Source of the DNA: Lutibacter maritimus
GTDB taxonomy: Bacteria > Bacteroidota > Bacteroidia > Flavobacteriales > Flavobacteriaceae
Reading direction: 5' to 3'
Length of the DNA stretch: 64,000 nt
NCBI RefSeq assembly: GCF_900116115.1
Contig: NZ_FOZP01000008.1
Location: 7,501-71,500 of the forward strand
Positions 1 to 64,000 of the stretch are shown one piece after another. The notes under the pieces were generated by a model that saw only the letters and a program-made list of their open reading frames with translations, had not been told where the DNA came from and ran no database searches. Made by a program: the position numbers and the translations under genes. Positions within the stretch are counted from its first letter, which is position 1, and each line of letters opens with the position of its first letter.

Positions 1-24
1 TATTGACGAAATAATTGAAATAAA

Positions 25-474
25 ATGTTACTGAAAATGGTAAGAGAAACTAAAAAATTGACATTCTATAAACCTACTACTGATAAATTTTTTGAAAGAC
101 CTTTAATTAATGAAAATATTTCAGCAGGTTTTCCTTCTCCTGCAGAAGATTTTAAAGAAATAAGAATTAGTTTGGACAAAGAATTAATTAAAAATGTTGA
201 TGCAACTTTTTATGCAAGAGTTAGAGGGAATTCTATGATTGATGCAAATATTGAAGATGGTGATTTATTAGTAATTGATAGAAGTATTGAAGCTAGAAAT
301 GATAAAATTGCGGTGTGTATGGTAGATGGCGAATTTACCATTAAACGATTAAAGGTTGAAAAATATTGTATTTATTTAATGCCAGAAAATAACAAGTATA
401 AGCCTATAAAAGTTACTGAAGAAAATGAGTTTATTGTATGGGGAATAGTAACTTATATTATAAAAAAAGTATAA
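25..474 (+). CDS. umuD: UmuD-like S24 peptidase (translesion polymerase accessory protein)
   Basis: LexA/UmuD-type self-cleaving serine peptidase, 149 residues from this start; an ATG at position 37 would give 145. Seen: an Ala34-Gly35 pair in SAGFPSPAED that matches the UmuD autocleavage site, Ser70 in RGNSM as the nucleophile, and Lys107 in FTIKRL as the general base. There is no N-terminal helix-turn-helix, so this is not LexA. In the family, RecA-stimulated cleavage gives UmuD', which joins UmuC to form Pol V. No umuC follows: the next feature is a repeat and hairpin, then a convergent gene. Only 24 bases lie upstream, so the promoter and any SOS box are not assessable. Confidence 0.9.
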   Translation: MLLKMVRETKKLTFYKPTTDKFFERPLINENISAGFPSPAEDFKEIRISLDKELIKNVDATFYARVRGNSMIDANIEDGDLLVIDRSIEARNDKIAVCMVDGEFTIKRLKVEKYCIYLMPENNKYKPIKVTEENEFIVWGIVTYIIKKV

Positions 475-480
475 TGCGTG

Positions 481-508
481 AGCCCTTCGACTGCACTCAG
501 GACAGGCT
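481..508. repeat. Short dispersed-type repeat unit (CCCTTCGACTGCACTCAGG)
   Basis: A GC-rich 28-base island lies directly after umuD in otherwise AT-rich DNA, with short inverted ends (AGCC at 481-484, GGCT at 505-508). From memory, sequences of the form CCCTTCGACtgcgCTCAGG occur as intergenic repeats in many bacterial genomes, including Bacteroidota. Only one copy is in this window, so the repeat status is inference. Confidence 0.4.
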
Positions 509-563
509 TATTCTTATTAATTCAGTAACTATTTACCCTATTTCACAAAAGATTTAGTGAAAG

Positions 564-592
564 ACGTGCCGGCATTTTTATTGCCGGCACGC
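564..592. terminator. Bidirectional hairpin between convergent umuD and acyl-CoA dehydrogenase
   Basis: A perfect 10-bp GC-rich stem (CGTGCCGGCA at 565-574 with its complement at 582-591) closes a 7-base T-rich loop. It lies between two converging genes and ends 10 bases from the stop of the minus-strand gene. Flanking T-runs are weak, so termination efficiency is uncertain. A smaller inverted repeat (TTTCAC / GTGAAA, 541-562) lies next to it. Confidence 0.65.
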
Positions 593-601
593 CCACTTAT
601 T

Positions 602-1744
602 TTAATCTTGTAAAATACTTCTTGAGATTACAATTTTTTGAATCTCCGAAGTACCTTCATAAATTTGAGTAATTTTAGCATCACGCATTAAGCGTTCTAC
701 GTGATATTCTTTAACAAAACCATAACCGCCGTGTATTTGTACTGCCTCAATAGTTACTTGCATAGCCATTTCTGCAGCATATAATTTAGCCATAGCACCA
801 CTTAAATCGTAATTTTGTTTTTGATCTTTTTCCCAAGCAGCTTTTATACATAAGTGACGCGCAGCTTCAATTTGCACAGCCATATCTGCTAGTTTAAAAG
901 CAATAGCTTGATGTTTGCTAATTTCTTTGCCAAAAGCTTTACGCTCTTTAGAATATTTTAAAGCCAATTCGTAAGCGCCTGATGCAATTCCCAAAGCTTG
1001 TGATGCAATTCCAATTCTTCCACCAGCTAAAGTTTTCATAGCAAATTTAAATCCAAAACCATCTTCTCCAATTCTATTTTCTTTAGGGACTTTAACATCG
1101 GTAAACATTAAAGAATGTGTATCAGAACCTCTAATGCCTAATTTATTTTCTTTTGGGCCCACAACAAAACCTTCCATCCCTTTTTCAACAATTAAAGCGT
1201 TTATACCTTTGTGCATTTTTTCGGGATGTGTTTGTGCAATTACCAAATAAACACTGGCATTATTTCCGTTTGTAATCCAGTTTTTGGTACCATTTAGTAA
1301 ATAATAATCTCCTTTATCAACAGCAGTAGTTTTTTGTGAAGTTGCGTCAGAACCAGCTTCTGGTTCACTTAAACAAAAGGCGCCAATTATTTCTCCTTTG
1401 GCTAAAGGAACTAAATATTTTTGTTTTTGGTCTTCTGTTCCAAAATGTTCCAATCCCCAGCAAACCAATGAGTTGTTTACAGACATTACAACAGAGGCCG
1501 ATGCATCAATTTTTGAAATTTCTTCCATTGCTAAAACATAAGAAACAGTATCTAAACCACTTCCTCCGTATTTTGGGTCTACCATCATTCCTAAAAAACC
1601 AAGTTCGCCCATTTTTTTTATTTGTTCCGCAGGAAATTGTTGTTTTTCATCGCGTTCAATTACGCCAGGTAATAATTCAGTTTGAGCAAAATCGCGTGCT
1701 GCATCGCGTATCATTATTTGTTCTTCAGATAAGTTAAAATCCAT
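602..1744 (-). CDS. Acyl-CoA dehydrogenase, short/medium-chain type
   Basis: FAD enzyme of the first step of beta-oxidation (acyl-CoA to trans-2-enoyl-CoA), 380 residues, normal family length. Seen: the N-terminal helical domain, the FAD/substrate loop CLSEPEAGSD, KNWITNG, and the C-terminal motif QIYEGTSEIQ. Glu363 in YEGT sits where the catalytic base of short- and medium-chain acyl-CoA dehydrogenases lies. The second acyl-CoA dehydrogenase of this window (58866-60035) has its base elsewhere. Monocistronic, divergent from anmK, with a -7 box at 1782-1789. Butyryl-CoA or a similar short chain is the likeliest substrate, but this is not provable from sequence. Confidence 0.92.
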   Translation of the reverse strand: MDFNLSEEQIMIRDAARDFAQTELLPGVIERDEKQQFPAEQIKKMGELGFLGMMVDPKYGGSGLDTVSYVLAMEEISKIDASASVVMSVNNSLVCWGLEHFGTEDQKQKYLVPLAKGEIIGAFCLSEPEAGSDATSQKTTAVDKGDYYLLNGTKNWITNGNNASVYLVIAQTHPEKMHKGINALIVEKGMEGFVVGPKENKLGIRGSDTHSLMFTDVKVPKENRIGEDGFGFKFAMKTLAGGRIGIASQALGIASGAYELALKYSKERKAFGKEISKHQAIAFKLADMAVQIEAARHLCIKAAWEKDQKQNYDLSGAMAKLYAAEMAMQVTIEAVQIHGGYGFVKEYHVERLMRDAKITQIYEGTSEIQKIVISRSILQD

Positions 1745-1781
1745 AATTGATAATAGTTTGATGTTTAGTAGTACTTTTTAT

Positions 1782-1789
1782 CAAATATA
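1782..1789 (-). promoter_or_regulatory. -7 box (TATATTTG) for the acyl-CoA dehydrogenase gene
   Basis: A perfect match to the Bacteroidota -7 consensus TAnnTTTG on the minus strand, about 38 bases upstream of the start codon. No clear -33 TTTG partner is seen at the usual 17-23 base spacing. Confidence 0.45.
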
Positions 1790-1851
1790 AGTCTTTTATA
1801 AGTAAAAAATTGTTAAATATGTAACATATTAGAAAACGTAACTTTTTTTGA

Positions 1852-2925
1852 ATGAAAGAAAAAAAATGGCATATTATTGGGTTAATGTCTGGTACCTCTT
1901 TAGATGGATTAGATATTGTTTATACACAAATTTGTTTGGGTAAAAATGGCTATAAGTTTAAAATTATTTATTGTGAAACAATTCCATATACTAAAAATTG
2001 GGAGGATAATTTAAGAAATGCTTTTTCGGCTTCGGAAAATGAAATTAATAAATTACACATAAATTACGGGATTTATTTAGGAGAAGCTGTGAATGTATTT
2101 ATTGCTAAAAATAATATTTCAGTTGTAGATTTTATGGCTTCGCATGGACATACCATATTTCATAAACCAAATGAAGGTTATACGTTACAAATTGGTGATG
2201 GACAAACTATAAGTGCTATAACAGGTTTAAAAGTAATTTGCGATTTTAGAACGCAAGATATAGTGTTTGGTGGGCAAGGTGCACCATTAGTTCCAATTGG
2301 CGATCAATTGTTGTTTTCTGCTTATAAATATTGTTTAAATTTAGGTGGATTTGCTAATATTTCTTTTCAAGAAAATGATCAAAGAATTGCTTTTGATGTT
2401 TGTCCGGTAAATATTGTAATGAATCATTATGCTAAATTAGTTGGCTTTCCTTTTGATGAAAATGGTAATTTGGCAAAAAAAGGGAGAATTCATGCTAATT
2501 TATTAAACGAATTAAATGCAATTCCTTTTTATACTGCAGCAACACCAAAATCGTTAGGTTTTGAGTTTATAAAAGAAACTATTTTTCCAATAATTAATAA
2601 ATATCAATTAAAAGTGGAAGATGTTTTAAGAACTTTTGTAGCACATATAGTTTTTCAAATTATAAACTGTTTAGATAATAATTCCACATCAAGTTTGTTA
2701 ATAACTGGAGGTGGTGCTTTTAATTCCTTTTTAATTGAAGAGTTAAAACAGGCTTCAAAAAATACCATTGTTATTCCTAACAATAAGATAATTAACTATA
2801 AAGAAGCCTTAATTTTTGCTTTTTTAGGGCTGCTTAGAAGTGAAAATAAGATAAATTGTTTAAGCAGTGTAACAGGAGCAAAAAAAGACCATAGTTCTGG
2901 AAAAATCTTCATAAATCAAGTATAG
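1852..2925 (+). CDS. anmK: Anhydro-N-acetylmuramic acid kinase
   Basis: Cell-wall recycling kinase that hydrolyses and phosphorylates 1,6-anhydro-MurNAc to MurNAc-6-phosphate using ATP. Seen: the family signature GLMSGTSLDGLDIVY at the N-terminus, a mid-protein CDFRTQDIVFGGQGAPLVP segment, and the C-terminal ITGGGAFN phosphate-binding loop; 357 residues, as expected. It starts 107 bases from the divergent acyl-CoA dehydrogenase. No other recycling gene (murQ, nagZ, ampG) is adjacent. Confidence 0.93.
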   Translation: MKEKKWHIIGLMSGTSLDGLDIVYTQICLGKNGYKFKIIYCETIPYTKNWEDNLRNAFSASENEINKLHINYGIYLGEAVNVFIAKNNISVVDFMASHGHTIFHKPNEGYTLQIGDGQTISAITGLKVICDFRTQDIVFGGQGAPLVPIGDQLLFSAYKYCLNLGGFANISFQENDQRIAFDVCPVNIVMNHYAKLVGFPFDENGNLAKKGRIHANLLNELNAIPFYTAATPKSLGFEFIKETIFPIINKYQLKVEDVLRTFVAHIVFQIINCLDNNSTSSLLITGGGAFNSFLIEELKQASKNTIVIPNNKIINYKEALIFAFLGLLRSENKINCLSSVTGAKKDHSSGKIFINQV

Positions 2926-2932
2926 TTTTCAC

Positions 2933-2940
2933 TATATTTG
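2933..2940 (+). promoter_or_regulatory. -7 box (TATATTTG) for the amino-acid dehydrogenase / nhaD operon
   Basis: A perfect TAnnTTTG lies 8 bases after the anmK stop. Transcription from it would give a leader of about 125 bases before the dehydrogenase, containing the hairpin at 2999-3012. The -33 region is not recognisable. Confidence 0.5.
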
Positions 2941-2998
2941 TTGGTATTATTAATCAAGCTAATAATTCTAAATCATTTTAATTATGACACAAATGTAA

Positions 2999-3012
2999 CC
3001 TCCTTTGGGAGG
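2999..3012 (+). promoter_or_regulatory. Leader hairpin CCTCC-tttg-GGAGG
   Basis: A 5-bp perfect GC-rich stem with a 4-base loop in the leader of the dehydrogenase gene. It pairs a GGAGG (Shine-Dalgarno core) with a CCTCC (anti-Shine-Dalgarno core). Just before it is a 4-codon reading frame (ATG at 2984 to TAA ending at 2998). A regulatory role is speculation; the real start codon is about 60 bases downstream. Confidence 0.3.
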
Positions 3013-3073
3013 AAATAATTTAAAGTAAACAGTTGAATAGTTAAAGTGAATATTGATTTTATATACATAAAAC

Positions 3074-4306
3074 ATGAAAGAATTATTAAAAAAATACGAG
3101 AATAAGCAACCAGAAATAGTGTTTCATTGGAAAGACCAAGAAACCGAAGCAGAAGGTTGGACAGTAATAAACTCATTACGTGGCGGTGCAGCTGGTGGAG
3201 GAACAAGAATGCGTAAAGGGTTAGATATGAATGAAGTACTTTCGTTAGCCAAAACTATGGAAGTAAAATTTACAGTATCCGGTCCAGCCATTGGTGGCGC
3301 AAAATCGGGTATTAATTTTGACCCAAACGACCCAAGAAAAGAAGAAGTTTTAAGACGTTGGTACAAAGCCGTTTCTCCGCTGTTAAAATTTTATTATGGA
3401 ACAGGAGGCGATTTAAATGTGGATGAAATTCACGATGTTATTCCAATGACTGAAGAATGTGGTGTTTGGCACCCTCAAGAAGGCGTTTTTAATGGACATT
3501 TTAAACCAACTGAAGCAGAGAAAATTAACAGAATTGGTCAACTACGTCACGGAGTTATTAAAGTTATTGAAGATCAAAAATACTCACCAGATTTATCAAA
3601 AAAATATACAGTAGCAGATATGTTAACTGGTTATGGTGTTGCCGAAGCTGTGAAACATTATTACCATATTTACGGAGGTAATATAGAAGGTAAACGGGCC
3701 ATAATTCAAGGTTTTGGAAATGTAGGAGCTGCCGCAGCCTATTACTTAACACAATTAGGAGCAAAAGTTGTTGGTATTATAGATATTTCTGGAGGTTTAA
3801 TAAGTGAAAAAGGATTTTCAATGGAAGAAATGACTCACTTATTTTTACATAAAGATAAAAATAAGTTAAATGCTGCTAGTTTAATTCCTTTTGAAGAAAT
3901 AAATGAGAAAATTTGGAGCTTGCCAAGTGAAATATTTATTCCTGCTGCTGCTTCACGTTTGGTTACAGAAGCACAAGTAACTAAAATGATTGCATCAGGA
4001 TTAGAAGTAATTTCACCAGGAGCCAATGTTCCTTTTGCTGATAAAGAAATATTTTTTGGTCCTATTATGGAATTTGCCGATAAAAAAGTAAGTTTGCTCC
4101 CAGATTTTATTTCTAACTGTGGAATTGCAAGAGTATTTGCATATTTAATGGAATCTAAAGTAGAGTTACCTATGAAAGATAGTGCTATTTTTGAAGATAC
4201 ATCAACTACCATAAAAAAAGCATTAGAAAAAACTTATCAGAAAAATAATAGTAAAAAAGAAATTTGTAAAACAGCTTTTGAAATAGCACTAAATCAATTA
4301 GTTTAA
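3074..4306 (+). CDS. Glu/Leu/Phe/Val dehydrogenase (probably leucine or glutamate dehydrogenase)
   Basis: NAD(P)-dependent oxidative deamination of an amino acid to its 2-oxoacid plus ammonia; 410 residues. Seen: a glycine-rich substrate segment with GGAKSGI, whose lysine aligns with the catalytic lysine of the family, and a Rossmann loop (QGFGNVG) in the C-terminal NAD domain. Substrate specificity cannot be read directly. The Vor complex and branched-chain E1 in this window would accept branched-chain 2-oxoacids, which is compatible with a leucine-type role. The nhaD gene follows by 7 bases, so the two are probably co-transcribed. Confidence 0.88.
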   Translation: MKELLKKYENKQPEIVFHWKDQETEAEGWTVINSLRGGAAGGGTRMRKGLDMNEVLSLAKTMEVKFTVSGPAIGGAKSGINFDPNDPRKEEVLRRWYKAVSPLLKFYYGTGGDLNVDEIHDVIPMTEECGVWHPQEGVFNGHFKPTEAEKINRIGQLRHGVIKVIEDQKYSPDLSKKYTVADMLTGYGVAEAVKHYYHIYGGNIEGKRAIIQGFGNVGAAAAYYLTQLGAKVVGIIDISGGLISEKGFSMEEMTHLFLHKDKNKLNAASLIPFEEINEKIWSLPSEIFIPAAASRLVTEAQVTKMIASGLEVISPGANVPFADKEIFFGPIMEFADKKVSLLPDFISNCGIARVFAYLMESKVELPMKDSAIFEDTSTTIKKALEKTYQKNNSKKEICKTAFEIALNQLV

Positions 4307-4313
4307 AATAAAT

Positions 4314-5678
4314 ATGGAAACACTCATTATAATAATTTTTATTTTAGGTTATTTAGCAATAACTCTTGAACACAATTTAAAGTTAGATAAATTAATACCT
4401 GCATTAGGTATGATGGCTATATTATGGGCAATTGTTGCTTTTGGTATAGATACTTTTGCAAATTGGTTTGATTCTGCTTCACATGCATTAATAAATGGGT
4501 TTTCTAACTTTACAAGTGCCGAAAAACATCATTTATTAGAAGAAACGTTATTGCATCATTTAGGAAAAACAGCTGAAATTTTATTTTTCTTATTAGGAGC
4601 AATGACCATAGTTGAAATAATAGATTATTTTGATGGTTTTGCCACATTTAAAAATTATATTAAAACTAAGAACAAGAAAAAGCTGTTATGGATTTTTGCC
4701 AGTCTTGCTTTTATTTTATCGGCAATTATAGATAATTTAACAGCAACGATTGTTTTAATTACAATTCTTCAAAAAATTATTAATGAAAAAGAAACGCGTT
4801 TGTGGTTTGCAGGTTTAATTATTATTGCTGCAAATGCTGGTGGAGCTTGGTCTCCAATCGGTGATGTTACAACAACAATGTTGTGGATTGGGAAAAAAGT
4901 AACTTCTGCTAAATTAATAGAATATTTAATTATCCCTTCTTTATTATGTGTAGTTGTACCTGTTTTAATAGCTTCTTTTATGAAACCATTTAAAGGAAAT
5001 TTAACAGTTTTAGAAGAAGAATCTACCGCACCAAAAAGTCAATACGGTCCAACAATGTTGTATTTAGGCTTATCAGCAATTATATTTGTGCCAATATTTA
5101 AAACAATTACGCATTTACCACCTTATGTAGGTATGATGTTATCATTAGCCGTTGTTGGTATTTTTGCAGAAATTTATAGTAGATCTCAATTTAGTTTATC
5201 ACACGCAATAGATGATGAAGGAGATGATTCGCACGGATTTCATAGTCCTGTTCATAAATCATTGTCAAGAATTGAAATGCCAAGTGTATTGTTCTTTTTT
5301 GGTATTTTAATGGCAGTAGCTGCACTTGAATCTTTAGGAATGTTATTTATTGGAGCGGAACATTTAAAAACAATAATTCCAAATACTGATGTTGTTATTA
5401 TGTTGTTAGGTTTGGGTTCTGCTGTTGTAGATAATGTGCCATTAGTTGCCGCAAGTATGGGAATGTTTCAACAACCAATAGATGATCATATTTGGCATTT
5501 TATTGCATACTCAGCTGGTACAGGTGGTAGTATGCTTATTATTGGGTCGGCTGCTGGAGTAGTTGCAATGGGTATGGAAAAAATTAATTTCTTTTGGTAT
5601 TTTAAAAATATCGCTTGGTTAGCAGCTATAGGTTTTGTGGTTGGTGCTTTGGCTTTTATGTTTTTAAGACAATTTTAA
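4314..5678 (+). CDS. nhaD: Na+/H+ antiporter NhaD
   Basis: Inner-membrane sodium/proton antiporter of the ion transporter superfamily, 454 residues with about 11-13 hydrophobic segments. Seen: the conserved segments IIDNLTATIV and NAGGAWSPIGDVTTTMLW, and the symmetric second-half segments SAVVDNVPLVAASM and GTGGSMLIIGSAAG, which form the ion-binding core in this family. It lies 7 bases after the amino-acid dehydrogenase and is closed by a terminator. A role in Na+ homeostasis or alkaline pH is inferred from family knowledge and suits a marine organism. Confidence 0.92.
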   Translation: METLIIIIFILGYLAITLEHNLKLDKLIPALGMMAILWAIVAFGIDTFANWFDSASHALINGFSNFTSAEKHHLLEETLLHHLGKTAEILFFLLGAMTIVEIIDYFDGFATFKNYIKTKNKKKLLWIFASLAFILSAIIDNLTATIVLITILQKIINEKETRLWFAGLIIIAANAGGAWSPIGDVTTTMLWIGKKVTSAKLIEYLIIPSLLCVVVPVLIASFMKPFKGNLTVLEEESTAPKSQYGPTMLYLGLSAIIFVPIFKTITHLPPYVGMMLSLAVVGIFAEIYSRSQFSLSHAIDDEGDDSHGFHSPVHKSLSRIEMPSVLFFFGILMAVAALESLGMLFIGAEHLKTIIPNTDVVIMLLGLGSAVVDNVPLVAASMGMFQQPIDDHIWHFIAYSAGTGGSMLIIGSAAGVVAMGMEKINFFWYFKNIAWLAAIGFVVGALAFMFLRQF

Positions 5679-5683
5679 ATAAT

Positions 5684-5710
5684 AAGCCCAAGTTCATTCT
5701 TGGGTTTTTT
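5684..5710 (+). terminator. Rho-independent terminator of nhaD
   Basis: A 6-bp stem CCCAAG/CTTGGG (5687-5692 with 5699-5704) and 6-base loop, followed by six T residues, 6 bases after the nhaD stop. Confidence 0.85.
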
Positions 5711-5777
5711 ATAATAGTTATATTACAATTTTCAAGTAGTTATTTCGTTTAAGAAAAATAAAATAAAAATTAAATCT

Positions 5778-6470
5778 ATGATATTAACAATTCTGCAAGA
5801 TTCAAATGAAATTATAGGTGAAGTTATTTCAGAAGAAAAAACACTTTCAATTTATAATTTAATAATGGATGGTGGTTTAGGAGGACAAATTATCATTGCA
5901 ATTTTATTGGTTTTATTAGCATTGGCACTGTACATTTATTTTGAACGTTTTTTTGCCATAAAAGCAGCTTCACAAACCGATAGTAATTTTATGAACCAAA
6001 TTAGAGACCATGTTTCGCATGGAAAATTAGATTCGGCTAAAGTGCTATGTGCTCAAGCAAATTCACCAGCTGCTCGATTGGTTGAAAAAGGAATTTCCAG
6101 AATCGGAAAACCTCTGGCAGATATTCATACAGCTATTGAAAATGCAGGAAGATTAGAAATATATAAACTAGAAAAAAACGTAAGTGTTTTAGCAACTATT
6201 GCAGGTGCTGCACCAATGTTAGGATTTTTAGGAACTGTTGTTGGAATGATTGTTGCTATTCATGAAATAGCCAATGCAGGTGGACAAATAGATATTAAAA
6301 TGTTATCTGATGGTTTGTATACAGCTATGACAACAACTGTAGCGGGATTAATTGTTGGTATTATTGCATATGTTCAATACAATCATTTGGTAGTTAGAAC
6401 TAATAAAGTAGTTTATGAAATGGAGGCGAAATCGGTTGAGTTTTTAGATTTATTAAACGAACCAATTTAA
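5778..6470 (+). CDS. exbB: MotA/TolQ/ExbB proton channel protein
   Basis: Subunit of the proton-motive-force-driven channel that energises TonB-dependent outer-membrane transport; 230 residues. Seen: an N-terminal transmembrane segment (about residues 35-55), a cytoplasmic region, and the diagnostic second/third membrane segments with IAGAAPMLGFLGTVVGM and TAMTTTVAGLIVGI. It is followed after 1 base by exbD and then a TonB-like gene, so the trio is a complete energiser. ExbB is chosen over TolQ because no tolA, tolB or pal is adjacent. Confidence 0.9.
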   Translation: MILTILQDSNEIIGEVISEEKTLSIYNLIMDGGLGGQIIIAILLVLLALALYIYFERFFAIKAASQTDSNFMNQIRDHVSHGKLDSAKVLCAQANSPAARLVEKGISRIGKPLADIHTAIENAGRLEIYKLEKNVSVLATIAGAAPMLGFLGTVVGMIVAIHEIANAGGQIDIKMLSDGLYTAMTTTVAGLIVGIIAYVQYNHLVVRTNKVVYEMEAKSVEFLDLLNEPI

Positions 6471-6471
6471 T

Positions 6472-6864
6472 ATGGATATTAGAGGAAGAAATAAGGTAAA
6501 TCCTAACTTCAACATGTCATCAATGACTGACATTGTTTTTCTATTGCTCATATTTTTTATGATAACTTCAACGTTAGTAACCACAAGTGCTTTAGATATT
6601 TTATTACCAAAAGCAAGTGGTAAAACCGAAAATAAAAAATCGATCTCAGTAAGTATCACAAAAGCACTGGCATATTATATTGACAATAAAGAAACTAATG
6701 AGGAAACTTTGGAACAAGAATTGTTAGTATTATTAGAAGGGAAAGAAAACCCAACAATAATTTTAAGAGCTGAAGAAGGTGTGCCCATAGAACATGCTGT
6801 TAAGGTGATGGATATTGCCAATAGAAACAGATTTAAAGTAATTTTAGCCGTTAGACCAAAATAA
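6472..6864 (+). CDS. exbD: ExbD/TolR biopolymer transport protein
   Basis: Single-pass membrane partner of ExbB, 130 residues. Seen: a short N-terminal tail, then MTDIVFLLLIFFMITSTL. The aspartate of MTDIVFLLL is the protonatable residue of this family. A periplasmic alpha/beta domain follows. The start lies 1 base after the exbB stop. Confidence 0.92.
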   Translation: MDIRGRNKVNPNFNMSSMTDIVFLLLIFFMITSTLVTTSALDILLPKASGKTENKKSISVSITKALAYYIDNKETNEETLEQELLVLLEGKENPTIILRAEEGVPIEHAVKVMDIANRNRFKVILAVRPK

Positions 6865-6868
6865 GGAT

Positions 6869-7711
6869 TTGAATTTTTTAGATACAAAATATAAAAGGCA
6901 GTCTGCTGCAATAACAAGTGTTCTTATGAGCTTGTTATTGGTTGCAATATTATTTGTTGGAATGACATATCTCGATCCGCCAGAAGAATATGGAATTGCT
7001 GTAAATTTTGGAACTTCAGATGTTGGAATGGGAGATAAGCAACCAACAGAACTATTAAAATCTGCTCCTCAGGAAATATCAGAACGAAAAGAGCAAATTG
7101 TAGAGGAACAAGTTACAGAAACTACATCTAATAAAAATGAAGAAGTACTTACACAAAATACCGAAGATGCCATTGCAATAAAAAAACAAATTGAAGCTAA
7201 AAAAAGAGCTGATGAAATTGCTAAATTAGAAAAAATTAAGCAAGATGCCATAGCAAAACAAAAAGCGGAAGAAGATGCTAAACGAAAAAAATTAGATGCT
7301 TTAATTGGTGGTGTAAGCAATTCTAAAGGAACTGCAACTGGAGGAGAAGGTGATGATAATACTGCTGGAGACAAAGGTAAAATTACTGGTGACCCAAATG
7401 CAAATGGATATTATGGAAATGGCGGAAATGGCGGTGGAGGAGATTATCAATTAGGAAATAGAAAACCAATAACCAGACCAAAACCAGATTATATTTGTGA
7501 CGAAGAAGGTGTAGTTGTAGTTAGTATTGAAGTTGATACCAACGGTAATGTTATTAAAGCTACTCCTGGAGTTAAAGGTTCAACTAATACAGCAGCATGC
7601 TTAATGTCTCAGGCTAAAGAAGCTGCATTAAAAACTAAATGGTCATCAGATAGTAAAGCACCTTCTAAACAAGTTGGTACAATAAAGTACAGATTTTCAT
7701 TATCACAATAA
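6869..7711 (+). CDS. TonB-like energy transducer
   Basis: Periplasm-spanning protein that couples ExbBD to outer-membrane receptors; 280 residues. Seen: one N-terminal membrane anchor (about residues 14-33), the typical Bacteroidota segment YLDPPEEYGIAVNFGTSDVG, a Lys/Glu/Ala-rich coiled-coil-like linker (about 80-145), a Gly/Asn-rich stretch (about 150-190), and a C-terminal TonB-fold domain with VVVSIEVDTNGNVIKATPG. The start is taken at TTG 6869, 4 bases after the exbD stop, because this N-terminus is what I recall in relatives; the next ATG at 6926 would remove half of the anchor. The C-terminal domain lacks a clear YP motif, as is common in this subgroup. Confidence 0.82.
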   Translation: MNFLDTKYKRQSAAITSVLMSLLLVAILFVGMTYLDPPEEYGIAVNFGTSDVGMGDKQPTELLKSAPQEISERKEQIVEEQVTETTSNKNEEVLTQNTEDAIAIKKQIEAKKRADEIAKLEKIKQDAIAKQKAEEDAKRKKLDALIGGVSNSKGTATGGEGDDNTAGDKGKITGDPNANGYYGNGGNGGGGDYQLGNRKPITRPKPDYICDEEGVVVVSIEVDTNGNVIKATPGVKGSTNTAACLMSQAKEAALKTKWSSDSKAPSKQVGTIKYRFSLSQ

Positions 7712-7717
7712 TTTTTA

Positions 7718-8935
7718 ATGGATTATAATAGCACCCTAAATTGGATGTTTTCACAATTGCCAATGTTTCAAAGGCAAGGAAAAACAGCTTTTAAAAAAGA
7801 TTTAACCAACAGTATTGCACTCTCTAAGCATTTAAATTTTCCTGAAGCAAGATTTAAAACCATTCATGTTGCTGGCACCAATGGAAAAGGTTCAACAAGT
7901 CATATGTTAGCATCTGTTTTACAAGAAGCTGGTTATAAAGTTGGGCTGTATACTTCACCTCATTTAAAAGACTTTAGGGAGCGTATAAAAATAAATGGAG
8001 AAGTTATCCGAAAAATAGATGTTATTAATTTCATTAAGAAGAATAGGCTGTTCTTTGAAATGAATAGTTTGTCTTTTTTTGAAATGACAGTTGGTTTGGC
8101 GTTTGAATATTTTGCGAAACAAAAAGTAGATATTGCTATTATTGAAGTTGGTTTAGGTGGAAGATTAGATTCTACTAACATAATTACACCCGAAGTTTCT
8201 GTAATTACAAATATTGGATTAGATCATACACAGTTTTTAGGCGAAACACTACCTGAAATTGCTTTTGAAAAAGCTGGAATTATAAAAAATGAAGTTCCAG
8301 TTGTTATTGGAGAATTTCAAAATGAAATTTTTCATGTTTTTGAAGAAAAAGCGAAACAATGTAAATCAAAGTTATATTTAGCTTCAAAAAATATTAAAGA
8401 AATCTACCAATCCGATTTAAAAGGAATATATCAACAGCACAATATAAAAACTGTTATTCAAACAATTGAAGTGTTAAATTCTAAAGGATATATTATTTCA
8501 AATAATAATTTGAAAAATGGTTTAAACAATGTTGTAAAACATACAGGTTTACTTGGAAGATGGCAACAAATTAGTGAAAATCCTAAAGCAATTTGCGATA
8601 CAGGTCATAATAAAGAAGGATTATTATATGTTTTAAATCAGTTAAAAGGGGAAAAATACGATAAATTACATTTTGTTTTTGGCGTTGTTAATGATAAAGA
8701 GTTATCAACTATTTTACCTTTATTTCCAAAAGATGCAGTTTATTATTTTTGTAAACCAGAAATTCCTAGAGGTTTAGATGCAAAAGAATTACAACAAAAG
8801 TGTGCTGCGTTTAATTTAGTAGGTAATGTTTATTTATCAGTTAGTGAGGCTTATAAAAACGCAAAATTAGCCACCAATAAAAACGATTTGGTTTTTATTG
8901 GTGGTAGTACTTTTGTAGTTGCTGAAGTTGTTTAA
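7718..8935 (+). CDS. folC: Bifunctional folylpolyglutamate / dihydrofolate synthase
   Basis: Adds glutamate to dihydropteroate and/or folates (Mur-ligase fold, ATP-dependent); 405 residues. Seen: P-loop GTNGKGSTSHML, the conserved GLYTSPHLKDFRERI, EVGLGGRLDSTN, and ICDTGHNKEGL at the start of the C-terminal domain. It lies 6 bases after the tonB-like gene, so it probably shares its transcript although the functions are unrelated. It ends 15 bases from the convergent yceI-like gene. Confidence 0.93.
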   Translation: MDYNSTLNWMFSQLPMFQRQGKTAFKKDLTNSIALSKHLNFPEARFKTIHVAGTNGKGSTSHMLASVLQEAGYKVGLYTSPHLKDFRERIKINGEVIRKIDVINFIKKNRLFFEMNSLSFFEMTVGLAFEYFAKQKVDIAIIEVGLGGRLDSTNIITPEVSVITNIGLDHTQFLGETLPEIAFEKAGIIKNEVPVVIGEFQNEIFHVFEEKAKQCKSKLYLASKNIKEIYQSDLKGIYQQHNIKTVIQTIEVLNSKGYIISNNNLKNGLNNVVKHTGLLGRWQQISENPKAICDTGHNKEGLLYVLNQLKGEKYDKLHFVFGVVNDKELSTILPLFPKDAVYYFCKPEIPRGLDAKELQQKCAAFNLVGNVYLSVSEAYKNAKLATNKNDLVFIGGSTFVVAEVV

Positions 8936-8950
8936 AAAGTTAAATTAGTG

Positions 8951-9556
8951 CTACTTTAAATAAGTTGCAACTTCAATTTTAACTTCACTCCAAGTTTTAG
9001 AAATGCCATCTTCACCAGTATGAAGTTCAGCACAAACTGTATTTAACGCTGTAATAGCTGCTTGCGCTTTCCAATTGTCTAAATCCATAACAGCTTCAAT
9101 TGTGACCATTTGTCCGTCAACAACATAAGTTATAGGTAGTGTTTGTGTAATTCCATTCATTGTTATATCAACAGAGCCAGAATTTTCATTTTGCATATGA
9201 ATTTCTCCTAAAATATTAGTGGTATTTTCCATAGTGCCAAAAAAGAATTTTTTTAGCTTACCATCTCTAATTGTGTCATTAGTATGTAAACTATTAACAG
9301 GAATTTTAAATTTTAAATTATTTAAAGTTTCTATTGCTGTATTTCCAGTTTTTAAACTATCAATTTCAACTTCGGTAAATTCACCCTTAACAGGAACTTT
9401 ACTAGTTGTTTTATAAGCGATCCATTTTATTGATGTAGTTTTTGAATCAATTGTAAATGTTTTAGCTTTATTTTCAATTTCTTTTTTAGGTGTTTCTTTG
9501 CAAGAAAAGAAAATAACTAAAATTAAAAAACTTAATGTAATTACTTTTTTTATCAT
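8951..9556 (-). CDS. YceI-family lipoprotein
   Basis: 201-residue lipocalin-like YceI-domain protein, probably binding a hydrophobic or isoprenoid ligand. Seen: a lipoprotein signal with lipobox ending at Cys19 (IFFSC), then the family segments SIKWIAYKTTSKVPVKG and a central KKFFFGTMEN strand region. The start overlaps the last 4 bases of the ACBP gene (ATGA), so it is translationally coupled and the last gene of the operon running down from rsfS. The exact ligand is unknown. Confidence 0.85.
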   Translation of the reverse strand: MIKKVITLSFLILVIFFSCKETPKKEIENKAKTFTIDSKTTSIKWIAYKTTSKVPVKGEFTEVEIDSLKTGNTAIETLNNLKFKIPVNSLHTNDTIRDGKLKKFFFGTMENTTNILGEIHMQNENSGSVDITMNGITQTLPITYVVDGQMVTIEAVMDLDNWKAQAAITALNTVCAELHTGEDGISKTWSEVKIEVATYLK

Positions 9557-9816
9557 GATTTTAAATATTTATTTACGAGTTCTATATATTTTTGTTTTGC
9601 TTCTTTTTCAGATAGATGATTTAGCTGAAACCAAGCATTTAGTTTAAAAGCATTTCTTAGCTCCACATCTCCTGATGGTTCTTCATAATTGTTTCCTTTT
9701 GTTGCTTGTTTATAGTAAGCATAAAATTGAAGCATTATATCTGGAGGGAGTTTAATTTTTGTTGAAGATGCAACCTCATAGGCTTCTTCAAACTGGATAT
9801 CTAACGCTGTTTTCAT
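9553..9816 (-). CDS. Acyl-CoA-binding protein (ACBP)
   Basis: Small four-helix protein that binds long-chain acyl-CoA; 87 residues, the size of the eukaryotic single-domain protein. Seen: the signature YYKQATKGN with the tyrosine and lysine used for CoA binding, then the AWFQL region and the helix-4 tyrosine (KQKYIELV). It sits in a phospholipid context just after psd and cdsA, so it may hold acyl-CoA for lipid synthesis. Role inferred. Confidence 0.9.
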   Translation of the reverse strand: MKTALDIQFEEAYEVASSTKIKLPPDIMLQFYAYYKQATKGNNYEEPSGDVELRNAFKLNAWFQLNHLSEKEAKQKYIELVNKYLKS

Positions 9817-9833
9817 GAATTAAAGAATTTAAT

Positions 9834-10484
9834 TTACAGCATAGCAATAATTTGCTCACCTCCCTTAACCTTGTCATTTAAATTCACTTTAATAGCTGCG
9901 GTTAAAGGTAAAAATAAATCTACTCTAGATCCAAATTTGATAAAACCAGCATCAGTTCCTTGAATAACATTCATTTTTGGTTGAGCGTAATTTACAATTC
10001 TTTTTGCCAAAGCACCTGCTATTTGTCTGTATAAAATTTCTCCTATTACTTTATTTTCTATTACAACCGTTGTTCTTTCATTTTCTTCAGAAGCTTTTGG
10101 GTGCCATGCTACTAAGTATTTTCCTGGGTGATATTTACTATATTTTATTTCTCCACTAATTGGGTATCTAGTAACATGAACATTTAAAGGAGACATAAAT
10201 ATGGAAACTTGTATGCGATTTTCATTAAAATATTCTTTTTCAAAAACTTCTTCAATTACAACAACTTTTCCATCAACTGGGGCAATTATTGCGTTATCAC
10301 TTAGTTGAGTGTTTCTTTTTGGGTTTCTAAAAAATTGTAAGATAGTTATATAAAATATTAATAAGCAAACAGCTAAAAGTTTATTTAACCAATTTATTAC
10401 AACAAAACTATCTATTAAAATTATGCCTAAACCAACAGTAAAAGTTGCTATTAAAATTATTTTATAACCTTCTTTATGAAACAT
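9834..10484 (-). CDS. psd: Phosphatidylserine decarboxylase (proenzyme, short type)
   Basis: Makes phosphatidylethanolamine from phosphatidylserine at the inner membrane; 216 residues. Seen: two N-terminal hydrophobic segments, APVDGKVVVIEE, SIFMSPLNVHVTR, and the self-cleavage motif FGSRVDLFLP, where Gly185-Ser186 would be cut to form the pyruvoyl group. It starts 2 bases after cdsA, which makes its upstream precursor CDP-diacylglycerol. A phosphatidylserine synthase is not in the window. Confidence 0.93.
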   Translation of the reverse strand: MFHKEGYKIILIATFTVGLGIILIDSFVVINWLNKLLAVCLLIFYITILQFFRNPKRNTQLSDNAIIAPVDGKVVVIEEVFEKEYFNENRIQVSIFMSPLNVHVTRYPISGEIKYSKYHPGKYLVAWHPKASEENERTTVVIENKVIGEILYRQIAGALAKRIVNYAQPKMNVIQGTDAGFIKFGSRVDLFLPLTAAIKVNLNDKVKGGEQIIAML

Positions 10485-10486
10485 AT

Positions 10487-11302
10487 TTATTGTATAATTT
10501 GTAAGTAAATAAATATAAATGGCGCAGCAAATATAACGCTATCAAATCTGTCTAAAAAGCCTCCGTGACCTGGAATAAAGTTGCTACTGTCTTTAACTCC
10601 AGCTTGTCTTTTAAACATTGATTCTATTAAATCACCTAATACACCAAATATACTAACAATTCCTGCAATTACAACCCATTGGGTTATTGAATGTGTTGTA
10701 AATTGATTTGCAATAACAAAACTGGCAAGAAAGGTTGCAACCATTCCGCCTATAAATCCTTCAATGGTTTTGTTGGGCGAAATACGTTCTAAAAGCTTAT
10801 GTTTTCCAAAATTTTTACCTACTAAAAAAGCAAAAGTATCGTTGGTCCAAATTAAAATAAAAACACCTAAAATAGTAGAGTTTACATAATTAAAAGTAGC
10901 GTTTAAAAACGGGATCTGTACAATTAAAGTAAAAGGTACTACTATGTATATAATGGTTAAAAATATTTTACCTAAATGACTTATAACTTCTTCTTTTTTA
11001 GCAAATAAAATGGAAGCAAAAGACATAAATATGGTTAAAAATAAAGCAACACCTACATATTCAAAAATCATTATTGAAGGTAAATCTTCAACATTTAAAA
11101 TGTTTCCAAATATAAAAACTAAAATACCAATGATATATGGGAAAATACTTTTTAAGCCAATCATTTTTTTGAATTCATATAAGCAGAAAATCATTAAAAC
11201 AAAAAATAAGCTAATAAAAGATATTTTACTAAAAAGGATACAAAATATTAAAACACTTACAAAAATAATTCCTGAGAGTGCACGTTTAAAAAGTTTTCTC
11301 AT
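10487..11302 (-). CDS. cdsA: Phosphatidate cytidylyltransferase
   Basis: Integral membrane enzyme that makes CDP-diacylglycerol from phosphatidate and CTP; 271 residues with about 7-8 hydrophobic segments. Seen: the complete C-terminal family signature in the stretch SMFKRQAGVKDSSNFIPGHG followed by GFLDRFDS, including Lys-Asp and HGG...DRxD. Tightly packed between the LUD gene (3 bases) and psd (2 bases). Confidence 0.95.
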   Translation of the reverse strand: MRKLFKRALSGIIFVSVLIFCILFSKISFISLFFVLMIFCLYEFKKMIGLKSIFPYIIGILVFIFGNILNVEDLPSIMIFEYVGVALFLTIFMSFASILFAKKEEVISHLGKIFLTIIYIVVPFTLIVQIPFLNATFNYVNSTILGVFILIWTNDTFAFLVGKNFGKHKLLERISPNKTIEGFIGGMVATFLASFVIANQFTTHSITQWVVIAGIVSIFGVLGDLIESMFKRQAGVKDSSNFIPGHGGFLDRFDSVIFAAPFIFIYLQIIQ

Positions 11303-11305
11303 AAG

Positions 11306-11893
11306 TTATAAATCTTCAAACAGCAATAAATATAAGTTTTTTGCATTGGAACTGCCATAACTCATAAAATCAGTTTCTTCAAAATTTGGATTATAATTTT
11401 TTATTGCACTTATATTACTTGGAATGTTTCCTTGGTAACGTGTTTTTATTCCTGTTAAACTTTCTCCTTTAGTTTTAACTAATTGACTTGTTGTAGCGTA
11501 CACTATAAAATTTTCAGAAAGATCAGCTATTTTAAATTCTTTTAATTGATTTGAAGAGAATAATATACTTCCATTTTCTGCTATTAAATGCTCACAGGAT
11601 GTAAAAAGAGGAAAATCATTACTCAATTTTTCAACTGTTTTTACATTTACAGTTTTTATAAGTTTCATTAAATCAGTATCATTACAAATAATAGATTCCC
11701 AAGAGTTTTCTTGAATAATATTTGCTAAGTGTTGCGTAACTTCTTGTAGGGAAGTGCAATACAAAAATTTACCATTATTTTTGATAAAATTTTGGACAAA
11801 TATTTGATCTAACGATAAATTTTGAACATCTAAAGACTCATCTTCAGGTTCAGGTTGCTTTGGGGCATTAAATAATTTTTTGAAAAAACTCAT
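11306..11893 (-). CDS. LUD-domain protein (LutC/YkgG-like)
   Basis: 195-residue member of the LUD superfamily, which includes the lactate-utilisation proteins LutB and LutC. Seen: a short charged N-terminus, then the Rossmann-like LUD core with HLIAENGSILFSS, ENFIVYATTSQLV and GESLTGI. It lies alone between ftsH and cdsA, without lutA or lutB, so lactate use is not supported. This position is, as far as I recall, conserved in Flavobacteria. Function unknown. Confidence 0.75.
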   Translation of the reverse strand: MSFFKKLFNAPKQPEPEDESLDVQNLSLDQIFVQNFIKNNGKFLYCTSLQEVTQHLANIIQENSWESIICNDTDLMKLIKTVNVKTVEKLSNDFPLFTSCEHLIAENGSILFSSNQLKEFKIADLSENFIVYATTSQLVKTKGESLTGIKTRYQGNIPSNISAIKNYNPNFEETDFMSYGSSNAKNLYLLLFEDL

Positions 11894-11936
11894 TATTTAT
11901 TTTGAATAATTTCAAAATTATAAAAAACTTATCAAT

Positions 11937-13901
11937 TTATTCAACAGTTTCTGATGAATTTTCAGTTTTAGATGAATCTTCTGAATGAAAAACTTCTTTT
12001 TCAAAAGGTCTTTTTCCAAAAATTACTTCTAAATCGTTTTTAAATATTACTTCTTTCTCTAATAAAAGTTCTGCTAGTGTTATTAATTTATCTTTATTAT
12101 CACTTAAAATTTTAATAGCTCTTTGGTATTGAACTTCAATAAGCTCAGAAATTTCCTTATCAATTACTTGTGCAGTTTCTTCACTGTATGGCTTTGTGAA
12201 GCTGTATTCAGATTGCCCTGATGAATCATAATAAGTGATATTTCCAATTTTATCATTTAATCCATAAACCGTAACCATTGCTCTAGCTTGACGTGTAATT
12301 TTTTCAAGATCATTTAAAGCACCTGTTGAAATTTTATCAAACATTAATTTTTCAGCTGCTCTTCCTGCTAAAGTAGCACACATTTCGTCTAGCATCTGTT
12401 CTGCTAACACAATTTGACGTTCTTCTGGTAAATACCAAGCGGCTCCTAATGATTGTCCACGTGGAACTATAGTAACTTTTACCAATGGAGCTGCGTGTTC
12501 TAACATCCAACTTGCTGTTGCGTGTCCAGCTTCATGAAAAGCAATAGTTTTCTTTTCTCTTGGTGATATAATTTTATTCTTTTTTTCTAAACCTCCTACA
12601 ATTCTATCAACTGCATCTAAAAAATCTTGATGATGCACGGCTTTTTTACCTTTTCTGGCTGCAATTAAAGCGGCTTCATTACACAAGTTAGCAATATCAG
12701 CTCCTGAAAAACCTGGAGTTTGTTGTGATAAAAATTCAATATCTGCATCTTTATCCAGCTTTATTGGTTTTAAATGAACTTTAAAAATTTCGGCGCGTTC
12801 TTTTAAATCTGGTAAATCAACATATATTTGACGGTCAAACCTTCCTGCTCTCATTAAGGCTTTATCTAAAACGTCAGCACGGTTTGTAGCTGCAATTACA
12901 ATTACATTGGTGTCTGTTCCAAAACCATCCATTTCAGTTAATAATTGGTTTAATGTGTTTTCGCGTTCATCATTTCCGCCAGTCATATTATTTTTACCTC
13001 TTGCGCGTCCAATAGCATCAATTTCATCAATAAATATAATTGAAGGAGATTTTTGTTGTGCTTGTTTAAATAAATCACGTACTCTTGAAGCACCAACGCC
13101 AACAAACATTTCAACAAAATCTGAACCAGATAAAGAGAAAAACGGAACACCAGCTTCACCAGCAACTGCTTTAGCTAATAATGTTTTTCCTGTTCCAGGA
13201 GGTCCAACAAGTAATGCTCCTTTAGGAATTTTACCTCCTAATGATGTATATTTATCTGGGCTTTTTAAAAAGTCTACAATTTCTTGTACTTCTTCTTTTG
13301 CGCCTTCTAAACCTGCAACGTCTTTAAATGATGTTTTTACTTTTTGATTTTCATCAAATAATTTTGCTTTAGATTTTCCAATGCTAAATATTTGTCCACC
13401 TCCACCAGAGCCTCCGCCAGACATTCTTCTCATAAAATATATCCACAAACCAATTAAAAATATAAAAGGTAAGTACATAAATATTTGTTCTAAAAAGTTT
13501 GTTTGCTCTTCATTTTTAAGGTCAAAATCTAAAGAATTTTCTTGTTTTGTAAGTTTTAATTGATCTTCAAAATTTTTCAAATCACCAAAATTATAGTAAT
13601 ACATTGGCGAGTTACTTGCGTAAATTGAACTTACATTTTTTTTATGTTTTTCTTTATCTAAAGCATCTTTTTTAATAAAAATATTTGCAATATCTTTATT
13701 TACAATTACAATTTTTTCTATATCATTATCTTCCAAAATAGTTTCAAACTCATTTTGAGATAAATTTTTTGATGACATGCTGTCGCTACTAAATAGCTGA
13801 TAGCCAATTATTAGTGCAAAAATAATTCCATATATCCAATAAAAATTGAATTTAGGAGGTTTAATTTTGGTATTTGAAGTATTCTTGTTTTCCTGACTCA
13901 T
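11937..13901 (-). CDS. ftsH: ATP-dependent zinc metalloprotease FtsH
   Basis: Membrane AAA+ protease for quality control, 654 residues. Seen: two membrane segments (about 20-37 and 139-157) flanking a periplasmic domain, a Gly/Ser-rich linker, Walker A GPPGTGKT (233-240), Walker B IIFIDEIDAIG, the second region of homology NRADVLDKAL...GRFDR, and the zinc motif HEAGH with downstream LAGRAAE. The C-terminus is Ser/Glu/Thr rich. It follows rsfS by 37 bases. Confidence 0.98.
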   Translation of the reverse strand: MSQENKNTSNTKIKPPKFNFYWIYGIIFALIIGYQLFSSDSMSSKNLSQNEFETILEDNDIEKIVIVNKDIANIFIKKDALDKEKHKKNVSSIYASNSPMYYYNFGDLKNFEDQLKLTKQENSLDFDLKNEEQTNFLEQIFMYLPFIFLIGLWIYFMRRMSGGGSGGGGQIFSIGKSKAKLFDENQKVKTSFKDVAGLEGAKEEVQEIVDFLKSPDKYTSLGGKIPKGALLVGPPGTGKTLLAKAVAGEAGVPFFSLSGSDFVEMFVGVGASRVRDLFKQAQQKSPSIIFIDEIDAIGRARGKNNMTGGNDERENTLNQLLTEMDGFGTDTNVIVIAATNRADVLDKALMRAGRFDRQIYVDLPDLKERAEIFKVHLKPIKLDKDADIEFLSQQTPGFSGADIANLCNEAALIAARKGKKAVHHQDFLDAVDRIVGGLEKKNKIISPREKKTIAFHEAGHATASWMLEHAAPLVKVTIVPRGQSLGAAWYLPEERQIVLAEQMLDEMCATLAGRAAEKLMFDKISTGALNDLEKITRQARAMVTVYGLNDKIGNITYYDSSGQSEYSFTKPYSEETAQVIDKEISELIEVQYQRAIKILSDNKDKLITLAELLLEKEVIFKNDLEVIFGKRPFEKEVFHSEDSSKTENSSETVE

Positions 13902-13938
13902 TTAGTTTTTTTTAAAGTTTTTTAAACTTATAATTTTA

Positions 13939-14301
13939 TTAAGCAATTTGTGTGATTTTAGCATCGCCCCATAAACTCTCAATATCATAATATTCACGAA
14001 TTCTTTTTTGAAAAACGTGTACTACAATATTAACATAATCTATTAAAATCCACTCAGCTAATCCTTCGCCTTCAACATGCCAAGGTTTTTCTTTAACCAA
14101 TTTACCTACTTGTTTTTGGATACTTCCTGAAATTGCATTTACGTGTGTATTTGAAGTTCCAGAACAGATTATAAAATAATCACAAACAGTATTTTCAATT
14201 TCTCTCAAATCTAAAATTTGAATATCAACTCCTTTTAATTCATCAATAGCCTTTAAAATTACTGCTATTTGATCGTCTGCGCTTATATTTTTTTTACTCA
14301 T
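13939..14301 (-). CDS. rsfS: Ribosome silencing factor
   Basis: RsfS/Iojap protein that binds uL14 on the large subunit and blocks subunit joining when nutrients are low; 120 residues from ATG 14301. Seen: DLREIENTVCDYFIICSGTSN, PWHVEGEGLAEWILIDY and VVHVFQKRIREYYDIE. A longer frame from 14325 is rejected because the -7 box at 14323-14330 overlaps it. First gene of the operon with ftsH. Confidence 0.94.
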   Translation of the reverse strand: MSKKNISADDQIAVILKAIDELKGVDIQILDLREIENTVCDYFIICSGTSNTHVNAISGSIQKQVGKLVKEKPWHVEGEGLAEWILIDYVNIVVHVFQKRIREYYDIESLWGDAKITQIA

Positions 14302-14322
14302 TAATTTTATTTTAGTTTGCTG

Positions 14323-14330
14323 CAAAGTTA
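14323..14330 (-). promoter_or_regulatory. -7 box (TAACTTTG) for the rsfS-ftsH-cdsA operon
   Basis: A perfect TAnnTTTG on the minus strand, 21 bases upstream of the rsfS ATG at 14301. It fixes that start and leaves a short leader of about 15 bases. Confidence 0.6.
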
Positions 14331-14360
14331 TTATTTTTTTATAATAAAATATGTTTTAAG

Positions 14361-14368
14361 TAACTTTG
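14361..14368 (+). promoter_or_regulatory. -7 box (TAACTTTG) for birA
   Basis: A perfect TAnnTTTG 20 bases upstream of the birA ATG, in the same 87-base divergent spacer as the rsfS box. The two -7 boxes are identical octamers on opposite strands. Confidence 0.6.
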
Positions 14369-14388
14369 GTGAAATTACAATTATTTAA

Positions 14389-15126
14389 ATGAATATTATC
14401 AAACTTAATGCCATTGATTCTACTAATTCTTACATAAAGGAGAATGCAGTTAAAAACAATTTTGAAAGCTTTACTGTTGTTTTAGCCGAAAAGCAAACTA
14501 GTGGAAGAGGTCAGTTAGGTACTGTTTGGGAGTCTGAACAAGGTAAAAACCTGACATTTAGTATTTTAATTAAGTTTTTAGATTTTAAAATAACGCAGCA
14601 ATTTTACTTAAGTATGGCTGTTTCATTGGCTGTTTTGGTTGTTTTAAAAAAGCAGTTTGAGGCTACTTTTTACATTAAATGGCCTAACGACATTTTGGCA
14701 GATAAAGATAAAGTTGCGGGTATTTTAATTGAAAATAGCATTGTTGGAAATTTTATAAAAAATTCAGTTATAGGTATCGGATTAAACGTGAACCAAACAA
14801 ATTTTTCAAAAGAAATTGAACATGTGACATCATTAAAAAACATTTCATCTGTTGAAATTGATAAAGAAAAATTATTAATAGATGTTGTAAATTCTATTGA
14901 ATATTTTGTTGAATTTATTTATAGGAAAGAGTTTTTAAAATTGAAAGAGATGTATATGAATACACTTTACAAATATAAAATTCCAGCTATGTTTGTTGAT
15001 AAAAATAATACAGTTTTTATGGGGAAAATTGTTAATATTTCTGTTGAAGGTCAGTTAGTTATAGAGTTAGAAAATGAAAAAACTCGCAAATTTAACTTGA
15101 AAGAAATTAAATTTGCGAGTCGTTAA
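14389..15126 (+). CDS. birA: Biotin-[acetyl-CoA-carboxylase] ligase, single-domain
   Basis: Activates biotin to biotinyl-AMP and attaches it to a lysine of biotin carboxyl carrier protein; 245 residues. Seen: DSTNSYIKE, the biotin/AMP loop SGRGQLGTVWESE, KNLTFSI, IKWPNDI, and KVAGILIE. There is no N-terminal DNA-binding domain, so it is an enzyme and not the BirA repressor. Convergent with the SRPBCC gene. Confidence 0.93.
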   Translation: MNIIKLNAIDSTNSYIKENAVKNNFESFTVVLAEKQTSGRGQLGTVWESEQGKNLTFSILIKFLDFKITQQFYLSMAVSLAVLVVLKKQFEATFYIKWPNDILADKDKVAGILIENSIVGNFIKNSVIGIGLNVNQTNFSKEIEHVTSLKNISSVEIDKEKLLIDVVNSIEYFVEFIYRKEFLKLKEMYMNTLYKYKIPAMFVDKNNTVFMGKIVNISVEGQLVIELENEKTRKFNLKEIKFASR

Positions 15127-15141
15127 AAAAGTTATTATTTA

Positions 15142-15531
15142 TTAAAGTTTACTTGCGTTTTCTGTAAGCGTATCAATAAACTTTTGCAACGGACTTTTTA
15201 CCATCATTGCCATCATTGGGTTAAAATCACCATTAAACAAAAGTTGAGTTTCACAGCTAGTTTCAGTAACTTGGCTTATTAAAGCTGTTAGTGAAAAGTT
15301 TAATTTACTACTTGCAGCTCCTAAAACAATTTTATCAAATTCTTGTTTTTCTTTAATTACCAATCTTATTTCGGGCATTCCTTTTAAACTAAAAATAAAC
15401 GATTCGCCATCAACTTCAAATTTATCTGTGTTTTCTGGCATTAGCTGTTTAAAATTACTTAGGTCTGTTAAAAATTCAAAAAAATCCTTTTGAGATTTAT
15501 TTATTACTGTTTTTTTAGTTTCTAAATTCAT
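15142..15531 (-). CDS. SRPBCC-fold (START-like) protein
   Basis: 129 residues from ATG 15531; a longer frame reaching 15555 would overlap pyrE. Seen: an N-terminal KSQKDFFEFLTDLSNFKQLMP typical of START-like polyketide-cyclase proteins, alternating beta strands, and a C-terminal amphipathic helix PLQKFIDTLTENASKL. Probably a hydrophobic ligand-binding protein. It follows pyrE by 7 bases. Function unknown. Confidence 0.7.
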   Translation of the reverse strand: MNLETKKTVINKSQKDFFEFLTDLSNFKQLMPENTDKFEVDGESFIFSLKGMPEIRLVIKEKQEFDKIVLGAASSKLNFSLTALISQVTETSCETQLLFNGDFNPMMAMMVKSPLQKFIDTLTENASKL

Positions 15532-15538
15532 AATATTA

Positions 15539-16180
15539 TTATTTGTTCCAAACACTTGGGTTTTCTCTCCACTTTTTAAGTGTTTCTAATTCATTTTCTG
15601 AAATATAACTACTATCTAAAGATTGCTCTAACAAGTGATCATAATCACTTAACGTATTTAATTTAACATTTGCATTTAAAAAATTATCATTGGCAATTTG
15701 AAATCCATACGAAAAAATTGCTACCATTCCCTTTACATTTGCCCCGGCTTGTTTCAATGCTTCAACAGCATTTAAACTACTTTTTCCAGTACTAATTAAA
15801 TCTTCAACAACAACAACATTTTTATTTTTTTCCAATAAACCTTCCACCTGATTTTTTCTGCCATGAGATTTTGGCTCAGGTCTAACATAAACAAAAGGAA
15901 CATTTAAATGTTGTGCAACTAACACACCAATAGCAATGGCGCCTGTTGCTACTCCTGCAATTACATCAGGTTTTCCATATTCTTGCTCAATTAAATTTGC
16001 TAGGTTTTCTCTCAAATAATTTCTTATTTTTGGAAACGATAACGTAGTTCTATTGTCGCAATAAATTGGTGAATTCCATCCAGATGCCCAAGTAAATGGA
16101 TCATTTGGCTGTAATTTAATAGCTTTTATTTGTAATAAAAGTTCAGCAGTTTTTTTTGCAGTATCTTTGTTCTTAATCAT
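15539..16180 (-). CDS. pyrE: Orotate phosphoribosyltransferase
   Basis: Makes OMP from orotate and PRPP in pyrimidine synthesis; 213 residues. Seen: WASGWNSPIYCDNR for substrate binding, GVATGAIAIGVLVA, FVYVRPEPKSHG, and the PRPP loop VVVVEDLISTGKSS. Its ATG is separated by a single base from the divergent Nudix gene's ATG, so its promoter must lie inside that gene. Other pyr genes are not nearby. Confidence 0.95.
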   Translation of the reverse strand: MIKNKDTAKKTAELLLQIKAIKLQPNDPFTWASGWNSPIYCDNRTTLSFPKIRNYLRENLANLIEQEYGKPDVIAGVATGAIAIGVLVAQHLNVPFVYVRPEPKSHGRKNQVEGLLEKNKNVVVVEDLISTGKSSLNAVEALKQAGANVKGMVAIFSYGFQIANDNFLNANVKLNTLSDYDHLLEQSLDSSYISENELETLKKWRENPSVWNK

Positions 16181-16181
16181 A

Positions 16182-16769
16182 ATGCAAATGTATAAAGTTT
16201 TTGTGAATGACTGTCCAATAATTTTGACAGAAAATAATAATATTTCAACAAAATTTAAGAAAGTTAATTTTGATGATGTTTCTATTCCTGAAATTGTTCA
16301 ATCAATTTTTAATAATAATTTAGAGGGTATTTGCTTGTTATGTAGTAATTTAAAAAGTTGTTGGAAACAGTTTAAAAGTTATTTTAAAATTCAAAAAGCT
16401 GCAGGAGGTAAAGTTTTAAATGCAAATAATGAAGTGCTTTTTATTTATAGATTTCAGAAATGGGATTTGCCAAAAGGTAAAATGAATAAAGGCGAAAAAA
16501 AACAAGAATGTGCCATTAGAGAGGTTGAAGAAGAGTGCGGAATAGAAAATTTGAAAATTGAGAAACAACTAGAAACAACCTACCATATTTTTGAACGAAA
16601 AAATAAAACTATTTTAAAAGTCACCTATTGGTATTTAATGAAAACCTGTTTTGAAGGACAATTAATACCTCAAACTGAAGAAGATATTGAAAAAGTTGTT
16701 TTTAAAAATTTGGAAGAAACAAAAACTGCGTTAGAAAATACTTACGAAAACATAAAGTTATTATTTTAA
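16182..16769 (+). CDS. Nudix hydrolase
   Basis: 195 residues from ATG 16182 (an alternative ATG lies at 16188). Seen: an N-terminal region of about 70 residues unlike Nudix, then the domain with a complete Nudix box starting GKMNKGE and ending REVEEECGI (GX5EX7REUXEEXGU). It hydrolyses some nucleoside-diphosphate derivative; the substrate is not predictable. Head-to-head with pyrE. Confidence 0.88.
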   Translation: MQMYKVFVNDCPIILTENNNISTKFKKVNFDDVSIPEIVQSIFNNNLEGICLLCSNLKSCWKQFKSYFKIQKAAGGKVLNANNEVLFIYRFQKWDLPKGKMNKGEKKQECAIREVEEECGIENLKIEKQLETTYHIFERKNKTILKVTYWYLMKTCFEGQLIPQTEEDIEKVVFKNLEETKTALENTYENIKLLF

Positions 16770-16834
16770 TATTTTTTTATTTTTTTCTTATTTGATTGAA
16801 ACTTTATTAAATAAATCACCAAAATTAAAATCCT

Positions 16835-16842
16835 TATATTTG
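16835..16842 (+). promoter_or_regulatory. -7 box (TATATTTG) for the SulP gene
   Basis: A perfect TAnnTTTG 24 bases before the sulP ATG. No good -33 element is seen at normal spacing. Confidence 0.5.
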
Positions 16843-16865
16843 CCGCTTTTTGAAAATTACACACT

Positions 16866-18488
16866 ATGACAGAATTTATTGAGAAGAGAGTAAGTAATGT
16901 AAGAAATGATGTTTTATCTGGAATAACCGTGGCTTTAGCATTAGTGCCAGAAGCAGTTGCATTTGCTTTTGTTGCAGGTGTAGATCCTTTAATTGGTTTA
17001 TACGCTGCATTTATGATTGGATTAATTACTTCGATTTTTGGTGGAAGACCAGGTATGATTTCTGGGGCAACTGGCGCATTAGCTGTAGTAATGGTTAGTC
17101 TAGTAGCTGAGGGAAATGCAATGGGAATGGAAGGCGAAAATTTAGGATTGTATTATTTGTTTGCTACCGTAATTTTAATGGGGATTATCCAAATTTTTGC
17201 AGGAGTTTTAAAACTTGGAAAATTTGTGCGGTTAATTCCTCATCCAGTAATGATGGGTTTTGTAAACGGTTTAGCAATTGTTATTTTCTTATCACAATTA
17301 GGAATGTTTAAAGAAAATGTTGGAGGTGAAAAAGTTTGGTTGCAAGGACATCAGTTGTTTTTAATGATTGGTTTGGTAGCATTAACTATGTTAATCATGT
17401 GGGGTTTACCTCAAATTAAACAAGCTAAAAAATTACCTGAGGCTTTAATTGCAATTTTAGTTGTTAGTTCTATTGTTATTTTTGCAAATTTAGATGTTGC
17501 AACAGTTGGTTCATTTATTAGAGATGGTGGCGGGGAAGGATTAAAAGGTGGTTTTCCAATGCCAAATTTTGAAACTTTTGCTAAAGTCCCTTTTACAATT
17601 GAAACTATAAAATTTATTTTGCCTTATGCGTTAATTTTAGCTGCAATTGGTTTAATTGAATCGTTAATGACGCTTAATTTAATTGATGATTTAACTGAAA
17701 CAAGAGGAAATACTAATAAAGAATGTATTGCACAAGGTAGCGCCAATGTGGTAACAGGGTTGTTTGGTGGAATGGGTGGTTGTGCAATGATTGGGCAATC
17801 AATAATAAATATTAAAGGTGGAGGAAGAGGAAGATTATCAGGAATTGTGGCAGCAGTAATGTTGTTAATGTTTATTCTTTTCGGATCTTCTTATATAGAG
17901 CAAGTTCCAATTGCAGCATTGGTTGGAGTAATGTTTATGGTAGTTATAGGAACATTTGCCTGGAGTAGTTTTAGAATATTGAATAAAATTCCAAAAACCG
18001 ATTTATTTGTTTTAATACTAGTTTCATCATTAACAGTTATTTTCGATTTGGCAATTGCTGTAATTGCAGGTGTAATTGTTAGTGCTCTAGTGTTTTCTTG
18101 GGAAAATGCAACCAGAATTAGAGCTAGAAAAAGAATGAAAGATGATGGCACTAAAATTTATGAAATTTGGGGGCCATTATTTTTTGGGTCTATAGCAACT
18201 TTTAATGAAAAATTTGATGTAAAAAATGATCCAGATTCTGTAGAAATTGATTTTGTTGAATCAAGAGTTAGTGATCATTCTGCTTTAGAAGCTATTTTTA
18301 ATATTGTGGAAAAATATGAAGCTGTTGGCAAACAAATTCATCTAAAGCATTTAAGTGAAGAATGTAAAGAGTTATTGTATAAATCTAGTCCTAAATTTAG
18401 AGAAGTAATAGTTGAAGATATTGATGATCCTCGTTACCATTTAGCTGCAAATCCTGAAAGTTTTACTAAAGGTTTGTTTGAAAAGTAA
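16866..18488 (+). CDS. SulP-family anion transporter
   Basis: SLC26/SulP inner-membrane transporter of 540 residues, with about 10-12 hydrophobic segments followed by a C-terminal STAS domain (about 435-520, with VEIDFVESRVSDHSALEAI). Seen: VALALVPEAVAFAFVAGV and FGGRPGMISGATGALAVV near the N-terminus, typical of SulP. Substrates in the family are sulfate, bicarbonate or dicarboxylates. No carbonic anhydrase or sulfate-assimilation gene lies adjacent, so the anion is undetermined. Confidence 0.9.
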   Translation: MTEFIEKRVSNVRNDVLSGITVALALVPEAVAFAFVAGVDPLIGLYAAFMIGLITSIFGGRPGMISGATGALAVVMVSLVAEGNAMGMEGENLGLYYLFATVILMGIIQIFAGVLKLGKFVRLIPHPVMMGFVNGLAIVIFLSQLGMFKENVGGEKVWLQGHQLFLMIGLVALTMLIMWGLPQIKQAKKLPEALIAILVVSSIVIFANLDVATVGSFIRDGGGEGLKGGFPMPNFETFAKVPFTIETIKFILPYALILAAIGLIESLMTLNLIDDLTETRGNTNKECIAQGSANVVTGLFGGMGGCAMIGQSIINIKGGGRGRLSGIVAAVMLLMFILFGSSYIEQVPIAALVGVMFMVVIGTFAWSSFRILNKIPKTDLFVLILVSSLTVIFDLAIAVIAGVIVSALVFSWENATRIRARKRMKDDGTKIYEIWGPLFFGSIATFNEKFDVKNDPDSVEIDFVESRVSDHSALEAIFNIVEKYEAVGKQIHLKHLSEECKELLYKSSPKFREVIVEDIDDPRYHLAANPESFTKGLFEK

Positions 18489-18493
18489 CTATA

Positions 18494-19123
18494 TTATTGA
18501 TTTTCTAAAAAAGTATTCCAATCTTTTTTAGTATTCAAATTTAAAATAACAGTCCTATCAAAAACTTCAACTGTTGAAATTTTGATAGGGTTTATTTTTT
18601 TTAGTTGATAATCCAAACGAGCATCTATTTCTGTTGCATTTATAGAAATTAAATTTGTCCAAAATGCAGGTTTCATTTTGATTGGATGCCCTTTTTTACC
18701 TTCAAAAATAGGAATTACAACGTTGTTTTCTGTTGAAATAATTTTAATTAATTCCGTAACATTTAAAATAGGAATATCAATATGGTTTAAAATGATAGTC
18801 GATTTTTCAGTAACTTCTTTTAAAATAGTTTGTAATGTCGAAAATGAACCTAATTCTGGTGTGTTATTAATTATAACTTTTATGTTTAAATTTTGATAAC
18901 TGACAAAATCAACCAAAGCATCTTTAAGCCAAGGAATAGCTTCAAAATAATGTTGTGAGTGAAATCCTAAACCTATATAGATTTTTTGTATTGTTGAATT
19001 TGAAATTCTGTTAAGTTGTTCAAGTATCCAATAATTGTTATTAAATTTTAACAAACCTTTGTCGGTTCCCATGCGTTCAGATTTCCCTCCAGCAAGTAAC
19101 ACAAAAACTGGTTTATTTTTCAT
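18494..19123 (-). CDS. MobA/MocA-like molybdenum cofactor nucleotidyltransferase
   Basis: NTP-transferase of 209 residues that would add CMP or GMP to molybdopterin. Seen: the nucleotide loop LAGGKSERMGTDKGLLKF at the N-terminus, NHIDIPIL (metal-site Asp), and GHPIKMKP. The GHP motif favours MocA (CTP), which fits a xanthine-oxidase-family hydrolase needing molybdopterin cytosine dinucleotide; the RMGxDK loop is also MobA-like. Overlaps the end of xdhC by 11 bases, so translationally coupled. Confidence 0.8.
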   Translation of the reverse strand: MKNKPVFVLLAGGKSERMGTDKGLLKFNNNYWILEQLNRISNSTIQKIYIGLGFHSQHYFEAIPWLKDALVDFVSYQNLNIKVIINNTPELGSFSTLQTILKEVTEKSTIILNHIDIPILNVTELIKIISTENNVVIPIFEGKKGHPIKMKPAFWTNLISINATEIDARLDYQLKKINPIKISTVEVFDRTVILNLNTKKDWNTFLENQ

Positions 19124-19874
19124 AATAAACTTTCAATAATTCTGCTGCAACACTTATGGCAATTTCTTTGGGAGTATTTCCGCCTAAATCTAAACCAATT
19201 GGACAATGAACTGGTGAAATTCCTGGTTCAAAATTCAATTCATTTCTCAGCATATTATTAAATTTATTTTTTTTGGTTTTACTGCCAATTAAGCCAATAT
19301 ACTTAGTTTGTTGGTGCAATGCCAAAGCAGTAATTTCAAAATCTAATTTATGATCGTGTGTTAAAATTACAACATAACAATTTGGTCCCCAATTTATGGT
19401 TTGTTTGTACAAGTCAAAGTCAACATTAGAAAACTTAATACTTTTATCAACAGCAATAGTTTCTTTCCAATTTTCACGAACATCTAAAAGCGTAATATTA
19501 AAAGGCGTATTTTTTAAAATATCGCAAATTTCAACGCCAATATGTCCGGCGCCAAAAATATATAATTCAGGAGATTGATTCATGGGTTCAATAATTAATT
19601 CAACTTTTCCACCACAACATTGCTCAAATTCAGGACCCAATGTATAGGCAAATTCTTTAATTTTATTTTCTTTCAGAGCAATAATTGCTTCATCAATTAC
19701 ATGAAATTCTAATTTTCCACCACCAATAGTTCCAATAATTTCTTTGTGTTGAGTAACAATCATTTTTGATGCAACTTTACAAGGAGCAGATCCTAAAACT
19801 TTCGTTACAGTTACTAAAGCAATAGGTTGCTTTTTAATTTTAAAATCGTACAGATAATTAATCCAATTATTCAT
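19113..19874 (-). CDS. XdhC-family molybdenum cofactor insertion protein
   Basis: Chaperone that protects, sulfurates or inserts the cofactor in xanthine-oxidase-family enzymes; 253 residues. Seen: N-terminal XdhC/CoxI domain with ALVTVTKVLGSAPCKVASKM and GTIGGGKLE, then a Rossmann domain starting LYIFGAGHIGVEICDIL and ending with CPIGLDLGGNTPKEIAISVAAELL. It lies 19 bases after the hydrolase large subunit, which is its presumed client. Confidence 0.92.
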   Translation of the reverse strand: MNNWINYLYDFKIKKQPIALVTVTKVLGSAPCKVASKMIVTQHKEIIGTIGGGKLEFHVIDEAIIALKENKIKEFAYTLGPEFEQCCGGKVELIIEPMNQSPELYIFGAGHIGVEICDILKNTPFNITLLDVRENWKETIAVDKSIKFSNVDFDLYKQTINWGPNCYVVILTHDHKLDFEITALALHQQTKYIGLIGSKTKKNKFNNMLRNELNFEPGISPVHCPIGLDLGGNTPKEIAISVAAELLKVYYEK

Positions 19875-19893
19875 TTAAATCTTCAAAAATATA

Positions 19894-22080
19894 TTAAACC
19901 AGTCCATAATTACTCAACGGCAAATTATAATATCTTTTTCCTGTGGCTTTATATATTGCATTTACAATTGCCGGTGCAATTACTGGAACTCCAGGTTCGC
20001 CAACTCCAGTTGGATTTTCAGTACTTTCTACAATTTCAACATTAATTTTAGGAGCCTCATGCATTCTTATCATTTTATAATCGTGATAGTTTCCTTGTTC
20101 AATAGCACCATCTTTTGCAGTAATTTTCCCATAAAAAGCTAAGGACATTCCAAAAATTGCAGAACCTTCCATTTGTGCAATTACTGTATTTTTATTCACT
20201 ACTAAACCACAATCAATAACTGTATGAACTTGAAGAACTTTTAACTTTCCATCAATTACCGAAACTTCAACAACAGAAGCAACGTATGAATTAAAACTAT
20301 AATGCACAGCCAAACCTTGCGCATGACCTTCAGGTAAATCTTTTCCCCAATTGGCATTTTTAGCGGCTAATTGTAATACATTTTTTAAACGTTGTGTTTT
20401 AAAAGGAATGTTTTCATCTGGATTTACAATTCTGTCTTCACCAATTAAATCTAATCTAAATTCTAACGGATCTTTATTAACAGCAACTGCTAATTCATCA
20501 GCAAATACGTTTATTGAAAAACCATGTGGAATATTAATAACAGAACGCAACCAACCAATTCTAACATGAGCAGGAGCTTTTCCAACTTCAATTTTTACAT
20601 TATCAATATTAAAAGGAATATTTGAAGCGCTGCTAATTTCAAATCCAGCAGCATAATCTACACCCGGTGAAAAGGTAGAAGTAATAGATGGCAATGCAAA
20701 TCTATGCAGCCAACCAGTAACTTTACCATTTTTATCAATTGACGCTTTCATGTATTGTGCACTGACTGTATGATAATATCCATGTTTTATATCATCTTCT
20801 CTAGACCAAACTACTTGTGCTGGAGCATTTATGGCTTTTGAAATTATTGCTGCTTCCACAACAAAATCTGACTTCGATTTTCTTCCAAAGCCACCACCTA
20901 ATAATGTAACATTTATAGTTACATTTTCTTCAGGAACTCCTAAATAAGCTACAATTTCATCTCTTGCCGATTGTGGATTTTGTGTTGGAGCCCATACTTC
21001 GCAAGTCTCACCTTGAACCCAAGCAACTGCATTTGGAACTTCCATTGGAGCGTGCGATAAATGAGGTAATTGAAAAGTGCTTTCAATAATTTTAGCACCC
21101 TTTTTAAAAGCATTATTTATGTTTCCAACAGTTTTTGCAACTTTACCTTGTTTGTGAACATTTTTTGTGATTTGATTCATATAATTTTCAGAATCATAAT
21201 CTTTGTTATTGCCAAAATCCCATTCAATTTTTAAGGCATCTCTACCTTTAAAAGCTGCCCAAGTATTTGTAGCCACAACAGCAATTCCTCCAAGCGCTCC
21301 AAAAGGTCTTTCAATTCTTGGAATTTCAATTACATCAAGTACGCCTTTAATTTTTAAAGTTTCGGTTTTGTCAAAAGTTTTAACGGTTCCAAAAGTAACC
21401 GGACAACGTGCAACTGCGGCAAACTTCATGTTAGGCAATCTTTTGTCTAAACCAAAAATGGCATTTCCAGAAACATAATCATCAACATCAATACTTTTTA
21501 ATGATTTACCAATATATTTATAGTTTTTAGAATCTTTCAATTGTACATCGGTTGGAACCTCAAGTGTTTTTGCAACTTCTACCAATTCACCAAAACCTAA
21601 TTTTTTACCACTTGAATGCACAATAAAATGGTTTTCGGCTTTACATTCCTCTTCACTTACATTCCAAGTTTGTGCAGCTGCTGTAATTAACATTGCTTTA
21701 GCTGTTGCTCCCATTTGTCGCATTGTATCAAATAAATATCTGATACTTCTTGAACCATCGGTATTTTGGTCGCCGTATTTTTTATCTCCTGTAGCTTGTT
21801 GAATAGAAACTTTGCTCCAATCAGCTTCCATTTCATCAGCAATAACCGACGACAATGATGTTCTTACGCCATTTCCCATTTCTGAGCGCGAAGCCACTAA
21901 AATTAAACTACCATCAGAATTTAACTGTACAAATAAATTTGGGTTGAAATTTATCAGATTTTTTATTTCTTTTTCTTTATCAGAAAAAACCGAAGTATTA
22001 CACGCTAAAATTAATCCGCCAGATGCCAAACCAATACTTTTAACAAAACTTCTACGACTTATATTTTGAATTTTTTTCAT
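19894..22080 (-). CDS. Molybdenum hydroxylase large subunit (isoquinoline 1-oxidoreductase beta-like), Tat lipoprotein
   Basis: Molybdopterin-binding catalytic subunit, 728 residues. Seen: a twin-arginine signal (SRRSFVK, residues 8-14) that ends in a lipobox-like ILAC with Cys27, so the subunit is probably exported folded and lipid-anchored; a segment LLGGGFGRKSK in the cofactor region; and GVGEPG near the C-terminus with Glu695 as the probable catalytic base. The substrate (aldehyde or N-heterocycle) is unknown. Two bases after the 2Fe-2S subunit gene. No cytochrome c subunit, often the electron acceptor in this family, is adjacent. Confidence 0.9.
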   Translation of the reverse strand: MKKIQNISRRSFVKSIGLASGGLILACNTSVFSDKEKEIKNLINFNPNLFVQLNSDGSLILVASRSEMGNGVRTSLSSVIADEMEADWSKVSIQQATGDKKYGDQNTDGSRSIRYLFDTMRQMGATAKAMLITAAAQTWNVSEEECKAENHFIVHSSGKKLGFGELVEVAKTLEVPTDVQLKDSKNYKYIGKSLKSIDVDDYVSGNAIFGLDKRLPNMKFAAVARCPVTFGTVKTFDKTETLKIKGVLDVIEIPRIERPFGALGGIAVVATNTWAAFKGRDALKIEWDFGNNKDYDSENYMNQITKNVHKQGKVAKTVGNINNAFKKGAKIIESTFQLPHLSHAPMEVPNAVAWVQGETCEVWAPTQNPQSARDEIVAYLGVPEENVTINVTLLGGGFGRKSKSDFVVEAAIISKAINAPAQVVWSREDDIKHGYYHTVSAQYMKASIDKNGKVTGWLHRFALPSITSTFSPGVDYAAGFEISSASNIPFNIDNVKIEVGKAPAHVRIGWLRSVINIPHGFSINVFADELAVAVNKDPLEFRLDLIGEDRIVNPDENIPFKTQRLKNVLQLAAKNANWGKDLPEGHAQGLAVHYSFNSYVASVVEVSVIDGKLKVLQVHTVIDCGLVVNKNTVIAQMEGSAIFGMSLAFYGKITAKDGAIEQGNYHDYKMIRMHEAPKINVEIVESTENPTGVGEPGVPVIAPAIVNAIYKATGKRYYNLPLSNYGLV

Positions 22081-22082
22081 AA

Positions 22083-22541
22083 TTAGCTTTGTTTATTAAG
22101 GTTAACGGTTCTGTTTATGGCATTTTTTATGCGCTGATAGGTTCCGCATCTACAAATATTCCCAATCATAGCTTCATCTATTTCTTCATCTGTTGGGTTC
22201 GGATTTTTATCTAACAAAGCTGTAGCTGCAATTAATTGACCAGGTTGACAAAAACCGCATTGAGGAACGTTTAATTCCATCCAAGAATCTTGTAATAATT
22301 GTAAGTTTTTAGATGTTCCTTCAACAGTAATAATACTTTTTCCTTCGGCAGCAGATACAGGAATCATACATGATTGCACAGGAGAATTATCTAATAAAAC
22401 TTTACAAGATCCGCAAACTCCAATTCCACAACTATATTTTGTTCCGGTTAGTCCAACAACGTCTCTAATTGCCCAAAGTAAAGGCATATCAGGTTCAACA
22501 TCAATTGCGTATGATTTTCCATTTATTTGAAGTGTTATCAT
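22083..22541 (-). CDS. Molybdenum hydroxylase 2Fe-2S small subunit (isoquinoline 1-oxidoreductase alpha-like)
   Basis: 152-residue electron-transfer subunit with two [2Fe-2S] clusters. Seen: plant-type cluster cysteines 38, 43, 46 and 58 (CGIGVCGSC), then the alpha-helical cluster cysteines 95, 98, 130 and 132 (CGFCQPG and CRC). It has no export signal, so if the complex is periplasmic it must ride with the Tat-targeted large subunit. First gene of the four-gene unit. Confidence 0.93.
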   Translation of the reverse strand: MITLQINGKSYAIDVEPDMPLLWAIRDVVGLTGTKYSCGIGVCGSCKVLLDNSPVQSCMIPVSAAEGKSIITVEGTSKNLQLLQDSWMELNVPQCGFCQPGQLIAATALLDKNPNPTDEEIDEAMIGNICRCGTYQRIKNAINRTVNLNKQS

Positions 22542-22567
22542 TTTTTTGTAGTAGTTTAGATTTGAAT

Positions 22568-22596
22568 TACAATTTAAGTAATTTTTTTAAATTGTA
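22568..22596. other. 9-bp inverted repeat upstream of the molybdenum hydroxylase genes
   Basis: TACAATTTA at 22568-22576 pairs perfectly with TAAATTGTA at 22588-22596 around an 11-base T-rich loop. It sits in the 109-base spacer between the rluE-like gene's 3' end and the small-subunit start. It could be a terminator for rluE or an operator/leader hairpin; there is no clear T-run on the minus strand. No TAnnTTTG box is seen here. Confidence 0.4.
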
Positions 22597-22650
22597 GTTT
22601 TTATATTTTTGGTTTGAGCGATTTTTAATTTAGTAGAATCAATTATTCCT

Positions 22651-23226
22651 TCATTTTTGAAAAGAAGTTAGCGCTTTAACTTCACCAATTTTCATTGAAT
22701 TTATTTGATGCGCACCAATTCTTACCCGAACCAAGCGCAGAGTTGGAAAGCCAACTGCAGCTGTCATTTTTCTAATTTGCCGAAATTTACCTTCTGTTAA
22801 AGTAATTGAAATCCAGCTTGTTGGTCCGTGTCTGTCATCTCTAATTTTCTTTCCTCTGTCAGGAAAATCAGGATTTTCAGTTAATTTATAAACCGTACAA
22901 TTATTTGTTATGTATTTTGTTCCGTGAATGCCGATTTCAACACCATTTTGCAATTCTTCAATAGCTTTGGATGTTATATTTCCATCAACTTGTACAAAAT
23001 ACTCTTTTTCAAATTGGCTACTTCTTATCAATTCACTCATATTTCCATCCGTAGTTAAAAATAATAATCCTTCTGATTTTTCATCTAAACGGCCAATTGC
23101 CATAATATTTTCGGGAAAATTATAAAGTTCACCTAATAACTTTTTTTTGTGTTTACTTATGTCATTATTGGCAAACTGACTTAAATAACCATAAGGTTTA
23201 AAAATTACAAAATGTTGATGTTTCAT
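22651..23226 (-). CDS. Pseudouridine synthase, RsuA/RluE family
   Basis: 191 residues. Seen: the short start region FVIFKPYGYLSQF, catalytic-motif GRLDEKSEGLLFLT with the active Asp, and the C-terminal GKFRQIRKMTAAVGFPTLRLVRVRIG. There is no N-terminal S4 domain, which fits RluE (23S rRNA U2457 in E. coli) rather than RsuA or RluB. It follows topB by 4 bases. The exact target is inferred. Confidence 0.87.
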   Translation of the reverse strand: MKHQHFVIFKPYGYLSQFANNDISKHKKKLLGELYNFPENIMAIGRLDEKSEGLLFLTTDGNMSELIRSSQFEKEYFVQVDGNITSKAIEELQNGVEIGIHGTKYITNNCTVYKLTENPDFPDRGKKIRDDRHGPTSWISITLTEGKFRQIRKMTAAVGFPTLRLVRVRIGAHQINSMKIGEVKALTSFQK

Positions 23227-23230
23227 TCAA

Positions 23231-25534
23231 TTAATTTCCTTTTAATATTGAAAGAACTAATTCTTTAGTAAGTGGTTTCCCTGCTGCTTTTTTTCTGATA
23301 TCATCAAAACTAAAAAGAAATTTACAACCGTTTTTATACTCGCTGCAACCATACGCAGTTTTTCCTTTTAAAATAGTTCCTTTTTTACATTTTGGGCAAA
23401 TTAATGTATCTGAAGTTTCAGGTTTTTTTACGGCTTTTTTGGGTTCAAAAATTAAGTTGTAATCATCATTAAATCGCACTAAGCCTTCGGTATCTTTATT
23501 ATTATATTTAAAACCTTTTAAATTTACAGTGCAACCTTTTTTTAGTAATCTAATATATTGGTTATCAGATATTTTTTTATCTAAAAAAGTAAATGGTAAA
23601 ATAAATTTACAACCATTTTTATAATTGCTACAGCCATAGGCAGATGAGCCTTTTAGTAAAGTTCCATTGTTGCATTTTGGGCATTTTTCAGCAGTTATTC
23701 CTTTTGCTTTTTTTACTTTTTTTTCTGATGAATTATTTTCGTTTTTTGATATAGTTGTAACGTGAGAAATATTTGCTCTCACAGTTTCTGACCGAACTTC
23801 ATACACCAAATTTTCAACCATACTTTTCATGTTTTTTATAAAAAGTGCCGCGTTAAAATCGCCTTTTTCAATTTCTTTTAATTGCTTTTCCCATAAACCG
23901 GTAAGTTCCGCAGATTTTAATAATTCATTTTGAATGGTGTCAATTAGCTGAATTCCAGTACTTGTTGGGTACAATAGTTTCTTTTTACGCTCAATATATT
24001 TTCTTTTAAAAAGCGTTTCAATAATGTTTGCTCTGGTTGATGGTCTTCCAATACCATTTTCTTTCATTAACTCACGCATTTCATCATCATCTACTTGCTT
24101 TCCAGCAGTTTCCATTGCTCTAAGTAATGTTGCTTCAGTATATATTTTTGGTGGACTTGTTTGTTTTTCTAAAAAAGAAGGTTCGTGCGGACCTTTTTCG
24201 CCTTTTACAAAATTTGGTAGAATTCCTGATTCTTTTTTCTCTGGTGTATCCGGATTTTCAAAAACAACGCGCCAACCTTTTTCTAAAATTTCTTTTCCGG
24301 TTGTTTTAAAAGTGACATCGCTTGCTTTTCCAATTACAGTGGTGTTAGAAACTTTGCATTCATCATAAAAAACAGCAATAAAGCGTTTTGTAATAATGTC
24401 ATACACTTGTTGCTGATTGTACTGTAAGTTACTTTGAATGCCAGTTGGAATTATTGCGTGGTGATCAGTTACTTTTTTGTCATCAAAAACCTTGTTAGAT
24501 TTTTTTATTTTTTTTCCTAAAAGAGGTCGAACTAAATTGGAATAATTAGTTAAGTTTTTTAATATTCCCGGAACTTTTGGGTAAATATCATTTGGTAAAA
24601 ATGTGGTGTCAACTCTTGGATACGTAACTACTTTTTGTTCATATAATTTTTGAACGATGTTTAAGGTTTCTTCTGCAGAAAATGCAAATTTATTATTGCA
24701 ATACACTTGTAAACCTGTTAAATCGAACAGTTTAGGCGCATATTCTTTTCCTTTTGATTTAGTGTTGGAAACTATCTCAAACTCACTTTCTTTAACTTTA
24801 TTGGCTAAAATTTCACCATCTTCTTTCTTTAAAAAGCGTCCTTCTTCACAGTTAAAAATGGTTTCTCTATATAAAGTTTGTAATTCCCAAAATGGTTGCG
24901 GAACAAAATTTTCAATTTCTTTAAATCGGTTAACAACCATTGCCAATGTTGGCGTTTGCACTCTTCCAACAGACAAAACTTGTTTGTAGCCTCCGTGTTT
25001 TACGGTGTACAATCTGGTAGCATTCATTCCTAAGAGCCAATCTCCAATAGCGCGTGAAAAGCCAGCATAATATAAATTGTCGTAATTTTTTGAAGGTTTT
25101 AAATTTTCAAATCCTTCTTTAATTGCTTCTGTTGTAAGTGAAGAAATCCACAGTCGTTTTACTTCACCTTTATAATTGGCTTGGTTAATTACCCAGCGCT
25201 GAATTAATTCTCCTTCTTGACCAGCATCACCGCAGTTTATAATTTCTGTAGCTTTATCAAATAAACTTTTTACAATGTTAAATTGCTTTTGAATTCCTGA
25301 ATTATTTACAACTTTCGTTTCAAATTTTTCAGGTAGCATCGGTAAATTATTTAAATCCCAACTTTTCCAATGTGGTTTGTAATCGTTTGGTTCAAATAAA
25401 GTACATAAATGCCCAAAAGTATAAGTAACAGCGTAACCATTGCCTTCAAAATAGCCATCTCTTTTAGTTGTTGCGCCTAATACAGTAGCAATTTCACGAG
25501 CAACACTTGGTTTTTCAGCAATACAAACTTTCAT
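23231..25534 (-). CDS. topB: DNA topoisomerase III
   Basis: Type IA topoisomerase, 767 residues, for decatenation and resolution of recombination intermediates. Seen: TOPRIM start MKVCIAEKPSVAREIA, the metal site NCGDAGQEGELIQRW, and the active tyrosine in VTYPRVDTT. The last 150 residues hold two near-identical four-cysteine zinc-ribbon-like repeats (CPKCNNGTLLKG... and CPKCKKGTILKG..., each followed by YGCSxYKNGCKF). TopB is often carried on mobile elements, but the flanks here are housekeeping genes and base composition is unchanged. Confidence 0.95.
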   Translation of the reverse strand: MKVCIAEKPSVAREIATVLGATTKRDGYFEGNGYAVTYTFGHLCTLFEPNDYKPHWKSWDLNNLPMLPEKFETKVVNNSGIQKQFNIVKSLFDKATEIINCGDAGQEGELIQRWVINQANYKGEVKRLWISSLTTEAIKEGFENLKPSKNYDNLYYAGFSRAIGDWLLGMNATRLYTVKHGGYKQVLSVGRVQTPTLAMVVNRFKEIENFVPQPFWELQTLYRETIFNCEEGRFLKKEDGEILANKVKESEFEIVSNTKSKGKEYAPKLFDLTGLQVYCNNKFAFSAEETLNIVQKLYEQKVVTYPRVDTTFLPNDIYPKVPGILKNLTNYSNLVRPLLGKKIKKSNKVFDDKKVTDHHAIIPTGIQSNLQYNQQQVYDIITKRFIAVFYDECKVSNTTVIGKASDVTFKTTGKEILEKGWRVVFENPDTPEKKESGILPNFVKGEKGPHEPSFLEKQTSPPKIYTEATLLRAMETAGKQVDDDEMRELMKENGIGRPSTRANIIETLFKRKYIERKKKLLYPTSTGIQLIDTIQNELLKSAELTGLWEKQLKEIEKGDFNAALFIKNMKSMVENLVYEVRSETVRANISHVTTISKNENNSSEKKVKKAKGITAEKCPKCNNGTLLKGSSAYGCSNYKNGCKFILPFTFLDKKISDNQYIRLLKKGCTVNLKGFKYNNKDTEGLVRFNDDYNLIFEPKKAVKKPETSDTLICPKCKKGTILKGKTAYGCSEYKNGCKFLFSFDDIRKKAAGKPLTKELVLSILKGN

Positions 25535-25651
25535 TTATAAGTAAATTCAGGGCACGCAAATTACTAAAATTAAAATTATTTTATGCCCTTTAAATTAGAT
25601 AGATTTTACGATATTTTAAACTTGAAACTAAGATTAGTTGTTATAAAGAAC

Positions 25652-25659
25652 TATATTTG
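25652..25659 (+). promoter_or_regulatory. -7 box (TATATTTG) for the acidic hypothetical gene
   Basis: A perfect TAnnTTTG 21 bases before the ATG at 25679. A -33 element at normal distance is not evident. Confidence 0.5.
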
Positions 25660-25678
25660 AGTATTAAATTTTTAACAC

Positions 25679-26158
25679 ATGAAAAAAGCTTTAAAAGAAA
25701 TTAAACCAGGATATGGTTTAGGGAATTTAAAATTTGGAATGTCTAGAGCAGAAGTGAAATTAATGTTAGGAGAACCTTCCTTTATTGATAAATATTCACA
25801 TTCTGATTCAGCAGACGATTTAACCGAGTCTTGGGAATATGACGATTTAGGTTTGTCAATTAGTTTTGATGAAGATGAAAACTGGAAATTAATTATGATA
25901 TCTATTAATTCTGATTTTTATGAATTAAATGGAGTTTCGTTAATTGGCTTAAAGGAAAAAGAGCTTTTAGCAAAATTAGAAGCTATGAATTTAGGTGATT
26001 TAGATTTAGAAGATTGTTCTGATTTAGGAAGTGATGAGCAAAAAGTGATAGAAGTTGAAGAAAAAGCTATTAACTTTTGGTTAATTGATGATGCTTTAGA
26101 TGAAATTCAATGGTCGCCATTTTTTATTGATGATGACACTATTGATTGGCCAAAATAA
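25679..26158 (+). CDS. Acidic hypothetical protein
   Basis: 159 residues, strongly acidic in the C-terminal half (many Asp/Glu, ending IDDDTIDWPK). No signal peptide or membrane segment. The N-terminal KFGMSRAEVKLMLGEP resembles the BamE/SmpA-type pattern (G-M-S-x-x-E-V-x-x-x-L-G-x-P), and two such units may be present (a second around GVSLIGLKEKELLAKLEAM). That pattern also occurs in small cytosolic and immunity-like proteins. No toxin gene is adjacent. Monocistronic with its own promoter; ends 4 bases from a convergent gene. Confidence 0.6.
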   Translation: MKKALKEIKPGYGLGNLKFGMSRAEVKLMLGEPSFIDKYSHSDSADDLTESWEYDDLGLSISFDEDENWKLIMISINSDFYELNGVSLIGLKEKELLAKLEAMNLGDLDLEDCSDLGSDEQKVIEVEEKAINFWLIDDALDEIQWSPFFIDDDTIDWPK

Positions 26159-26162
26159 GTAC

Positions 26163-26981
26163 TTACCACCAAACAATAAAAATTTTCAGAACTTCTCCAT
26201 TAGGTTGTTTTACCCAACATAATGGAGAAGTTTTTTGTTCAATATAAATTGAAGCCTTTGGTAAAAAACTTTCAAAAGTTAACCAATGTACTTGTGTTTG
26301 AATTTCTTGTAACCAGTTTACTTTTTCTGGGATGTAAAACTTACATTTTGAAAAATTTGACAACTCAACGAAAGAAATAAAATATCCTTTTATACAATCT
26401 GAATTAAGTTGCTTTAGTTCTGGTGTTTTACAATTATAAGGTAAAAAAAGTTGTGCTTTAAAAAGCACTTTTTGTACAATTTCAGTTGAGTTTAAATTCA
26501 ACTTATTTAATAATTTTTTGGTATTTGTGTTGTAAAGTAATGGTAATTGCTGTTGTTGTAGTTTTGTTAATTTTTGCAACAAACTATCTCTTTTGTTTGG
26601 ACCAATAAAATGTTCAATTTCTGTTTTTCCAGTAGTTTCATCATATAAATAAAACTTGTAAACTATTTCTAAATGAATAGGGGTTTGGTTTTCTTTAATA
26701 ATAAAATCAATTTCACCAACCGTTATTTTTTCTTGTTGAATTTGAACATTCTCTGCTAAAATAGAAATAGTAATATCTTGTTTTAACTGATGCGCTACAA
26801 AACGTTCTACACGTTTACCAAGACGTAAATATTTAGGAATTTCGCCTTCAAAAATTGAAGTTGAGTTGTTTTTAATGTGAAATTGTTGTAAATCAAAAAT
26901 ATCAGCATTATTCCAAAGTGAAGGTGTGTTACAAAAACCTTCAAATTGTAATTGAATATTTTTTGAATTTAAATCTAACAA
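26163..26981 (-). CDS. DUF1853 family protein (PD-(D/E)XK nuclease-like fold)
   Basis: 272 residues. Seen: YLRLGKRVERFVAHQL, then VGEIDFII, HLEIVYKFYLYD and HFIGPNKRDSLLQKLTKL, the recognisable core of DUF1853. GEID plus E-x3-K resembles the catalytic layout of PD-(D/E)XK nucleases, but activity is not shown for the family to my knowledge. It follows coaD by 1 base, in the ddl-coaD unit. Function unknown. Confidence 0.75.
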   Translation of the reverse strand: MLDLNSKNIQLQFEGFCNTPSLWNNADIFDLQQFHIKNNSTSIFEGEIPKYLRLGKRVERFVAHQLKQDITISILAENVQIQQEKITVGEIDFIIKENQTPIHLEIVYKFYLYDETTGKTEIEHFIGPNKRDSLLQKLTKLQQQQLPLLYNTNTKKLLNKLNLNSTEIVQKVLFKAQLFLPYNCKTPELKQLNSDCIKGYFISFVELSNFSKCKFYIPEKVNWLQEIQTQVHWLTFESFLPKASIYIEQKTSPLCWVKQPNGEVLKIFIVWW

Positions 26982-26982
26982 A

Positions 26983-27438
26983 TTATTTTTTTAAAACGCT
27001 GGTTGGCACAAAACCGGTGGCATTTCCGCCATTTCTTATAATATCACGCACAATACTTGAACTAATATATGATGTTGTTGCTGAGGTTAGTAAAAATACA
27101 GTTTCTATATTAGATAGCTTTCTGTTAGTTTGTGCAATGGCTTTTTCAAACTCAAAATCAGCAGGATTTCTTAAACCTCTTAAAATAAAATCTACTTTTA
27201 ATTTTTTGCAAAAATCAATGGTTAGACCAGTATATGTTTCCACTTTTACTTTAGGTTCATTGGTATAATTTTCTTTAATAAACTGAATTCTATCTTCTAA
27301 AGAAAACATATACGATTTATCTGCATTAATACCAATTGCGATAATTATTTCATCAAATAAAGGTAATGCTCTGTTAATAATATCTACGTGTCCTAAAGTT
27401 ATTGGATCAAACGATCCTGGAAAAATTGCGCGTCTCAT
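26983..27438 (-). CDS. coaD: Phosphopantetheine adenylyltransferase
   Basis: Penultimate step of coenzyme A synthesis, 151 residues. Seen: the nucleotidyltransferase motif FPGSFDPITLGHVDII and the later SSSIVRDI segment near the C-terminus (ISxTxxR-type loop). Overlaps the ddl stop by 4 bases. Confidence 0.96.
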   Translation of the reverse strand: MRRAIFPGSFDPITLGHVDIINRALPLFDEIIIAIGINADKSYMFSLEDRIQFIKENYTNEPKVKVETYTGLTIDFCKKLKVDFILRGLRNPADFEFEKAIAQTNRKLSNIETVFLLTSATTSYISSSIVRDIIRNGGNATGFVPTSVLKK

Positions 27439-28418
27439 ATTTCAGTTTTTAATGCCATTTCAATAGCGTTATCAAAAAGTTCTGGTAAGCTTATTCCAGC
27501 TGCTGCAGCTTGTTGAGGTAAAATACTTGCAGTGGTCATTCCGGGAACGGTGTTCATTTCTAAAAAATAAGGTTCATTGTTTACTACAATGTATTCGGTT
27601 CGTGAAAATCCTGTCATATTTAAAGCAAGATATACTTTTTTTGCCGTTTCTTCTAGTTTTTTTAATAGTTGAGATTCTATGTCTGCAGGTGTAATTTCTT
27701 GTGATTTGCCTAAATATTTAGCTTCGTAATCAAAAAAATCATTTTCAGAAATTATTTCAGTAATTGGTAAAACTTTAACTGCTCCTTTATAATAAAAAAC
27801 TCCCACAGTATATTCTTTACCGTTTAAAAAAGCTTCAATTAAAATTTGCGAATCTTCTTTAAAAGCTTTTTCAATTGCAGGAAGTATTTCTTCTTTAGTT
27901 TTTACTTTTGATATTCCAAAACTTGAACCTGCGTTGTTTGGCTTTACAAAACAAGGTAAGCCAACTTTAGCAATTATTTCATCAACATTTATTGTATTAC
28001 CTTCGTCTAAATAATAAGATGTTGCAGTTTTTATGCCGTAAGGTTTTACAACGCTTAAACAGTCTCTTTTATTAAAAGTTAGTGCCATTTGATAAAATGG
28101 AGCTGATGTATGTTTTAGCCCAATTAATTTAAAATATGCCAAAATGGTTCCGTCTTCACCTGGATTACCGTGAATGGCATTAAAAACACAATCAAAATGT
28201 ATTTTTTTACCGTTTAGTTCAAAAGAAAAATCATGTTTGTTAATTGGATATTCATTAGAAAATTCATCTAAGGCAACCCATTTATCTTTTAAAATATGAA
28301 TTCTGTATGCGTTGTATTTTTCTTTTGATAAATTTTCATAAACGACATTTCCACTCTTTAAAGAAATTTCCACTTCCGAAGAGTAACCACCCATTATTAT
28401 GGCAATATTTTTTTTCAT
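27435..28418 (-). CDS. ddl: D-alanine--D-alanine ligase
   Basis: ATP-grasp enzyme that makes D-Ala-D-Ala for peptidoglycan; 327 residues. Seen: IIMGGYSSEVEISLKSG at the N-terminus, NAIHGNPGEDGTI, VKPNNAGSSFGISKV, and NTVPGMTTASILPQQAAAAG with metal-binding EMNT. First gene of ddl-coaD-DUF1853; divergent from the PASTA gene, which also concerns peptidoglycan. Confidence 0.96.
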   Translation of the reverse strand: MKKNIAIIMGGYSSEVEISLKSGNVVYENLSKEKYNAYRIHILKDKWVALDEFSNEYPINKHDFSFELNGKKIHFDCVFNAIHGNPGEDGTILAYFKLIGLKHTSAPFYQMALTFNKRDCLSVVKPYGIKTATSYYLDEGNTINVDEIIAKVGLPCFVKPNNAGSSFGISKVKTKEEILPAIEKAFKEDSQILIEAFLNGKEYTVGVFYYKGAVKVLPITEIISENDFFDYEAKYLGKSQEITPADIESQLLKKLEETAKKVYLALNMTGFSRTEYIVVNNEPYFLEMNTVPGMTTASILPQQAAAAGISLPELFDNAIEMALKTEI

Positions 28419-28551
28419 TTTATGTTAATAGCTTTAAATACAAACTTACATAAAATCTGTAAAATCTTTTAAAATATTTAAACATATTGGTTTGTATCTA
28501 AATTAATAATATAATTATTTATAAAATAAATTAGAAACCCTAATTTAGTAA

Positions 28552-28582
28552 TTTGCAAGTTGCTATTTATGAAGTATCTTTG
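28552..28582 (+). promoter_or_regulatory. Bacteroidota promoter (-33 TTTG, -7 TATCTTTG) for the PASTA-rluD unit
   Basis: TTTG at 28552-28555 and TATCTTTG at 28575-28582, spaced by 19 bases, which is the normal distance for the Bacteroidota housekeeping sigma factor. The ATG at 28603 is 20 bases downstream. Confidence 0.75.
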
Positions 28583-28602
28583 CGTAAAATTAATTTAAGA
28601 AT

Positions 28603-29208
28603 ATGAGTGTTATTCAATTTATTAAGTCAAAATCATTTTTAAAACAGCTAATTATAGCTTTGGTTGTATTTCTGATTTTTGCCGTTGCGGTGGTACAATG
28701 GTTAAAATATTCAACCAACCATAACCAAAAAATTGAAGTTCCTAATTTAGCGAAAATGAGTTTAAATGAAGTTGAAACGGTTTTAAATAATATTGATTTA
28801 AGATTTGTAATTATAGATTCGGCAAGCTTTAACCCAGATTACCCTGCCAAATCAGTAATAGAACAAAGTCCAGAAGCAGGACAGTTTGTAAAAGAAAATA
28901 GAAAAATTTATTTAACCTTAAATCCATCAAAATACCCAAATATAGAAATGCCAGAGTTGTATGGTAAAACAAAAAGACAAGCGTTATCGCAATTGTTAGC
29001 AATTGGATTTAGGGTTGATACCGCCGCAGTTTATGTAAAAGATATTGCCAAGGATGTTGTGCGAGGATTACTATTAAATGGAAATTTAATTAAAGCAGGA
29101 GATAAAATTCCTAAAAACTCATTAATTAAATTGAAATTAGGAGATGGAAATGAAGGAGAATTACAAATGGAAGATTCAGAAGAGGTTTCTGAAGAAATAG
29201 CATTTTAA
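28603..29208 (+). CDS. PASTA-domain membrane protein
   Basis: 201 residues: a short cytoplasmic N-terminus, one membrane helix (about 17-38), then periplasmic PASTA-type repeats (about 45-110 and 112-180). Each has a conserved VPNLAKMSLNEVETVL or MPELYGKTKRQALSQL start. PASTA domains bind peptidoglycan fragments. No kinase or penicillin-binding domain is attached. Located 4 bases before the rluD-like gene and divergent from ddl. Confidence 0.85.
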   Translation: MSVIQFIKSKSFLKQLIIALVVFLIFAVAVVQWLKYSTNHNQKIEVPNLAKMSLNEVETVLNNIDLRFVIIDSASFNPDYPAKSVIEQSPEAGQFVKENRKIYLTLNPSKYPNIEMPELYGKTKRQALSQLLAIGFRVDTAAVYVKDIAKDVVRGLLLNGNLIKAGDKIPKNSLIKLKLGDGNEGELQMEDSEEVSEEIAF

Positions 29209-29212
29209 ATAA

Positions 29213-30238
29213 ATGAGTGATACAGAAGAATTAGTTGATCAGGAAGAATTTTACGAGCATTTTAAATATGTTGCAAATGTAGGGCAAGTGCCTTTGCGTG
29301 TAGATAAATTTTTAATGAATTTTATTGAAAACGCAACACGAAATAAAGTACAGCAAGCAGCCAGAGCAGGAAATGTTTTAGTTAATGACATTCCTGTAAA
29401 ACCAAATTATAAGGTAAAACCTAAAGATGTTGTAAGAGTTGTATTAGCTCATCCACCGCATGAAAATTTATTAGTTGCTGAAGATATTCCTTTAGATATT
29501 ATTTTTGAGGACAATGAGGTAATTGTTGTAAATAAACCACCTGGAATGGTAGTACATCCTGGACATGGAAATTATAGCGGAACTTTGGTAAATGGTTTAA
29601 TTCACCATATAGAAAATTTACCAACCAACTCTAATGAAAGGCCAGGGTTAGTACATAGAATTGATAAAGATACTAGCGGATTATTAGTGGTTGCTAAAAC
29701 AGAATTTGCCATGGCGCATTTATCGAAACAATTTTTTGACCGAACTACTGAACGCTTATATTACGCATTAGTTTGGGGAAATATTGAAGAAGATGAAGGT
29801 AGAATTGAAGGGAATATTGGTCGAAGTTTAAAAAATCGTTTACAAATGGATGTTTTTCCTGATGGCGATTTTGGAAAGCCAGCAATTACACATTTTAAAG
29901 TAATAGAGCGTTTTAACTATGTTACTTTGGTGCAATGTAAATTAGAAACCGGTAGAACGCATCAAATTAGAGCACATTTTAAACATATTGGACATACACT
30001 TTTTAATGATGAGCGCTATGGTGGAAATGCCGTTTTAAAAGGAACTACTTTTACAAAATACAAACAATTTGTAGAAAACTGTTTTAAAGCATTACCACGC
30101 CAAGCACTGCATGCAAAAACGTTAGGTTTTGAACATCCAACAACTAAAGAATTTTTAAGATTTAATTCTGAAATTCCACATGACATGGTAGATTGTTTAG
30201 AAAAATGGAGAACTTATACAATAAATCAGCCTGATTAA
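29213..30238 (+). CDS. Large-subunit pseudouridine synthase, RluD-like
   Basis: 341 residues. Seen: N-terminal S4 RNA-binding domain (RVDKFLMNFIENATRNKVQQAARAG region), the catalytic motif HRIDKDTSGLLVVAKT with the nucleophilic Asp, and CKLETGRTHQIRAHFKHIGH. This is the RluA/RluD family; RluD-type modification of 23S helix 69 is the most likely role. Confidence 0.92.
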   Translation: MSDTEELVDQEEFYEHFKYVANVGQVPLRVDKFLMNFIENATRNKVQQAARAGNVLVNDIPVKPNYKVKPKDVVRVVLAHPPHENLLVAEDIPLDIIFEDNEVIVVNKPPGMVVHPGHGNYSGTLVNGLIHHIENLPTNSNERPGLVHRIDKDTSGLLVVAKTEFAMAHLSKQFFDRTTERLYYALVWGNIEEDEGRIEGNIGRSLKNRLQMDVFPDGDFGKPAITHFKVIERFNYVTLVQCKLETGRTHQIRAHFKHIGHTLFNDERYGGNAVLKGTTFTKYKQFVENCFKALPRQALHAKTLGFEHPTTKEFLRFNSEIPHDMVDCLEKWRTYTINQPD

Positions 30239-30239
30239 A

Positions 30240-30875
30240 ATGGAAAAGTTTGATATTGAAAATTGGATTAGAAAACCACAATTTGATTTCTTTAAAACTT
30301 ACGAAGATCCTTTTTTTAACATTACATCAACTATTGAAGTAACCAATTTATACAATTATTGTAAAAAACATAATTTATCATTTTCATTAGCGTGTATTTA
30401 TGTAGCAATTAAATGTATTAATGAAATTCAAGAATTTAAATTACGTATTTTTAATGATGAAATTTATTTATTTAATACTGTTGAAATTGGCTCAACAATA
30501 TTAAATGATGACAATACATTTTCATTCTGTTATTTTAAAAATAAATCGTCCATATTTGAGTTTAATACTCAAGGAAAAGAAGTAATTGAAAACCATAAAA
30601 AAGGAAATGTTTTTGAACCAAAAGAAGATTTGTTAGCAATAATACATTGTTCAACAATACCTTGGATATCTTTTACAGGAATTAAAAATGCCAGAAAAGG
30701 AGATGAAGCTAAACATGGAATTCCTAAAATAATATTTGGCAAAGTATTTGAAGAAAATAATATAAAAAAAATTCCATTTTCGGTTGAAGCACATCACGCC
30801 TTGTTGGATGGTTTTCATGTAGCTTTACTATTTAAAAAAATGCAGAATTTTATAAATAAATTAAGTGAAATTTAA
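30240..30875 (+). CDS. Chloramphenicol acetyltransferase-like (CAT type A fold)
   Basis: 211 residues, the size of classical trimeric CAT. Seen: HHALLDGFHV, which holds the catalytic His186 and structural Asp190 of HHxxxDG, and PWISFTG, which holds the oxyanion-hole serine (Ser144). It starts 1 base after the rluD-like stop and is followed by yaaA after 15 bases, so it sits inside a housekeeping unit with matching composition, not in a resistance cassette. Whether it acetylates chloramphenicol is not known. Confidence 0.85.
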   Translation: MEKFDIENWIRKPQFDFFKTYEDPFFNITSTIEVTNLYNYCKKHNLSFSLACIYVAIKCINEIQEFKLRIFNDEIYLFNTVEIGSTILNDDNTFSFCYFKNKSSIFEFNTQGKEVIENHKKGNVFEPKEDLLAIIHCSTIPWISFTGIKNARKGDEAKHGIPKIIFGKVFEENNIKKIPFSVEAHHALLDGFHVALLFKKMQNFINKLSEI

Positions 30876-30890
30876 AGTAAAAAAAATAAA

Positions 30891-31649
30891 ATGAAAATAG
30901 TAATATCACCAGCAAAATCTTTAGATTTTGAAACACAATTGCCAACTAATAAACACACACAAGGAGTTTTTTTAGAGGAAGCAGCCAAAATAAATACTGT
31001 ATTAAAAAAGAAAACACCTAAAAAATTAAGTGAATTAATGAATATTTCTGCAAATTTAGGTGAATTAAACTGGCAACGAAATCAAAATTGGCAATTACCT
31101 TTTACTTTAGAAAACGCTCGTCAGGCAATTTATGCTTTTAAAGGTGATGTTTATATTGGTTTAGATGCTTATTCTTTATCACATTTAAAATTAGATGAAC
31201 TTCAAAATAAATTAAGAATTCTATCAGGCCAGTATGGTTTGTTAAAACCATTAGATTTAATTCAGCCATACAGATTAGAGATGGGAACAAAATTAACAAT
31301 TGGTGTTAAAAAAGATTTATATCAGTTTTGGGATAAAAAAATTACCAATCAATTAAATCAAGAATTGGTTGAGAATGAGCTTTTTATTAACTTAGCAAGT
31401 AATGAGTATTTTAAAGTGATAAAACCAACGTTATTAAAAGCAAAAATTATAACACCGGTTTTTAAAGATTATAAAAATGGGAAACTAAAAATAATAAGTT
31501 TTTTTGCCAAAAAAGCTAGAGGTTTAATGGTAAGATATATTATAGATAATTCAATTGAAAATATTGAAGATTTAAAAGGGTTTGATTATGAAGGTTATGC
31601 TTTCGATTCAAATTTATCTTCTGAAAATGAGTTAGTTTTTACAAGATAA
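30891..31649 (+). CDS. yaaA: YaaA-family peroxide stress protein
   Basis: 252 residues of the YaaA (DUF328) family, which in E. coli lowers free iron and DNA damage under peroxide. Seen: the N-terminal ISPAKSLDF, the central AIYAFKGDVYIGLDA and ILSGQYGLLKPLDLIQPYRLEMGT, and the C-terminal KARGLMVRYII with NFDYEGYAFD-like GFDYEGYAFD. Last gene of the unit starting at the PASTA gene. Confidence 0.93.
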   Translation: MKIVISPAKSLDFETQLPTNKHTQGVFLEEAAKINTVLKKKTPKKLSELMNISANLGELNWQRNQNWQLPFTLENARQAIYAFKGDVYIGLDAYSLSHLKLDELQNKLRILSGQYGLLKPLDLIQPYRLEMGTKLTIGVKKDLYQFWDKKITNQLNQELVENELFINLASNEYFKVIKPTLLKAKIITPVFKDYKNGKLKIISFFAKKARGLMVRYIIDNSIENIEDLKGFDYEGYAFDSNLSSENELVFTR

Positions 31650-31970
31650 ATTTATATTTTTTTAAGTTTGTATTGATTTTTTATATATGTTTGTCACGTG
31701 TTTTTGTAAACATTTAAAAAGGAGATACATAAAAATCATAATATTTTGGTTTTTAGACTTTTAAGATAATAAATTTAATAATATATAACCACGAAGATTA
31801 AAAGATTTAATGACTTCTTTTAACTACATTTTAAAGTTCTACAACCCATTAAAAGTTGTAAGGTTTAAAAAAACTTATTTAGTGATAAGGGTATAGGTTG
31901 AACCTCACTTTAAAAACTTAATAAAAGCCTTAACTGGCTGCGTTATTAAATGTTAAATTAAAAATACTAA
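31650..31970 (+). promoter_or_regulatory. Gene-free 321-base leader upstream of speA
   Basis: No coding potential seen. A -7 box TATGTTTG lies at 31686-31693, so a transcript from it would have an untranslated leader of about 270 bases. Within it are small inverted repeats: 31840-31860 (6 bp), 31874-31889 (5 bp), the palindrome AGGTTGAACCT at 31895-31905, and AGCC/GGCT at 31926-31939. A stretch AACCACGAAGA (near 31788) recalls a widespread intergenic repeat motif. A GGAGA at 31721-31725 has no start codon after it. A regulatory RNA is possible but unproven. Confidence 0.4.
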
Positions 31971-33368
31971 ATGAATACAAAATATATTGATTTAATAAAT
32001 CAAACATTCGATTTTCCTCAAGAAGAATTTAAAATAGATTCCAATAAAAACCTACATTTTCATGATATTGATACCATGAAATTAGCTGAAGAATTTGGAA
32101 CGCCTTTAAAATTTACATACTTACCAAAAATTAGTCAAAATATTCAAAATGCTAAATCAATGTTCGAAAGAGCAATGAAAAAGCATAAATTTAAGGCTAA
32201 ATATCATTATTGTTATTGTACAAAAAGTTCCCACTTTAAACATGTTTTAGATGAAGCTTTAAAAAATGATATTCATATTGAAACGTCATCAGCTTTTGAT
32301 ATTGATATTGTTGAAAATTTGAAAAGGGAAGGAAGTATTACAGACAAAACTTTTGTATTATGTAATGGCTTTAAAAGAGAAGAATATATTTCAAAAATTC
32401 AAAATTTAATTAATAATGGGCATAAAAATTGTATTCCTATTATAGATAATTATGAAGAAATTGGTTTATTAACAGAAGGTGTTAAGAAAAAAATTAATAT
32501 TGGAATAAGAATTGCTTCTGAAGAAGAACCAAAATTTGAATTTTACACATCTCGACTTGGAATTGGATATAAAAATATTGTAGATTTTTACAGACGAGAA
32601 GTTAAAGAAAACAACAAAGTGAACTTAAAAATGTTACATTTCTTTATCAATACAGGTATAAAAGACAATGCCTATTATTGGAATGAGTTAAGTAAGTGTA
32701 TGAAAGTTTACATAAGTTTAAAACGTATTTGTCCATCATTAGACAGTTTAAATATTGGTGGAGGATTTCCAATTAAAAACTCATTAGGCTTTAATTACGA
32801 TTATGAATATATGGTTGATGAAATCATCTGTCAAATTAAAGATGCTTGTGAAGATGCTGAAGTACAAGTTCCACATATTTTTACCGAATTTGGTAGTTAC
32901 ACCGTAGGTGAAAGTGGCGGAGCAATATACAAAGTATTATACCAAAAGAAACAAAATGATAGAGAGCGATGGAATATGATTAATTCATCGTTTATTACAA
33001 CATTACCAGATAGTTGGGCTATAAATAAACGATTTATTTTATTACCTTTAAATCGTTGGAACGATGTTTATGAAAGAGTTTTATTAGGAGGTTTAACCTG
33101 TGATAGTGATGATTATTACAACTCCGAACAACATATAAACGCCATTTATTTACCAGCATACAAAGAAGAAAAACCATTATATTTAGGTTTTTTCAATACT
33201 GGTGCATATCAAGAATCAATAGGTGGTTATGGAGGGCTACAGCACTGTTTAATTCCACAACCAAAACACGTGATAATATCAAAGAATAACGAAGGAAAAT
33301 TAGAATATAAAGTATTTAAAGAAAAACAAACAGCAAGCGACTTTTTAAAGATATTAGGTTATGAATAA
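31971..33368 (+). CDS. speA: Arginine decarboxylase, Bacteroidota type
   Basis: PLP enzyme of the alanine-racemase fold (group IV) that converts arginine to agmatine; 465 residues, shorter than the proteobacterial enzyme. Seen: YCTKSSHF with the PLP lysine (Lys85), IETSSAFDIDIV, IGGGFPIKNS (phosphate loop), FTEFGSYTVGESG, and GLTCDSDDYYN with the second active-site Cys and Asp. The active site therefore looks intact. The last 8 bases overlap the next gene, so translation is coupled. Confidence 0.92.
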   Translation: MNTKYIDLINQTFDFPQEEFKIDSNKNLHFHDIDTMKLAEEFGTPLKFTYLPKISQNIQNAKSMFERAMKKHKFKAKYHYCYCTKSSHFKHVLDEALKNDIHIETSSAFDIDIVENLKREGSITDKTFVLCNGFKREEYISKIQNLINNGHKNCIPIIDNYEEIGLLTEGVKKKINIGIRIASEEEPKFEFYTSRLGIGYKNIVDFYRREVKENNKVNLKMLHFFINTGIKDNAYYWNELSKCMKVYISLKRICPSLDSLNIGGGFPIKNSLGFNYDYEYMVDEIICQIKDACEDAEVQVPHIFTEFGSYTVGESGGAIYKVLYQKKQNDRERWNMINSSFITTLPDSWAINKRFILLPLNRWNDVYERVLLGGLTCDSDDYYNSEQHINAIYLPAYKEEKPLYLGFFNTGAYQESIGGYGGLQHCLIPQPKHVIISKNNEGKLEYKVFKEKQTASDFLKILGYE

Positions 33369-34296
33369 AAGAACTTACGCAGGAATACCTGAAAAATATG
33401 CGAAATTAGATACATCTAAAGTTGTATTAATTCCTGTTCCTTTTGATGGAACAATTAATTGGCAAAAAGGAGCCGTTAATGGTCCAAAAGCTTTTTTAGA
33501 TGCATCAGAAAATATGGAATTGTATGACATAGAAACTGATTCTGAAGTATATAAAAATGGAATATTTTTAGCAGACGACGTAATTGAAACTGCTTCAGCC
33601 GAAAAAATGGTTAGATCAGTACATGCTACAACAAAAGAATACATCAGAAAAAATAAATTTGTAACATTAGTTGGAGGAGAACATTCTATATCGATAGGCT
33701 CAATTAGAGCTTTTAATGAATGTTTTGATAATTTAACGGTAGTTCATGTTGGAGCGCATGCGAATGTTAGAACAGAGTTTGAAGGTACGCAATACCATAA
33801 TGCTTGTGCACTTTCAGATGCAAGTCAATCAACAAATTTAATTCAAATTGGTATTCGTAGTATGGATACTATTGAAAAAACAATTGTTGATGAAGATAAA
33901 ACATTTTATGCACATGAAATGGTTACCGATGACTATTGGATGGAAAATGCTATTGATTTAATGACAAACAATGTTTTCTTATCATTCAATTTAAACGCAT
34001 TAGATATGTCATTAGTAAGATCTACTAGTTACCCAGAACCTGGCGGATTATTTTGGTATGAAACACTAGAATTTCTTCAAAAATTATTTAAAGAAAAAAA
34101 TGTTGTTGGTATAGATTTAACAGATCTTTGTCCAAACGACAACGATAAAGCTTCAAATTATTTAGCTTCAAAACTTTACTACAAAATGTTAAGTTATAAG
34201 TTTGATAATGCTGATGAAGATGATTATGAAAACGAAAGTGGTTTTTCGGAGCCAAATAATAAAACATCAAAATTCCAAGACGAAGATTATGAGTAA
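33361..34296 (+). CDS. Agmatinase-family protein with replaced metal ligands (probable pseudoenzyme)
   Basis: 311 residues with the full ureohydrolase fold and no frameshift: LIPVPFDGT, GGEHSISIG, LIQIGIRSMD, YPEPGGLFWYE and LCPND are all present. Of the six manganese ligands, His108 (GGEHS) and His133 remain. The family motif DAHAD reads GAHAN (Gly131, Asn135) and FDxDxLDP reads FNLNALDM (Asn210, Asn212). A catalytic Glu position near the C-terminus reads Asp255. The C-terminus has an acidic extension. Agmatine hydrolysis is therefore unlikely. It overlaps speA and the next gene by 8 bases each. A regulatory or scaffold role is inference. Confidence 0.85.
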   Translation: MNKRTYAGIPEKYAKLDTSKVVLIPVPFDGTINWQKGAVNGPKAFLDASENMELYDIETDSEVYKNGIFLADDVIETASAEKMVRSVHATTKEYIRKNKFVTLVGGEHSISIGSIRAFNECFDNLTVVHVGAHANVRTEFEGTQYHNACALSDASQSTNLIQIGIRSMDTIEKTIVDEDKTFYAHEMVTDDYWMENAIDLMTNNVFLSFNLNALDMSLVRSTSYPEPGGLFWYETLEFLQKLFKEKNVVGIDLTDLCPNDNDKASNYLASKLYYKMLSYKFDNADEDDYENESGFSEPNNKTSKFQDEDYE

Positions 34297-35263
34297 AAAA
34301 GGAGCAATTTCCCAATTTATTGAAAAGTATTATTTACATTTTAACTCAGCAACAGTTGTTGATGCAGCTAAAGAATATGAAAACCAATTAGCACAAGGTA
34401 AAAAAATGTTGGTTTCATTAGCTGGAGCTATGAGTACTGCCGAGTTAGGAAAAATATTTGCGGAAATTATTAGACAGGATAAAGTTCAAATTATATCTTG
34501 TACAGGAGCAAATCTTGAAGAAGATATCATGAATTTGGTTGCACATTCTCACTACAAAAGAGTACCAAATTATAGAGATTTAACTCCAAAAGAAGAGTGG
34601 GATTTATTAGAAAAAGGTTTAAATAGAGTTACAGATACTTGTATTCCAGAAGAAGAAGCTTTTAGACGTTTACAAGAGCATATTTACAAAATTTGGAAAG
34701 ATGCTGAAGAAAAAGGAGAACGTTATTTTCCACATGAATTTATGTACAAATTATTGTTATCTGGAGTTTTAGATCAATACCATGAAATTGATCCTAAAAA
34801 CAGTTGGATGATTGCTGCTGCTGAAGCCAATTTACCAATGGTTGTTCCAGGATGGGAAGATAGTACTATGGGTAATATTTTTGCTTCATACGTATTAAAA
34901 GGTGAGTTGAAAGCGAGTACTATGAAATCTGGAATTGAATATATGACATTTTTAGCTGATTGGTATACTGCAAATTCTAAAGAAGGAATTGGATTTTTTC
35001 AAATAGGAGGAGGTATTGCAGGTGATTTTCCAATTTGCGTTGTGCCAATGTTGTATCAAGATATGGAACGTACGGATACTCCATTTTGGAGTTATTTTTG
35101 TCAAATATCAGATTCAACAACAAGTTACGGTTCCTATTCAGGAGCTGTTCCAAATGAAAAAATAACTTGGGGTAAATTAGATATTGATACCCCAAAATAT
35201 ATTATTGAAAGTGATGCAACCATTGTTGCGCCATTAATTTTCGCCTATTTATTAAATATGTAA
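34289..35263 (+). CDS. Deoxyhypusine-synthase-like protein
   Basis: 324 residues from ATG 34289, which overlaps the upstream stop by 8 bases; longer upstream frames run through the neighbour and are rejected. Seen: SLAGAMSTAELGK, IISCTGANLEEDIMNL, GGGIAGDFPI, and WGKLDID, whose lysine (Lys296) matches the active lysine of eukaryotic deoxyhypusine synthase. Bacteria have no eIF5A, so a polyamine role is likely; homospermidine-synthase-like aminobutyl transfer is known for some members. Its substrate here is open because the preceding agmatinase looks inactive. Confidence 0.88.
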   Translation: MSKKGAISQFIEKYYLHFNSATVVDAAKEYENQLAQGKKMLVSLAGAMSTAELGKIFAEIIRQDKVQIISCTGANLEEDIMNLVAHSHYKRVPNYRDLTPKEEWDLLEKGLNRVTDTCIPEEEAFRRLQEHIYKIWKDAEEKGERYFPHEFMYKLLLSGVLDQYHEIDPKNSWMIAAAEANLPMVVPGWEDSTMGNIFASYVLKGELKASTMKSGIEYMTFLADWYTANSKEGIGFFQIGGGIAGDFPICVVPMLYQDMERTDTPFWSYFCQISDSTTSYGSYSGAVPNEKITWGKLDIDTPKYIIESDATIVAPLIFAYLLNM

Positions 35264-35274
35264 TTGAAGTTTAA

Positions 35275-35571
35275 ATGAAAAGAGTTATTGTAGATTATAG
35301 TAAATTAACTGAAGATATTTTAAATATGTTGGTTGATAAATATCCGAATGGATATGGTTATAAAGATATTATTACATTTAAAAATGCTCAGGGGGAAACA
35401 GTGAGGGCAGTAGAAGTAAGTACTGAAGATACTATGTATTTAGTAAAAATAAGTCTGAAATTAGAGGAAACAATGGAAGATTATGATGCAGATGAAGATA
35501 ATTTTGATGATGTTTATGATTCTGATAGTGATTTAGATGAAATTCCAGATGAAGAAATGGATGAAGATTAA
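35275..35571 (+). CDS. Small protein with acidic tail, last gene of the polyamine unit
   Basis: 98 residues. An ordered N-terminal part (1-65, KRVIVDYSKLTEDILNMLV) is followed by a tail of almost only Asp/Glu with a few Ser and Tyr. It lies 11 bases after the deoxyhypusine-synthase-like gene and before a strong terminator, so it belongs to the same transcript. Homologues in Flavobacteria are, as I recall, sometimes mislabelled DNA primase; nothing here supports that. A polyanionic tail could bind polyamines or cations (inference). Confidence 0.65.
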   Translation: MKRVIVDYSKLTEDILNMLVDKYPNGYGYKDIITFKNAQGETVRAVEVSTEDTMYLVKISLKLEETMEDYDADEDNFDDVYDSDSDLDEIPDEEMDED

Positions 35572-35596
35572 AAATGCGTAAGCAATATTAAAAATA

Positions 35597-35628
35597 AAAA
35601 AAGCCACAATTTTTATTGTGGCTTTTTT
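35597..35628. terminator. Bidirectional terminator after the polyamine operon
   Basis: A perfect 14-bp stem (A6-GCCACAAT at 35597-35610 with its complement 35615-35628), 4-base loop and T-runs on both strands, between convergent genes. Confidence 0.92.
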
Positions 35629-35652
35629 TATTTTTAATATTTATAAATATAT

Positions 35653-35988
35653 TTAGTATTTAGATTCTTGACCTAATTCTTTAACTAATAAATAATAAAC
35701 AATAGCTCTATATTTATTTCTGTTAGATTTACCAACTTTTTCAATAACACTATCAATAGCGTTATCTAATTTTGGTCCATCAGTTAAACCTAGTTTTTTA
35801 ATTAAGAAATTATTCTTTACGGTTTCTAACTCTTTTTTATCAGACCCTGAAACAGTTTCAGCATCAGCTTTATAAATTGAAGGTCCTAATCCTTTAGTTA
35901 CTTTAGTTAATAAATCAGCATCAAATTTCAGACCTAATTTGTTCATTTCACTTTGATAAAGTGCAATTTTTTCATCGAATTTACTCAT
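35653..35988 (-). CDS. DUF2853 family protein
   Basis: 111 residues from ATG 35988 (MSKFDEKIALY); a TTG three codons upstream is less likely. Small, soluble, mostly helical, with many charged residues and the conserved LGPSIYKADAETVSGSDKKELETVK and KYRAIVYYLLVKEL segments of DUF2853. No function is known. Monocistronic, sharing the bidirectional terminator with the polyamine operon. Confidence 0.8.
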   Translation of the reverse strand: MSKFDEKIALYQSEMNKLGLKFDADLLTKVTKGLGPSIYKADAETVSGSDKKELETVKNNFLIKKLGLTDGPKLDNAIDSVIEKVGKSNRNKYRAIVYYLLVKELGQESKY

Positions 35989-36068
35989 GGATAACAAAAT
36001 TTTTGATTAATAATATGTGTTGAATATACCAAATATAGAGAATAATATTTGTATATGTAAATTTTAAT

Positions 36069-37493
36069 TTAACAATCTGATAAGTTTACACCAACTGCAA
36101 GTCCTCCTTCAGAAGTTTCTTTATATTTACTATTCATATCTTTAGCAGTTTCCCACATGCTTGAGATCACCTTATCTAAAGGAACTTTAGCATTTAAATA
36201 ATCACTTTCTAATGCTAATTCAGCAGCATTAATTGCTTTTATAGCACCCATTGCATTACGCTCTATACAAGGAATTTGAACCAAACCTCCAATTGGATCG
36301 CAAGTTAAACCTAAATGATGTTCCATAGCAATTTCACTAGCCATTAAAACTTGTTCAGGAGTGCCACCTAATAATTCAGTTAAAGCACCTGCTGCCATTG
36401 CTGATGATACACCAATTTCTGCTTGACAACCACCCATAGCAGCTGAAATTGTGGCTCCTTTTTTAAAAATACTTCCAATTTCACCGGCTACTAATAAAAA
36501 TTGTTTAATATCTTTAAAACTAGCTTCATGATTTTCAATTACCATATAATACATTAAAACCGCTGGAATTACGCCTGCACTTCCATTAGTTGGTGCGGTA
36601 ACAACTCTGCCTAAAGATGCATTTACTTCATTTACACTTAAAGCAAAGCAACTCACCCATTTTAATATTTGTCTAAACTTTACTTCAGTTTTTCTGATAG
36701 TTTGTAGCCACTCTTTAGGGGTTTGGTAAGTGAAATCGCCTTTTAATTTTTCGTGCATATCAAAAGCTCTACGTCTTACATTAAGTCCGCCAGGCAAAGT
36801 ACCTTCTGTATGACAACCAATATACATACATTCAAGCATTGTATCCCAAATTCGTTTAATTTCAGTATCTATTTCATCATCTGTTCTTAAGGATTTCTCA
36901 TTTTCTAATACAATATCTGAAATTTTAAGTTGTGTTTCTTTACAATAGGTTTCAAGTTCTTTTGCTTTTTGAATAGGAAACGGAAATGTTTTGTGTATTT
37001 TAATATTCTCCTTTGCATGAATTAATTCTTCTCTTACAACAAATCCACCTCCAATTGAATAATAGGTGTCATTAGCAATTTCTTTCTCATTTTTAAAAGC
37101 TGTAAACTTTATAGCATTTGCATGAAATGACAGAAATTCTTTATTAAAAATAATATCAGAGGTTGGATTAAAATCAACCATATAACTATTTCCAAACATA
37201 ATTTTATGGATACTTTTTACTTCGGCAACTAAAGGTTGAATTTCAGTGACTGGTATGTATTCAGGATCTTTTCCTGCCAAGCCTAATATTACGGCTAAAT
37301 CAGTGGCATGCCCTTTCCCTGTTAAAGATAAAGATCCATATAAATCAACTTTTATGGATGTGATTCCTTCAAAAACATCTTCTTTTTTAAGATGATTTAT
37401 CCAACGTTCTGCTGCTCGCCAAGGCCCTAATGTATGAGAACTTGATGGACCAATGCCAATCTTTAACATATCAAAAATAGAAATACACTCCAT
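36069..37493 (-). CDS. sdaA: L-serine ammonia-lyase (iron-sulfur, single-chain)
   Basis: Converts L-serine to pyruvate and ammonia with a [4Fe-4S] cluster; 474 residues, alpha and beta domains fused. Seen: [11 protein letters not shown] at the N-terminus, [33 protein letters not shown], and [20 protein letters not shown]. The protein ends in Ser-Asp-Cys; in the single-chain enzyme a C-terminal cysteine can occupy the cluster's open site as a tail-in-mouth switch. Oxygen-labile cluster; monocistronic. Confidence 0.95.
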
Positions 37494-37629
37494 TATACTT
37501 TTAATTATTTTAAAAGTGTAAATATATGATTTTGAAAAAATACAACCCTATAAATTATTAATTTATTAAAACATATAAAAGAGGCATATTTGCCAAAAAA
37601 TTTAAATATAAATCGGTATTTATGACAAC

Positions 37630-37661
37630 TTGACATAAAAATTTAAATGGCATAATCATTG
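37630..37661 (+). promoter_or_regulatory. Candidate dnaK promoter, unlike the usual Bacteroidota box
   Basis: No TAnnTTTG is found near dnaK. Instead TTGACA (37630-37635) and TAATCA (37653-37658) lie 17 bases apart, like a classical sigma-70 promoter. The overlapping TGGCATAATCATTGT matches the sigma-54 pattern GG-N10-GC except that GC reads GT. The ATG is 55 bases downstream. Confidence 0.4.
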
Positions 37662-37715
37662 TCTAAATCAATATGTAAGTTTAAATTAAAAATTAAGAAC
37701 ATAAAATATACTATT

Positions 37716-39626
37716 ATGAGTAAAATTATAGGAATAGATTTAGGAACTACAAACTCGTGTGTTTCTGTAATGGAAGGGAACGAGCCAGTGGTAATTCCTA
37801 ATGCAGAAGGAAAAAGAACTACACCATCTATTGTTGCATTTATTGAAGGTGGAGAAAGAAAAGTAGGAGACCCTGCAAAACGTCAGGCTGTTACCAATCC
37901 ATTAAAAACAATATATTCAATTAAACGTTTTATGGGTAACAAGTATTCTGAGTCTAAAATGGAAGCAGATCGTGTACCTTATAAAGTGGTAAAAGGTGAT
38001 AATGATACACCTCGTGTAGATATTGATGGAAGATTATATACTCCTCAAGAAATTTCAGCTATGATTCTTCAAAAAATGAAGAAAACTGCTGAAGATTATT
38101 TAGGAACTGAAGTAAAAGAAGCTGTAGTTACTGTACCAGCTTATTTTAATGATGCACAACGTCAGGCTACAAAAGAAGCAGGAGAAATTGCTGGTTTAAA
38201 AGTTAGCCGTATTATAAATGAGCCAACTGCTGCTGCATTAGCTTATGGTTTAGATAAAAAAGGTGTTGATCAAAAAATTGTTGTTTTTGACTTTGGTGGA
38301 GGAACACATGACGTTTCTATTTTAGAATTAGGTGATGGAGTTTTTGAAGTATTATCAACAGATGGTGATACACATTTAGGTGGAGATGATGTTGATCAAA
38401 AAATTATTGATTGGTTAGCAGATGAGTTTAAAGCTGAAGAAAATATGGATTTACGTAAGGATCCAATGGCTTTGCAACGCTTAAAAGAAGCTGCAGAAAA
38501 AGCTAAAATTGAATTATCATCTTCTGCCGTAACTGAAATTAATTTACCATATGTTACCGCTACTGCTACAGGCCCAAAACATTTAGTGCGTAGTTTAACA
38601 AAAGCTAAATTTGAGCAGTTAATTGATGATTTAGTTAAAAGAACAATTGAACCTTGTAAAAAAGCATTGAGTAATGCAGGCTTATCAACAGGAGATATTG
38701 ATGAAATTATTTTAGTTGGTGGATCTACAAGAATTCCAGCTGTGGTAGATGCTGTTCAAAAATTCTTTGGAAAAGCACCTTCAAAAGGAGTTAATCCCGA
38801 TGAGGTTGTAGCAATTGGAGCAGCAATTCAAGGTGGGGTTTTAACTGGTGATGTGAAAGATGTATTATTATTAGATGTTACACCACTTTCATTAGGTATT
38901 GAAACAATGGGTAATGTAATGACTAAATTAATTGAAGCTAACACTACAATTCCAACCAAAAAGTCACAAGTGTTCTCAACTGCTGCTGATAATCAGCCTT
39001 CAGTAGAAATACACGTATTGCAAGGTGAGCGTGCTATGGCTGCAGATAATAAAACTATTGGTCGTTTCCATTTAGATGGAATTCCACCAGCACAAAGAGG
39101 AACTCCTCAAATTGAAGTTACTTTTGATATTGATGCTAACGGAATTATTCATGTTACTGCAACAGATAAAGCTACTAATAAAACACAAGATATTAGAATT
39201 GAAGCTTCTTCAGGTTTAACAGAAGATGAAATCAAAAAAATGAAAGCTGATGCTGAAGCAAATGCAGATTTAGATAAAAAAGCAAAAGAAACTGCCGAGA
39301 AAATTAATGGTGCAGATTCTATGATTTTTCAAACAGAAAAACAATTAAAAGAATTTGGCGATAAATTATCAGCAGATAAAAAAGAACCAATTGAAGCTGC
39401 TTTAACTGAATTGAAAAAAGCACATGAATCTAAAGACTTAGCACAAATTGATGCCGCTATGGAGAAGATTAATGAAGCATGGAAAGTAGCAAGTGAAGAA
39501 ATGTATAAAGCCGAACAAGAAGCGCAACCACAAGGTGGAGCTCCTACAGGAAATGCAGGTGAGCCAACTGATAAAAAGGATGGCGACAACGTAGAAGATG
39601 TTGACTTTGAAGAAGTAAAAGAATAA
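37716..39626 (+). CDS. dnaK: Molecular chaperone DnaK (Hsp70)
   Basis: 636 residues from ATG 37716 ([14 protein letters not shown]). Seen: phosphate-1 motif [27 protein letters not shown], the second phosphate motif with FGGGTHDVS (His in place of the usual Phe), [12 protein letters not shown], the substrate-binding beta domain, a helical lid, and an acidic end [15 protein letters not shown]. The 19 extra codons upstream are rejected because they contain the candidate promoter area. dnaJ and grpE are not adjacent. Confidence 0.98.
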
Positions 39627-39645
39627 TAATATTCTATATAAATAT

Positions 39646-39673
39646 AAAAGCGCACCCATTTGGGTGCGTTTTT
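39646..39673 (+). terminator. Rho-independent terminator of dnaK
   Basis: Stem CGCACCC/GGGTGCG (39651-39657 with 39662-39668), extended by A/T pairs on the outside, with a 4-base loop and T-run, 20 bases after the dnaK stop. Confidence 0.92.
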
Positions 39674-39710
39674 CGTTTAAAACTTTTTATTATGCGTGCA
39701 TAATATTCGT

Positions 39711-39718
39711 TATATTTG
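39711..39718 (+). promoter_or_regulatory. -7 box (TATATTTG) of the nitronate-monooxygenase-like gene
   Basis: A perfect TAnnTTTG. It overlaps the upstream TTG/ATG codons of the longest frame, so the coding start is put at ATG 39734, about 10 bases after the expected transcription start. Confidence 0.6.
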
Positions 39719-39733
39719 ATGAAAATCAAAAAA

Positions 39734-40684
39734 ATGAATTCAGTAAAATTAACTCAATTACTTGCTATTAAATATCCAATAATTCAAGCGCCTATGTTTT
39801 TAGTATCAAATACTAAAATGGTAATTGAAGCTATGAAAAGTGGTATTGCAGGTTGTATTCCAGCGTTAAATTATAGAACACATGAAGAGCTAAAAGCGGC
39901 AATTAAAGAATTGAAATCTGCAAAAGTTGATGGAGGTGCATTTGGATTTAATTTAATTGTAAATAAATCTAATGTAAAATATAAGGGGCAATTACAAATT
40001 TTATGTGAAGAAGGAGTTGATTTTATAATCACATCTTTAGGAAGCCCAGAAGAAACAATTAAGCAAGCGCACAAACATCACATAAAAGTTTTTTGTGATG
40101 TAACTGATTTAAAATTTGCTAAAAAAGTTGAAAATTTAGGTGCAGATGCTATAATTGCAGTAAATAATGAAGCTGGTGGACATAGAGGCAATAGCTCACC
40201 AAAAGAACTAATAAAAGAATTGGTTGAAAATTGTGAAATCCCAATAATTTCAGCAGGAGGAGTAGGGGGTAAGGAAGATTTAGAGAAAATGATGAATTTT
40301 GGTGCTGCAGGAGTATCAGTAGGAAGTCCTTTTATTGCATCTATTGAGGCAAATGTTACAAATGAATATAAACAAGCTTGTGTAAAATATGGCGCAAATG
40401 ATATTGTAATGACAGAACGTATTTCTGGAACTCCTTGTACAGTTATAAATACACCTTATGTTCAAAAAATAGGGACAAAACAAACTTGGATAGAAAGTGT
40501 ACTGAACAGAAATAAAAGTCTAAAAAAATGGGTGAAAATGATTCGCTTTTCAATAGGAATGAAAGCTACAGAAAATGCAGCAACTAAAGCAACATATAAA
40601 ACTGTTTGGGTTGCAGGACCAAGTATTGAACATACCAAAGAAATTTTACCAGTGAAAGAAATAGTGGCAAAATTTGTAAATTAA
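39734..40684 (+). CDS. FMN-dependent nitronate monooxygenase / 2-nitropropane dioxygenase family
   Basis: 316 residues, TIM-barrel flavoenzyme. Seen: KYPIIQAPMFLVSN at the N-terminus, EAGGHRGNSS (the motif that holds the active His), and IISAGGVGG with GAAGVSVGSPFIAS for FMN phosphate binding. In this family, enoyl-ACP reductase FabK and nitronate monooxygenase are similar; AGGHxG is present in both. The start is chosen from the -7 box position. Monocistronic with a strong terminator. Confidence 0.85.
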   Translation: MNSVKLTQLLAIKYPIIQAPMFLVSNTKMVIEAMKSGIAGCIPALNYRTHEELKAAIKELKSAKVDGGAFGFNLIVNKSNVKYKGQLQILCEEGVDFIITSLGSPEETIKQAHKHHIKVFCDVTDLKFAKKVENLGADAIIAVNNEAGGHRGNSSPKELIKELVENCEIPIISAGGVGGKEDLEKMMNFGAAGVSVGSPFIASIEANVTNEYKQACVKYGANDIVMTERISGTPCTVINTPYVQKIGTKQTWIESVLNRNKSLKKWVKMIRFSIGMKATENAATKATYKTVWVAGPSIEHTKEILPVKEIVAKFVN

Positions 40685-40695
40685 TCAGTACCAAT

Positions 40696-40733
40696 TACTT
40701 TTAAAATCGCCTTAATTTTAAAAGTATTTTTTT
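40696..40733 (+). terminator. Terminator of the nitronate-monooxygenase-like gene
   Basis: A perfect 12-bp stem (TACTTTTAAAAT at 40696-40707 with its complement at 40715-40726), a 7-base loop and seven T residues. The T-run runs directly into the -33 element of the ndh promoter. Confidence 0.9.
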
Positions 40734-40763
40734 GTAAATACACATTTTGTATTTGTAAGTTTG
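40731..40763 (+). promoter_or_regulatory. Promoter of ndh (-33 TTTG, -7 TAAGTTTG)
   Basis: TTTG at 40731-40734 and TAAGTTTG at 40756-40763, 21 bases apart, within the normal Bacteroidota range; the ATG is 22 bases downstream. Confidence 0.7.
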
Positions 40764-40784
40764 TATACTACTAAATAAAAATAT

Positions 40785-42074
40785 ATGAATATTCCTAGAA
40801 CGAGTTTTCCTCGTGTTGTTATAATTGGTGGAGGTTTTGCTGGTATTTCTTTAATTAAGAGTTTGAAAAACTGTGAATTACAAGTTGTTTTAATTGATAA
40901 AAATAATTATCATACATTTCAACCATTACTTTATCAAGTGGCAACTGGTGGATTAGAACCAGATTCAATAGCATTTCCTTTAAGAAAAGTTATTAAAGAT
41001 ATTCCCAATTTTTATTTTAGGTTAGCAGACGTTTTAAAAATAGATAGTTTAAAGTGTGAAGTAGAAACTACAATTGGTAATTTAAAATATGATTATTTAG
41101 TAATAGCCACAGGTTCTAATACTAATTTTTTTGGTAATAAAAATATTGAAAAATTTAGTATGTCAATGAAAGATGTACCACAATCATTAAATCTTCGTAG
41201 TTTAATATTAGAAAATTTTGAAGATGCTTTGTTAACTTCAAATTTTGAGGAAAGAAATTCTCTTATGAATTTTGTTATAGTAGGAGGAGGCCCAACCGGA
41301 GTGGAACTTGCTGGTGCTTTGGCGGAAATGAAAAAGGCGATTTTACCCAAAGACTATCCAGATTTAGATATTCGCCAAATGCAAATTAATATTGTACAAG
41401 GAGGAGATAGGTTGTTAAAAACAATGAGTTTAAAAGCATCTGAAAAATCAGAAGATTTTTTAATTGATTTAGGAGTTAATATTTGGAAAAATGTTCATGT
41501 ATTAGATTACGATGGAAAAATTGTAAAAACATCAACAGATTTAACTTTTAATGCTTCAACTGTAATTTGGGCAGCAGGTGTTAATGGCGCTAAAGTTGAT
41601 GGTCTTGAATCTGATTGTATTGTTGAAAGAGCTGACCGCTTTAAAGTGAATGAGTACAATTTGGTTAAAGGATATGAAAACATATTTGCAATTGGAGATG
41701 TAGCTTGTATGGAATTATTAATATTTCCGTTAGGACATCCAATGATGGCGCAACCCGCCATACAACAAGGAAAACATTTAGCAACTAATATAATTGCAAA
41801 AATCACGAATAAGCCAATGAAACCATTTAAATATAAAGATAAAGGATCTATGGCAACAATTGGTAGAAATAAAGCTGTTGTAGATTTAAAAAATTGGAAA
41901 TTTCAAGGAGTTTTTGCTTGGTTTGTATGGATGTTTGTCCATTTGTTTTCATTAATTGGCTTTAGAAATAAAGCTGTTGTGTTTTTTAATTGGGTATATA
42001 ATTATATTAGATTTGATAGAGAAACACGTTTGATTATTAGGCCTTATAAACATAAAAACAAAGAATCATTTTAA
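40785..42074 (+). CDS. ndh: Type II NADH dehydrogenase (NADH:quinone oxidoreductase)
   Basis: 429 residues; oxidises NADH and reduces quinone without pumping protons. Seen: FAD loop VVIIGGGFAGISLIK, FQPLLYQVATG, NAD loop FVIVGGGPTGVELAGALAEM, and IFAIGDVACME. The C-terminal part (about 365-410) has hydrophobic stretches for membrane attachment. The stop codon overlaps the convergent epimerase stop by 4 bases, so there is no room for a separate terminator. Confidence 0.93.
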   Translation: MNIPRTSFPRVVIIGGGFAGISLIKSLKNCELQVVLIDKNNYHTFQPLLYQVATGGLEPDSIAFPLRKVIKDIPNFYFRLADVLKIDSLKCEVETTIGNLKYDYLVIATGSNTNFFGNKNIEKFSMSMKDVPQSLNLRSLILENFEDALLTSNFEERNSLMNFVIVGGGPTGVELAGALAEMKKAILPKDYPDLDIRQMQINIVQGGDRLLKTMSLKASEKSEDFLIDLGVNIWKNVHVLDYDGKIVKTSTDLTFNASTVIWAAGVNGAKVDGLESDCIVERADRFKVNEYNLVKGYENIFAIGDVACMELLIFPLGHPMMAQPAIQQGKHLATNIIAKITNKPMKPFKYKDKGSMATIGRNKAVVDLKNWKFQGVFAWFVWMFVHLFSLIGFRNKAVVFFNWVYNYIRFDRETRLIIRPYKHKNKESF

Positions 42075-42973
42075 TTTTTTAATAAATTTTTTAAAGCATT
42101 TTTTAAGGTAGAAAATTTAAATTCAAAGCCAGTTTTAACTATTTTATTTGAAGCAACTCTGCTGCCTTCCAGTAAGATATTTGATAATTTACCTAAAATT
42201 ATTTTTAATATTAATGCAGGAATATTTGGTAAAAACAAAGGTTTATTTAAAACTTCAGCAATTTCTTTAGTTAAAATTTTATTTGTACAATATTCTGGAG
42301 CTACTGCATTATAAATTCCTGTTAACTCTGGGTTTTCAATTGCTTGGACATACATTTCACATAAATCATCAATATGAATCCAAGGCATATATTGTTTTCC
42401 AGTTCCTAAAGCTGCTCCAAAGCCAAATTTTATGGGCTTAACTATTTTTTCTAAAGCACCACCTTTTTTTGTTAAAACAACGCCTGTTCTTAAAATCACA
42501 GTTCTAATATTTAATGCATTAAATTGCAACGAAGCATTTTCCCAATGTGTACAAATAGTGCTTAAAAAATCGTTGCCAGCAGAATCATTTTCTGTAAATA
42601 TTTTATTGGTAGTAATTGCTCCATAAAAACCAATACCTGATGCAGCAATAAAACCTTTAAGGTTTGGGTTTAACACTTTAACTTTAGTATATAATAAATT
42701 GGCTGATGAAACTCTGCTATTAATTAAAAGTTTTTTTCTTTTAGGTGTCCATCGTTTATCAGCAATACCTGCGCCAGCTAAATGAATTATATAATCTGTA
42801 TTTTTTATGGCATTTTCATCAATATAATTATTTTCAATATCCCATTTAAAAATGTTTGGTTTATTAGATGAGTTTCTGCTTAATATAAAAACTTTGTGTC
42901 CTTTTTTTAACAATATATCACAAAGATGTTTGCCTATTAAGCCAGTACCGCCAGTAACTAAAATTGATGCCAT
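42071..42973 (-). CDS. TIGR01777-type NAD-dependent epimerase (SDR39U1-like)
   Basis: 300 residues, atypical short-chain dehydrogenase. Seen: N-terminal ILVTGGTGLIGKHLCDIL, HLAGAGIADKRWTPKRKKLL, SGIGFYG, and PWIHIDDLCEMY, all diagnostic for the family. Metabolic role unknown. Its start codon is 5 bases below a 19-bp hairpin that ends the Vor operon. Confidence 0.88.
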   Translation of the reverse strand: MASILVTGGTGLIGKHLCDILLKKGHKVFILSRNSSNKPNIFKWDIENNYIDENAIKNTDYIIHLAGAGIADKRWTPKRKKLLINSRVSSANLLYTKVKVLNPNLKGFIAASGIGFYGAITTNKIFTENDSAGNDFLSTICTHWENASLQFNALNIRTVILRTGVVLTKKGGALEKIVKPIKFGFGAALGTGKQYMPWIHIDDLCEMYVQAIENPELTGIYNAVAPEYCTNKILTKEIAEVLNKPLFLPNIPALILKIILGKLSNILLEGSRVASNKIVKTGFEFKFSTLKNALKNLLKN

Positions 42974-42978
42974 ATATA

Positions 42979-43024
42979 AAATTCGCTTATTTTATAGAAA
43001 AAATACTATAAAATAAGCGAATTT
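42979..43024 (-). terminator. Perfect 19-bp hairpin between vor genes and the epimerase
   Basis: 42979-42997 is exactly complementary to 43006-43024 around an 8-base A-rich loop; the stem includes the GC core TTCGCTTA. On the minus strand it follows the vor gamma stop by about 24 bases and is followed by TTTTATATATG, so it probably terminates the Vor transcript. The ATG of the epimerase gene is within that last string. Confidence 0.75.
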
Positions 43025-43048
43025 AAAAATGTTTAACACTAAATATAA

Positions 43049-43615
43049 CTATTGAATAACTTTTTCTTTTGCTTTGTATGGAATAATAGAACTCATACCT
43101 TTATTTATAGCTTCTTCATTTAACGGAATTAAATAATGGTAGCGTTCAGATAATGATTTTTTTAAACCTTCAATAACATTTTCTAATTTTACAATTGGTT
43201 TTTCTTTCAGGAATCCTCCTAAAATAATCATATTAAATATTTTTTTATTTCCCATTTCTGCAGCCAATTTAGTTGCTTCAACTTGAAAAATTTCAATATC
43301 AGTTCTTGATGGATGTACAGAAATTCCATTCGGATCATAAATTAAGATACCGCCTGGTTTAACTGTATCTTCAAATTTATCCATTGATTGTTGATTTAAA
43401 ATAATAGCAGTATCAAAAAGCTTTAAATAGGGAGAACTAATTCTTTCGTCACTTAAAATAACAGTAACATTAGCAGTTCCACCTCTCATTTCTGGGCCGT
43501 AGGAAGGCATCCAACTAACTTCTTGATTTTGCATAATGCCAGAATATGCTAATATTTTTCCCATTGATAGCACTCCTTGTCCACCAAAACCTGCAATAAT
43601 AATTTCTTCTGTCAT
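43049..43615 (-). CDS. 2-oxoacid:ferredoxin oxidoreductase, gamma subunit (Vor/Kor type)
   Basis: 188 residues. Seen: IAGFGGQGVLSMGKILAYSG at the N-terminus and SYGPEMRGGTANVTV, the typical gamma-domain motifs. It carries no cysteine cluster. Last of four genes in order delta, alpha, beta, gamma; 5 bases after the beta gene. Confidence 0.9.
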   Translation of the reverse strand: MTEEIIIAGFGGQGVLSMGKILAYSGIMQNQEVSWMPSYGPEMRGGTANVTVILSDERISSPYLKLFDTAIILNQQSMDKFEDTVKPGGILIYDPNGISVHPSRTDIEIFQVEATKLAAEMGNKKIFNMIILGGFLKEKPIVKLENVIEGLKKSLSERYHYLIPLNEEAINKGMSSIIPYKAKEKVIQ

Positions 43616-43620
43616 AACTT

Positions 43621-44394
43621 TTATTTTAATTTTCCGTCAACTTTAATATCACCTAAAGGAAAGTATGGAAACATATGTTCTTCCATCCAAATATTTGCAT
43701 CATTCGGAGTCATTTTCCAACCCGAATTACAATTTGAAACAATTTCAACAAAGGATAATCCTTTTTTCAATCGTGTATTTTCAAATGCTTTTTGAATTGC
43801 TTTTTTAGCTTTTCGAGCGTGTTTATGTGTATGCACGGACTGACGAGTAACATAATAAACGCCTGGTAAATTTGCTACTAATTCAGTCATTTTTAATGGA
43901 GACCCCATTGATTTTATTTCTCTACCATAAGGTGATGTTGATGAGACCATTCCTTCTAAAGTTGTAGGAGCCATTTGACCACCAGTCATCCCATATATTC
44001 CATTATTCACAAAAATAATCACAATGTTTTCTCCTCTATTGCAAGCGTGAATTGTTTCGGCAGTTCCAATGGCGGCTAGATCTCCATCACCTTGGTATGT
44101 AAAAACATATTTTTCTGGCCAAGTTCTTGCAATTGCAGTAGCAACAGCAGGAGCTCTACCATGAGCTGCTTGTGTGATATCAATATTCATAAAATCATAA
44201 GCTAAAACGGAGCATCCAACAGGTGCTACTCCAATGGTGTCTTCTGAAATTCCCATTTCATCAATTACCTCCATAGCTAAATTATGAGCTGTTCCATGGC
44301 CACAACCCGGACAGTATGACAAGGCTGTGTCTGTCATTAATTTTGTTTTACAAAATACTTGATTCTCTGGTTTTATGATGTCTAGTACGTTCAT
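43621..44394 (-). CDS. 2-oxoacid:ferredoxin oxidoreductase, beta subunit (TPP-binding)
   Basis: 257 residues from ATG 44394. Seen: SYCPGCGHGTAHNLA (cluster cysteines near the proximal site), thiamine-diphosphate motif QGDGDLAAIGTAE with ..NNGIYGMTGGQ, and C-terminal NCNSGWKM. The start overlaps the alpha gene by 47 bases; the N-terminal IIKPENQ segment is present in relatives as I recall, so the overlap is taken as real rather than starting at 44337. Confidence 0.88.
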   Translation of the reverse strand: MNVLDIIKPENQVFCKTKLMTDTALSYCPGCGHGTAHNLAMEVIDEMGISEDTIGVAPVGCSVLAYDFMNIDITQAAHGRAPAVATAIARTWPEKYVFTYQGDGDLAAIGTAETIHACNRGENIVIIFVNNGIYGMTGGQMAPTTLEGMVSSTSPYGREIKSMGSPLKMTELVANLPGVYYVTRQSVHTHKHARKAKKAIQKAFENTRLKKGLSFVEIVSNCNSGWKMTPNDANIWMEEHMFPYFPLGDIKVDGKLK

Positions 44395-45472
44395 TGTTTA
44401 TGATTTTTTGTTCTAAAGCTTCTAATACTTCTTCAGGTGTATGAATAATTCCTCCGGTTCTTCCAAAATGTTCAACAGGTACTTTATGTTCAACAGATAG
44501 TTTTACATCTTCTATCATTTGTCCTGCATTTAATTCAACACTTAAAATTCCTTTTACTTGATCAGCTAATTCAAATAGAGGTTGTTTTGGATATGGGAAC
44601 AATGTAATTGGTCTTAATAACCCGGCTTTTATTCCTTTTTTTCTTGCTAATTCTATTGCTTTTTGGCTAATACGGGCGCTAGATCCGTAAGCTACAATTA
44701 AATAGTCAGCATCATCACATAGAATTTTTTCATAGCGCAAATCTTCTTTTTCCATTTGTTCATATTTTTTCATTAATCTATGAACTCTTGCTTCCATTTT
44801 TTCCGATTGTAAATCTAATGAAGTGATGATATTTCGTTCTCTGTTTTTTCTACCAGTTACTGCCCAATTTCCGTATTTTTCTATTAACTCTTCATTGGTT
44901 AATCGTGTTTTTTGATCTTTTAACTGTACTTTTTCCATCATTTGACCAATCAACCCATCGGAAAGAATTAATACTGGTGCACGATATTTAAAAGCAATAT
45001 CAAATGCATCTTCAACAAAATCTGACATTTCTTGAACTGATGCTGGAGCTAAAACATATAGTTTGTAATCCCCATGTCCACCACCTTTAACGGATTGAAA
45101 ATAATCTGCTTGTGAAGGTTGAATAGTCCCCAATCCTGGTCCGCCACGAACAACATTTACAATTACAGCCGGTAATTCAGCGCCTGCTAAATAAGAAATT
45201 CCTTCTAACTTTAGTGAAATTCCTGGGCTTGATGATGAAGTCATTACTTTTTTACCAGTACTAGCGGCTCCATAAACCATGTTTATAGCAGCAATTTCGC
45301 TTTCTGCTTGTAAAACCACCATACCTGTTCTTTTTTCAGGTTGTTCGGTCATTAAATACTCTATTACTTCTGATTGAGGTGTTATTGGATAACCAAAATA
45401 AGCATCTGCTCCAGCTCTAATAGCTGCTTCAGCCAATGCTTCATTACCTTTCATTAACTTTAATTCTGACAT
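44348..45472 (-). CDS. 2-oxoacid:ferredoxin oxidoreductase, alpha subunit (VorB-like)
   Basis: 374 residues. Seen: MKGNEALAEAAIRAGADAYFGYPITPQSEVIEYL split across the N-terminus, with QAESEIAAINMVYGAASTGKKVMTSSSSPG, VVRGGPGLGTIQPSQADYFQ, and a C-terminal domain with LLRPITLFPYP. The pattern resembles the 3-methyl-2-oxobutanoate (branched-chain) subunit VorB rather than pyruvate oxidoreductase. Specificity inferred. It couples CoA-dependent decarboxylation to ferredoxin reduction. Confidence 0.88.
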   Translation of the reverse strand: MSELKLMKGNEALAEAAIRAGADAYFGYPITPQSEVIEYLMTEQPEKRTGMVVLQAESEIAAINMVYGAASTGKKVMTSSSSPGISLKLEGISYLAGAELPAVIVNVVRGGPGLGTIQPSQADYFQSVKGGGHGDYKLYVLAPASVQEMSDFVEDAFDIAFKYRAPVLILSDGLIGQMMEKVQLKDQKTRLTNEELIEKYGNWAVTGRKNRERNIITSLDLQSEKMEARVHRLMKKYEQMEKEDLRYEKILCDDADYLIVAYGSSARISQKAIELARKKGIKAGLLRPITLFPYPKQPLFELADQVKGILSVELNAGQMIEDVKLSVEHKVPVEHFGRTGGIIHTPEEVLEALEQKIINNERTRHHKTRESSIL

Positions 45473-45489
45473 TTTAAGATTTTTATAAA

Positions 45490-45720
45490 TTAAGCAGATA
45501 CTTTAACTCTATATACAGAAATTGCTCTGTCTGGACATACAATGCCACAATTTGTGCAACCTGTACAGGCTTCTGGGTTTTTCATATATGCGTAATGATA
45601 GCCTTTGCGGTTAACGTTGGCTGTCATTCCTATTACATCTTCAGGGCAAACAGGTATACAAACTTCACAACCTTTGCAAGCCTCTGTGTCAACTACTATA
45701 GCTCCTTTAACTTTTGCCAT
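45490..45720 (-). CDS. Two-cluster 4Fe-4S ferredoxin-like delta subunit
   Basis: 76 residues with two CxxCxxCxxxCP motifs (CKGCEVCIPVCP and CTGCTNCGIVCP), typical of the delta subunit of 2-oxoacid oxidoreductases. First gene of the four-gene unit, 17 bases before alpha. A -7 box lies upstream. Confidence 0.92.
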   Translation of the reverse strand: MAKVKGAIVVDTEACKGCEVCIPVCPEDVIGMTANVNRKGYHYAYMKNPEACTGCTNCGIVCPDRAISVYRVKVSA

Positions 45721-45766
45721 TTTAATAATTTTAAGTGTTATTATTAACTAGTAATTCTATTATTCT

Positions 45767-45774
45767 CAAAGTTA
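45767..45774 (-). promoter_or_regulatory. -7 box (TAACTTTG) for the Vor operon
   Basis: A perfect TAnnTTTG on the minus strand, 46 bases upstream of the delta ATG. The octamer equals the one in front of rsfS and birA. Confidence 0.5.
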
Positions 45775-45862
45775 TGGCTATTTCATTGTAAAAACTATGA
45801 CAAATATCAATTCATGACATTTATCATTATTATATCTTCAAAAAATAAGTTTTAAAATAAAA

Positions 45863-45886
45863 AAAAACGCTTTAAATAGCGTTTTT
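45863..45886 (-). terminator. Terminator of the branched-chain E1 gene
   Basis: A perfect 9-bp stem (AAAAACGCT/AGCGTTTTT) with a 6-base loop, followed on the minus strand by a long T-run, 35 bases after the E1 stop. Confidence 0.88.
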
Positions 45887-45920
45887 ATTGAAATATTTTA
45901 AATTGTAACAAATGTTTCCT

Positions 45921-48371
45921 TTAATAAAGTTGTTTAAATTTTAGAGGATTTACTTCTTGCATTATTTTATAAATGCATTCAAAAATATCTTCAGCATTTG
46001 GTTTTGAGAAATAATCACCATCTGTACCATATGCAGTTCTATGATCTTTAGCAGTTAATGTAACAGGTTTGCTATCTAAAAACAGGTATGCATTTTGTTT
46101 TTCAAGTATTTCATTTAATATATATGCTGAAGCGCCTCCAGGAACATCTTCGTCAATAATTAGTAATCTGTTTGTTTTTTGGATACTTTTTACAATATCA
46201 TGATTAATGTCAAAAGGAAGTAAAGTTTGTACATCAATAATTTCTATATCAATATCAACTTGAGTTAAAGAGTTAACTACTTCTTCAACTATTTTTAAGG
46301 TTGATCCGTATGATACAACAGTAATATCTTTTCCTGTTTTAATAGTTTCAACTACACCAATAGGTGTTTTAAATTCGCCTAAATTAATTGGTAATTTTTC
46401 TTTAAGCCTATAACCGTTTAAGTTTTCAATAATTAATGCTGGTTCATCACATTCTAATAATGTATTATAAAAACCTGCGGCTTTTGTCATGTTTCTTGGA
46501 ACTAAAACATGCATTCCTCTAAGCATATGCACAATTGCTCCCATTGGTGAGCCTGAATGCCAAATACCTTCTAATCTGTGACCTCTTGTTCTAACAATTA
46601 ATGGAGCTTTTTGAGTTCCTGAAGTTCTGTAATGCAGTGTTGCTAAATCGTCACTTAAAATTTGAATGGCGTACAATAAATAATCTAAATATTGAATTTC
46701 TGCAATTGGACGAAGCCCTCTTAAAGCCATTCCTATTCCTTGACCAACAATGGTTGCTTCTCTAATTCCAGTATCTGAAACTCTTAGTTTGCCATATTTT
46801 TCTTGTAAACCTACTAATCCTTGATTTACATCACCTATGTTACCAGAGTCTTCTCCAAAAATAAAAAGATCAGGATGTTTTGAGAATAATTTGTCGAAAT
46901 TTTCTTTGATAATAATTCTTCCATCAACTAATTCAGCATTATCATTATATTTTGGTAATTCTTCTTTAACATGAAAAACATTTTGATTTGTTGTACTGTA
47001 TAGGTGAGAACTGTATTTGTATTGTTCTTTACTTAAAGATGTTGTAATCCAGTTTTGAAGTTGTGCTTTTTCAAAACTTTCTTCGTCCCTAACATATACT
47101 GCAGCTTTTCTTGCGGTTGATAGATTATCTTTTCTTGAAGGATCTGGAATTTCGGCTAAATCATTCTTTAATTTTAAAATAAATGCTTTGTTTTTACTTT
47201 TAGATGCTACATTTTCAAGTAGTTGTAATAGCGCGCTTCTTTGTTCTTTTATAGGATTTAAAAAATCTGCCCAAGCTTCTCTTTTTGCTTGATTAACAGT
47301 TTTTTTTGCCTCTTTTTCTATTTTAATTAATTCTTCTTCAGAATCTACAAATTTTAAGCTATTTCCTTCAGTATCATTTAATTCAAATTCAATAATCCAA
47401 TCTCGCATTTTTGAAATACAATCATGTTGTCTTTCCCAAATTAAACGTTCTTTAGATTTGTAACGTTCATGAGAACCAGAAGTAGAATGTCCTTGTGGTT
47501 GTGTTAAATCTGTTACATGAATTAAAACAGGAACATGTTCTTCTCTTGCAATTTTTGCGGCTTTATTATAAGTGTCAACTAATTTTGCGTAGTTGTATCC
47601 TTCAACCACAAAAATTTCGTAGCCTTTATTTTTTTCATCTCGTTGAAATCCTTTTAAAATTTCAGAAATATTTTCTTTAGTAGTTTGAAATTTTGCTGGT
47701 ACAGAAATACCATAAGCATCATCCCAAACACTAATTATTAAAGGAACCTGTAAAACTCCTGCTGCATTAAATGTTTCAAAAAACACACCTTCAGATGTAC
47801 TTGCATTACCAATTGTTCCCCAAGAAATTTCATTACCGTTGTTAGAAAACTTAGGTTTTTTTAATGCAGGTAATTTTCTAAACATTTTAGAAGCCTGAGC
47901 TATACCTAACATTCGTGGCATTTGACCTGCAGTTGGTGAAATATCTGAACTTGAATTGTATTGTTCTGTTAAATTTTTAAACTGTCCGTTTTCATCTAAA
48001 CTATGTGTTTGAAAATGACCTCCCATTTGTCTTCCGGCAGACATTGGATCTGCTTTTAAATCTGGGTGCGCATACAAACCAGCAAAAAATTGTTGAGGTG
48101 TTAACTCACCAATAGCCATCATAAATGTTTGATCACGGTAATAACCAGATCTAAAATCACCTTTTTTAAAGGCTTTTGCCATAGCTAATTGTGGCACTTC
48201 TTTTCCATCGCCAAAAATACCAAATTTTGCTTTTCCGGTTAAAACTTCTCTTCTGCCCAATAAACTGCATTCTCTACTAATTACTGCAATTTTATAATCA
48301 TTTAATACTTCTGATTTAAATTGGTTGAATGAGAGTTGTTCTTGACTTGTAGCTGAAGTTTTTACATTCAT
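45921..48371 (-). CDS. Branched-chain 2-oxoacid dehydrogenase E1, alpha-beta fusion
   Basis: Thiamine-dependent E1 of the NAD-linked dehydrogenase complex (2-oxoisovalerate type); 816 residues from ATG 48371. Seen: N-terminal alpha part (about 1-400) with GYYRDQTFMMAIGE, RQMGGHFQTHSLD and ISWGTIGNASTSEGVFFE, then a beta part (about 485-816) with VFGEDSGNIGDVNQGLVGLQEKYG, RLEGIWHSGSPMG and LIIDEDVPGGASAYI. An upstream ATG at 48407 is rejected because the -7 box at 48395-48402 lies between them. E2 and E3 are not in the window. Next to the ferredoxin-linked Vor genes. Confidence 0.9.
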   Translation of the reverse strand: MNVKTSATSQEQLSFNQFKSEVLNDYKIAVISRECSLLGRREVLTGKAKFGIFGDGKEVPQLAMAKAFKKGDFRSGYYRDQTFMMAIGELTPQQFFAGLYAHPDLKADPMSAGRQMGGHFQTHSLDENGQFKNLTEQYNSSSDISPTAGQMPRMLGIAQASKMFRKLPALKKPKFSNNGNEISWGTIGNASTSEGVFFETFNAAGVLQVPLIISVWDDAYGISVPAKFQTTKENISEILKGFQRDEKNKGYEIFVVEGYNYAKLVDTYNKAAKIAREEHVPVLIHVTDLTQPQGHSTSGSHERYKSKERLIWERQHDCISKMRDWIIEFELNDTEGNSLKFVDSEEELIKIEKEAKKTVNQAKREAWADFLNPIKEQRSALLQLLENVASKSKNKAFILKLKNDLAEIPDPSRKDNLSTARKAAVYVRDEESFEKAQLQNWITTSLSKEQYKYSSHLYSTTNQNVFHVKEELPKYNDNAELVDGRIIIKENFDKLFSKHPDLFIFGEDSGNIGDVNQGLVGLQEKYGKLRVSDTGIREATIVGQGIGMALRGLRPIAEIQYLDYLLYAIQILSDDLATLHYRTSGTQKAPLIVRTRGHRLEGIWHSGSPMGAIVHMLRGMHVLVPRNMTKAAGFYNTLLECDEPALIIENLNGYRLKEKLPINLGEFKTPIGVVETIKTGKDITVVSYGSTLKIVEEVVNSLTQVDIDIEIIDVQTLLPFDINHDIVKSIQKTNRLLIIDEDVPGGASAYILNEILEKQNAYLFLDSKPVTLTAKDHRTAYGTDGDYFSKPNAEDIFECIYKIMQEVNPLKFKQLY

Positions 48372-48394
48372 ATTTTTTGATTGTTTTAGTTTTG

Positions 48395-48402
48395 CAAACT
48401 TA
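48395..48402 (-). promoter_or_regulatory. -7 box (TAAGTTTG) for the E1 gene
   Basis: A perfect TAnnTTTG on the minus strand, 23 bases upstream of ATG 48371; it decides against the longer reading frame. Confidence 0.6.
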
Positions 48403-48530
48403 CTCAATTTTAATGATACTTAAAAATAGATGGTATTTGTTGCGTATAAATAACAAAAAGTGTTAAATATCATTATTTCAATATGAATTATTTAATGAAT
48501 AGTTTCTTTTTTGAAGTTTAATGATAAAAA

Positions 48531-51341
48531 CTAATAAAATCCTCTTTTAATAAAGTTGTATATTTTTTTAGGTTTTATAACTAATACAAATCTAATTTTT
48601 GAGCTGTAATTTGGTTCTGTAATTTCCCAACCTAAATTAGAATGTAGTGGAAAATAAACTTCTAAAATATCTTGCACAAAATTTAATCGAACACCATTTT
48701 CGTGGGCGAAAAATAGTTTTTCGTTTTTATTTTTAACAAAGCCAACATCTGTGTAAACTTCAAACCAACGCCACAAACCAATACTTGTGTTTAAAGTTGT
48801 TAAAAACTGATTTGCATATTGTACGGGAAGTTTAGATTTAAATCCACCTTCATTAATAATAATTTGTTGACTAAAAAAGCCTGTGGTTTCTGATCTTCCT
48901 AAATAATCATATTGAAAAAGATAATCAGTTGGACGGTCAAGAGCAAAACTAAAATAATCAGTTTCGGTATTGTTATTTAAAAAAGCCCCTGCAAAAAATC
49001 TGAAATCAAATTGAGTGTTGGTGTCAGTTAGTTTTCTAAATTGCGCTGTAAGTGATAATTTGCTAAACTTACTTGAAATTTCAAGTCCAGTTGAAAAACG
49101 AACATCATCAATAATATCGGGTTTAGAATAACCAAACTCTAAGTTAAAAACATTGTATTTATTGGTTTCTGGATGTTGTGTTTGTGTTAATGATTTTTCT
49201 TTATCAATAGAAACTAAAGAAGCTGCCAAAACTTTATTACTAACATCTCTTAAACTATTTCTTTTAAACTCAATTGCAGCAAATGGAGTTAATGAAGTAT
49301 AAGTTAAATTTGGTGCATAAAGAAAACTACTTCCTCCAGCACCAATTACAAATTTATTGATGTTGTTATCTTCAGGTAAATATTCGTAAATAAAAGAATA
49401 AGAACCAGAAAATGTATTACTTTTTGTACTATATGATGGCGTTAATTTGTATTGAAAACTTTTTTCTAAAATTGTTTTATTTGATATTGCCAAACCCAAC
49501 ACCAATCCATCGTAATAATTAAATCTGTAAACAGGTGTATAAAAAAACTGATTGTAATAAGGGTTTTCAACGTCTTTTAAAAATTTTAGCTGAACGGGCT
49601 TGTTTAGCAGTTTTTTATCAACATTTTTCCAATTGTTTTTTAAATTGTATTCTGGTAATTCAAAATTATAATTAAGAGACAATCTATTAAAATCGTTTTG
49701 TGGTATTTTTATGGTTGAAATGGAATCAATTCCTACAAGCCATTTTTTAAATTTAATTTCGTCATCTTTTAAACCATATAACTGAATAGGAGCGGTAAAA
49801 TTTCGTTTATTTAAAATTGTTACTTCAATTGAATCTTTTGTTTTATGAATTTTTTTAATGGTATAATCAATTTTTTTGTTGGTTTTTAAATAATCATTTT
49901 TAAACCAATCAAGGTTTTTATCTGTTTTTAAATTTTCAACAAAAGTTGAACTTTGAGCTAATTTACCAGTGTTATTTTTAGCAAATTCAACAATACCTTG
50001 TTTAACTATTGAATCGCCTAAATAACTTTCAAGAAATTTTAGTCCTAAACCAGCTTTGTATTTATTTACAATTTTTCGGTTAAAATTAGATAATGATGCT
50101 GCATTTTCGTTTAATGCTTGATCAATGTTTTTTCTGGTGGCAAATTGATATAAAAACGGATATTTATCATTAAACCCTAATTTTGATAAGTTAAAGTTTT
50201 TAATTCCCCAAATTTTAGAAATATTTCCAATAGCTTTTACTTCAGGATAATATTTTTCAACATATTTTATCATTAAAAATGTTTGTATTCCATCGGCAAG
50301 CCAAGCGTCTTCTCTTTGGTTGAAAACAAAAATATTGTCAATATATTTTTTTGACAAAACTTTAAAAAATTGAATATCCCATTCAAAAGTATCGCTAAAA
50401 GGTGCTAAAAATGATGGCAATTGATTAAAACCATATACCGGATTTTTATCGTATTCAACTCTATTTATTAACAGTTTTTCGTGCGGAAAATCACCTAAAT
50501 ACGATTTTAAAAAGTCCAATTCTCTATTTAAAATATCGGTTTGAACAGCGGTATTTAGTTTTTCGGAAGTTAAATTGGTAATTATAGAAACAGGTTTTGA
50601 TTGAAACTCAATAAAATTGTTTTCTTGCGTAATATTAAGTTCAATATCTGTTTTTTGTTTGCCAATTAACTGATAGCGAACAACATCTTTTATAGTGTCT
50701 TTAATAATAGCTAAATCTGTATTAACTTTATAAGAAACTGGAACAATAAGAGTAATATTATAGTCATAAAAATCAATATATAAATCATCTAAATCTAAAT
50801 TATTATATACATACCATTTTTTGTTAAAAATGGCCGGTGCTAAATACCAATATCTTAAATTATAATCTACTGTATTTACACCATATTTTGTAAATTTATC
50901 TTTAGGTAACCTAACAACATAAGTGGCATTAATTTTTACACTTTCATTGGGTTTTAAGGGCTTGTTTAAAATAATTTTGAAAAAATCCGGATTTTTTTCT
51001 GTAACCTCCCAAGTAGCTACTTCATAATCAATATAAATACTGTTAATTTTACCAAAACCTCGGTGTTTGTCTTTTGCAAAATGAAAATTTTTAGAATAAT
51101 TTTCAATAAACCTTTTGGCTAAAGGAGTATTTTTATCTTTATACGCGTTTGGCCAATTATGTAAATAAATTTCATTTAAAGTTGTATTTGAACTGTTATG
51201 GTAATTGATTGATTGTGTTACTTTTAGTTCGTTTGATTCTGGTTTAAAAATTGAAATTATATCAATAGTATTATTTTGCCCATACGTTTTTTTTGAACAG
51301 ATGGCACACAAAATCACTATTAATACAATATATTTTTTCAA
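48531..51341 (-). CDS. M1-peptidase-like protein without zinc motif, with C-terminal beta-barrel
   Basis: 936 residues. Seen: a signal peptide (1-21), an N-terminal beta-rich domain and M1-like region, then about 310 residues of alternating beta strands (about 620-936) that look like an outer-membrane barrel. Aligned by eye on WLADGIQTFL (347-356, where M1 enzymes read WLNEGFATY), the HExxH position reads KVLSK (327-331) and the GxMEN position reads GFNQL (304-308), so both zinc binding and exopeptidase motifs are absent. Probably an inactive scaffold or binding protein at the outer membrane. Last in a uvrA-LOG-this gene unit, 12 bases after LOG. Confidence 0.75.
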   Translation of the reverse strand: MKKYIVLIVILCAICSKKTYGQNNTIDIISIFKPESNELKVTQSINYHNSSNTTLNEIYLHNWPNAYKDKNTPLAKRFIENYSKNFHFAKDKHRGFGKINSIYIDYEVATWEVTEKNPDFFKIILNKPLKPNESVKINATYVVRLPKDKFTKYGVNTVDYNLRYWYLAPAIFNKKWYVYNNLDLDDLYIDFYDYNITLIVPVSYKVNTDLAIIKDTIKDVVRYQLIGKQKTDIELNITQENNFIEFQSKPVSIITNLTSEKLNTAVQTDILNRELDFLKSYLGDFPHEKLLINRVEYDKNPVYGFNQLPSFLAPFSDTFEWDIQFFKVLSKKYIDNIFVFNQREDAWLADGIQTFLMIKYVEKYYPEVKAIGNISKIWGIKNFNLSKLGFNDKYPFLYQFATRKNIDQALNENAASLSNFNRKIVNKYKAGLGLKFLESYLGDSIVKQGIVEFAKNNTGKLAQSSTFVENLKTDKNLDWFKNDYLKTNKKIDYTIKKIHKTKDSIEVTILNKRNFTAPIQLYGLKDDEIKFKKWLVGIDSISTIKIPQNDFNRLSLNYNFELPEYNLKNNWKNVDKKLLNKPVQLKFLKDVENPYYNQFFYTPVYRFNYYDGLVLGLAISNKTILEKSFQYKLTPSYSTKSNTFSGSYSFIYEYLPEDNNINKFVIGAGGSSFLYAPNLTYTSLTPFAAIEFKRNSLRDVSNKVLAASLVSIDKEKSLTQTQHPETNKYNVFNLEFGYSKPDIIDDVRFSTGLEISSKFSKLSLTAQFRKLTDTNTQFDFRFFAGAFLNNNTETDYFSFALDRPTDYLFQYDYLGRSETTGFFSQQIIINEGGFKSKLPVQYANQFLTTLNTSIGLWRWFEVYTDVGFVKNKNEKLFFAHENGVRLNFVQDILEVYFPLHSNLGWEITEPNYSSKIRFVLVIKPKKIYNFIKRGFY

Positions 51342-51353
51342 GAAATTACGTTA

Positions 51354-52064
51354 TTAGAAATTAGGGCTTAGGCTGTATTTTTTATAGAATGTGTTAATTA
51401 CTTCTAGTACTTCTTCTTCTGTATCTACAATTGAAATAAGTTCTAAATCGGCTGTACTAATGTTACCTTCTTCAACAAGTGTAGTTTGAATCCAATTTAT
51501 TAAACCAGACCAGAATTTTCTTCCCACTAAAACTATAGGAAATTTACCTATTTTTTTTGTTTGAATTAGTGTGATTGCTTCAAAAAGTTCATCCATTGTT
51601 CCAAAACCGCCAGGCATAACTACAAATCCTTGTGAGTATTTCATGAACATTACTTTTCTAACAAAGAAATAGTCAAAATCTAAACTTTTATCAGGATCAA
51701 TGTATGGGTTATCATGTTGTTCAAAAGGTAATTCAATGTTTAAACCAACAGAAGTTCCTTTTCCTCTATGTGCGCCTCTGTTACCAGCTTCCATTATTCC
51801 TGGTCCGCCACCTGTAACTATTCCGTAACCATTTTGGGTTAATTCATATGCAATGTTTTCAGCTAATTTATAATATTTATGATCTGGTTTGGTTCTGGCG
51901 GATCCAAAAATTGTGACACAAGGACCAATTTTGCTTAAACGCTCAAAACCTTCAACAAATTCAGCCATTATTTTAAAAATAGCCCAAGAGTCGTTAGTTT
52001 TTATCTCGTTCCAGGTTTTTTGTTTAAATTTTTCTCTTATTTTTCTATCTTCATTCGGAGCCAT
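51354..52064 (-). CDS. TIGR00730 / LOG family Rossmann-fold protein
   Basis: 236 residues. Seen: TIFGSARTKPDH, GGGPGIMEAGNRGAHRG, and the signature PGGFGTMDELFEAITLIQ, which is the PGGxGTxxE motif of LOG proteins (often mislabelled lysine decarboxylase). Family members release cytokinin-type bases from nucleoside monophosphates or act as nucleotide-binding proteins. 41 bases after uvrA. Confidence 0.87.
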   Translation of the reverse strand: MAPNEDRKIREKFKQKTWNEIKTNDSWAIFKIMAEFVEGFERLSKIGPCVTIFGSARTKPDHKYYKLAENIAYELTQNGYGIVTGGGPGIMEAGNRGAHRGKGTSVGLNIELPFEQHDNPYIDPDKSLDFDYFFVRKVMFMKYSQGFVVMPGGFGTMDELFEAITLIQTKKIGKFPIVLVGRKFWSGLINWIQTTLVEEGNISTADLELISIVDTEEEVLEVINTFYKKYSLSPNF

Positions 52065-52105
52065 ATTTCGACAATATTTTTTAATTTTTTAAGTAATTTA
52101 TCCGC

Positions 52106-54931
52106 CTAATTTAATTCTTTTTTTAAGAATTTGGCAGTATAGCTTTTTTTATTTTTAATGATATCTTCTGGTGTGCCAACACAAATTACTTCTCCACCAT
52201 TTTTACCACCTTCCATACCAATATCAATAATATAGTCAGCAAGTTTTATAACATCCATATTGTGTTCTATTACTAAAATGGTGTTTCCTTTGTTGGCTAA
52301 TTTATTTAAAACTAGCATTAAAACTCTAATATCTTCAAAATGTAAACCAGTAGTTGGTTCATCTAAAATATAAAAAGTATTACCAGTATCTCTTTTAGAT
52401 AATTCTGATGCTAATTTTATGCGTTGTGCTTCACCACCAGAAAGCGTTGTAGATTGCTGACCTAGTGTTATATACCCTAAACCAACATCTTTAATAGTTT
52501 TTAATTTTCTGTTGATTTTTGGGATGTTTTCAAAAAACTCAACCGATTCTTCAATAGTCATATTTAATACATCGGAAATTGATTTTCCTTTGTATCTAAT
52601 TTCTAATGTTTCTCTGTTAAAACGTTTTCCTTGGCAAGTTTCGCATTCTACATGAACATCGGGCAAAAAATTCATTTCAATAACTCGAACTCCACCACCT
52701 TCACAAGTTTCGCACCTTCCATCTTTAACGTTAAATGAAAATCTTCCAGGTTTATAACCTCTAATTGCCGCTTCGCTTGTTTTTGCAAATAAATTTCTAA
52801 TTTCACTAAAAACACCAGTGTACGTTGCAGGGTTAGAGCGTGGTGTTCTTCCAATTGGTGATTGATCTATATCAATAACTTTATCAATATGCTCCAATCC
52901 TTCAATTTTTTTATAAGGCATTGGTTTTTTAACACCTCTATAGATATGATGATTTAAAATAGGATAGAGGGTTTCATTTATTAAAGTAGATTTTCCGCTA
53001 CCTGAAACACCCGTAATACAAATTAATTTACCCAAAGGAAATTCAACCGTAACATTTTTTAAGTTGTTACCTGTTGCGCCAGAAAGCACAATAGATTTTC
53101 CGTTTCCTTTTCTTCTTTTTTTAGGAATTTCTATAGTTTTTGTGCCATTTAAATAATCGGCAGTTAAAGTTTTATGTTGCTTTAATTGTTTAAAAGTTCC
53201 TTCACTTACAATTTCGCCTCCGTGAATTCCTGCTCCTGGGCCAATATCCAGCACAAAATCGGCATGTTCAATCATATCTTTATCATGTTCCACAACAATT
53301 ACAGAATTACCAATATCACGCAAATTTATGAGTGATTTTATCAATTTTGCATTGTCTCTTTGGTGCAAACCAATACTAGGTTCATCTAAAATATATAAAA
53401 CACCAACTAATTGTGATCCAATTTGTGTTGCCAATCTAATACGTTGGGCTTCACCGCCTGATAATGATTTTGAGCTTCTATCTAAACTTAAATAATTTAA
53501 ACCAACATCTACTAAAAACTGAATTCTGGTTCTAATTTCTTTTAAAATTTCTGATGCAATTTGCAGTTGTTTTTCGGATAACTTAGCTTCAATATTAGAA
53601 AACCAATCAGCAAGTTCAGTAATATCCATTTGTGCTAAATCCGAAATATTTTTATCGTTTAATTTAAAATATAACGCTTCTTTTTTAAGTCGTTTTCCTT
53701 CGCAAGTTTCGCAAACAACATCATCCATAAAATCTTTTGCCCAACGTTTAATAGAAGTAGATTCTGTTGAATTGTATTGATTTTGAATGAAGTTTGTAAT
53801 CCCTTCAAAATCAATCTCATACGTTTTTGTTACGCCAACAGTCTTAGAAATGATTTCAAATTTTTCATTGCCACCATTTAAAATAATATTTAAAGCTTCT
53901 TCTGGAATTTTTGAAATTGGATCGGTTAATTCAAATTTGTAACGTTCAGCAATTAGTTGTAATTGTTTAAAAATCCAACTATTTTTTTGTTCACCAATGG
54001 GTGCAATTCCTCCTTTTTTAATTGAAATTTCGGGATTTGGAATTATTTTATCAATATTGACTTTGTGTATTTTTCCTAAACCATTACACGTTTCGCAAGC
54101 ACCTTTAGGTGAGTTAAAAGAGAAAGTGTTTGGTTCGGGATTTGGATATGAAATTCCAGAAACCGGACACATTAAATCTCTACTAAAATAACGTGGCGTA
54201 TTGGTTTCATGTTCCAAAACCATTAAAACATTATCGCCTGAATATAAGGCTGTTGTAATAGTTTCGGTTAATCTTTTTTCAGCATCTTTTGATACCAATA
54301 AACGATCTATAACTATTTCAATGTCATGCGTTTTATAACGGTCAAGACGCATTCCTTTTTCAATATCAACAATTTCACCATCAACTCTAACTTTTAAAAA
54401 TCCTTGTTTGGCAATTTGTTCAAAAAGTTCTCTGTAATGTCCTTTTCTCGATTTAATCAACGGCGCCAGAATTATAATTTTCTTACCATCAAATTCCTCT
54501 AAAATTAGTTCGTTAATTTGCTCATCGGTATAACTCACCATTTTTTGATTGGTGTTATACGAGTACGCATCAGAAGCTCTTGCGTATAACAATCGTAAAA
54601 AATCGTAAATTTCTGTAATGGTACCAACGGTAGAGCGTGGACTTTTATTGGTGGTTTTTTGTTCAATAGAAATTACGGGCGATAAACCATCGATTTTATC
54701 AACATCTGGGCGTTCTAATCCGCCTAAAAATTGACGAGCGTATGCTGAAAAAGTTTCAATATAACGTCGCTGACCTTCTGCATAAATAGTATCAAAAGCC
54801 AATGATGATTTTCCACTACCACTTAAGCCAGTAATTACAACTAGTTTTTCGCGTGGTATTTTAACATCAATATTTTTTAAATTATGAACTCGCGCTCCTA
54901 AAACTTCTATAAATTCTTCACTTTTAGCCAT
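52106..54931 (-). CDS. uvrA: Excinuclease ABC subunit A
   Basis: DNA damage sensor of nucleotide excision repair, 941 residues with two ABC ATPase halves. Seen: Walker [13 protein letters not shown] and [12 protein letters not shown], signatures [17 protein letters not shown] and [16 protein letters not shown], zinc cysteines (CPVSGIS.., [32 protein letters not shown]), and the UvrB-binding N-half. Full length. A -7 box lies 20 bases upstream (54951-54958). Confidence 0.97.
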
Positions 54932-54950
54932 AAGAAAATTTGGAAAGTTG

Positions 54951-54958
54951 CAAAGTTA
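54951..54958 (-). promoter_or_regulatory. -7 box (TAACTTTG) for uvrA
   Basis: A perfect TAnnTTTG on the minus strand, 20 bases upstream of the uvrA ATG. No SOS-type palindrome is obvious in the 106-base divergent spacer. Confidence 0.5.
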
Positions 54959-55037
54959 AAAAAATGAAAGCACAATTTAACGGTAGTTCAATATCTTATT
55001 TTGAAAATTAGTATATTGCGTTAAAATATTTTAGCTG

Positions 55038-55265
55038 ATGAATTGGATTCACTCTTTAAGACATTTTTTTGAAAAACATGGGTTTGCAGTATCTTCCAGA
55101 TTTGCAGATAGATTAGGAATTAGTGTTTCAAATGTGCGCTTATTTTTTATATATATATCCTTTGTAACTTTAGGATTTTCTTTTGGAATTTATTTAACAT
55201 TGGCTTTTTTATTGCGATTAAAAGATATGATTTACACCAAAAGAAGTTCAGTTTTTGATTTGTAA
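55038..55265 (+). CDS. PspC-domain small membrane protein
   Basis: 75 residues. Seen: an N-terminal helix with a PspC-like pattern (SSRFADRLGISVSNVRLFFI), then a hydrophobic segment FVTLGFSFGIYLTLAFLLRL. Related to the phage-shock-protein C family of membrane stress proteins. No pspA is adjacent. The K+ channel gene follows 3 bases later, suggesting joint expression. Confidence 0.8.
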   Translation: MNWIHSLRHFFEKHGFAVSSRFADRLGISVSNVRLFFIYISFVTLGFSFGIYLTLAFLLRLKDMIYTKRSSVFDL

Positions 55266-55268
55266 TTT

Positions 55269-56264
55269 ATGGTAACAAAATCTAAATTATATATTTCAAG
55301 TTCGCTACTAACAGCTGTATTAATTATTGGAATTGGTGGCTTTATGATTATTTCAAATGAATCTTTTATAGATTCATTATATATGACCATAATTACCATG
55401 TCTACAGTTGGGTTTGGTACACTTCACGAATTAAATCAAACCGAAAAATTATTTACAGTTTTTTTAATCATATTAAGTATTATAGTTTATGGTTACTCAG
55501 TTACAGCATTAACAGAATATTTTGCAAATAGAAACATTTTTCAAATTTTAAAATTAAAAAAGGTGCAACAAGAAATTCAAAGTTTAAAAAATCATACTGT
55601 GGTATGTGGTTATGGGCGAAATGGAAAACAAGCCGTTGCTAAATTAAAGCAGTTTAATCAACCTTGTATAGTTATTGAAAAACGGAAAGATGAGATTGCC
55701 GATTTAGAGCGCGATAATATTTTATTTGTTGAAGGTGACGCTACCAATGATGATGACTTAAAAAAGCTAGGATTAGATAGAGCTAAAAGTTTAATAACAG
55801 CCTTGCCATCTGATGCTGATAATTTATTTGTGGTTTTATCTGCACGTCAGTTTAATAAAGACTTTACAATTATAAGTAGAGCTTCAAATGAATCTTCTTA
55901 CGGAAAGCTAAAATTTGCCGGAGCCACAAATGTTATTATGCCAGATAAATTAGGCGGTGCACATATGGCATCATTAGTTGTTACGCCAGATTTAGTAGAA
56001 TTTGTTGATCGATTAACAATTGCAGGAACTACCAATGCTAATTTAGAGGAGATTTCGGTAAACTCACTTCCCGATGAATACTTGTCAAAAACAATTTTAG
56101 ACCTTGATTTACGGAAAAAAACAGGATGTAATGTTATTGGCTTTAAAACTAAAGAAGGTGAATATTTAATAAACCCTGATGCTAAAACTAAATTAGAAAA
56201 TGATACTCATTTGATTGTTTTAGGAAATAAAGAAGAAATATTAAAATTAAGAGACCTTTTTTAG
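55269..56264 (+). CDS. Two-TM potassium channel with RCK (TrkA-N) domain
   Basis: 331 residues. Seen: membrane helix 1 (about 9-28), pore helix, selectivity filter TVGFGT (46-51), membrane helix 2 (about 60-82), then the Rossmann RCK domain starting HTVVCGYGRNGKQ (109-121) with EGDATND, and a C-terminal TrkA-C domain. MthK/Kch-like layout. The filter has Phe for Tyr and Thr for Asp compared with TVGYGD. Gene follows the PspC gene by 3 bases. Confidence 0.9.
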   Translation: MVTKSKLYISSSLLTAVLIIGIGGFMIISNESFIDSLYMTIITMSTVGFGTLHELNQTEKLFTVFLIILSIIVYGYSVTALTEYFANRNIFQILKLKKVQQEIQSLKNHTVVCGYGRNGKQAVAKLKQFNQPCIVIEKRKDEIADLERDNILFVEGDATNDDDLKKLGLDRAKSLITALPSDADNLFVVLSARQFNKDFTIISRASNESSYGKLKFAGATNVIMPDKLGGAHMASLVVTPDLVEFVDRLTIAGTTNANLEEISVNSLPDEYLSKTILDLDLRKKTGCNVIGFKTKEGEYLINPDAKTKLENDTHLIVLGNKEEILKLRDLF

Positions 56265-56368
56265 CATTTGAAAAAAAATCAACATTTTTATGATTTAGTT
56301 AATTATTTATTTGCTCTAACTTCATTTTTTTACCATATTGCGTACACTTTTCAAACAAATATAAAATT

Positions 56369-57973
56369 ATGAACAAAAAACTACTGTCTTTGTTGTTTTT
56401 ATTAGCAACATTTACTTTAAATGCACAAGAAAAAGGTTTAGATGAAAGAATTAATGATTGGTTTGAACCAATTACTGCAAAATGGGAAGGCATAGTTTTT
56501 TGGATTGTCCCAGGAACAGGAGTTCCTCTTGTAGTTGTGCTCTTAGTTTTAGGGGCATTATTTTTTACCATATATTTTAAGTTTATTAATTTAAGAAGAT
56601 TTACCCTTGCAATAAATGTAGTAAGAGGAAAGCATGATGCAGTTGAAGGTCATGGTGCTGACAAAGCTGAACTTAATATTGTAGATGGCGATATTGTTGA
56701 TACCATAAGAGATGAAAGTAAAGAAGGTGAGGTAAGTCATTTTCAGGCCTTAGCAACAGCAGTTTCAGGTACTGTTGGCTTGGGAAATATTGCAGGTGTT
56801 GCTTTGGCAATTTCTATTGGAGGACCAGGAGCAACTTTTTGGATGATTGTAGCAGGATTATTAAGTATGTCTACTAAATTTGTTGAATGTACATTAGGTG
56901 TAAAATACAGAGATGTTGGTCCAGACGGAACAGTATATGGAGGTCCAATGTATTATTTATCAAAAGGAATGGCAGAAAGAGGTTTTAAAAAATTTGGTAA
57001 AGTTTTAGCCGTACTTTTTGCAATCTTATGTGTTGGAGCATCTTTTGGTGGTGGTAATGCTGTGCAATCTAATCAAGCTGCGGAACAATTAGCTGCAATG
57101 TTAGGAATGCAAGGAGGATATACAGGTACCATTATTGGTGTTGGAATTGCAATAATAGTAGGATTTGTAATTATTGGAGGTATTAAAAGAATTGCTTCTG
57201 TTACCGAAAAAATTGTGCCGTTTATGGCTGTAATTTATATACTTGCTTGTTTAATTGTAATGTTTGCACATTGGAGTTATATTGATGATGCTATTGCATT
57301 AATTTTTAGAGAAGCATTTAGCCCAAGTGCTGGGTTAGGAGGCTTTTTTGGAGTATTAATAACAGGATTTAGACGAGCAGTTTTCTCTAATGAAGCGGGT
57401 GCTGGTTCTGCCGCAATTGCGCATTCAGCAGTAAAAACTAGATATCCTGCATCAGAAGGAATAGTATCATTATTAGAACCATTTATTGATACAGTAGTAA
57501 TTTGTACAATGACAGCTTTGGTAATTATTTTTTATAATAGTGATGGGTTATTTGTTTATGGCGGAGACGGAGCAGGTTCTGTAATTATTGATGGTGTTGC
57601 AGTTGGTGGTGTTAATTTAACATCAATGGCTTTTGAGGCTGTAATACCTTGGTTTCCATATGTATTAACTTTAGCCGTTGTATTATTTGCAATTTCAACA
57701 ATGATATCTTGGTCTTATTACGGACTACAATCTTGGAAATTCTTGTTCGGTAGAAGCAAAATAGCAGATATTACTTATAAGTTATTATTTATAGTATTTA
57801 TTGTAATTGGTGCAGCTGCATCTATGAAAGCTGTATTCGATTTTTCTGACGCCATGATTTTAGCGTTAGTATTTCCAAATATGGTTGGTTTACTATTCTT
57901 ATTTCCGATTGTTAGAGCCGAGTTGGTTAAATATTTAAAAGCAATAAAAATTAAATTGACTTTAATTAAATAG
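56369..57973 (+). CDS. Alanine/glycine:cation symporter (AGCS family)
   Basis: 534 residues, about 10-12 membrane segments, preceded by a signal-like N-terminus (MNKKLLSLLFLLATFTLNAQ). Seen: HFQALATAVSGTVGLGNIAGVALAISIGGPGA in pieces, FGGGNAVQSNQ, and FSNEAGAGSAAIAHSAVKT, the family signature. Imports alanine or glycine with Na+. Fits the Na+ cycle suggested by NhaD and the amino-acid degrading enzymes nearby. Confidence 0.92.
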   Translation: MNKKLLSLLFLLATFTLNAQEKGLDERINDWFEPITAKWEGIVFWIVPGTGVPLVVVLLVLGALFFTIYFKFINLRRFTLAINVVRGKHDAVEGHGADKAELNIVDGDIVDTIRDESKEGEVSHFQALATAVSGTVGLGNIAGVALAISIGGPGATFWMIVAGLLSMSTKFVECTLGVKYRDVGPDGTVYGGPMYYLSKGMAERGFKKFGKVLAVLFAILCVGASFGGGNAVQSNQAAEQLAAMLGMQGGYTGTIIGVGIAIIVGFVIIGGIKRIASVTEKIVPFMAVIYILACLIVMFAHWSYIDDAIALIFREAFSPSAGLGGFFGVLITGFRRAVFSNEAGAGSAAIAHSAVKTRYPASEGIVSLLEPFIDTVVICTMTALVIIFYNSDGLFVYGGDGAGSVIIDGVAVGGVNLTSMAFEAVIPWFPYVLTLAVVLFAISTMISWSYYGLQSWKFLFGRSKIADITYKLLFIVFIVIGAAASMKAVFDFSDAMILALVFPNMVGLLFLFPIVRAELVKYLKAIKIKLTLIK

Positions 57974-57981
57974 AAAGATTA

Positions 57982-58851
57982 ATGAAAATATTAAAATCCC
58001 ATTTCAGTTACAATAAAAGGCAACGAAGTGGGATTTTATTTTTATTATTGTTAATTATTGCATTTCAAATTACCTATTTTTTTATCGATTTTTCTCCAAA
58101 AAAAGATTCAAAAGATTATTCAAATGAAATGATTTCATTTTTAAAAGAAGTGGATTCATTACAGGAAATTAAAAATGAAAAAAGTAAACCTAAAATTTAT
58201 CCATTTAATCCTAATTATATTACCGATTTTAAAGGATATCAATTAGGAATGAGTACTGCTGAAATTGATAAATTATTAGAATATAGAAAATCGGGTGCTT
58301 TTATTAATTCTGCGGCACAATTTCAAAAAGTTACAGGAGTAAATGATAGTTTACTTTATATTATTTCTCCATATTTTAAGTTTCCAGCGTGGGTTACTTC
58401 AGCTAAAAATAATGAAAAGGAAAAAGAAATTGTAACAAAGGAAGCGATTGTAATTAAAGATATAAATACAGCATCACTTGAAGATTTTAAATCAATTAAC
58501 GGAATTGGTGATAAATTAGGACAAAGAATTATTAGTTACAGAACAAAACTACAAGGATTTACTTTTAATGATCAGTTATATGAAGTTTGGTATTTAGATA
58601 AAGAAGTTGCAGATAAAGTATTAGCAAATTTTAAAGTACTTGAAAAACCTATAATTGAAAAAATAAATGTGAATAAAGCCACTTTTAAAGAGGTACTTTC
58701 TATACCATATTTAGATTATGAATTAACAAAAAAGATTTTTCAATATAGAGATGAAGTTGCTGAAATTCAAACAATTGAAGACTTAAAAAAAATTGATGGC
58801 TTTCCTTTAGAAAAATTTAATAGAATAGCCTTATATTTGCAAGCTAAATAA
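57982..58851 (+). CDS. Helix-hairpin-helix (ComEA-like) membrane-anchored protein
   Basis: 289 residues: one N-terminal membrane segment (about 17-34), then three helix-hairpin-helix-like regions; the clearest is INTASLEDFKSINGIGDKLGQRIISYR, another INVNKATFKEVLSIPYLDYELTKKIFQYR. Resembles the ComEA/HhH DNA-binding family. DNA uptake role not shown. Starts 8 bases after the symporter; the second acyl-CoA dehydrogenase follows by 14 bases. Confidence 0.82.
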   Translation: MKILKSHFSYNKRQRSGILFLLLLIIAFQITYFFIDFSPKKDSKDYSNEMISFLKEVDSLQEIKNEKSKPKIYPFNPNYITDFKGYQLGMSTAEIDKLLEYRKSGAFINSAAQFQKVTGVNDSLLYIISPYFKFPAWVTSAKNNEKEKEIVTKEAIVIKDINTASLEDFKSINGIGDKLGQRIISYRTKLQGFTFNDQLYEVWYLDKEVADKVLANFKVLEKPIIEKINVNKATFKEVLSIPYLDYELTKKIFQYRDEVAEIQTIEDLKKIDGFPLEKFNRIALYLQAK

Positions 58852-58865
58852 TAAAGCAAGCCTAA

Positions 58866-60035
58866 ATGAGCAGCATGTATTTTACAGAAGAACACAATGC
58901 GTTTCGTCAAAGTTTTAAAGATTTTTTACAAAAAGAAGTATTTCCTAATGTTGATAAATGGGAAAAACAAGGCTTTGTAGATAAGGAAATATGGAAGAAA
59001 TTTGGAGAAATGGGCTATTTTGGTTTAAATTATCCTGAAGTTTATGGAGGTTTAAACTTAGACTTATTTTACACTACTATTTTTTTAGAAGAGTTGCAAA
59101 AAGTAAATTCAGGTGGATTTGCAGCAGCAATGTGGGCACATGTATATTTAGCAATGACACATCTTGAAAAGGAAGGGAGTGAGCTAATTAAAGAAAAATA
59201 TTTAATACCAAGTATCACCGGTGAAAAAGTTGGTTGTTTATGTATAACAGAACCTTTTGGAGGCTCGGATGTTGCAGGAATGCGAACTACAGCTGTAAAA
59301 AAAGGTGATTCTTATATTTTAAATGGATCTAAAACTTTTATAACAAATGGTGTTTATTCTGATTATTTAGTAGTTGCAGCTAAAACAAATAACGAATTAG
59401 GTTATAAAGGAATGAGTATTTTTGTTGTTGATAGAGATACTAAAGGAATTTCCTCAACAAATTTAGAGAAATTAGGTTGGAAAGCTTCTGATACTGCAGA
59501 AATTGCTTTTGATAATGTGATTGTTCCAAGTGAAAATTTGTTAGGTGAAGAAGGTAAAGGCTTTCCTTATATCATGCAGCATTTTGCTTTAGAAAGAATT
59601 GTTATGGGAATTAATGCCCATGCAAGAGCAGAATTTGCTTTAGAATATGCCATACAATATATGTCTGAAAGAACTGCTTTTGGAAAAACCATTGATAAAT
59701 TTCAAGCTTTGCGTCATAGAATTGCCGATATGTCTAGTGAAGTTGAAATGTGTAAAGAGTTTAATTATTCTGTTATATATAGATTGAATAAAGGAGAATA
59801 CGTTGTAAAAGAAGCAACCATGTCTAAATTGGTTTCAACAAAAATTGCAGATGAAGTAATATACCAATGTTTACAGCTACTTGGCGGGTATGGTTATATG
59901 GAAGAATATCCAATGGCGCGCTTGTTTAGAGATAGTAGATTAGGTCCAATTGGAGGTGGAACTTCAGAAATTTTAAGAGAAATAATAGCTAAGATTATTA
60001 TTGATAAAAAAGAATACAAACCAATTACACAATAA
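58866..60035 (+). CDS. Acyl-CoA dehydrogenase, long/branched-chain-type active site
   Basis: 389 residues. Seen: ITEPFGGSDVAGMRTTA, KTFITNGVYSD and C-terminal GPIGGGTSEILREI. The position that is Glu in YEGT of the other acyl-CoA dehydrogenase is Gly here; instead Glu243 in FALERIVMG aligns with the catalytic glutamate of isovaleryl- and long-chain acyl-CoA dehydrogenases. It may serve branched or long acyl-CoA and could follow the branched-chain Vor/E1 step (inference). Confidence 0.9.
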   Translation: MSSMYFTEEHNAFRQSFKDFLQKEVFPNVDKWEKQGFVDKEIWKKFGEMGYFGLNYPEVYGGLNLDLFYTTIFLEELQKVNSGGFAAAMWAHVYLAMTHLEKEGSELIKEKYLIPSITGEKVGCLCITEPFGGSDVAGMRTTAVKKGDSYILNGSKTFITNGVYSDYLVVAAKTNNELGYKGMSIFVVDRDTKGISSTNLEKLGWKASDTAEIAFDNVIVPSENLLGEEGKGFPYIMQHFALERIVMGINAHARAEFALEYAIQYMSERTAFGKTIDKFQALRHRIADMSSEVEMCKEFNYSVIYRLNKGEYVVKEATMSKLVSTKIADEVIYQCLQLLGGYGYMEEYPMARLFRDSRLGPIGGGTSEILREIIAKIIIDKKEYKPITQ

Positions 60036-60051
60036 ATTAATATATAAATGC

Positions 60052-60080
60052 TTGGATATTAAAATTTAATAGTATCTTTG
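60052..60080 (+). promoter_or_regulatory. Promoter of rpsU (-33 TTG, -7 TATCTTTG)
   Basis: TTG at 60052-60054 and TATCTTTG at 60073-60080, spaced 18 bases. The -7 box continues as TTTGCAGTCC, a decamer repeated at the tRNA/tuf promoter. Confidence 0.8.
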
Positions 60081-60110
60081 CAGTCCAAAATTAAAAGATA
60101 GAACAACTTG

Positions 60111-60120
60111 AAAGGAGGTG
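60111..60120 (+). promoter_or_regulatory. Full Shine-Dalgarno sequence of rpsU (AAAGGAGGTG)
   Basis: A near-complete complement to the 16S 3' tail, 7 bases before the rpsU ATG. Other genes in this window lack such a site. In Flavobacterium johnsoniae bS21 covers the anti-Shine-Dalgarno and the rpsU message is read by ribosomes lacking bS21, giving feedback control. Confidence 0.9.
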
Positions 60121-60127
60121 CCAAAAT

Positions 60128-60325
60128 ATGTTAATCATACCAGTTAAAGACGGAGAGAATATCGATAGAGCGTTAAAACGTTATAAGAGAAAATTTGATC
60201 GTACGAAGACAATGAAAAATTTACGTTCTCGTAAACAATTCGAAAAACCTTCAGTTGTAAAACGCGCACAAGGAATAAAAGCTCAATACGTACAAAGGTT
60301 AAGAACAGCAGAAGAGCAAGCTTAA
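60128..60325 (+). CDS. rpsU: Small ribosomal subunit protein bS21
   Basis: 65 residues, strongly basic. Seen: IIPVKDGENIDRALKRYKRKFDRT and the Arg/Lys-rich C-terminus, the normal bS21 pattern. It has its own promoter, a very strong Shine-Dalgarno and a hairpin terminator that runs into xerC. Autogenous control by ribosomes lacking bS21 is established in a relative and inferred here. Confidence 0.96.
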   Translation: MLIIPVKDGENIDRALKRYKRKFDRTKTMKNLRSRKQFEKPSVVKRAQGIKAQYVQRLRTAEEQA

Positions 60326-60345
60326 TTTTTAGTTAATAAAATTAG

Positions 60346-60399
60346 AACCGTTAGTTATTACAAATTACAATTCGTAAATTTGTTTACTAACGGTTTTTT
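60346..60399 (+). terminator. rpsU terminator hairpin with embedded xerC promoter
   Basis: A perfect 10-bp outer stem (AACCGTTAGT at 60346-60355 with 60386-60395), an inner 7-bp stem (60360-60366 with 60377-60383) and a T-run, ending just before the xerC ATG. The box TAAATTTG (60375-60382) in its loop arm is a perfect -7 element for xerC. Confidence 0.8.
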
Positions 60400-60400
60400 T

Positions 60401-61288
60401 ATGCCTATAAAATCCTTTTTAAATTACTTAGCTTTAGAGAAAAAATATTCTCAACATACAGTTATTGCTTATCAAAACGATTTAAACACTTTTCAAGAAT
60501 TTTGTAAAAATGAATTTGGTACAGATAACATTGTATATGTAAATTATGCTCAAATTAGAAATTGGATCATCAGTTTAGTCAATTCAAATATTTCAAATAG
60601 AAGTATTAATAGAAAACTTTCAGCATTAAAATCGTATTATAAATTTCTTCAAAAAACAAAACAAATTGAAATTAGCCCAATGGTAAAACATCAGGCGTTA
60701 AAAGTTTCAAAAAAAATTCAAATTCCTTTTTCTGAAAATGAAATTAAAAACGTGTTAAATTCTTCTGAAAACAACACTGATTTTGAGTCTATTAGAAATA
60801 AGTTAATAGTTGAACTTTTTTATTCAACAGGCATAAGAAGGGCAGAACTTATCAATATAAAAATAGCTGATGTTAATTTTGTTAATGAAACTGTTAAAGT
60901 GTTAGGAAAAAGGAATAAAGAAAGGTATATTCCGTTAATAAAAACAGTTCAAATTCCATTAAAAAAATATTTAGATATTAGAGCTCAAATTGTTAGTGAT
61001 GAGCCGCGTTTATTTATCACAAAAAAAGGTAAAAAATTATATGATACACTTGTGTATCGAATAATAAATAATTATTTTAGTTGTGTGTCGTCAAAAGTAA
61101 AAAAAAGTCCCCATATTTTAAGGCATTCTTTTGCAACACATTTATTAAATGAAGGAGCCGATCTAAACTCAGTTAAAGAATTACTTGGGCATTCAAGTTT
61201 AGCATCAACTCAAGTTTATACCCATAGTAGTTTGGGTAAGTTAAAGGAAATATATAATCAAGCTCACCCAAGGAGCAATAAAAACTAA
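60401..61288 (+). CDS. xerC: Tyrosine recombinase XerC/XerD-type
   Basis: 295 residues from ATG 60401; a TTG start 21 bases upstream lies inside the terminator stem. Seen: N-terminal SAM-like domain with FLNYLALEKKYSQHTVIAYQNDL, catalytic STGIRRAELI (Arg), HILRHSFATHLL (His, Arg), LGHSSLASTQVYTH (His, nucleophile Tyr). Housekeeping chromosome-dimer resolution type, in the conserved order rpsU-xerC-hpf; not an element integrase by context. Confidence 0.9.
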   Translation: MPIKSFLNYLALEKKYSQHTVIAYQNDLNTFQEFCKNEFGTDNIVYVNYAQIRNWIISLVNSNISNRSINRKLSALKSYYKFLQKTKQIEISPMVKHQALKVSKKIQIPFSENEIKNVLNSSENNTDFESIRNKLIVELFYSTGIRRAELINIKIADVNFVNETVKVLGKRNKERYIPLIKTVQIPLKKYLDIRAQIVSDEPRLFITKKGKKLYDTLVYRIINNYFSCVSSKVKKSPHILRHSFATHLLNEGADLNSVKELLGHSSLASTQVYTHSSLGKLKEIYNQAHPRSNKN

Positions 61289-61294
61289 TTTATT

Positions 61295-61594
61295 ATGAAA
61301 GTGTACGTACAATCGGTTAATTTTAATGCAGACAAAAGTTTAATTGAATTTATTGAAAAAAAACTAAATGGTTTAGAAAAATTTTATGATAAAATAGTAG
61401 ATTCTGAAGTGTATTTAAAGGTACAGCAAACAAGTGAAAAAGAAAATAAAACAGTTGAAATTAAAGTTAACGTTCCAGGAAATGATATTGTTGTAAAAAA
61501 ACAAAGTAAAACCTTTGAAGAAGGAACTATGTTGGCAGTAGATTCTATAAAAAGATCATTGGAAAAAATTAAAGAAAAAGTTAAAGTTAAATAA
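61295..61594 (+). CDS. hpf: Ribosome hibernation promoting factor (short type)
   Basis: 99 residues of the HPF/RaiA family that binds the ribosomal A/P sites and stops translation in stationary phase. Seen: VQSVNFNADKSLIEFIEKKLNGLEKFYDKIVDSEVYLKV in pieces and a basic end. Only the N-terminal domain is present, so it lacks the dimerising C-terminal domain of long HPF. Six bases after xerC. Confidence 0.9.
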   Translation: MKVYVQSVNFNADKSLIEFIEKKLNGLEKFYDKIVDSEVYLKVQQTSEKENKTVEIKVNVPGNDIVVKKQSKTFEEGTMLAVDSIKRSLEKIKEKVKVK

Positions 61595-61616
61595 TTAAAA
61601 AAATAATTAGAAAAGT

Positions 61617-61647
61617 TTTGTTTAAATATAAAACTTTAATACATTTG
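61617..61647 (+). promoter_or_regulatory. Promoter of the tRNA-tuf-secE-nusG operon
   Basis: TTTG at 61617-61620 and TACATTTG at 61640-61647, spaced 19 bases. TTTGCAGTCC (61644-61653) repeats the rpsU promoter decamer. Confidence 0.8.
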
Positions 61648-61688
61648 CAGTCCGTTAGAAATAGCGGACTTCTTTTATGGAGTAAAAT

Positions 61689-61762
61689 GCCGATGTAGCT
61701 CAGCTGGCTAGAGCAGCTGATTTGTAATCAGCAGGTCGTGGGTTCGAGTCCCTCTATCGGCT
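61689..61762 (+). tRNA. tRNA-Thr (anticodon TGT)
   Basis: 74 bases, 7-bp acceptor stem, anticodon loop TTTGTAA between GCTGA and TCAGC, and TTCGAGTC T-loop. CCA is not encoded. First of four tRNAs before tuf. Confidence 0.96.
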
Positions 61763-61779
61763 CAGATCTTTGAAAGAAT

Positions 61780-61860
<81 letters not shown>

Positions 61861-61908
61861 CAAATAGTTTTTAGGAATAAAAATTATTGAGGAATTGAAA
61901 AAAATATT

Positions 61909-61981
61909 GCGGGAGTAGCTCAGTTGGTAGAGCTTCAGCCTTCCAAGCTGACTGTCGCCGGTTCGAGCCCGGTCTCCCGCT
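61909..61981 (+). tRNA. tRNA-Gly (anticodon TCC)
   Basis: 73 bases; acceptor GCGGGAG with CTCCCGC; anticodon loop CTTCCAA between TCAGC and GCTGA. Confidence 0.96.
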
Positions 61982-61991
61982 CTTTTTTTTG

Positions 61992-62063
61992 GCCGGTGTA
62001 GCTCAGGGGTAGAGCGTTTCCTTGGTAAGGAAGAGGTCACGGGTTCAATTCCCGTCATTGGCT
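61992..62063 (+). tRNA. tRNA-Thr (anticodon GGT)
   Basis: 72 bases; acceptor GCCGGTG with CATTGGC (G-T pairs); anticodon loop TTGGTAA. Together with the TGT isoacceptor it covers most threonine codons. Confidence 0.95.
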
Positions 62064-62120
62064 CAAAAGTAGAATTGAATTTAACACTATATATAACTAA
62101 GATTTAAAAATTAAATAATC

Positions 62121-63308
62121 ATGGCAAAAGCAACCTTTGATCGTTCAAAACCACATTTAAACATTGGTACTATTGGACACGTTGACCACGGTAAAACAAC
62201 TTTAACAGCAGCAATTACTGTTGTATTAGCAGAAAAAGGTCTTTCTGAAATTAAAAACTTTGATCAAATTGATAACGCTCCTGAGGAGAAAGAAAGAGGT
62301 ATTACAATTAATACTGCTCACGTAGAATACCAAACAGCAAATCGTCACTACGCTCACGTTGACTGTCCAGGTCACGCGGATTACGTAAAGAACATGGTAA
62401 CTGGTGCTGCGCAAATGGATGGTGCAATTATCGTTGTTGCAGCAACTGATGGACCAATGCCTCAAACAAGAGAGCATATCTTATTAGGTCGTCAGGTGGG
62501 TATTCCTAGATTAGTTGTATTCATGAATAAAGTGGATATGGTTGATGACGAAGAGTTATTAGAATTAGTAGAAATGGAAATCAGAGATTTATTATCATTC
62601 TATGAGTATGATGGTGATAATACTCCAGTAATTCTAGGGTCTGCTTTAGGAGGTTTAAATAAAGAGCCAAAGTGGATGGAGAAAATTATGGAATTAATGG
62701 ATGCTGTTGATACTTGGATTGAGTTACCTCAACGTGATGTTGATAAACCATTCTTAATGCCAGTTGAAGATGTATTCTCTATTACAGGTCGTGGTACTGT
62801 TGCAACAGGTCGTATTGAGACTGGTGTAGCTAATACTGGAGATGTAGTTGATATTATTGGTATGGGTGCTGAAAAATTAGGATCTACAATTACAGGAGTA
62901 GAAATGTTCCGTAAAATATTAGATAGAGGAGAAGCTGGAGATAACGTTGGTCTTTTATTAAGAGGTATCGCTAAAGAAGATATTAAGAGAGGTATGGTAA
63001 TCTGTAAAAAAGGTTCAGTAACTCCACACGCTAAATTTAAAGCTGAGGTTTATATCCTTAAAAAAGAAGAAGGTGGACGTCACACTCCATTCCACAACAA
63101 CTACCGTCCACAGTTCTACGTACGTACAACTGACGTAACAGGTACTATTAATTTACCTGAAGGAGTTGAAATGGTAATGCCAGGTGATAACTTAACAATT
63201 ACTGTTGATTTACATCAAGCAATTGCTTTAAACGTAGGTTTACGTTTTGCAATTCGTGAAGGTGGTAGAACAGTAGGTGCTGGTCAGGTAACAGAAATGT
63301 TAGACTAA
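62121..63308 (+). CDS. tuf: Elongation factor Tu
   Basis: 395 residues; delivers aminoacyl-tRNA to the ribosome. Seen: G1 [39 protein letters not shown], and GSALGG, then beta-barrel domains ending [10 protein letters not shown]. Codons are richer in GC-ending and major codons than neighbouring genes, as expected of a highly expressed gene. No own TAnnTTTG is seen; it follows the tRNAs in the same transcript. Confidence 0.99.
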
Positions 63309-63343
63309 TTTTTACACCTAAAATAAATTATATACAATATATA

Positions 63344-63369
63344 GGTGCTTCTTTATAGAGGAGCACCTT
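63344..63369 (+). terminator. Hairpin between tuf and tRNA-Trp
   Basis: A 7-bp stem AGGTGCT/AGCACCT (63344-63350 with 63363-63369) with a 12-base loop. There is no T-run, so it may be a partial terminator or a processing site rather than an operon end. Confidence 0.5.
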
Positions 63370-63375
63370 ATGTTT

Positions 63376-63448
63376 ACGGGTGTAGCTCAGTTGGTAGAGC
63401 ACTGGTCTCCAAAACCAGGTGTCGGGAGTTCGAGTCTCTCCACCCGTG
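63376..63448 (+). tRNA. tRNA-Trp (anticodon CCA)
   Basis: 73 bases; acceptor ACGGGTG with CACCCGT; anticodon loop CTCCAAA between CTGGT and ACCAG. Located between tuf and secE, a common bacterial order. Confidence 0.96.
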
Positions 63449-63462
63449 CAAAATTTGAAAAA

Positions 63463-63651
63463 ATGAATTTAGTTAACTATATAAAAGACTCATTTGAAGA
63501 GTTGCGCAATAAAGTATCTTGGATTTCTTGGGAAGAAGCTCAAAAATCAACAGTAGTTGTTGCAGTATTTACTGTTTTATTTGCATTAGCAGTATTTCTA
63601 GTGGATAAAGTTTTTCAAGCAGGTTTGACTGAATATTTTAAATTATTTTAA
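63463..63651 (+). CDS. secE: Preprotein translocase subunit SecE
   Basis: 62 residues from ATG 63463, 14 bases after tRNA-Trp; a longer frame reads through the tRNA gene and is rejected. Seen: an amphipathic N-terminal part with NKVSWISWEEAQKSTVVV and one membrane helix (about 34-52). Single-span type. Partner of SecY in protein export. Confidence 0.93.
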   Translation: MNLVNYIKDSFEELRNKVSWISWEEAQKSTVVVAVFTVLFALAVFLVDKVFQAGLTEYFKLF

Positions 63652-63666
63652 TTATAGAAGTTTCTT

Positions 63667-64000
63667 ATGACTGATTCTGTGAAAAAATGGTACGTAGTTA
63701 GGGCTATAGGTGGGCAAGAAAATAAAGTGAAAACTTATATTGAGAATGAAATTGCCCGTTTAGGTATGACAGACTATGTAGACAGAGTAATAGTTCCTAC
63801 AGAAAAAGTTATTCAAGTTCGTAATGGGAAAAAAATAAACAAAGAACGTGTATATTTCCCTGGTTATGTAATGATTGAGGCAAACTTAAGTGGAGAATTA
63901 CCACATATAATTAAATCAATTACAGGTGTAATTGGATTTTTAGGTGAAGTAAAAGGAGGAGATCCTGTGCCAATGAGAAAATCTGAAATAAACCGTATGT
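63667..64000 (+). CDS. nusG: Transcription termination/antitermination factor NusG (partial, runs off the window)
   Basis: At least 111 residues of the N-terminal NGN domain are in view: KKWYVVRAIGGQENKVKTY, a VPTEKVIQVRNGKK strand, VYFPGYVMIEANL, and VIGFLGEVKGGDPVPM. The end is cut at the window border, so the KOW domain is not seen. 15 bases after secE, in the normal secE-nusG order. NusG binds RNA polymerase and links it to the ribosome or Rho. Confidence 0.95.
   Translation, partial: MTDSVKKWYVVRAIGGQENKVKTYIENEIARLGMTDYVDRVIVPTEKVIQVRNGKKINKERVYFPGYVMIEANLSGELPHIIKSITGVIGFLGEVKGGDPVPMRKSEINRM

Follow-up and report, generated by a model that had tools for sequence, protein, structure and literature searches.

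A predicted metal-less agmatinase homologue retained in the polyamine operon of Lutibacter maritimus and recurring in Flavobacteriaceae

The agmatinase (SpeB) homologue encoded in a polyamine operon of Lutibacter maritimus lacks all four Asp ligands of its metal site and, judged from its sequence, is a metal-less protein that lost its catalytic set and has since been under strong purifying selection. Damage of this kind appears to have arisen five to seven times among the Flavobacteriaceae genomes compared here, in genomes that also encode AguA. We propose that the AguA-AguB pair displaced SpeB from catalysis and that SpeB was retained, most likely as a protein partner within the operon; for this explanation as a whole we estimate a probability of roughly 0.5. 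Ligand loss, recurrence, association with AguA and purifying selection are all sequence-based.

The window, i.e., the whole 64,000-nt stretch of DNA that was analysed, carries the operon as three overlapping genes. The expectation that the operon is intact around a full-length SpeB-like frame, which overlaps each neighbour by 8 bases, proved correct. The features discussed below are:

31971..33368, + strand: SpeA-like arginine decarboxylase, 465 aa (PF02784, 55.5 bits), with an 8-base overlap with the SpeB-like frame
33361..34296, + strand: SpeB-like, predicted metal-less agmatinase homologue, 311 aa (PF00491, 161.6 bits; TIGR01230, 180.5 bits vs a cut-off of 174.3), ligand set HGHNNN
33682..33684, + strand: H108, the metal-ligand His that is kept within GGEHS
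33751..33765, + strand: GAHAN, residues 131-135, with the ligand replacements D131G and D135N and with H133 kept
33799..33801, + strand: N147 at the position of the guanidinium-contact His (H in 23/23 intact Lutibacter copies)
33988..33996, + strand: N210-L-N212, both Asp ligands replaced by Asn
34030..34032, + strand: Y224 instead of the conserved Thr of STGTPEPGG, a position altered in 7/8 damaged lineages
34123..34125, + strand: D255 instead of the conserved active-site Glu
34289..35263, + strand: deoxyhypusine-synthase (DHS)-like protein, 324 aa (PF01916, 145 bits), whose ATG gives it an 8-base overlap with the end of SpeB

The SpeB-like frame spans 311 codons from ATG to TAA, and both profiles place its product among the agmatinases and ureohydrolases. 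According to the available excerpts of PMC8049259, the metal ligands of E. coli SpeB are H126, H151, D149, D153, D230 and D232, whereas H163, T244 and E274 are the proposed contacts of the guanidinium group. We paired these residues with those of the window protein by motif (GGEHS 105-109, GAHAN 131-135, YHNACA 145-150 and SFNLNALDM 208-216). The set of two His and four Asp ligands is incomplete in the window SpeB, with D131G, D135N, D210N and D212N, and the guanidinium-contact His, Thr and Glu are absent as well (H147N, T224Y, E255D). All 23 intact Lutibacter copies and 6/6 outgroup copies carry the unreplaced residues at these seven positions. The original prediction, made from this single sequence, was thus right that four of six ligands are replaced and that Asp255 occupies an active-site Glu position. 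It also named GGEHS correctly as kept but counted one remaining His besides it, where both His ligands (H108 and H133) are still present; the predicted swap of the His-Asn pair at residues 146-147 was confirmed, but no other member of the clade has it, as the two related genomes (G021 and G014, see below) read N-N. An AlphaFold model of the protein retains the ureohydrolase fold (pLDDT 84, pTM 0.86, TM 0.80/0.85 to 3pzl), and the residues lost make it likely that agmatinase activity was lost with them.

Two further Lutibacter genomes, G021 (94%) and G014 (82%), carry the same four Asp replacements as the window SpeB, and among the three genomes codons 131, 135, 210 and 212 differ only synonymously. 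Because they are common to three genomes, these replacements are more than chance; sequencing error was rejected since three assemblies agree. No internal stop was present in SpeB of any of the three. Codon maximum likelihood (ML), a purpose-written GY94 branch model fitted to 10 Lutibacter taxa, gave SpeB omega values of 0.036 for the background and 0.020 inside the damaged clade, all SpeB omega values being rough because dS is near saturation. Forcing omega = 1 cost 2dlnL 512 inside the damaged clade and 77 on the branch of a further damaged copy, G020. Omega on the stem of the clade was ~1 and poorly determined, with 2dlnL 4.6 as the cost of setting the stem equal to the background. Inside the window's clade, SpeA and DHS had omega values of 0.013 and 0.010. 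Pairwise estimates pointed the same way, with omega at 0.001-0.046 in seven pairs of damaged copies (omega = 1 cost 2dlnL 209-334), at 0.023-0.046 in damaged pairs from two further clades, and at 0.004-0.056 in seven intact pairs. The raw counts between the window genome (G000) and G021, with 67 silent and 19 amino-acid differences over 311 codons, agree with a low omega. By this codon evidence, the window SpeB is under strong purifying selection after the apparent loss of its metal site. A simple pseudogene was rejected by codon ML, the frame being unbroken and omega far from 1. The earlier argument against simple decay, made from the frame alone, is therefore borne out by the alignment with close relatives, which share the replacements and have omega values as low as intact relatives.

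An operon SpeB is present in 29/38 Lutibacter genomes; this number includes one copy (G042) that is split over two contigs with its motifs intact. Two genomes, G007 and G012 (both 99% complete), contain no SpeA, DHS or SpeB orthologue. Of the operon-bearing genomes, 13/29 encode AguA at no less than 351 bits. Damaged SpeB copies occur in 5/13 AguA-positive vs 0/16 AguA-negative operon-bearing genomes (Fisher p 0.011), with the ligand sets HGHNNN (the window genome, G021 and G014), HGHNDA (G020) and HDHNDD (G050). K40N, D131G and D135N occur in the window's clade and also in G020. That the change recurs, here and across the family, is beyond what the earlier reading of a single sequence could see.

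The window genome (3.48 Mb, 20 contigs) encodes AguA (PF04371, 362 bits), directly preceded by a gene for a CN-hydrolase (PF00795, 199 bits) with AguB as its best NCBIfam match. The same aguB-aguA adjacency is found in 5/5 damaged-SpeB Lutibacter genomes, with the motifs LPELY, KxHxP, CWDQW and HCxS, which we take to be catalytic. Both proteins pass Pfam and fall short of the NCBIfam equivalog cut-offs (AguA 244 vs 382; AguB 333 vs 410). Because of this adjacent pair, the step from agmatine to putrescine is not missing from the genome, and the claim that the pathway is broken at agmatinase does not hold; 14 other family genomes, in which SpeA lies beside DHS without SpeB between them and AguA is present, likewise speak against it. 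The search for the AguA/AguB route was thus successful, and the parallel search for another ureohydrolase gave a single further PF00491 match, which lacks the ligand residues, so that a takeover by such an enzyme was rejected. This second protein (386 aa; G000:C11 ~173620-174780, L163 2121-3281, - strand) lies outside the window, reads GGSQD, DNKFD and IDLSAV at the motifs, and is flanked by genes that are presumably topA-like and gldK-like. Weaker and longer PF00491 matches, mostly of 386-429 aa, exist in most Lutibacter genomes; their ligand state was read in the window genome. A carboxynorspermidine route was also rejected: the best TIGR01047 match in the window genome reached 51 bits vs a cut-off of 409, and no nspC-type decarboxylase there passed its cut-off.

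To follow SpeB through the family, PF00491 was searched on 397 genomes, and 29 genomes with a low best score were chosen and searched for SpeB orthologues. Matches were obtained in 14/29: nine damaged copies, one intact copy (G310), one copy with a broken frame (G112) and three weak, paralogue-like ones. Only after the nine damaged copies had been found was AguA searched on the 397 genomes, with PF04371 E < 1e-80 defining AguA-positive; 54/397 were positive, including the window genome. All nine damaged copies, which lie outside Lutibacter, fell into AguA-positive genomes (9/9), in a sample that was itself AguA-rich (12/29). DHS was found in 45/53 other AguA-positive and in 25/27 AguA-negative genomes. 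Among 46 AguA-positive operons beyond the Lutibacter census, with the DHS-less genome G231 added, SpeB was intact in 22, damaged in 10 and absent in 14; it was intact in 25/25 of the AguA-negative controls with DHS. These 27 controls were hand-picked and 17/25 of those read were previously known as strong SpeB-type matches, so that both the 25/25 and the Fisher values from pooled data make the contrast look stronger than it is. This bias affects neither the census within Lutibacter (5/13 vs 0/16) nor the nine copies found blind. Eight AguA-positive genomes lack DHS, of which G231 was read; G112 was left out of the counts and G310, being too distant, out of the conserved-position counts. Outside Lutibacter the status of the route refers to the AguA search alone, AguB having been searched within Lutibacter. 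Since intact SpeB is retained in 30/59 AguA-positive operons, AguA does not force its loss. Side cases were G112 (L263), which is AguA-negative and has a SpeB with intact motif pieces and a broken reading frame, and G231 (L262), which has SpeA and a damaged SpeB and no DHS match in the genome.

In a tree of SpeA plus DHS, the genomes with damaged or absent SpeB form 14 clades. Six of these hold damaged copies, which together with the DHS-less G231 makes seven losses. The large SpeB tree joins G020 to the window's clade (0.85) and G184/G372 to the G161/G122 group (0.89), giving five losses; a nucleotide SpeB tree places G020 elsewhere (75). On these trees, SpeB damage would have arisen five to seven times.

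The changes in the damaged copies are concentrated at particular positions. We defined 136 SpeB positions as conserved (at least 97% in 69 intact copies), of which 14 were altered in at least 4/8 damaged lineages, where 1.2 were expected and the maximum in 2000 shuffles was 6. Most often hit were D135 (8 lineages), H147 (7), T224 (7), P216 (6), D212 (5) and T222 (5). With the lineages merged to five, 17 positions were altered in at least 3/5 vs 5.9 expected (maximum 12), and the strictest five-lineage rule left four positions vs 0.5 expected (maximum 4). On the other side, 69/136 conserved positions, including H133, are unaltered in all 15 damaged copies; H108 is kept in 14/15. The replacements differ among lineages, being N, R, Q, P, E, S, Y or K at H147 and Y, F, K, R, N, H, A, S or L at T224. 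Both operon neighbours are still present in 14/15 damaged-SpeB operons. Taken at sequence level, the damaged SpeB is thus a protein whose catalytic centre is lost and much of whose scaffold is kept. The most diverged copy, that of G231, may be decaying.

At conserved positions, neither SpeA nor DHS has any change common to the window's clade. For SpeA there were no such changes in 6/8 damaged lineages, one in G020 and seven in G231, and for DHS none in five damaged lineages, 18 in G161/G358 and 15 in G122/G166/G185/G373. With mostly no changes across the damaged lineages, a shared change in either neighbour was rejected. The DHS-like genes of G122, G166, G185, G277, G358, G161 and G373 (L229-L235) form a group of their own with ~15-18 replacements at otherwise conserved positions, and the DHS of the SpeB-less G277 is likewise altered within this range. 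The window's SpeA-like frame scored 175 bits with the NCBIfam biosynthetic arginine decarboxylase (ADC) model, under its cut-off of 369. The DHS-like protein belongs to the DHS family and keeps, by alignment, the lysine of the WGK motif, for which PMC10981699, as excerpted, describes a catalytic role. It is probably a homospermidine synthase, while passing neither the homospermidine (112.9 of 450) nor the caldomycin (89.5 of 500) equivalog of NCBIfam. With the flavobacterial DHS-like protein below these cut-offs, putrescine and agmatine are both candidate substrates. Two genes upstream of SpeA, at 30240-30875 of the window, lies a gene for a protein of the chloramphenicol-acetyltransferase family (PF00302, 102.6 bits).

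We propose that the ancestral operon would have led from arginine to agmatine (SpeA), putrescine (SpeB) and homospermidine (DHS-like protein). In the lineage of the window, as on repeated occasions in other Flavobacteriaceae, agmatine could also have been converted to putrescine by AguA and AguB, and because this pair would make the same product, the chemistry of SpeB would have become dispensable. SpeB would then have been either deleted or retained as a metal-less pseudoenzyme; we infer this order, with displacement coming before deletion or retention. In the window's lineage it would have been retained while replacements removed the metal site and the guanidinium contacts, with purifying selection subsequently acting on the new sequence. 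That AguAB displaced the catalysis and SpeB stayed on as a pseudoenzyme we regard as very probable.

Loss of the metal site under such strong selection suggests a second, non-enzymatic job of SpeB. A protein-protein role as scaffold, stabiliser or activator of SpeA or, less likely, of DHS, probably present already in the intact SpeB, would fit best, because the pocket diverges lineage by lineage while a large part of the protein stays conserved, and because both neighbours persist in 14/15 operons. That the retained SpeB acts as such a partner in the operon has, in our estimate, slightly less than an even chance of being right. The case for DHS as an indispensable partner suffers from G231, where SpeA and a damaged SpeB occur without a DHS match; this gene set may point to SpeA over DHS. 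As SpeB was deleted in 14 AguA-positive genomes, the second role would be dispensable in some lineages. We further advance, tentatively and as the more speculative idea, that flavobacterial SpeB has always had two functions, one as agmatinase and one, without catalysis, as a subunit or activator within the polyamine machinery, SpeA being the likeliest target. In genomes with AguAB the catalysis would have been removed and, in several lineages, the second function left bare. The polyamine 'prozymes' of trypanosomatids would be a parallel to such a bare second function of an operon-encoded SpeB.

Other explanations have to be weighed against this partner role. Even with the binuclear metal site gone, a remodelled pocket might bind or convert a different metabolite. 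New catalysis or ligand sensing of this kind would be in line with a stem on which change may have come in a burst before purifying selection set in, with the kept H133 and H108, and with the K40N, D131G and D135N found in both the window's clade and G020. However, the lineage-specific replacements at H147 and T224 leave no common new pocket, and ligand sensing in particular becomes less likely because the guanidinium-contact residues have also been lost; we consider this explanation unlikely.

The product of the operon might instead have switched. In Thermus, CdmS turns agmatine into caldomycin, from which a SpeB-type ureohydrolase then produces homospermidine (PMC10981699, in excerpt), and a DHS-like enzyme that couples agmatine in the same way would let the operon end in a guanidino-polyamine such as caldomycin. 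According to the same excerpt, two Asp present in human DHS are missing from CdmS, and alignment to other DHS relatives places Asn and Tyr there in the window protein. Yet AguAB can supply putrescine in 5/5 damaged Lutibacter genomes, DHS has no change common to the window's clade at conserved positions, and its NCBIfam scores, both under the cut-offs, come closer for homospermidine (113 of 450) than for caldomycin (90 of 500). The switch also gives no reason for keeping SpeB. An agmatine-derived product is not needed to explain the data and seems improbable to us.

Decay is the next possibility: SpeB, redundant after AguAB, would persist as a frame by chance or through translational coupling to DHS. 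Its start and stop do overlap the neighbours, one to four Asp ligands are gone in different lineages as if in stages, and no SpeB is left between SpeA and DHS in 14 AguA-positive genomes. But coupling guards a frame and not its amino acids, the changes cluster at active-site positions while 69/136 conserved positions remain intact in all 15 damaged copies, and the low omega after the loss, with other damaged pairs in the same direction, makes a decaying pseudogene quite improbable. That the window SpeB forms a heteromer with a paralogue that is an active ureohydrolase, as in metformin hydrolase, where MetCb lacks five of six ligands and is required by MetCa (PMC11271267, in excerpt), is hardly credible although the window SpeB model matches metformin hydrolase chains, since the sole other PF00491 match in the window genome is also without ligand residues and G231 has a damaged SpeB and a single PF00491 match.

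Metal-less pseudoenzymes of the arginase fold are already known; what is new here is a flavobacterial operon agmatinase in an unusually clean evolutionary setting, and our search of the open-licence PMC literature found no report of a metal-less agmatinase in Flavobacteriaceae. The window protein shares fold, length and operon place with agmatinase SpeB (TIGR01230; PMC8049259, in excerpt) and differs from it in four of six ligands, in the guanidinium-contact His and Thr and in having Asp for Glu. MetCb of MetCaCb, as far as described in the available text of PMC11271267, is likewise a bacterial ureohydrolase fold without a metal site that is kept as a protein partner, the role we infer for the window SpeB; it pairs with an active paralogue, whereas none was found for the window SpeB, apparently a former operon enzyme and not a duplicate. 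In Fusobacterium nucleatum, ornithine decarboxylase is fused to an arginase/agmatinase domain in which Ser and Asn replace two Asp ligands and which was considered probably inactive (PMC8503589, in excerpt). This domain is similarly ligand-poor and tied to a polyamine decarboxylase, but as a fused domain and with an AAT-fold enzyme, whereas the window SpeB has a gene of its own next to a SpeA of the PF02784 type. The Trypanosoma brucei arginase-like protein, which lacks the manganese cluster (Hai et al. 2015, cited in the excerpted PMC8503589), is also a metal-less arginase fold that was kept, but in a eukaryote and without operon context. In the ADC-SpeY clusters of SAR11, ADC and the DHS-like SpeY are accompanied by an arginase/agmatinase homologue in Pelagibacter and by AIH plus NCPAH in Fonsibacter; this alternation resembles that of SpeB and AguAB, and the available part of PMC9992855 describes no metal-less agmatinase.

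As the window SpeB passes TIGR01230, annotation pipelines with that model would call it an agmatinase and assign the wrong polyamine step. For the family, these operons would represent natural repeats, in which an unrelated route seemingly displaced one enzyme several times, the enzyme afterwards either being deleted or surviving with its active site lost. The surviving, damaged copies would reveal which residues selection still requires, so that a second role concealed in a textbook enzyme becomes testable.
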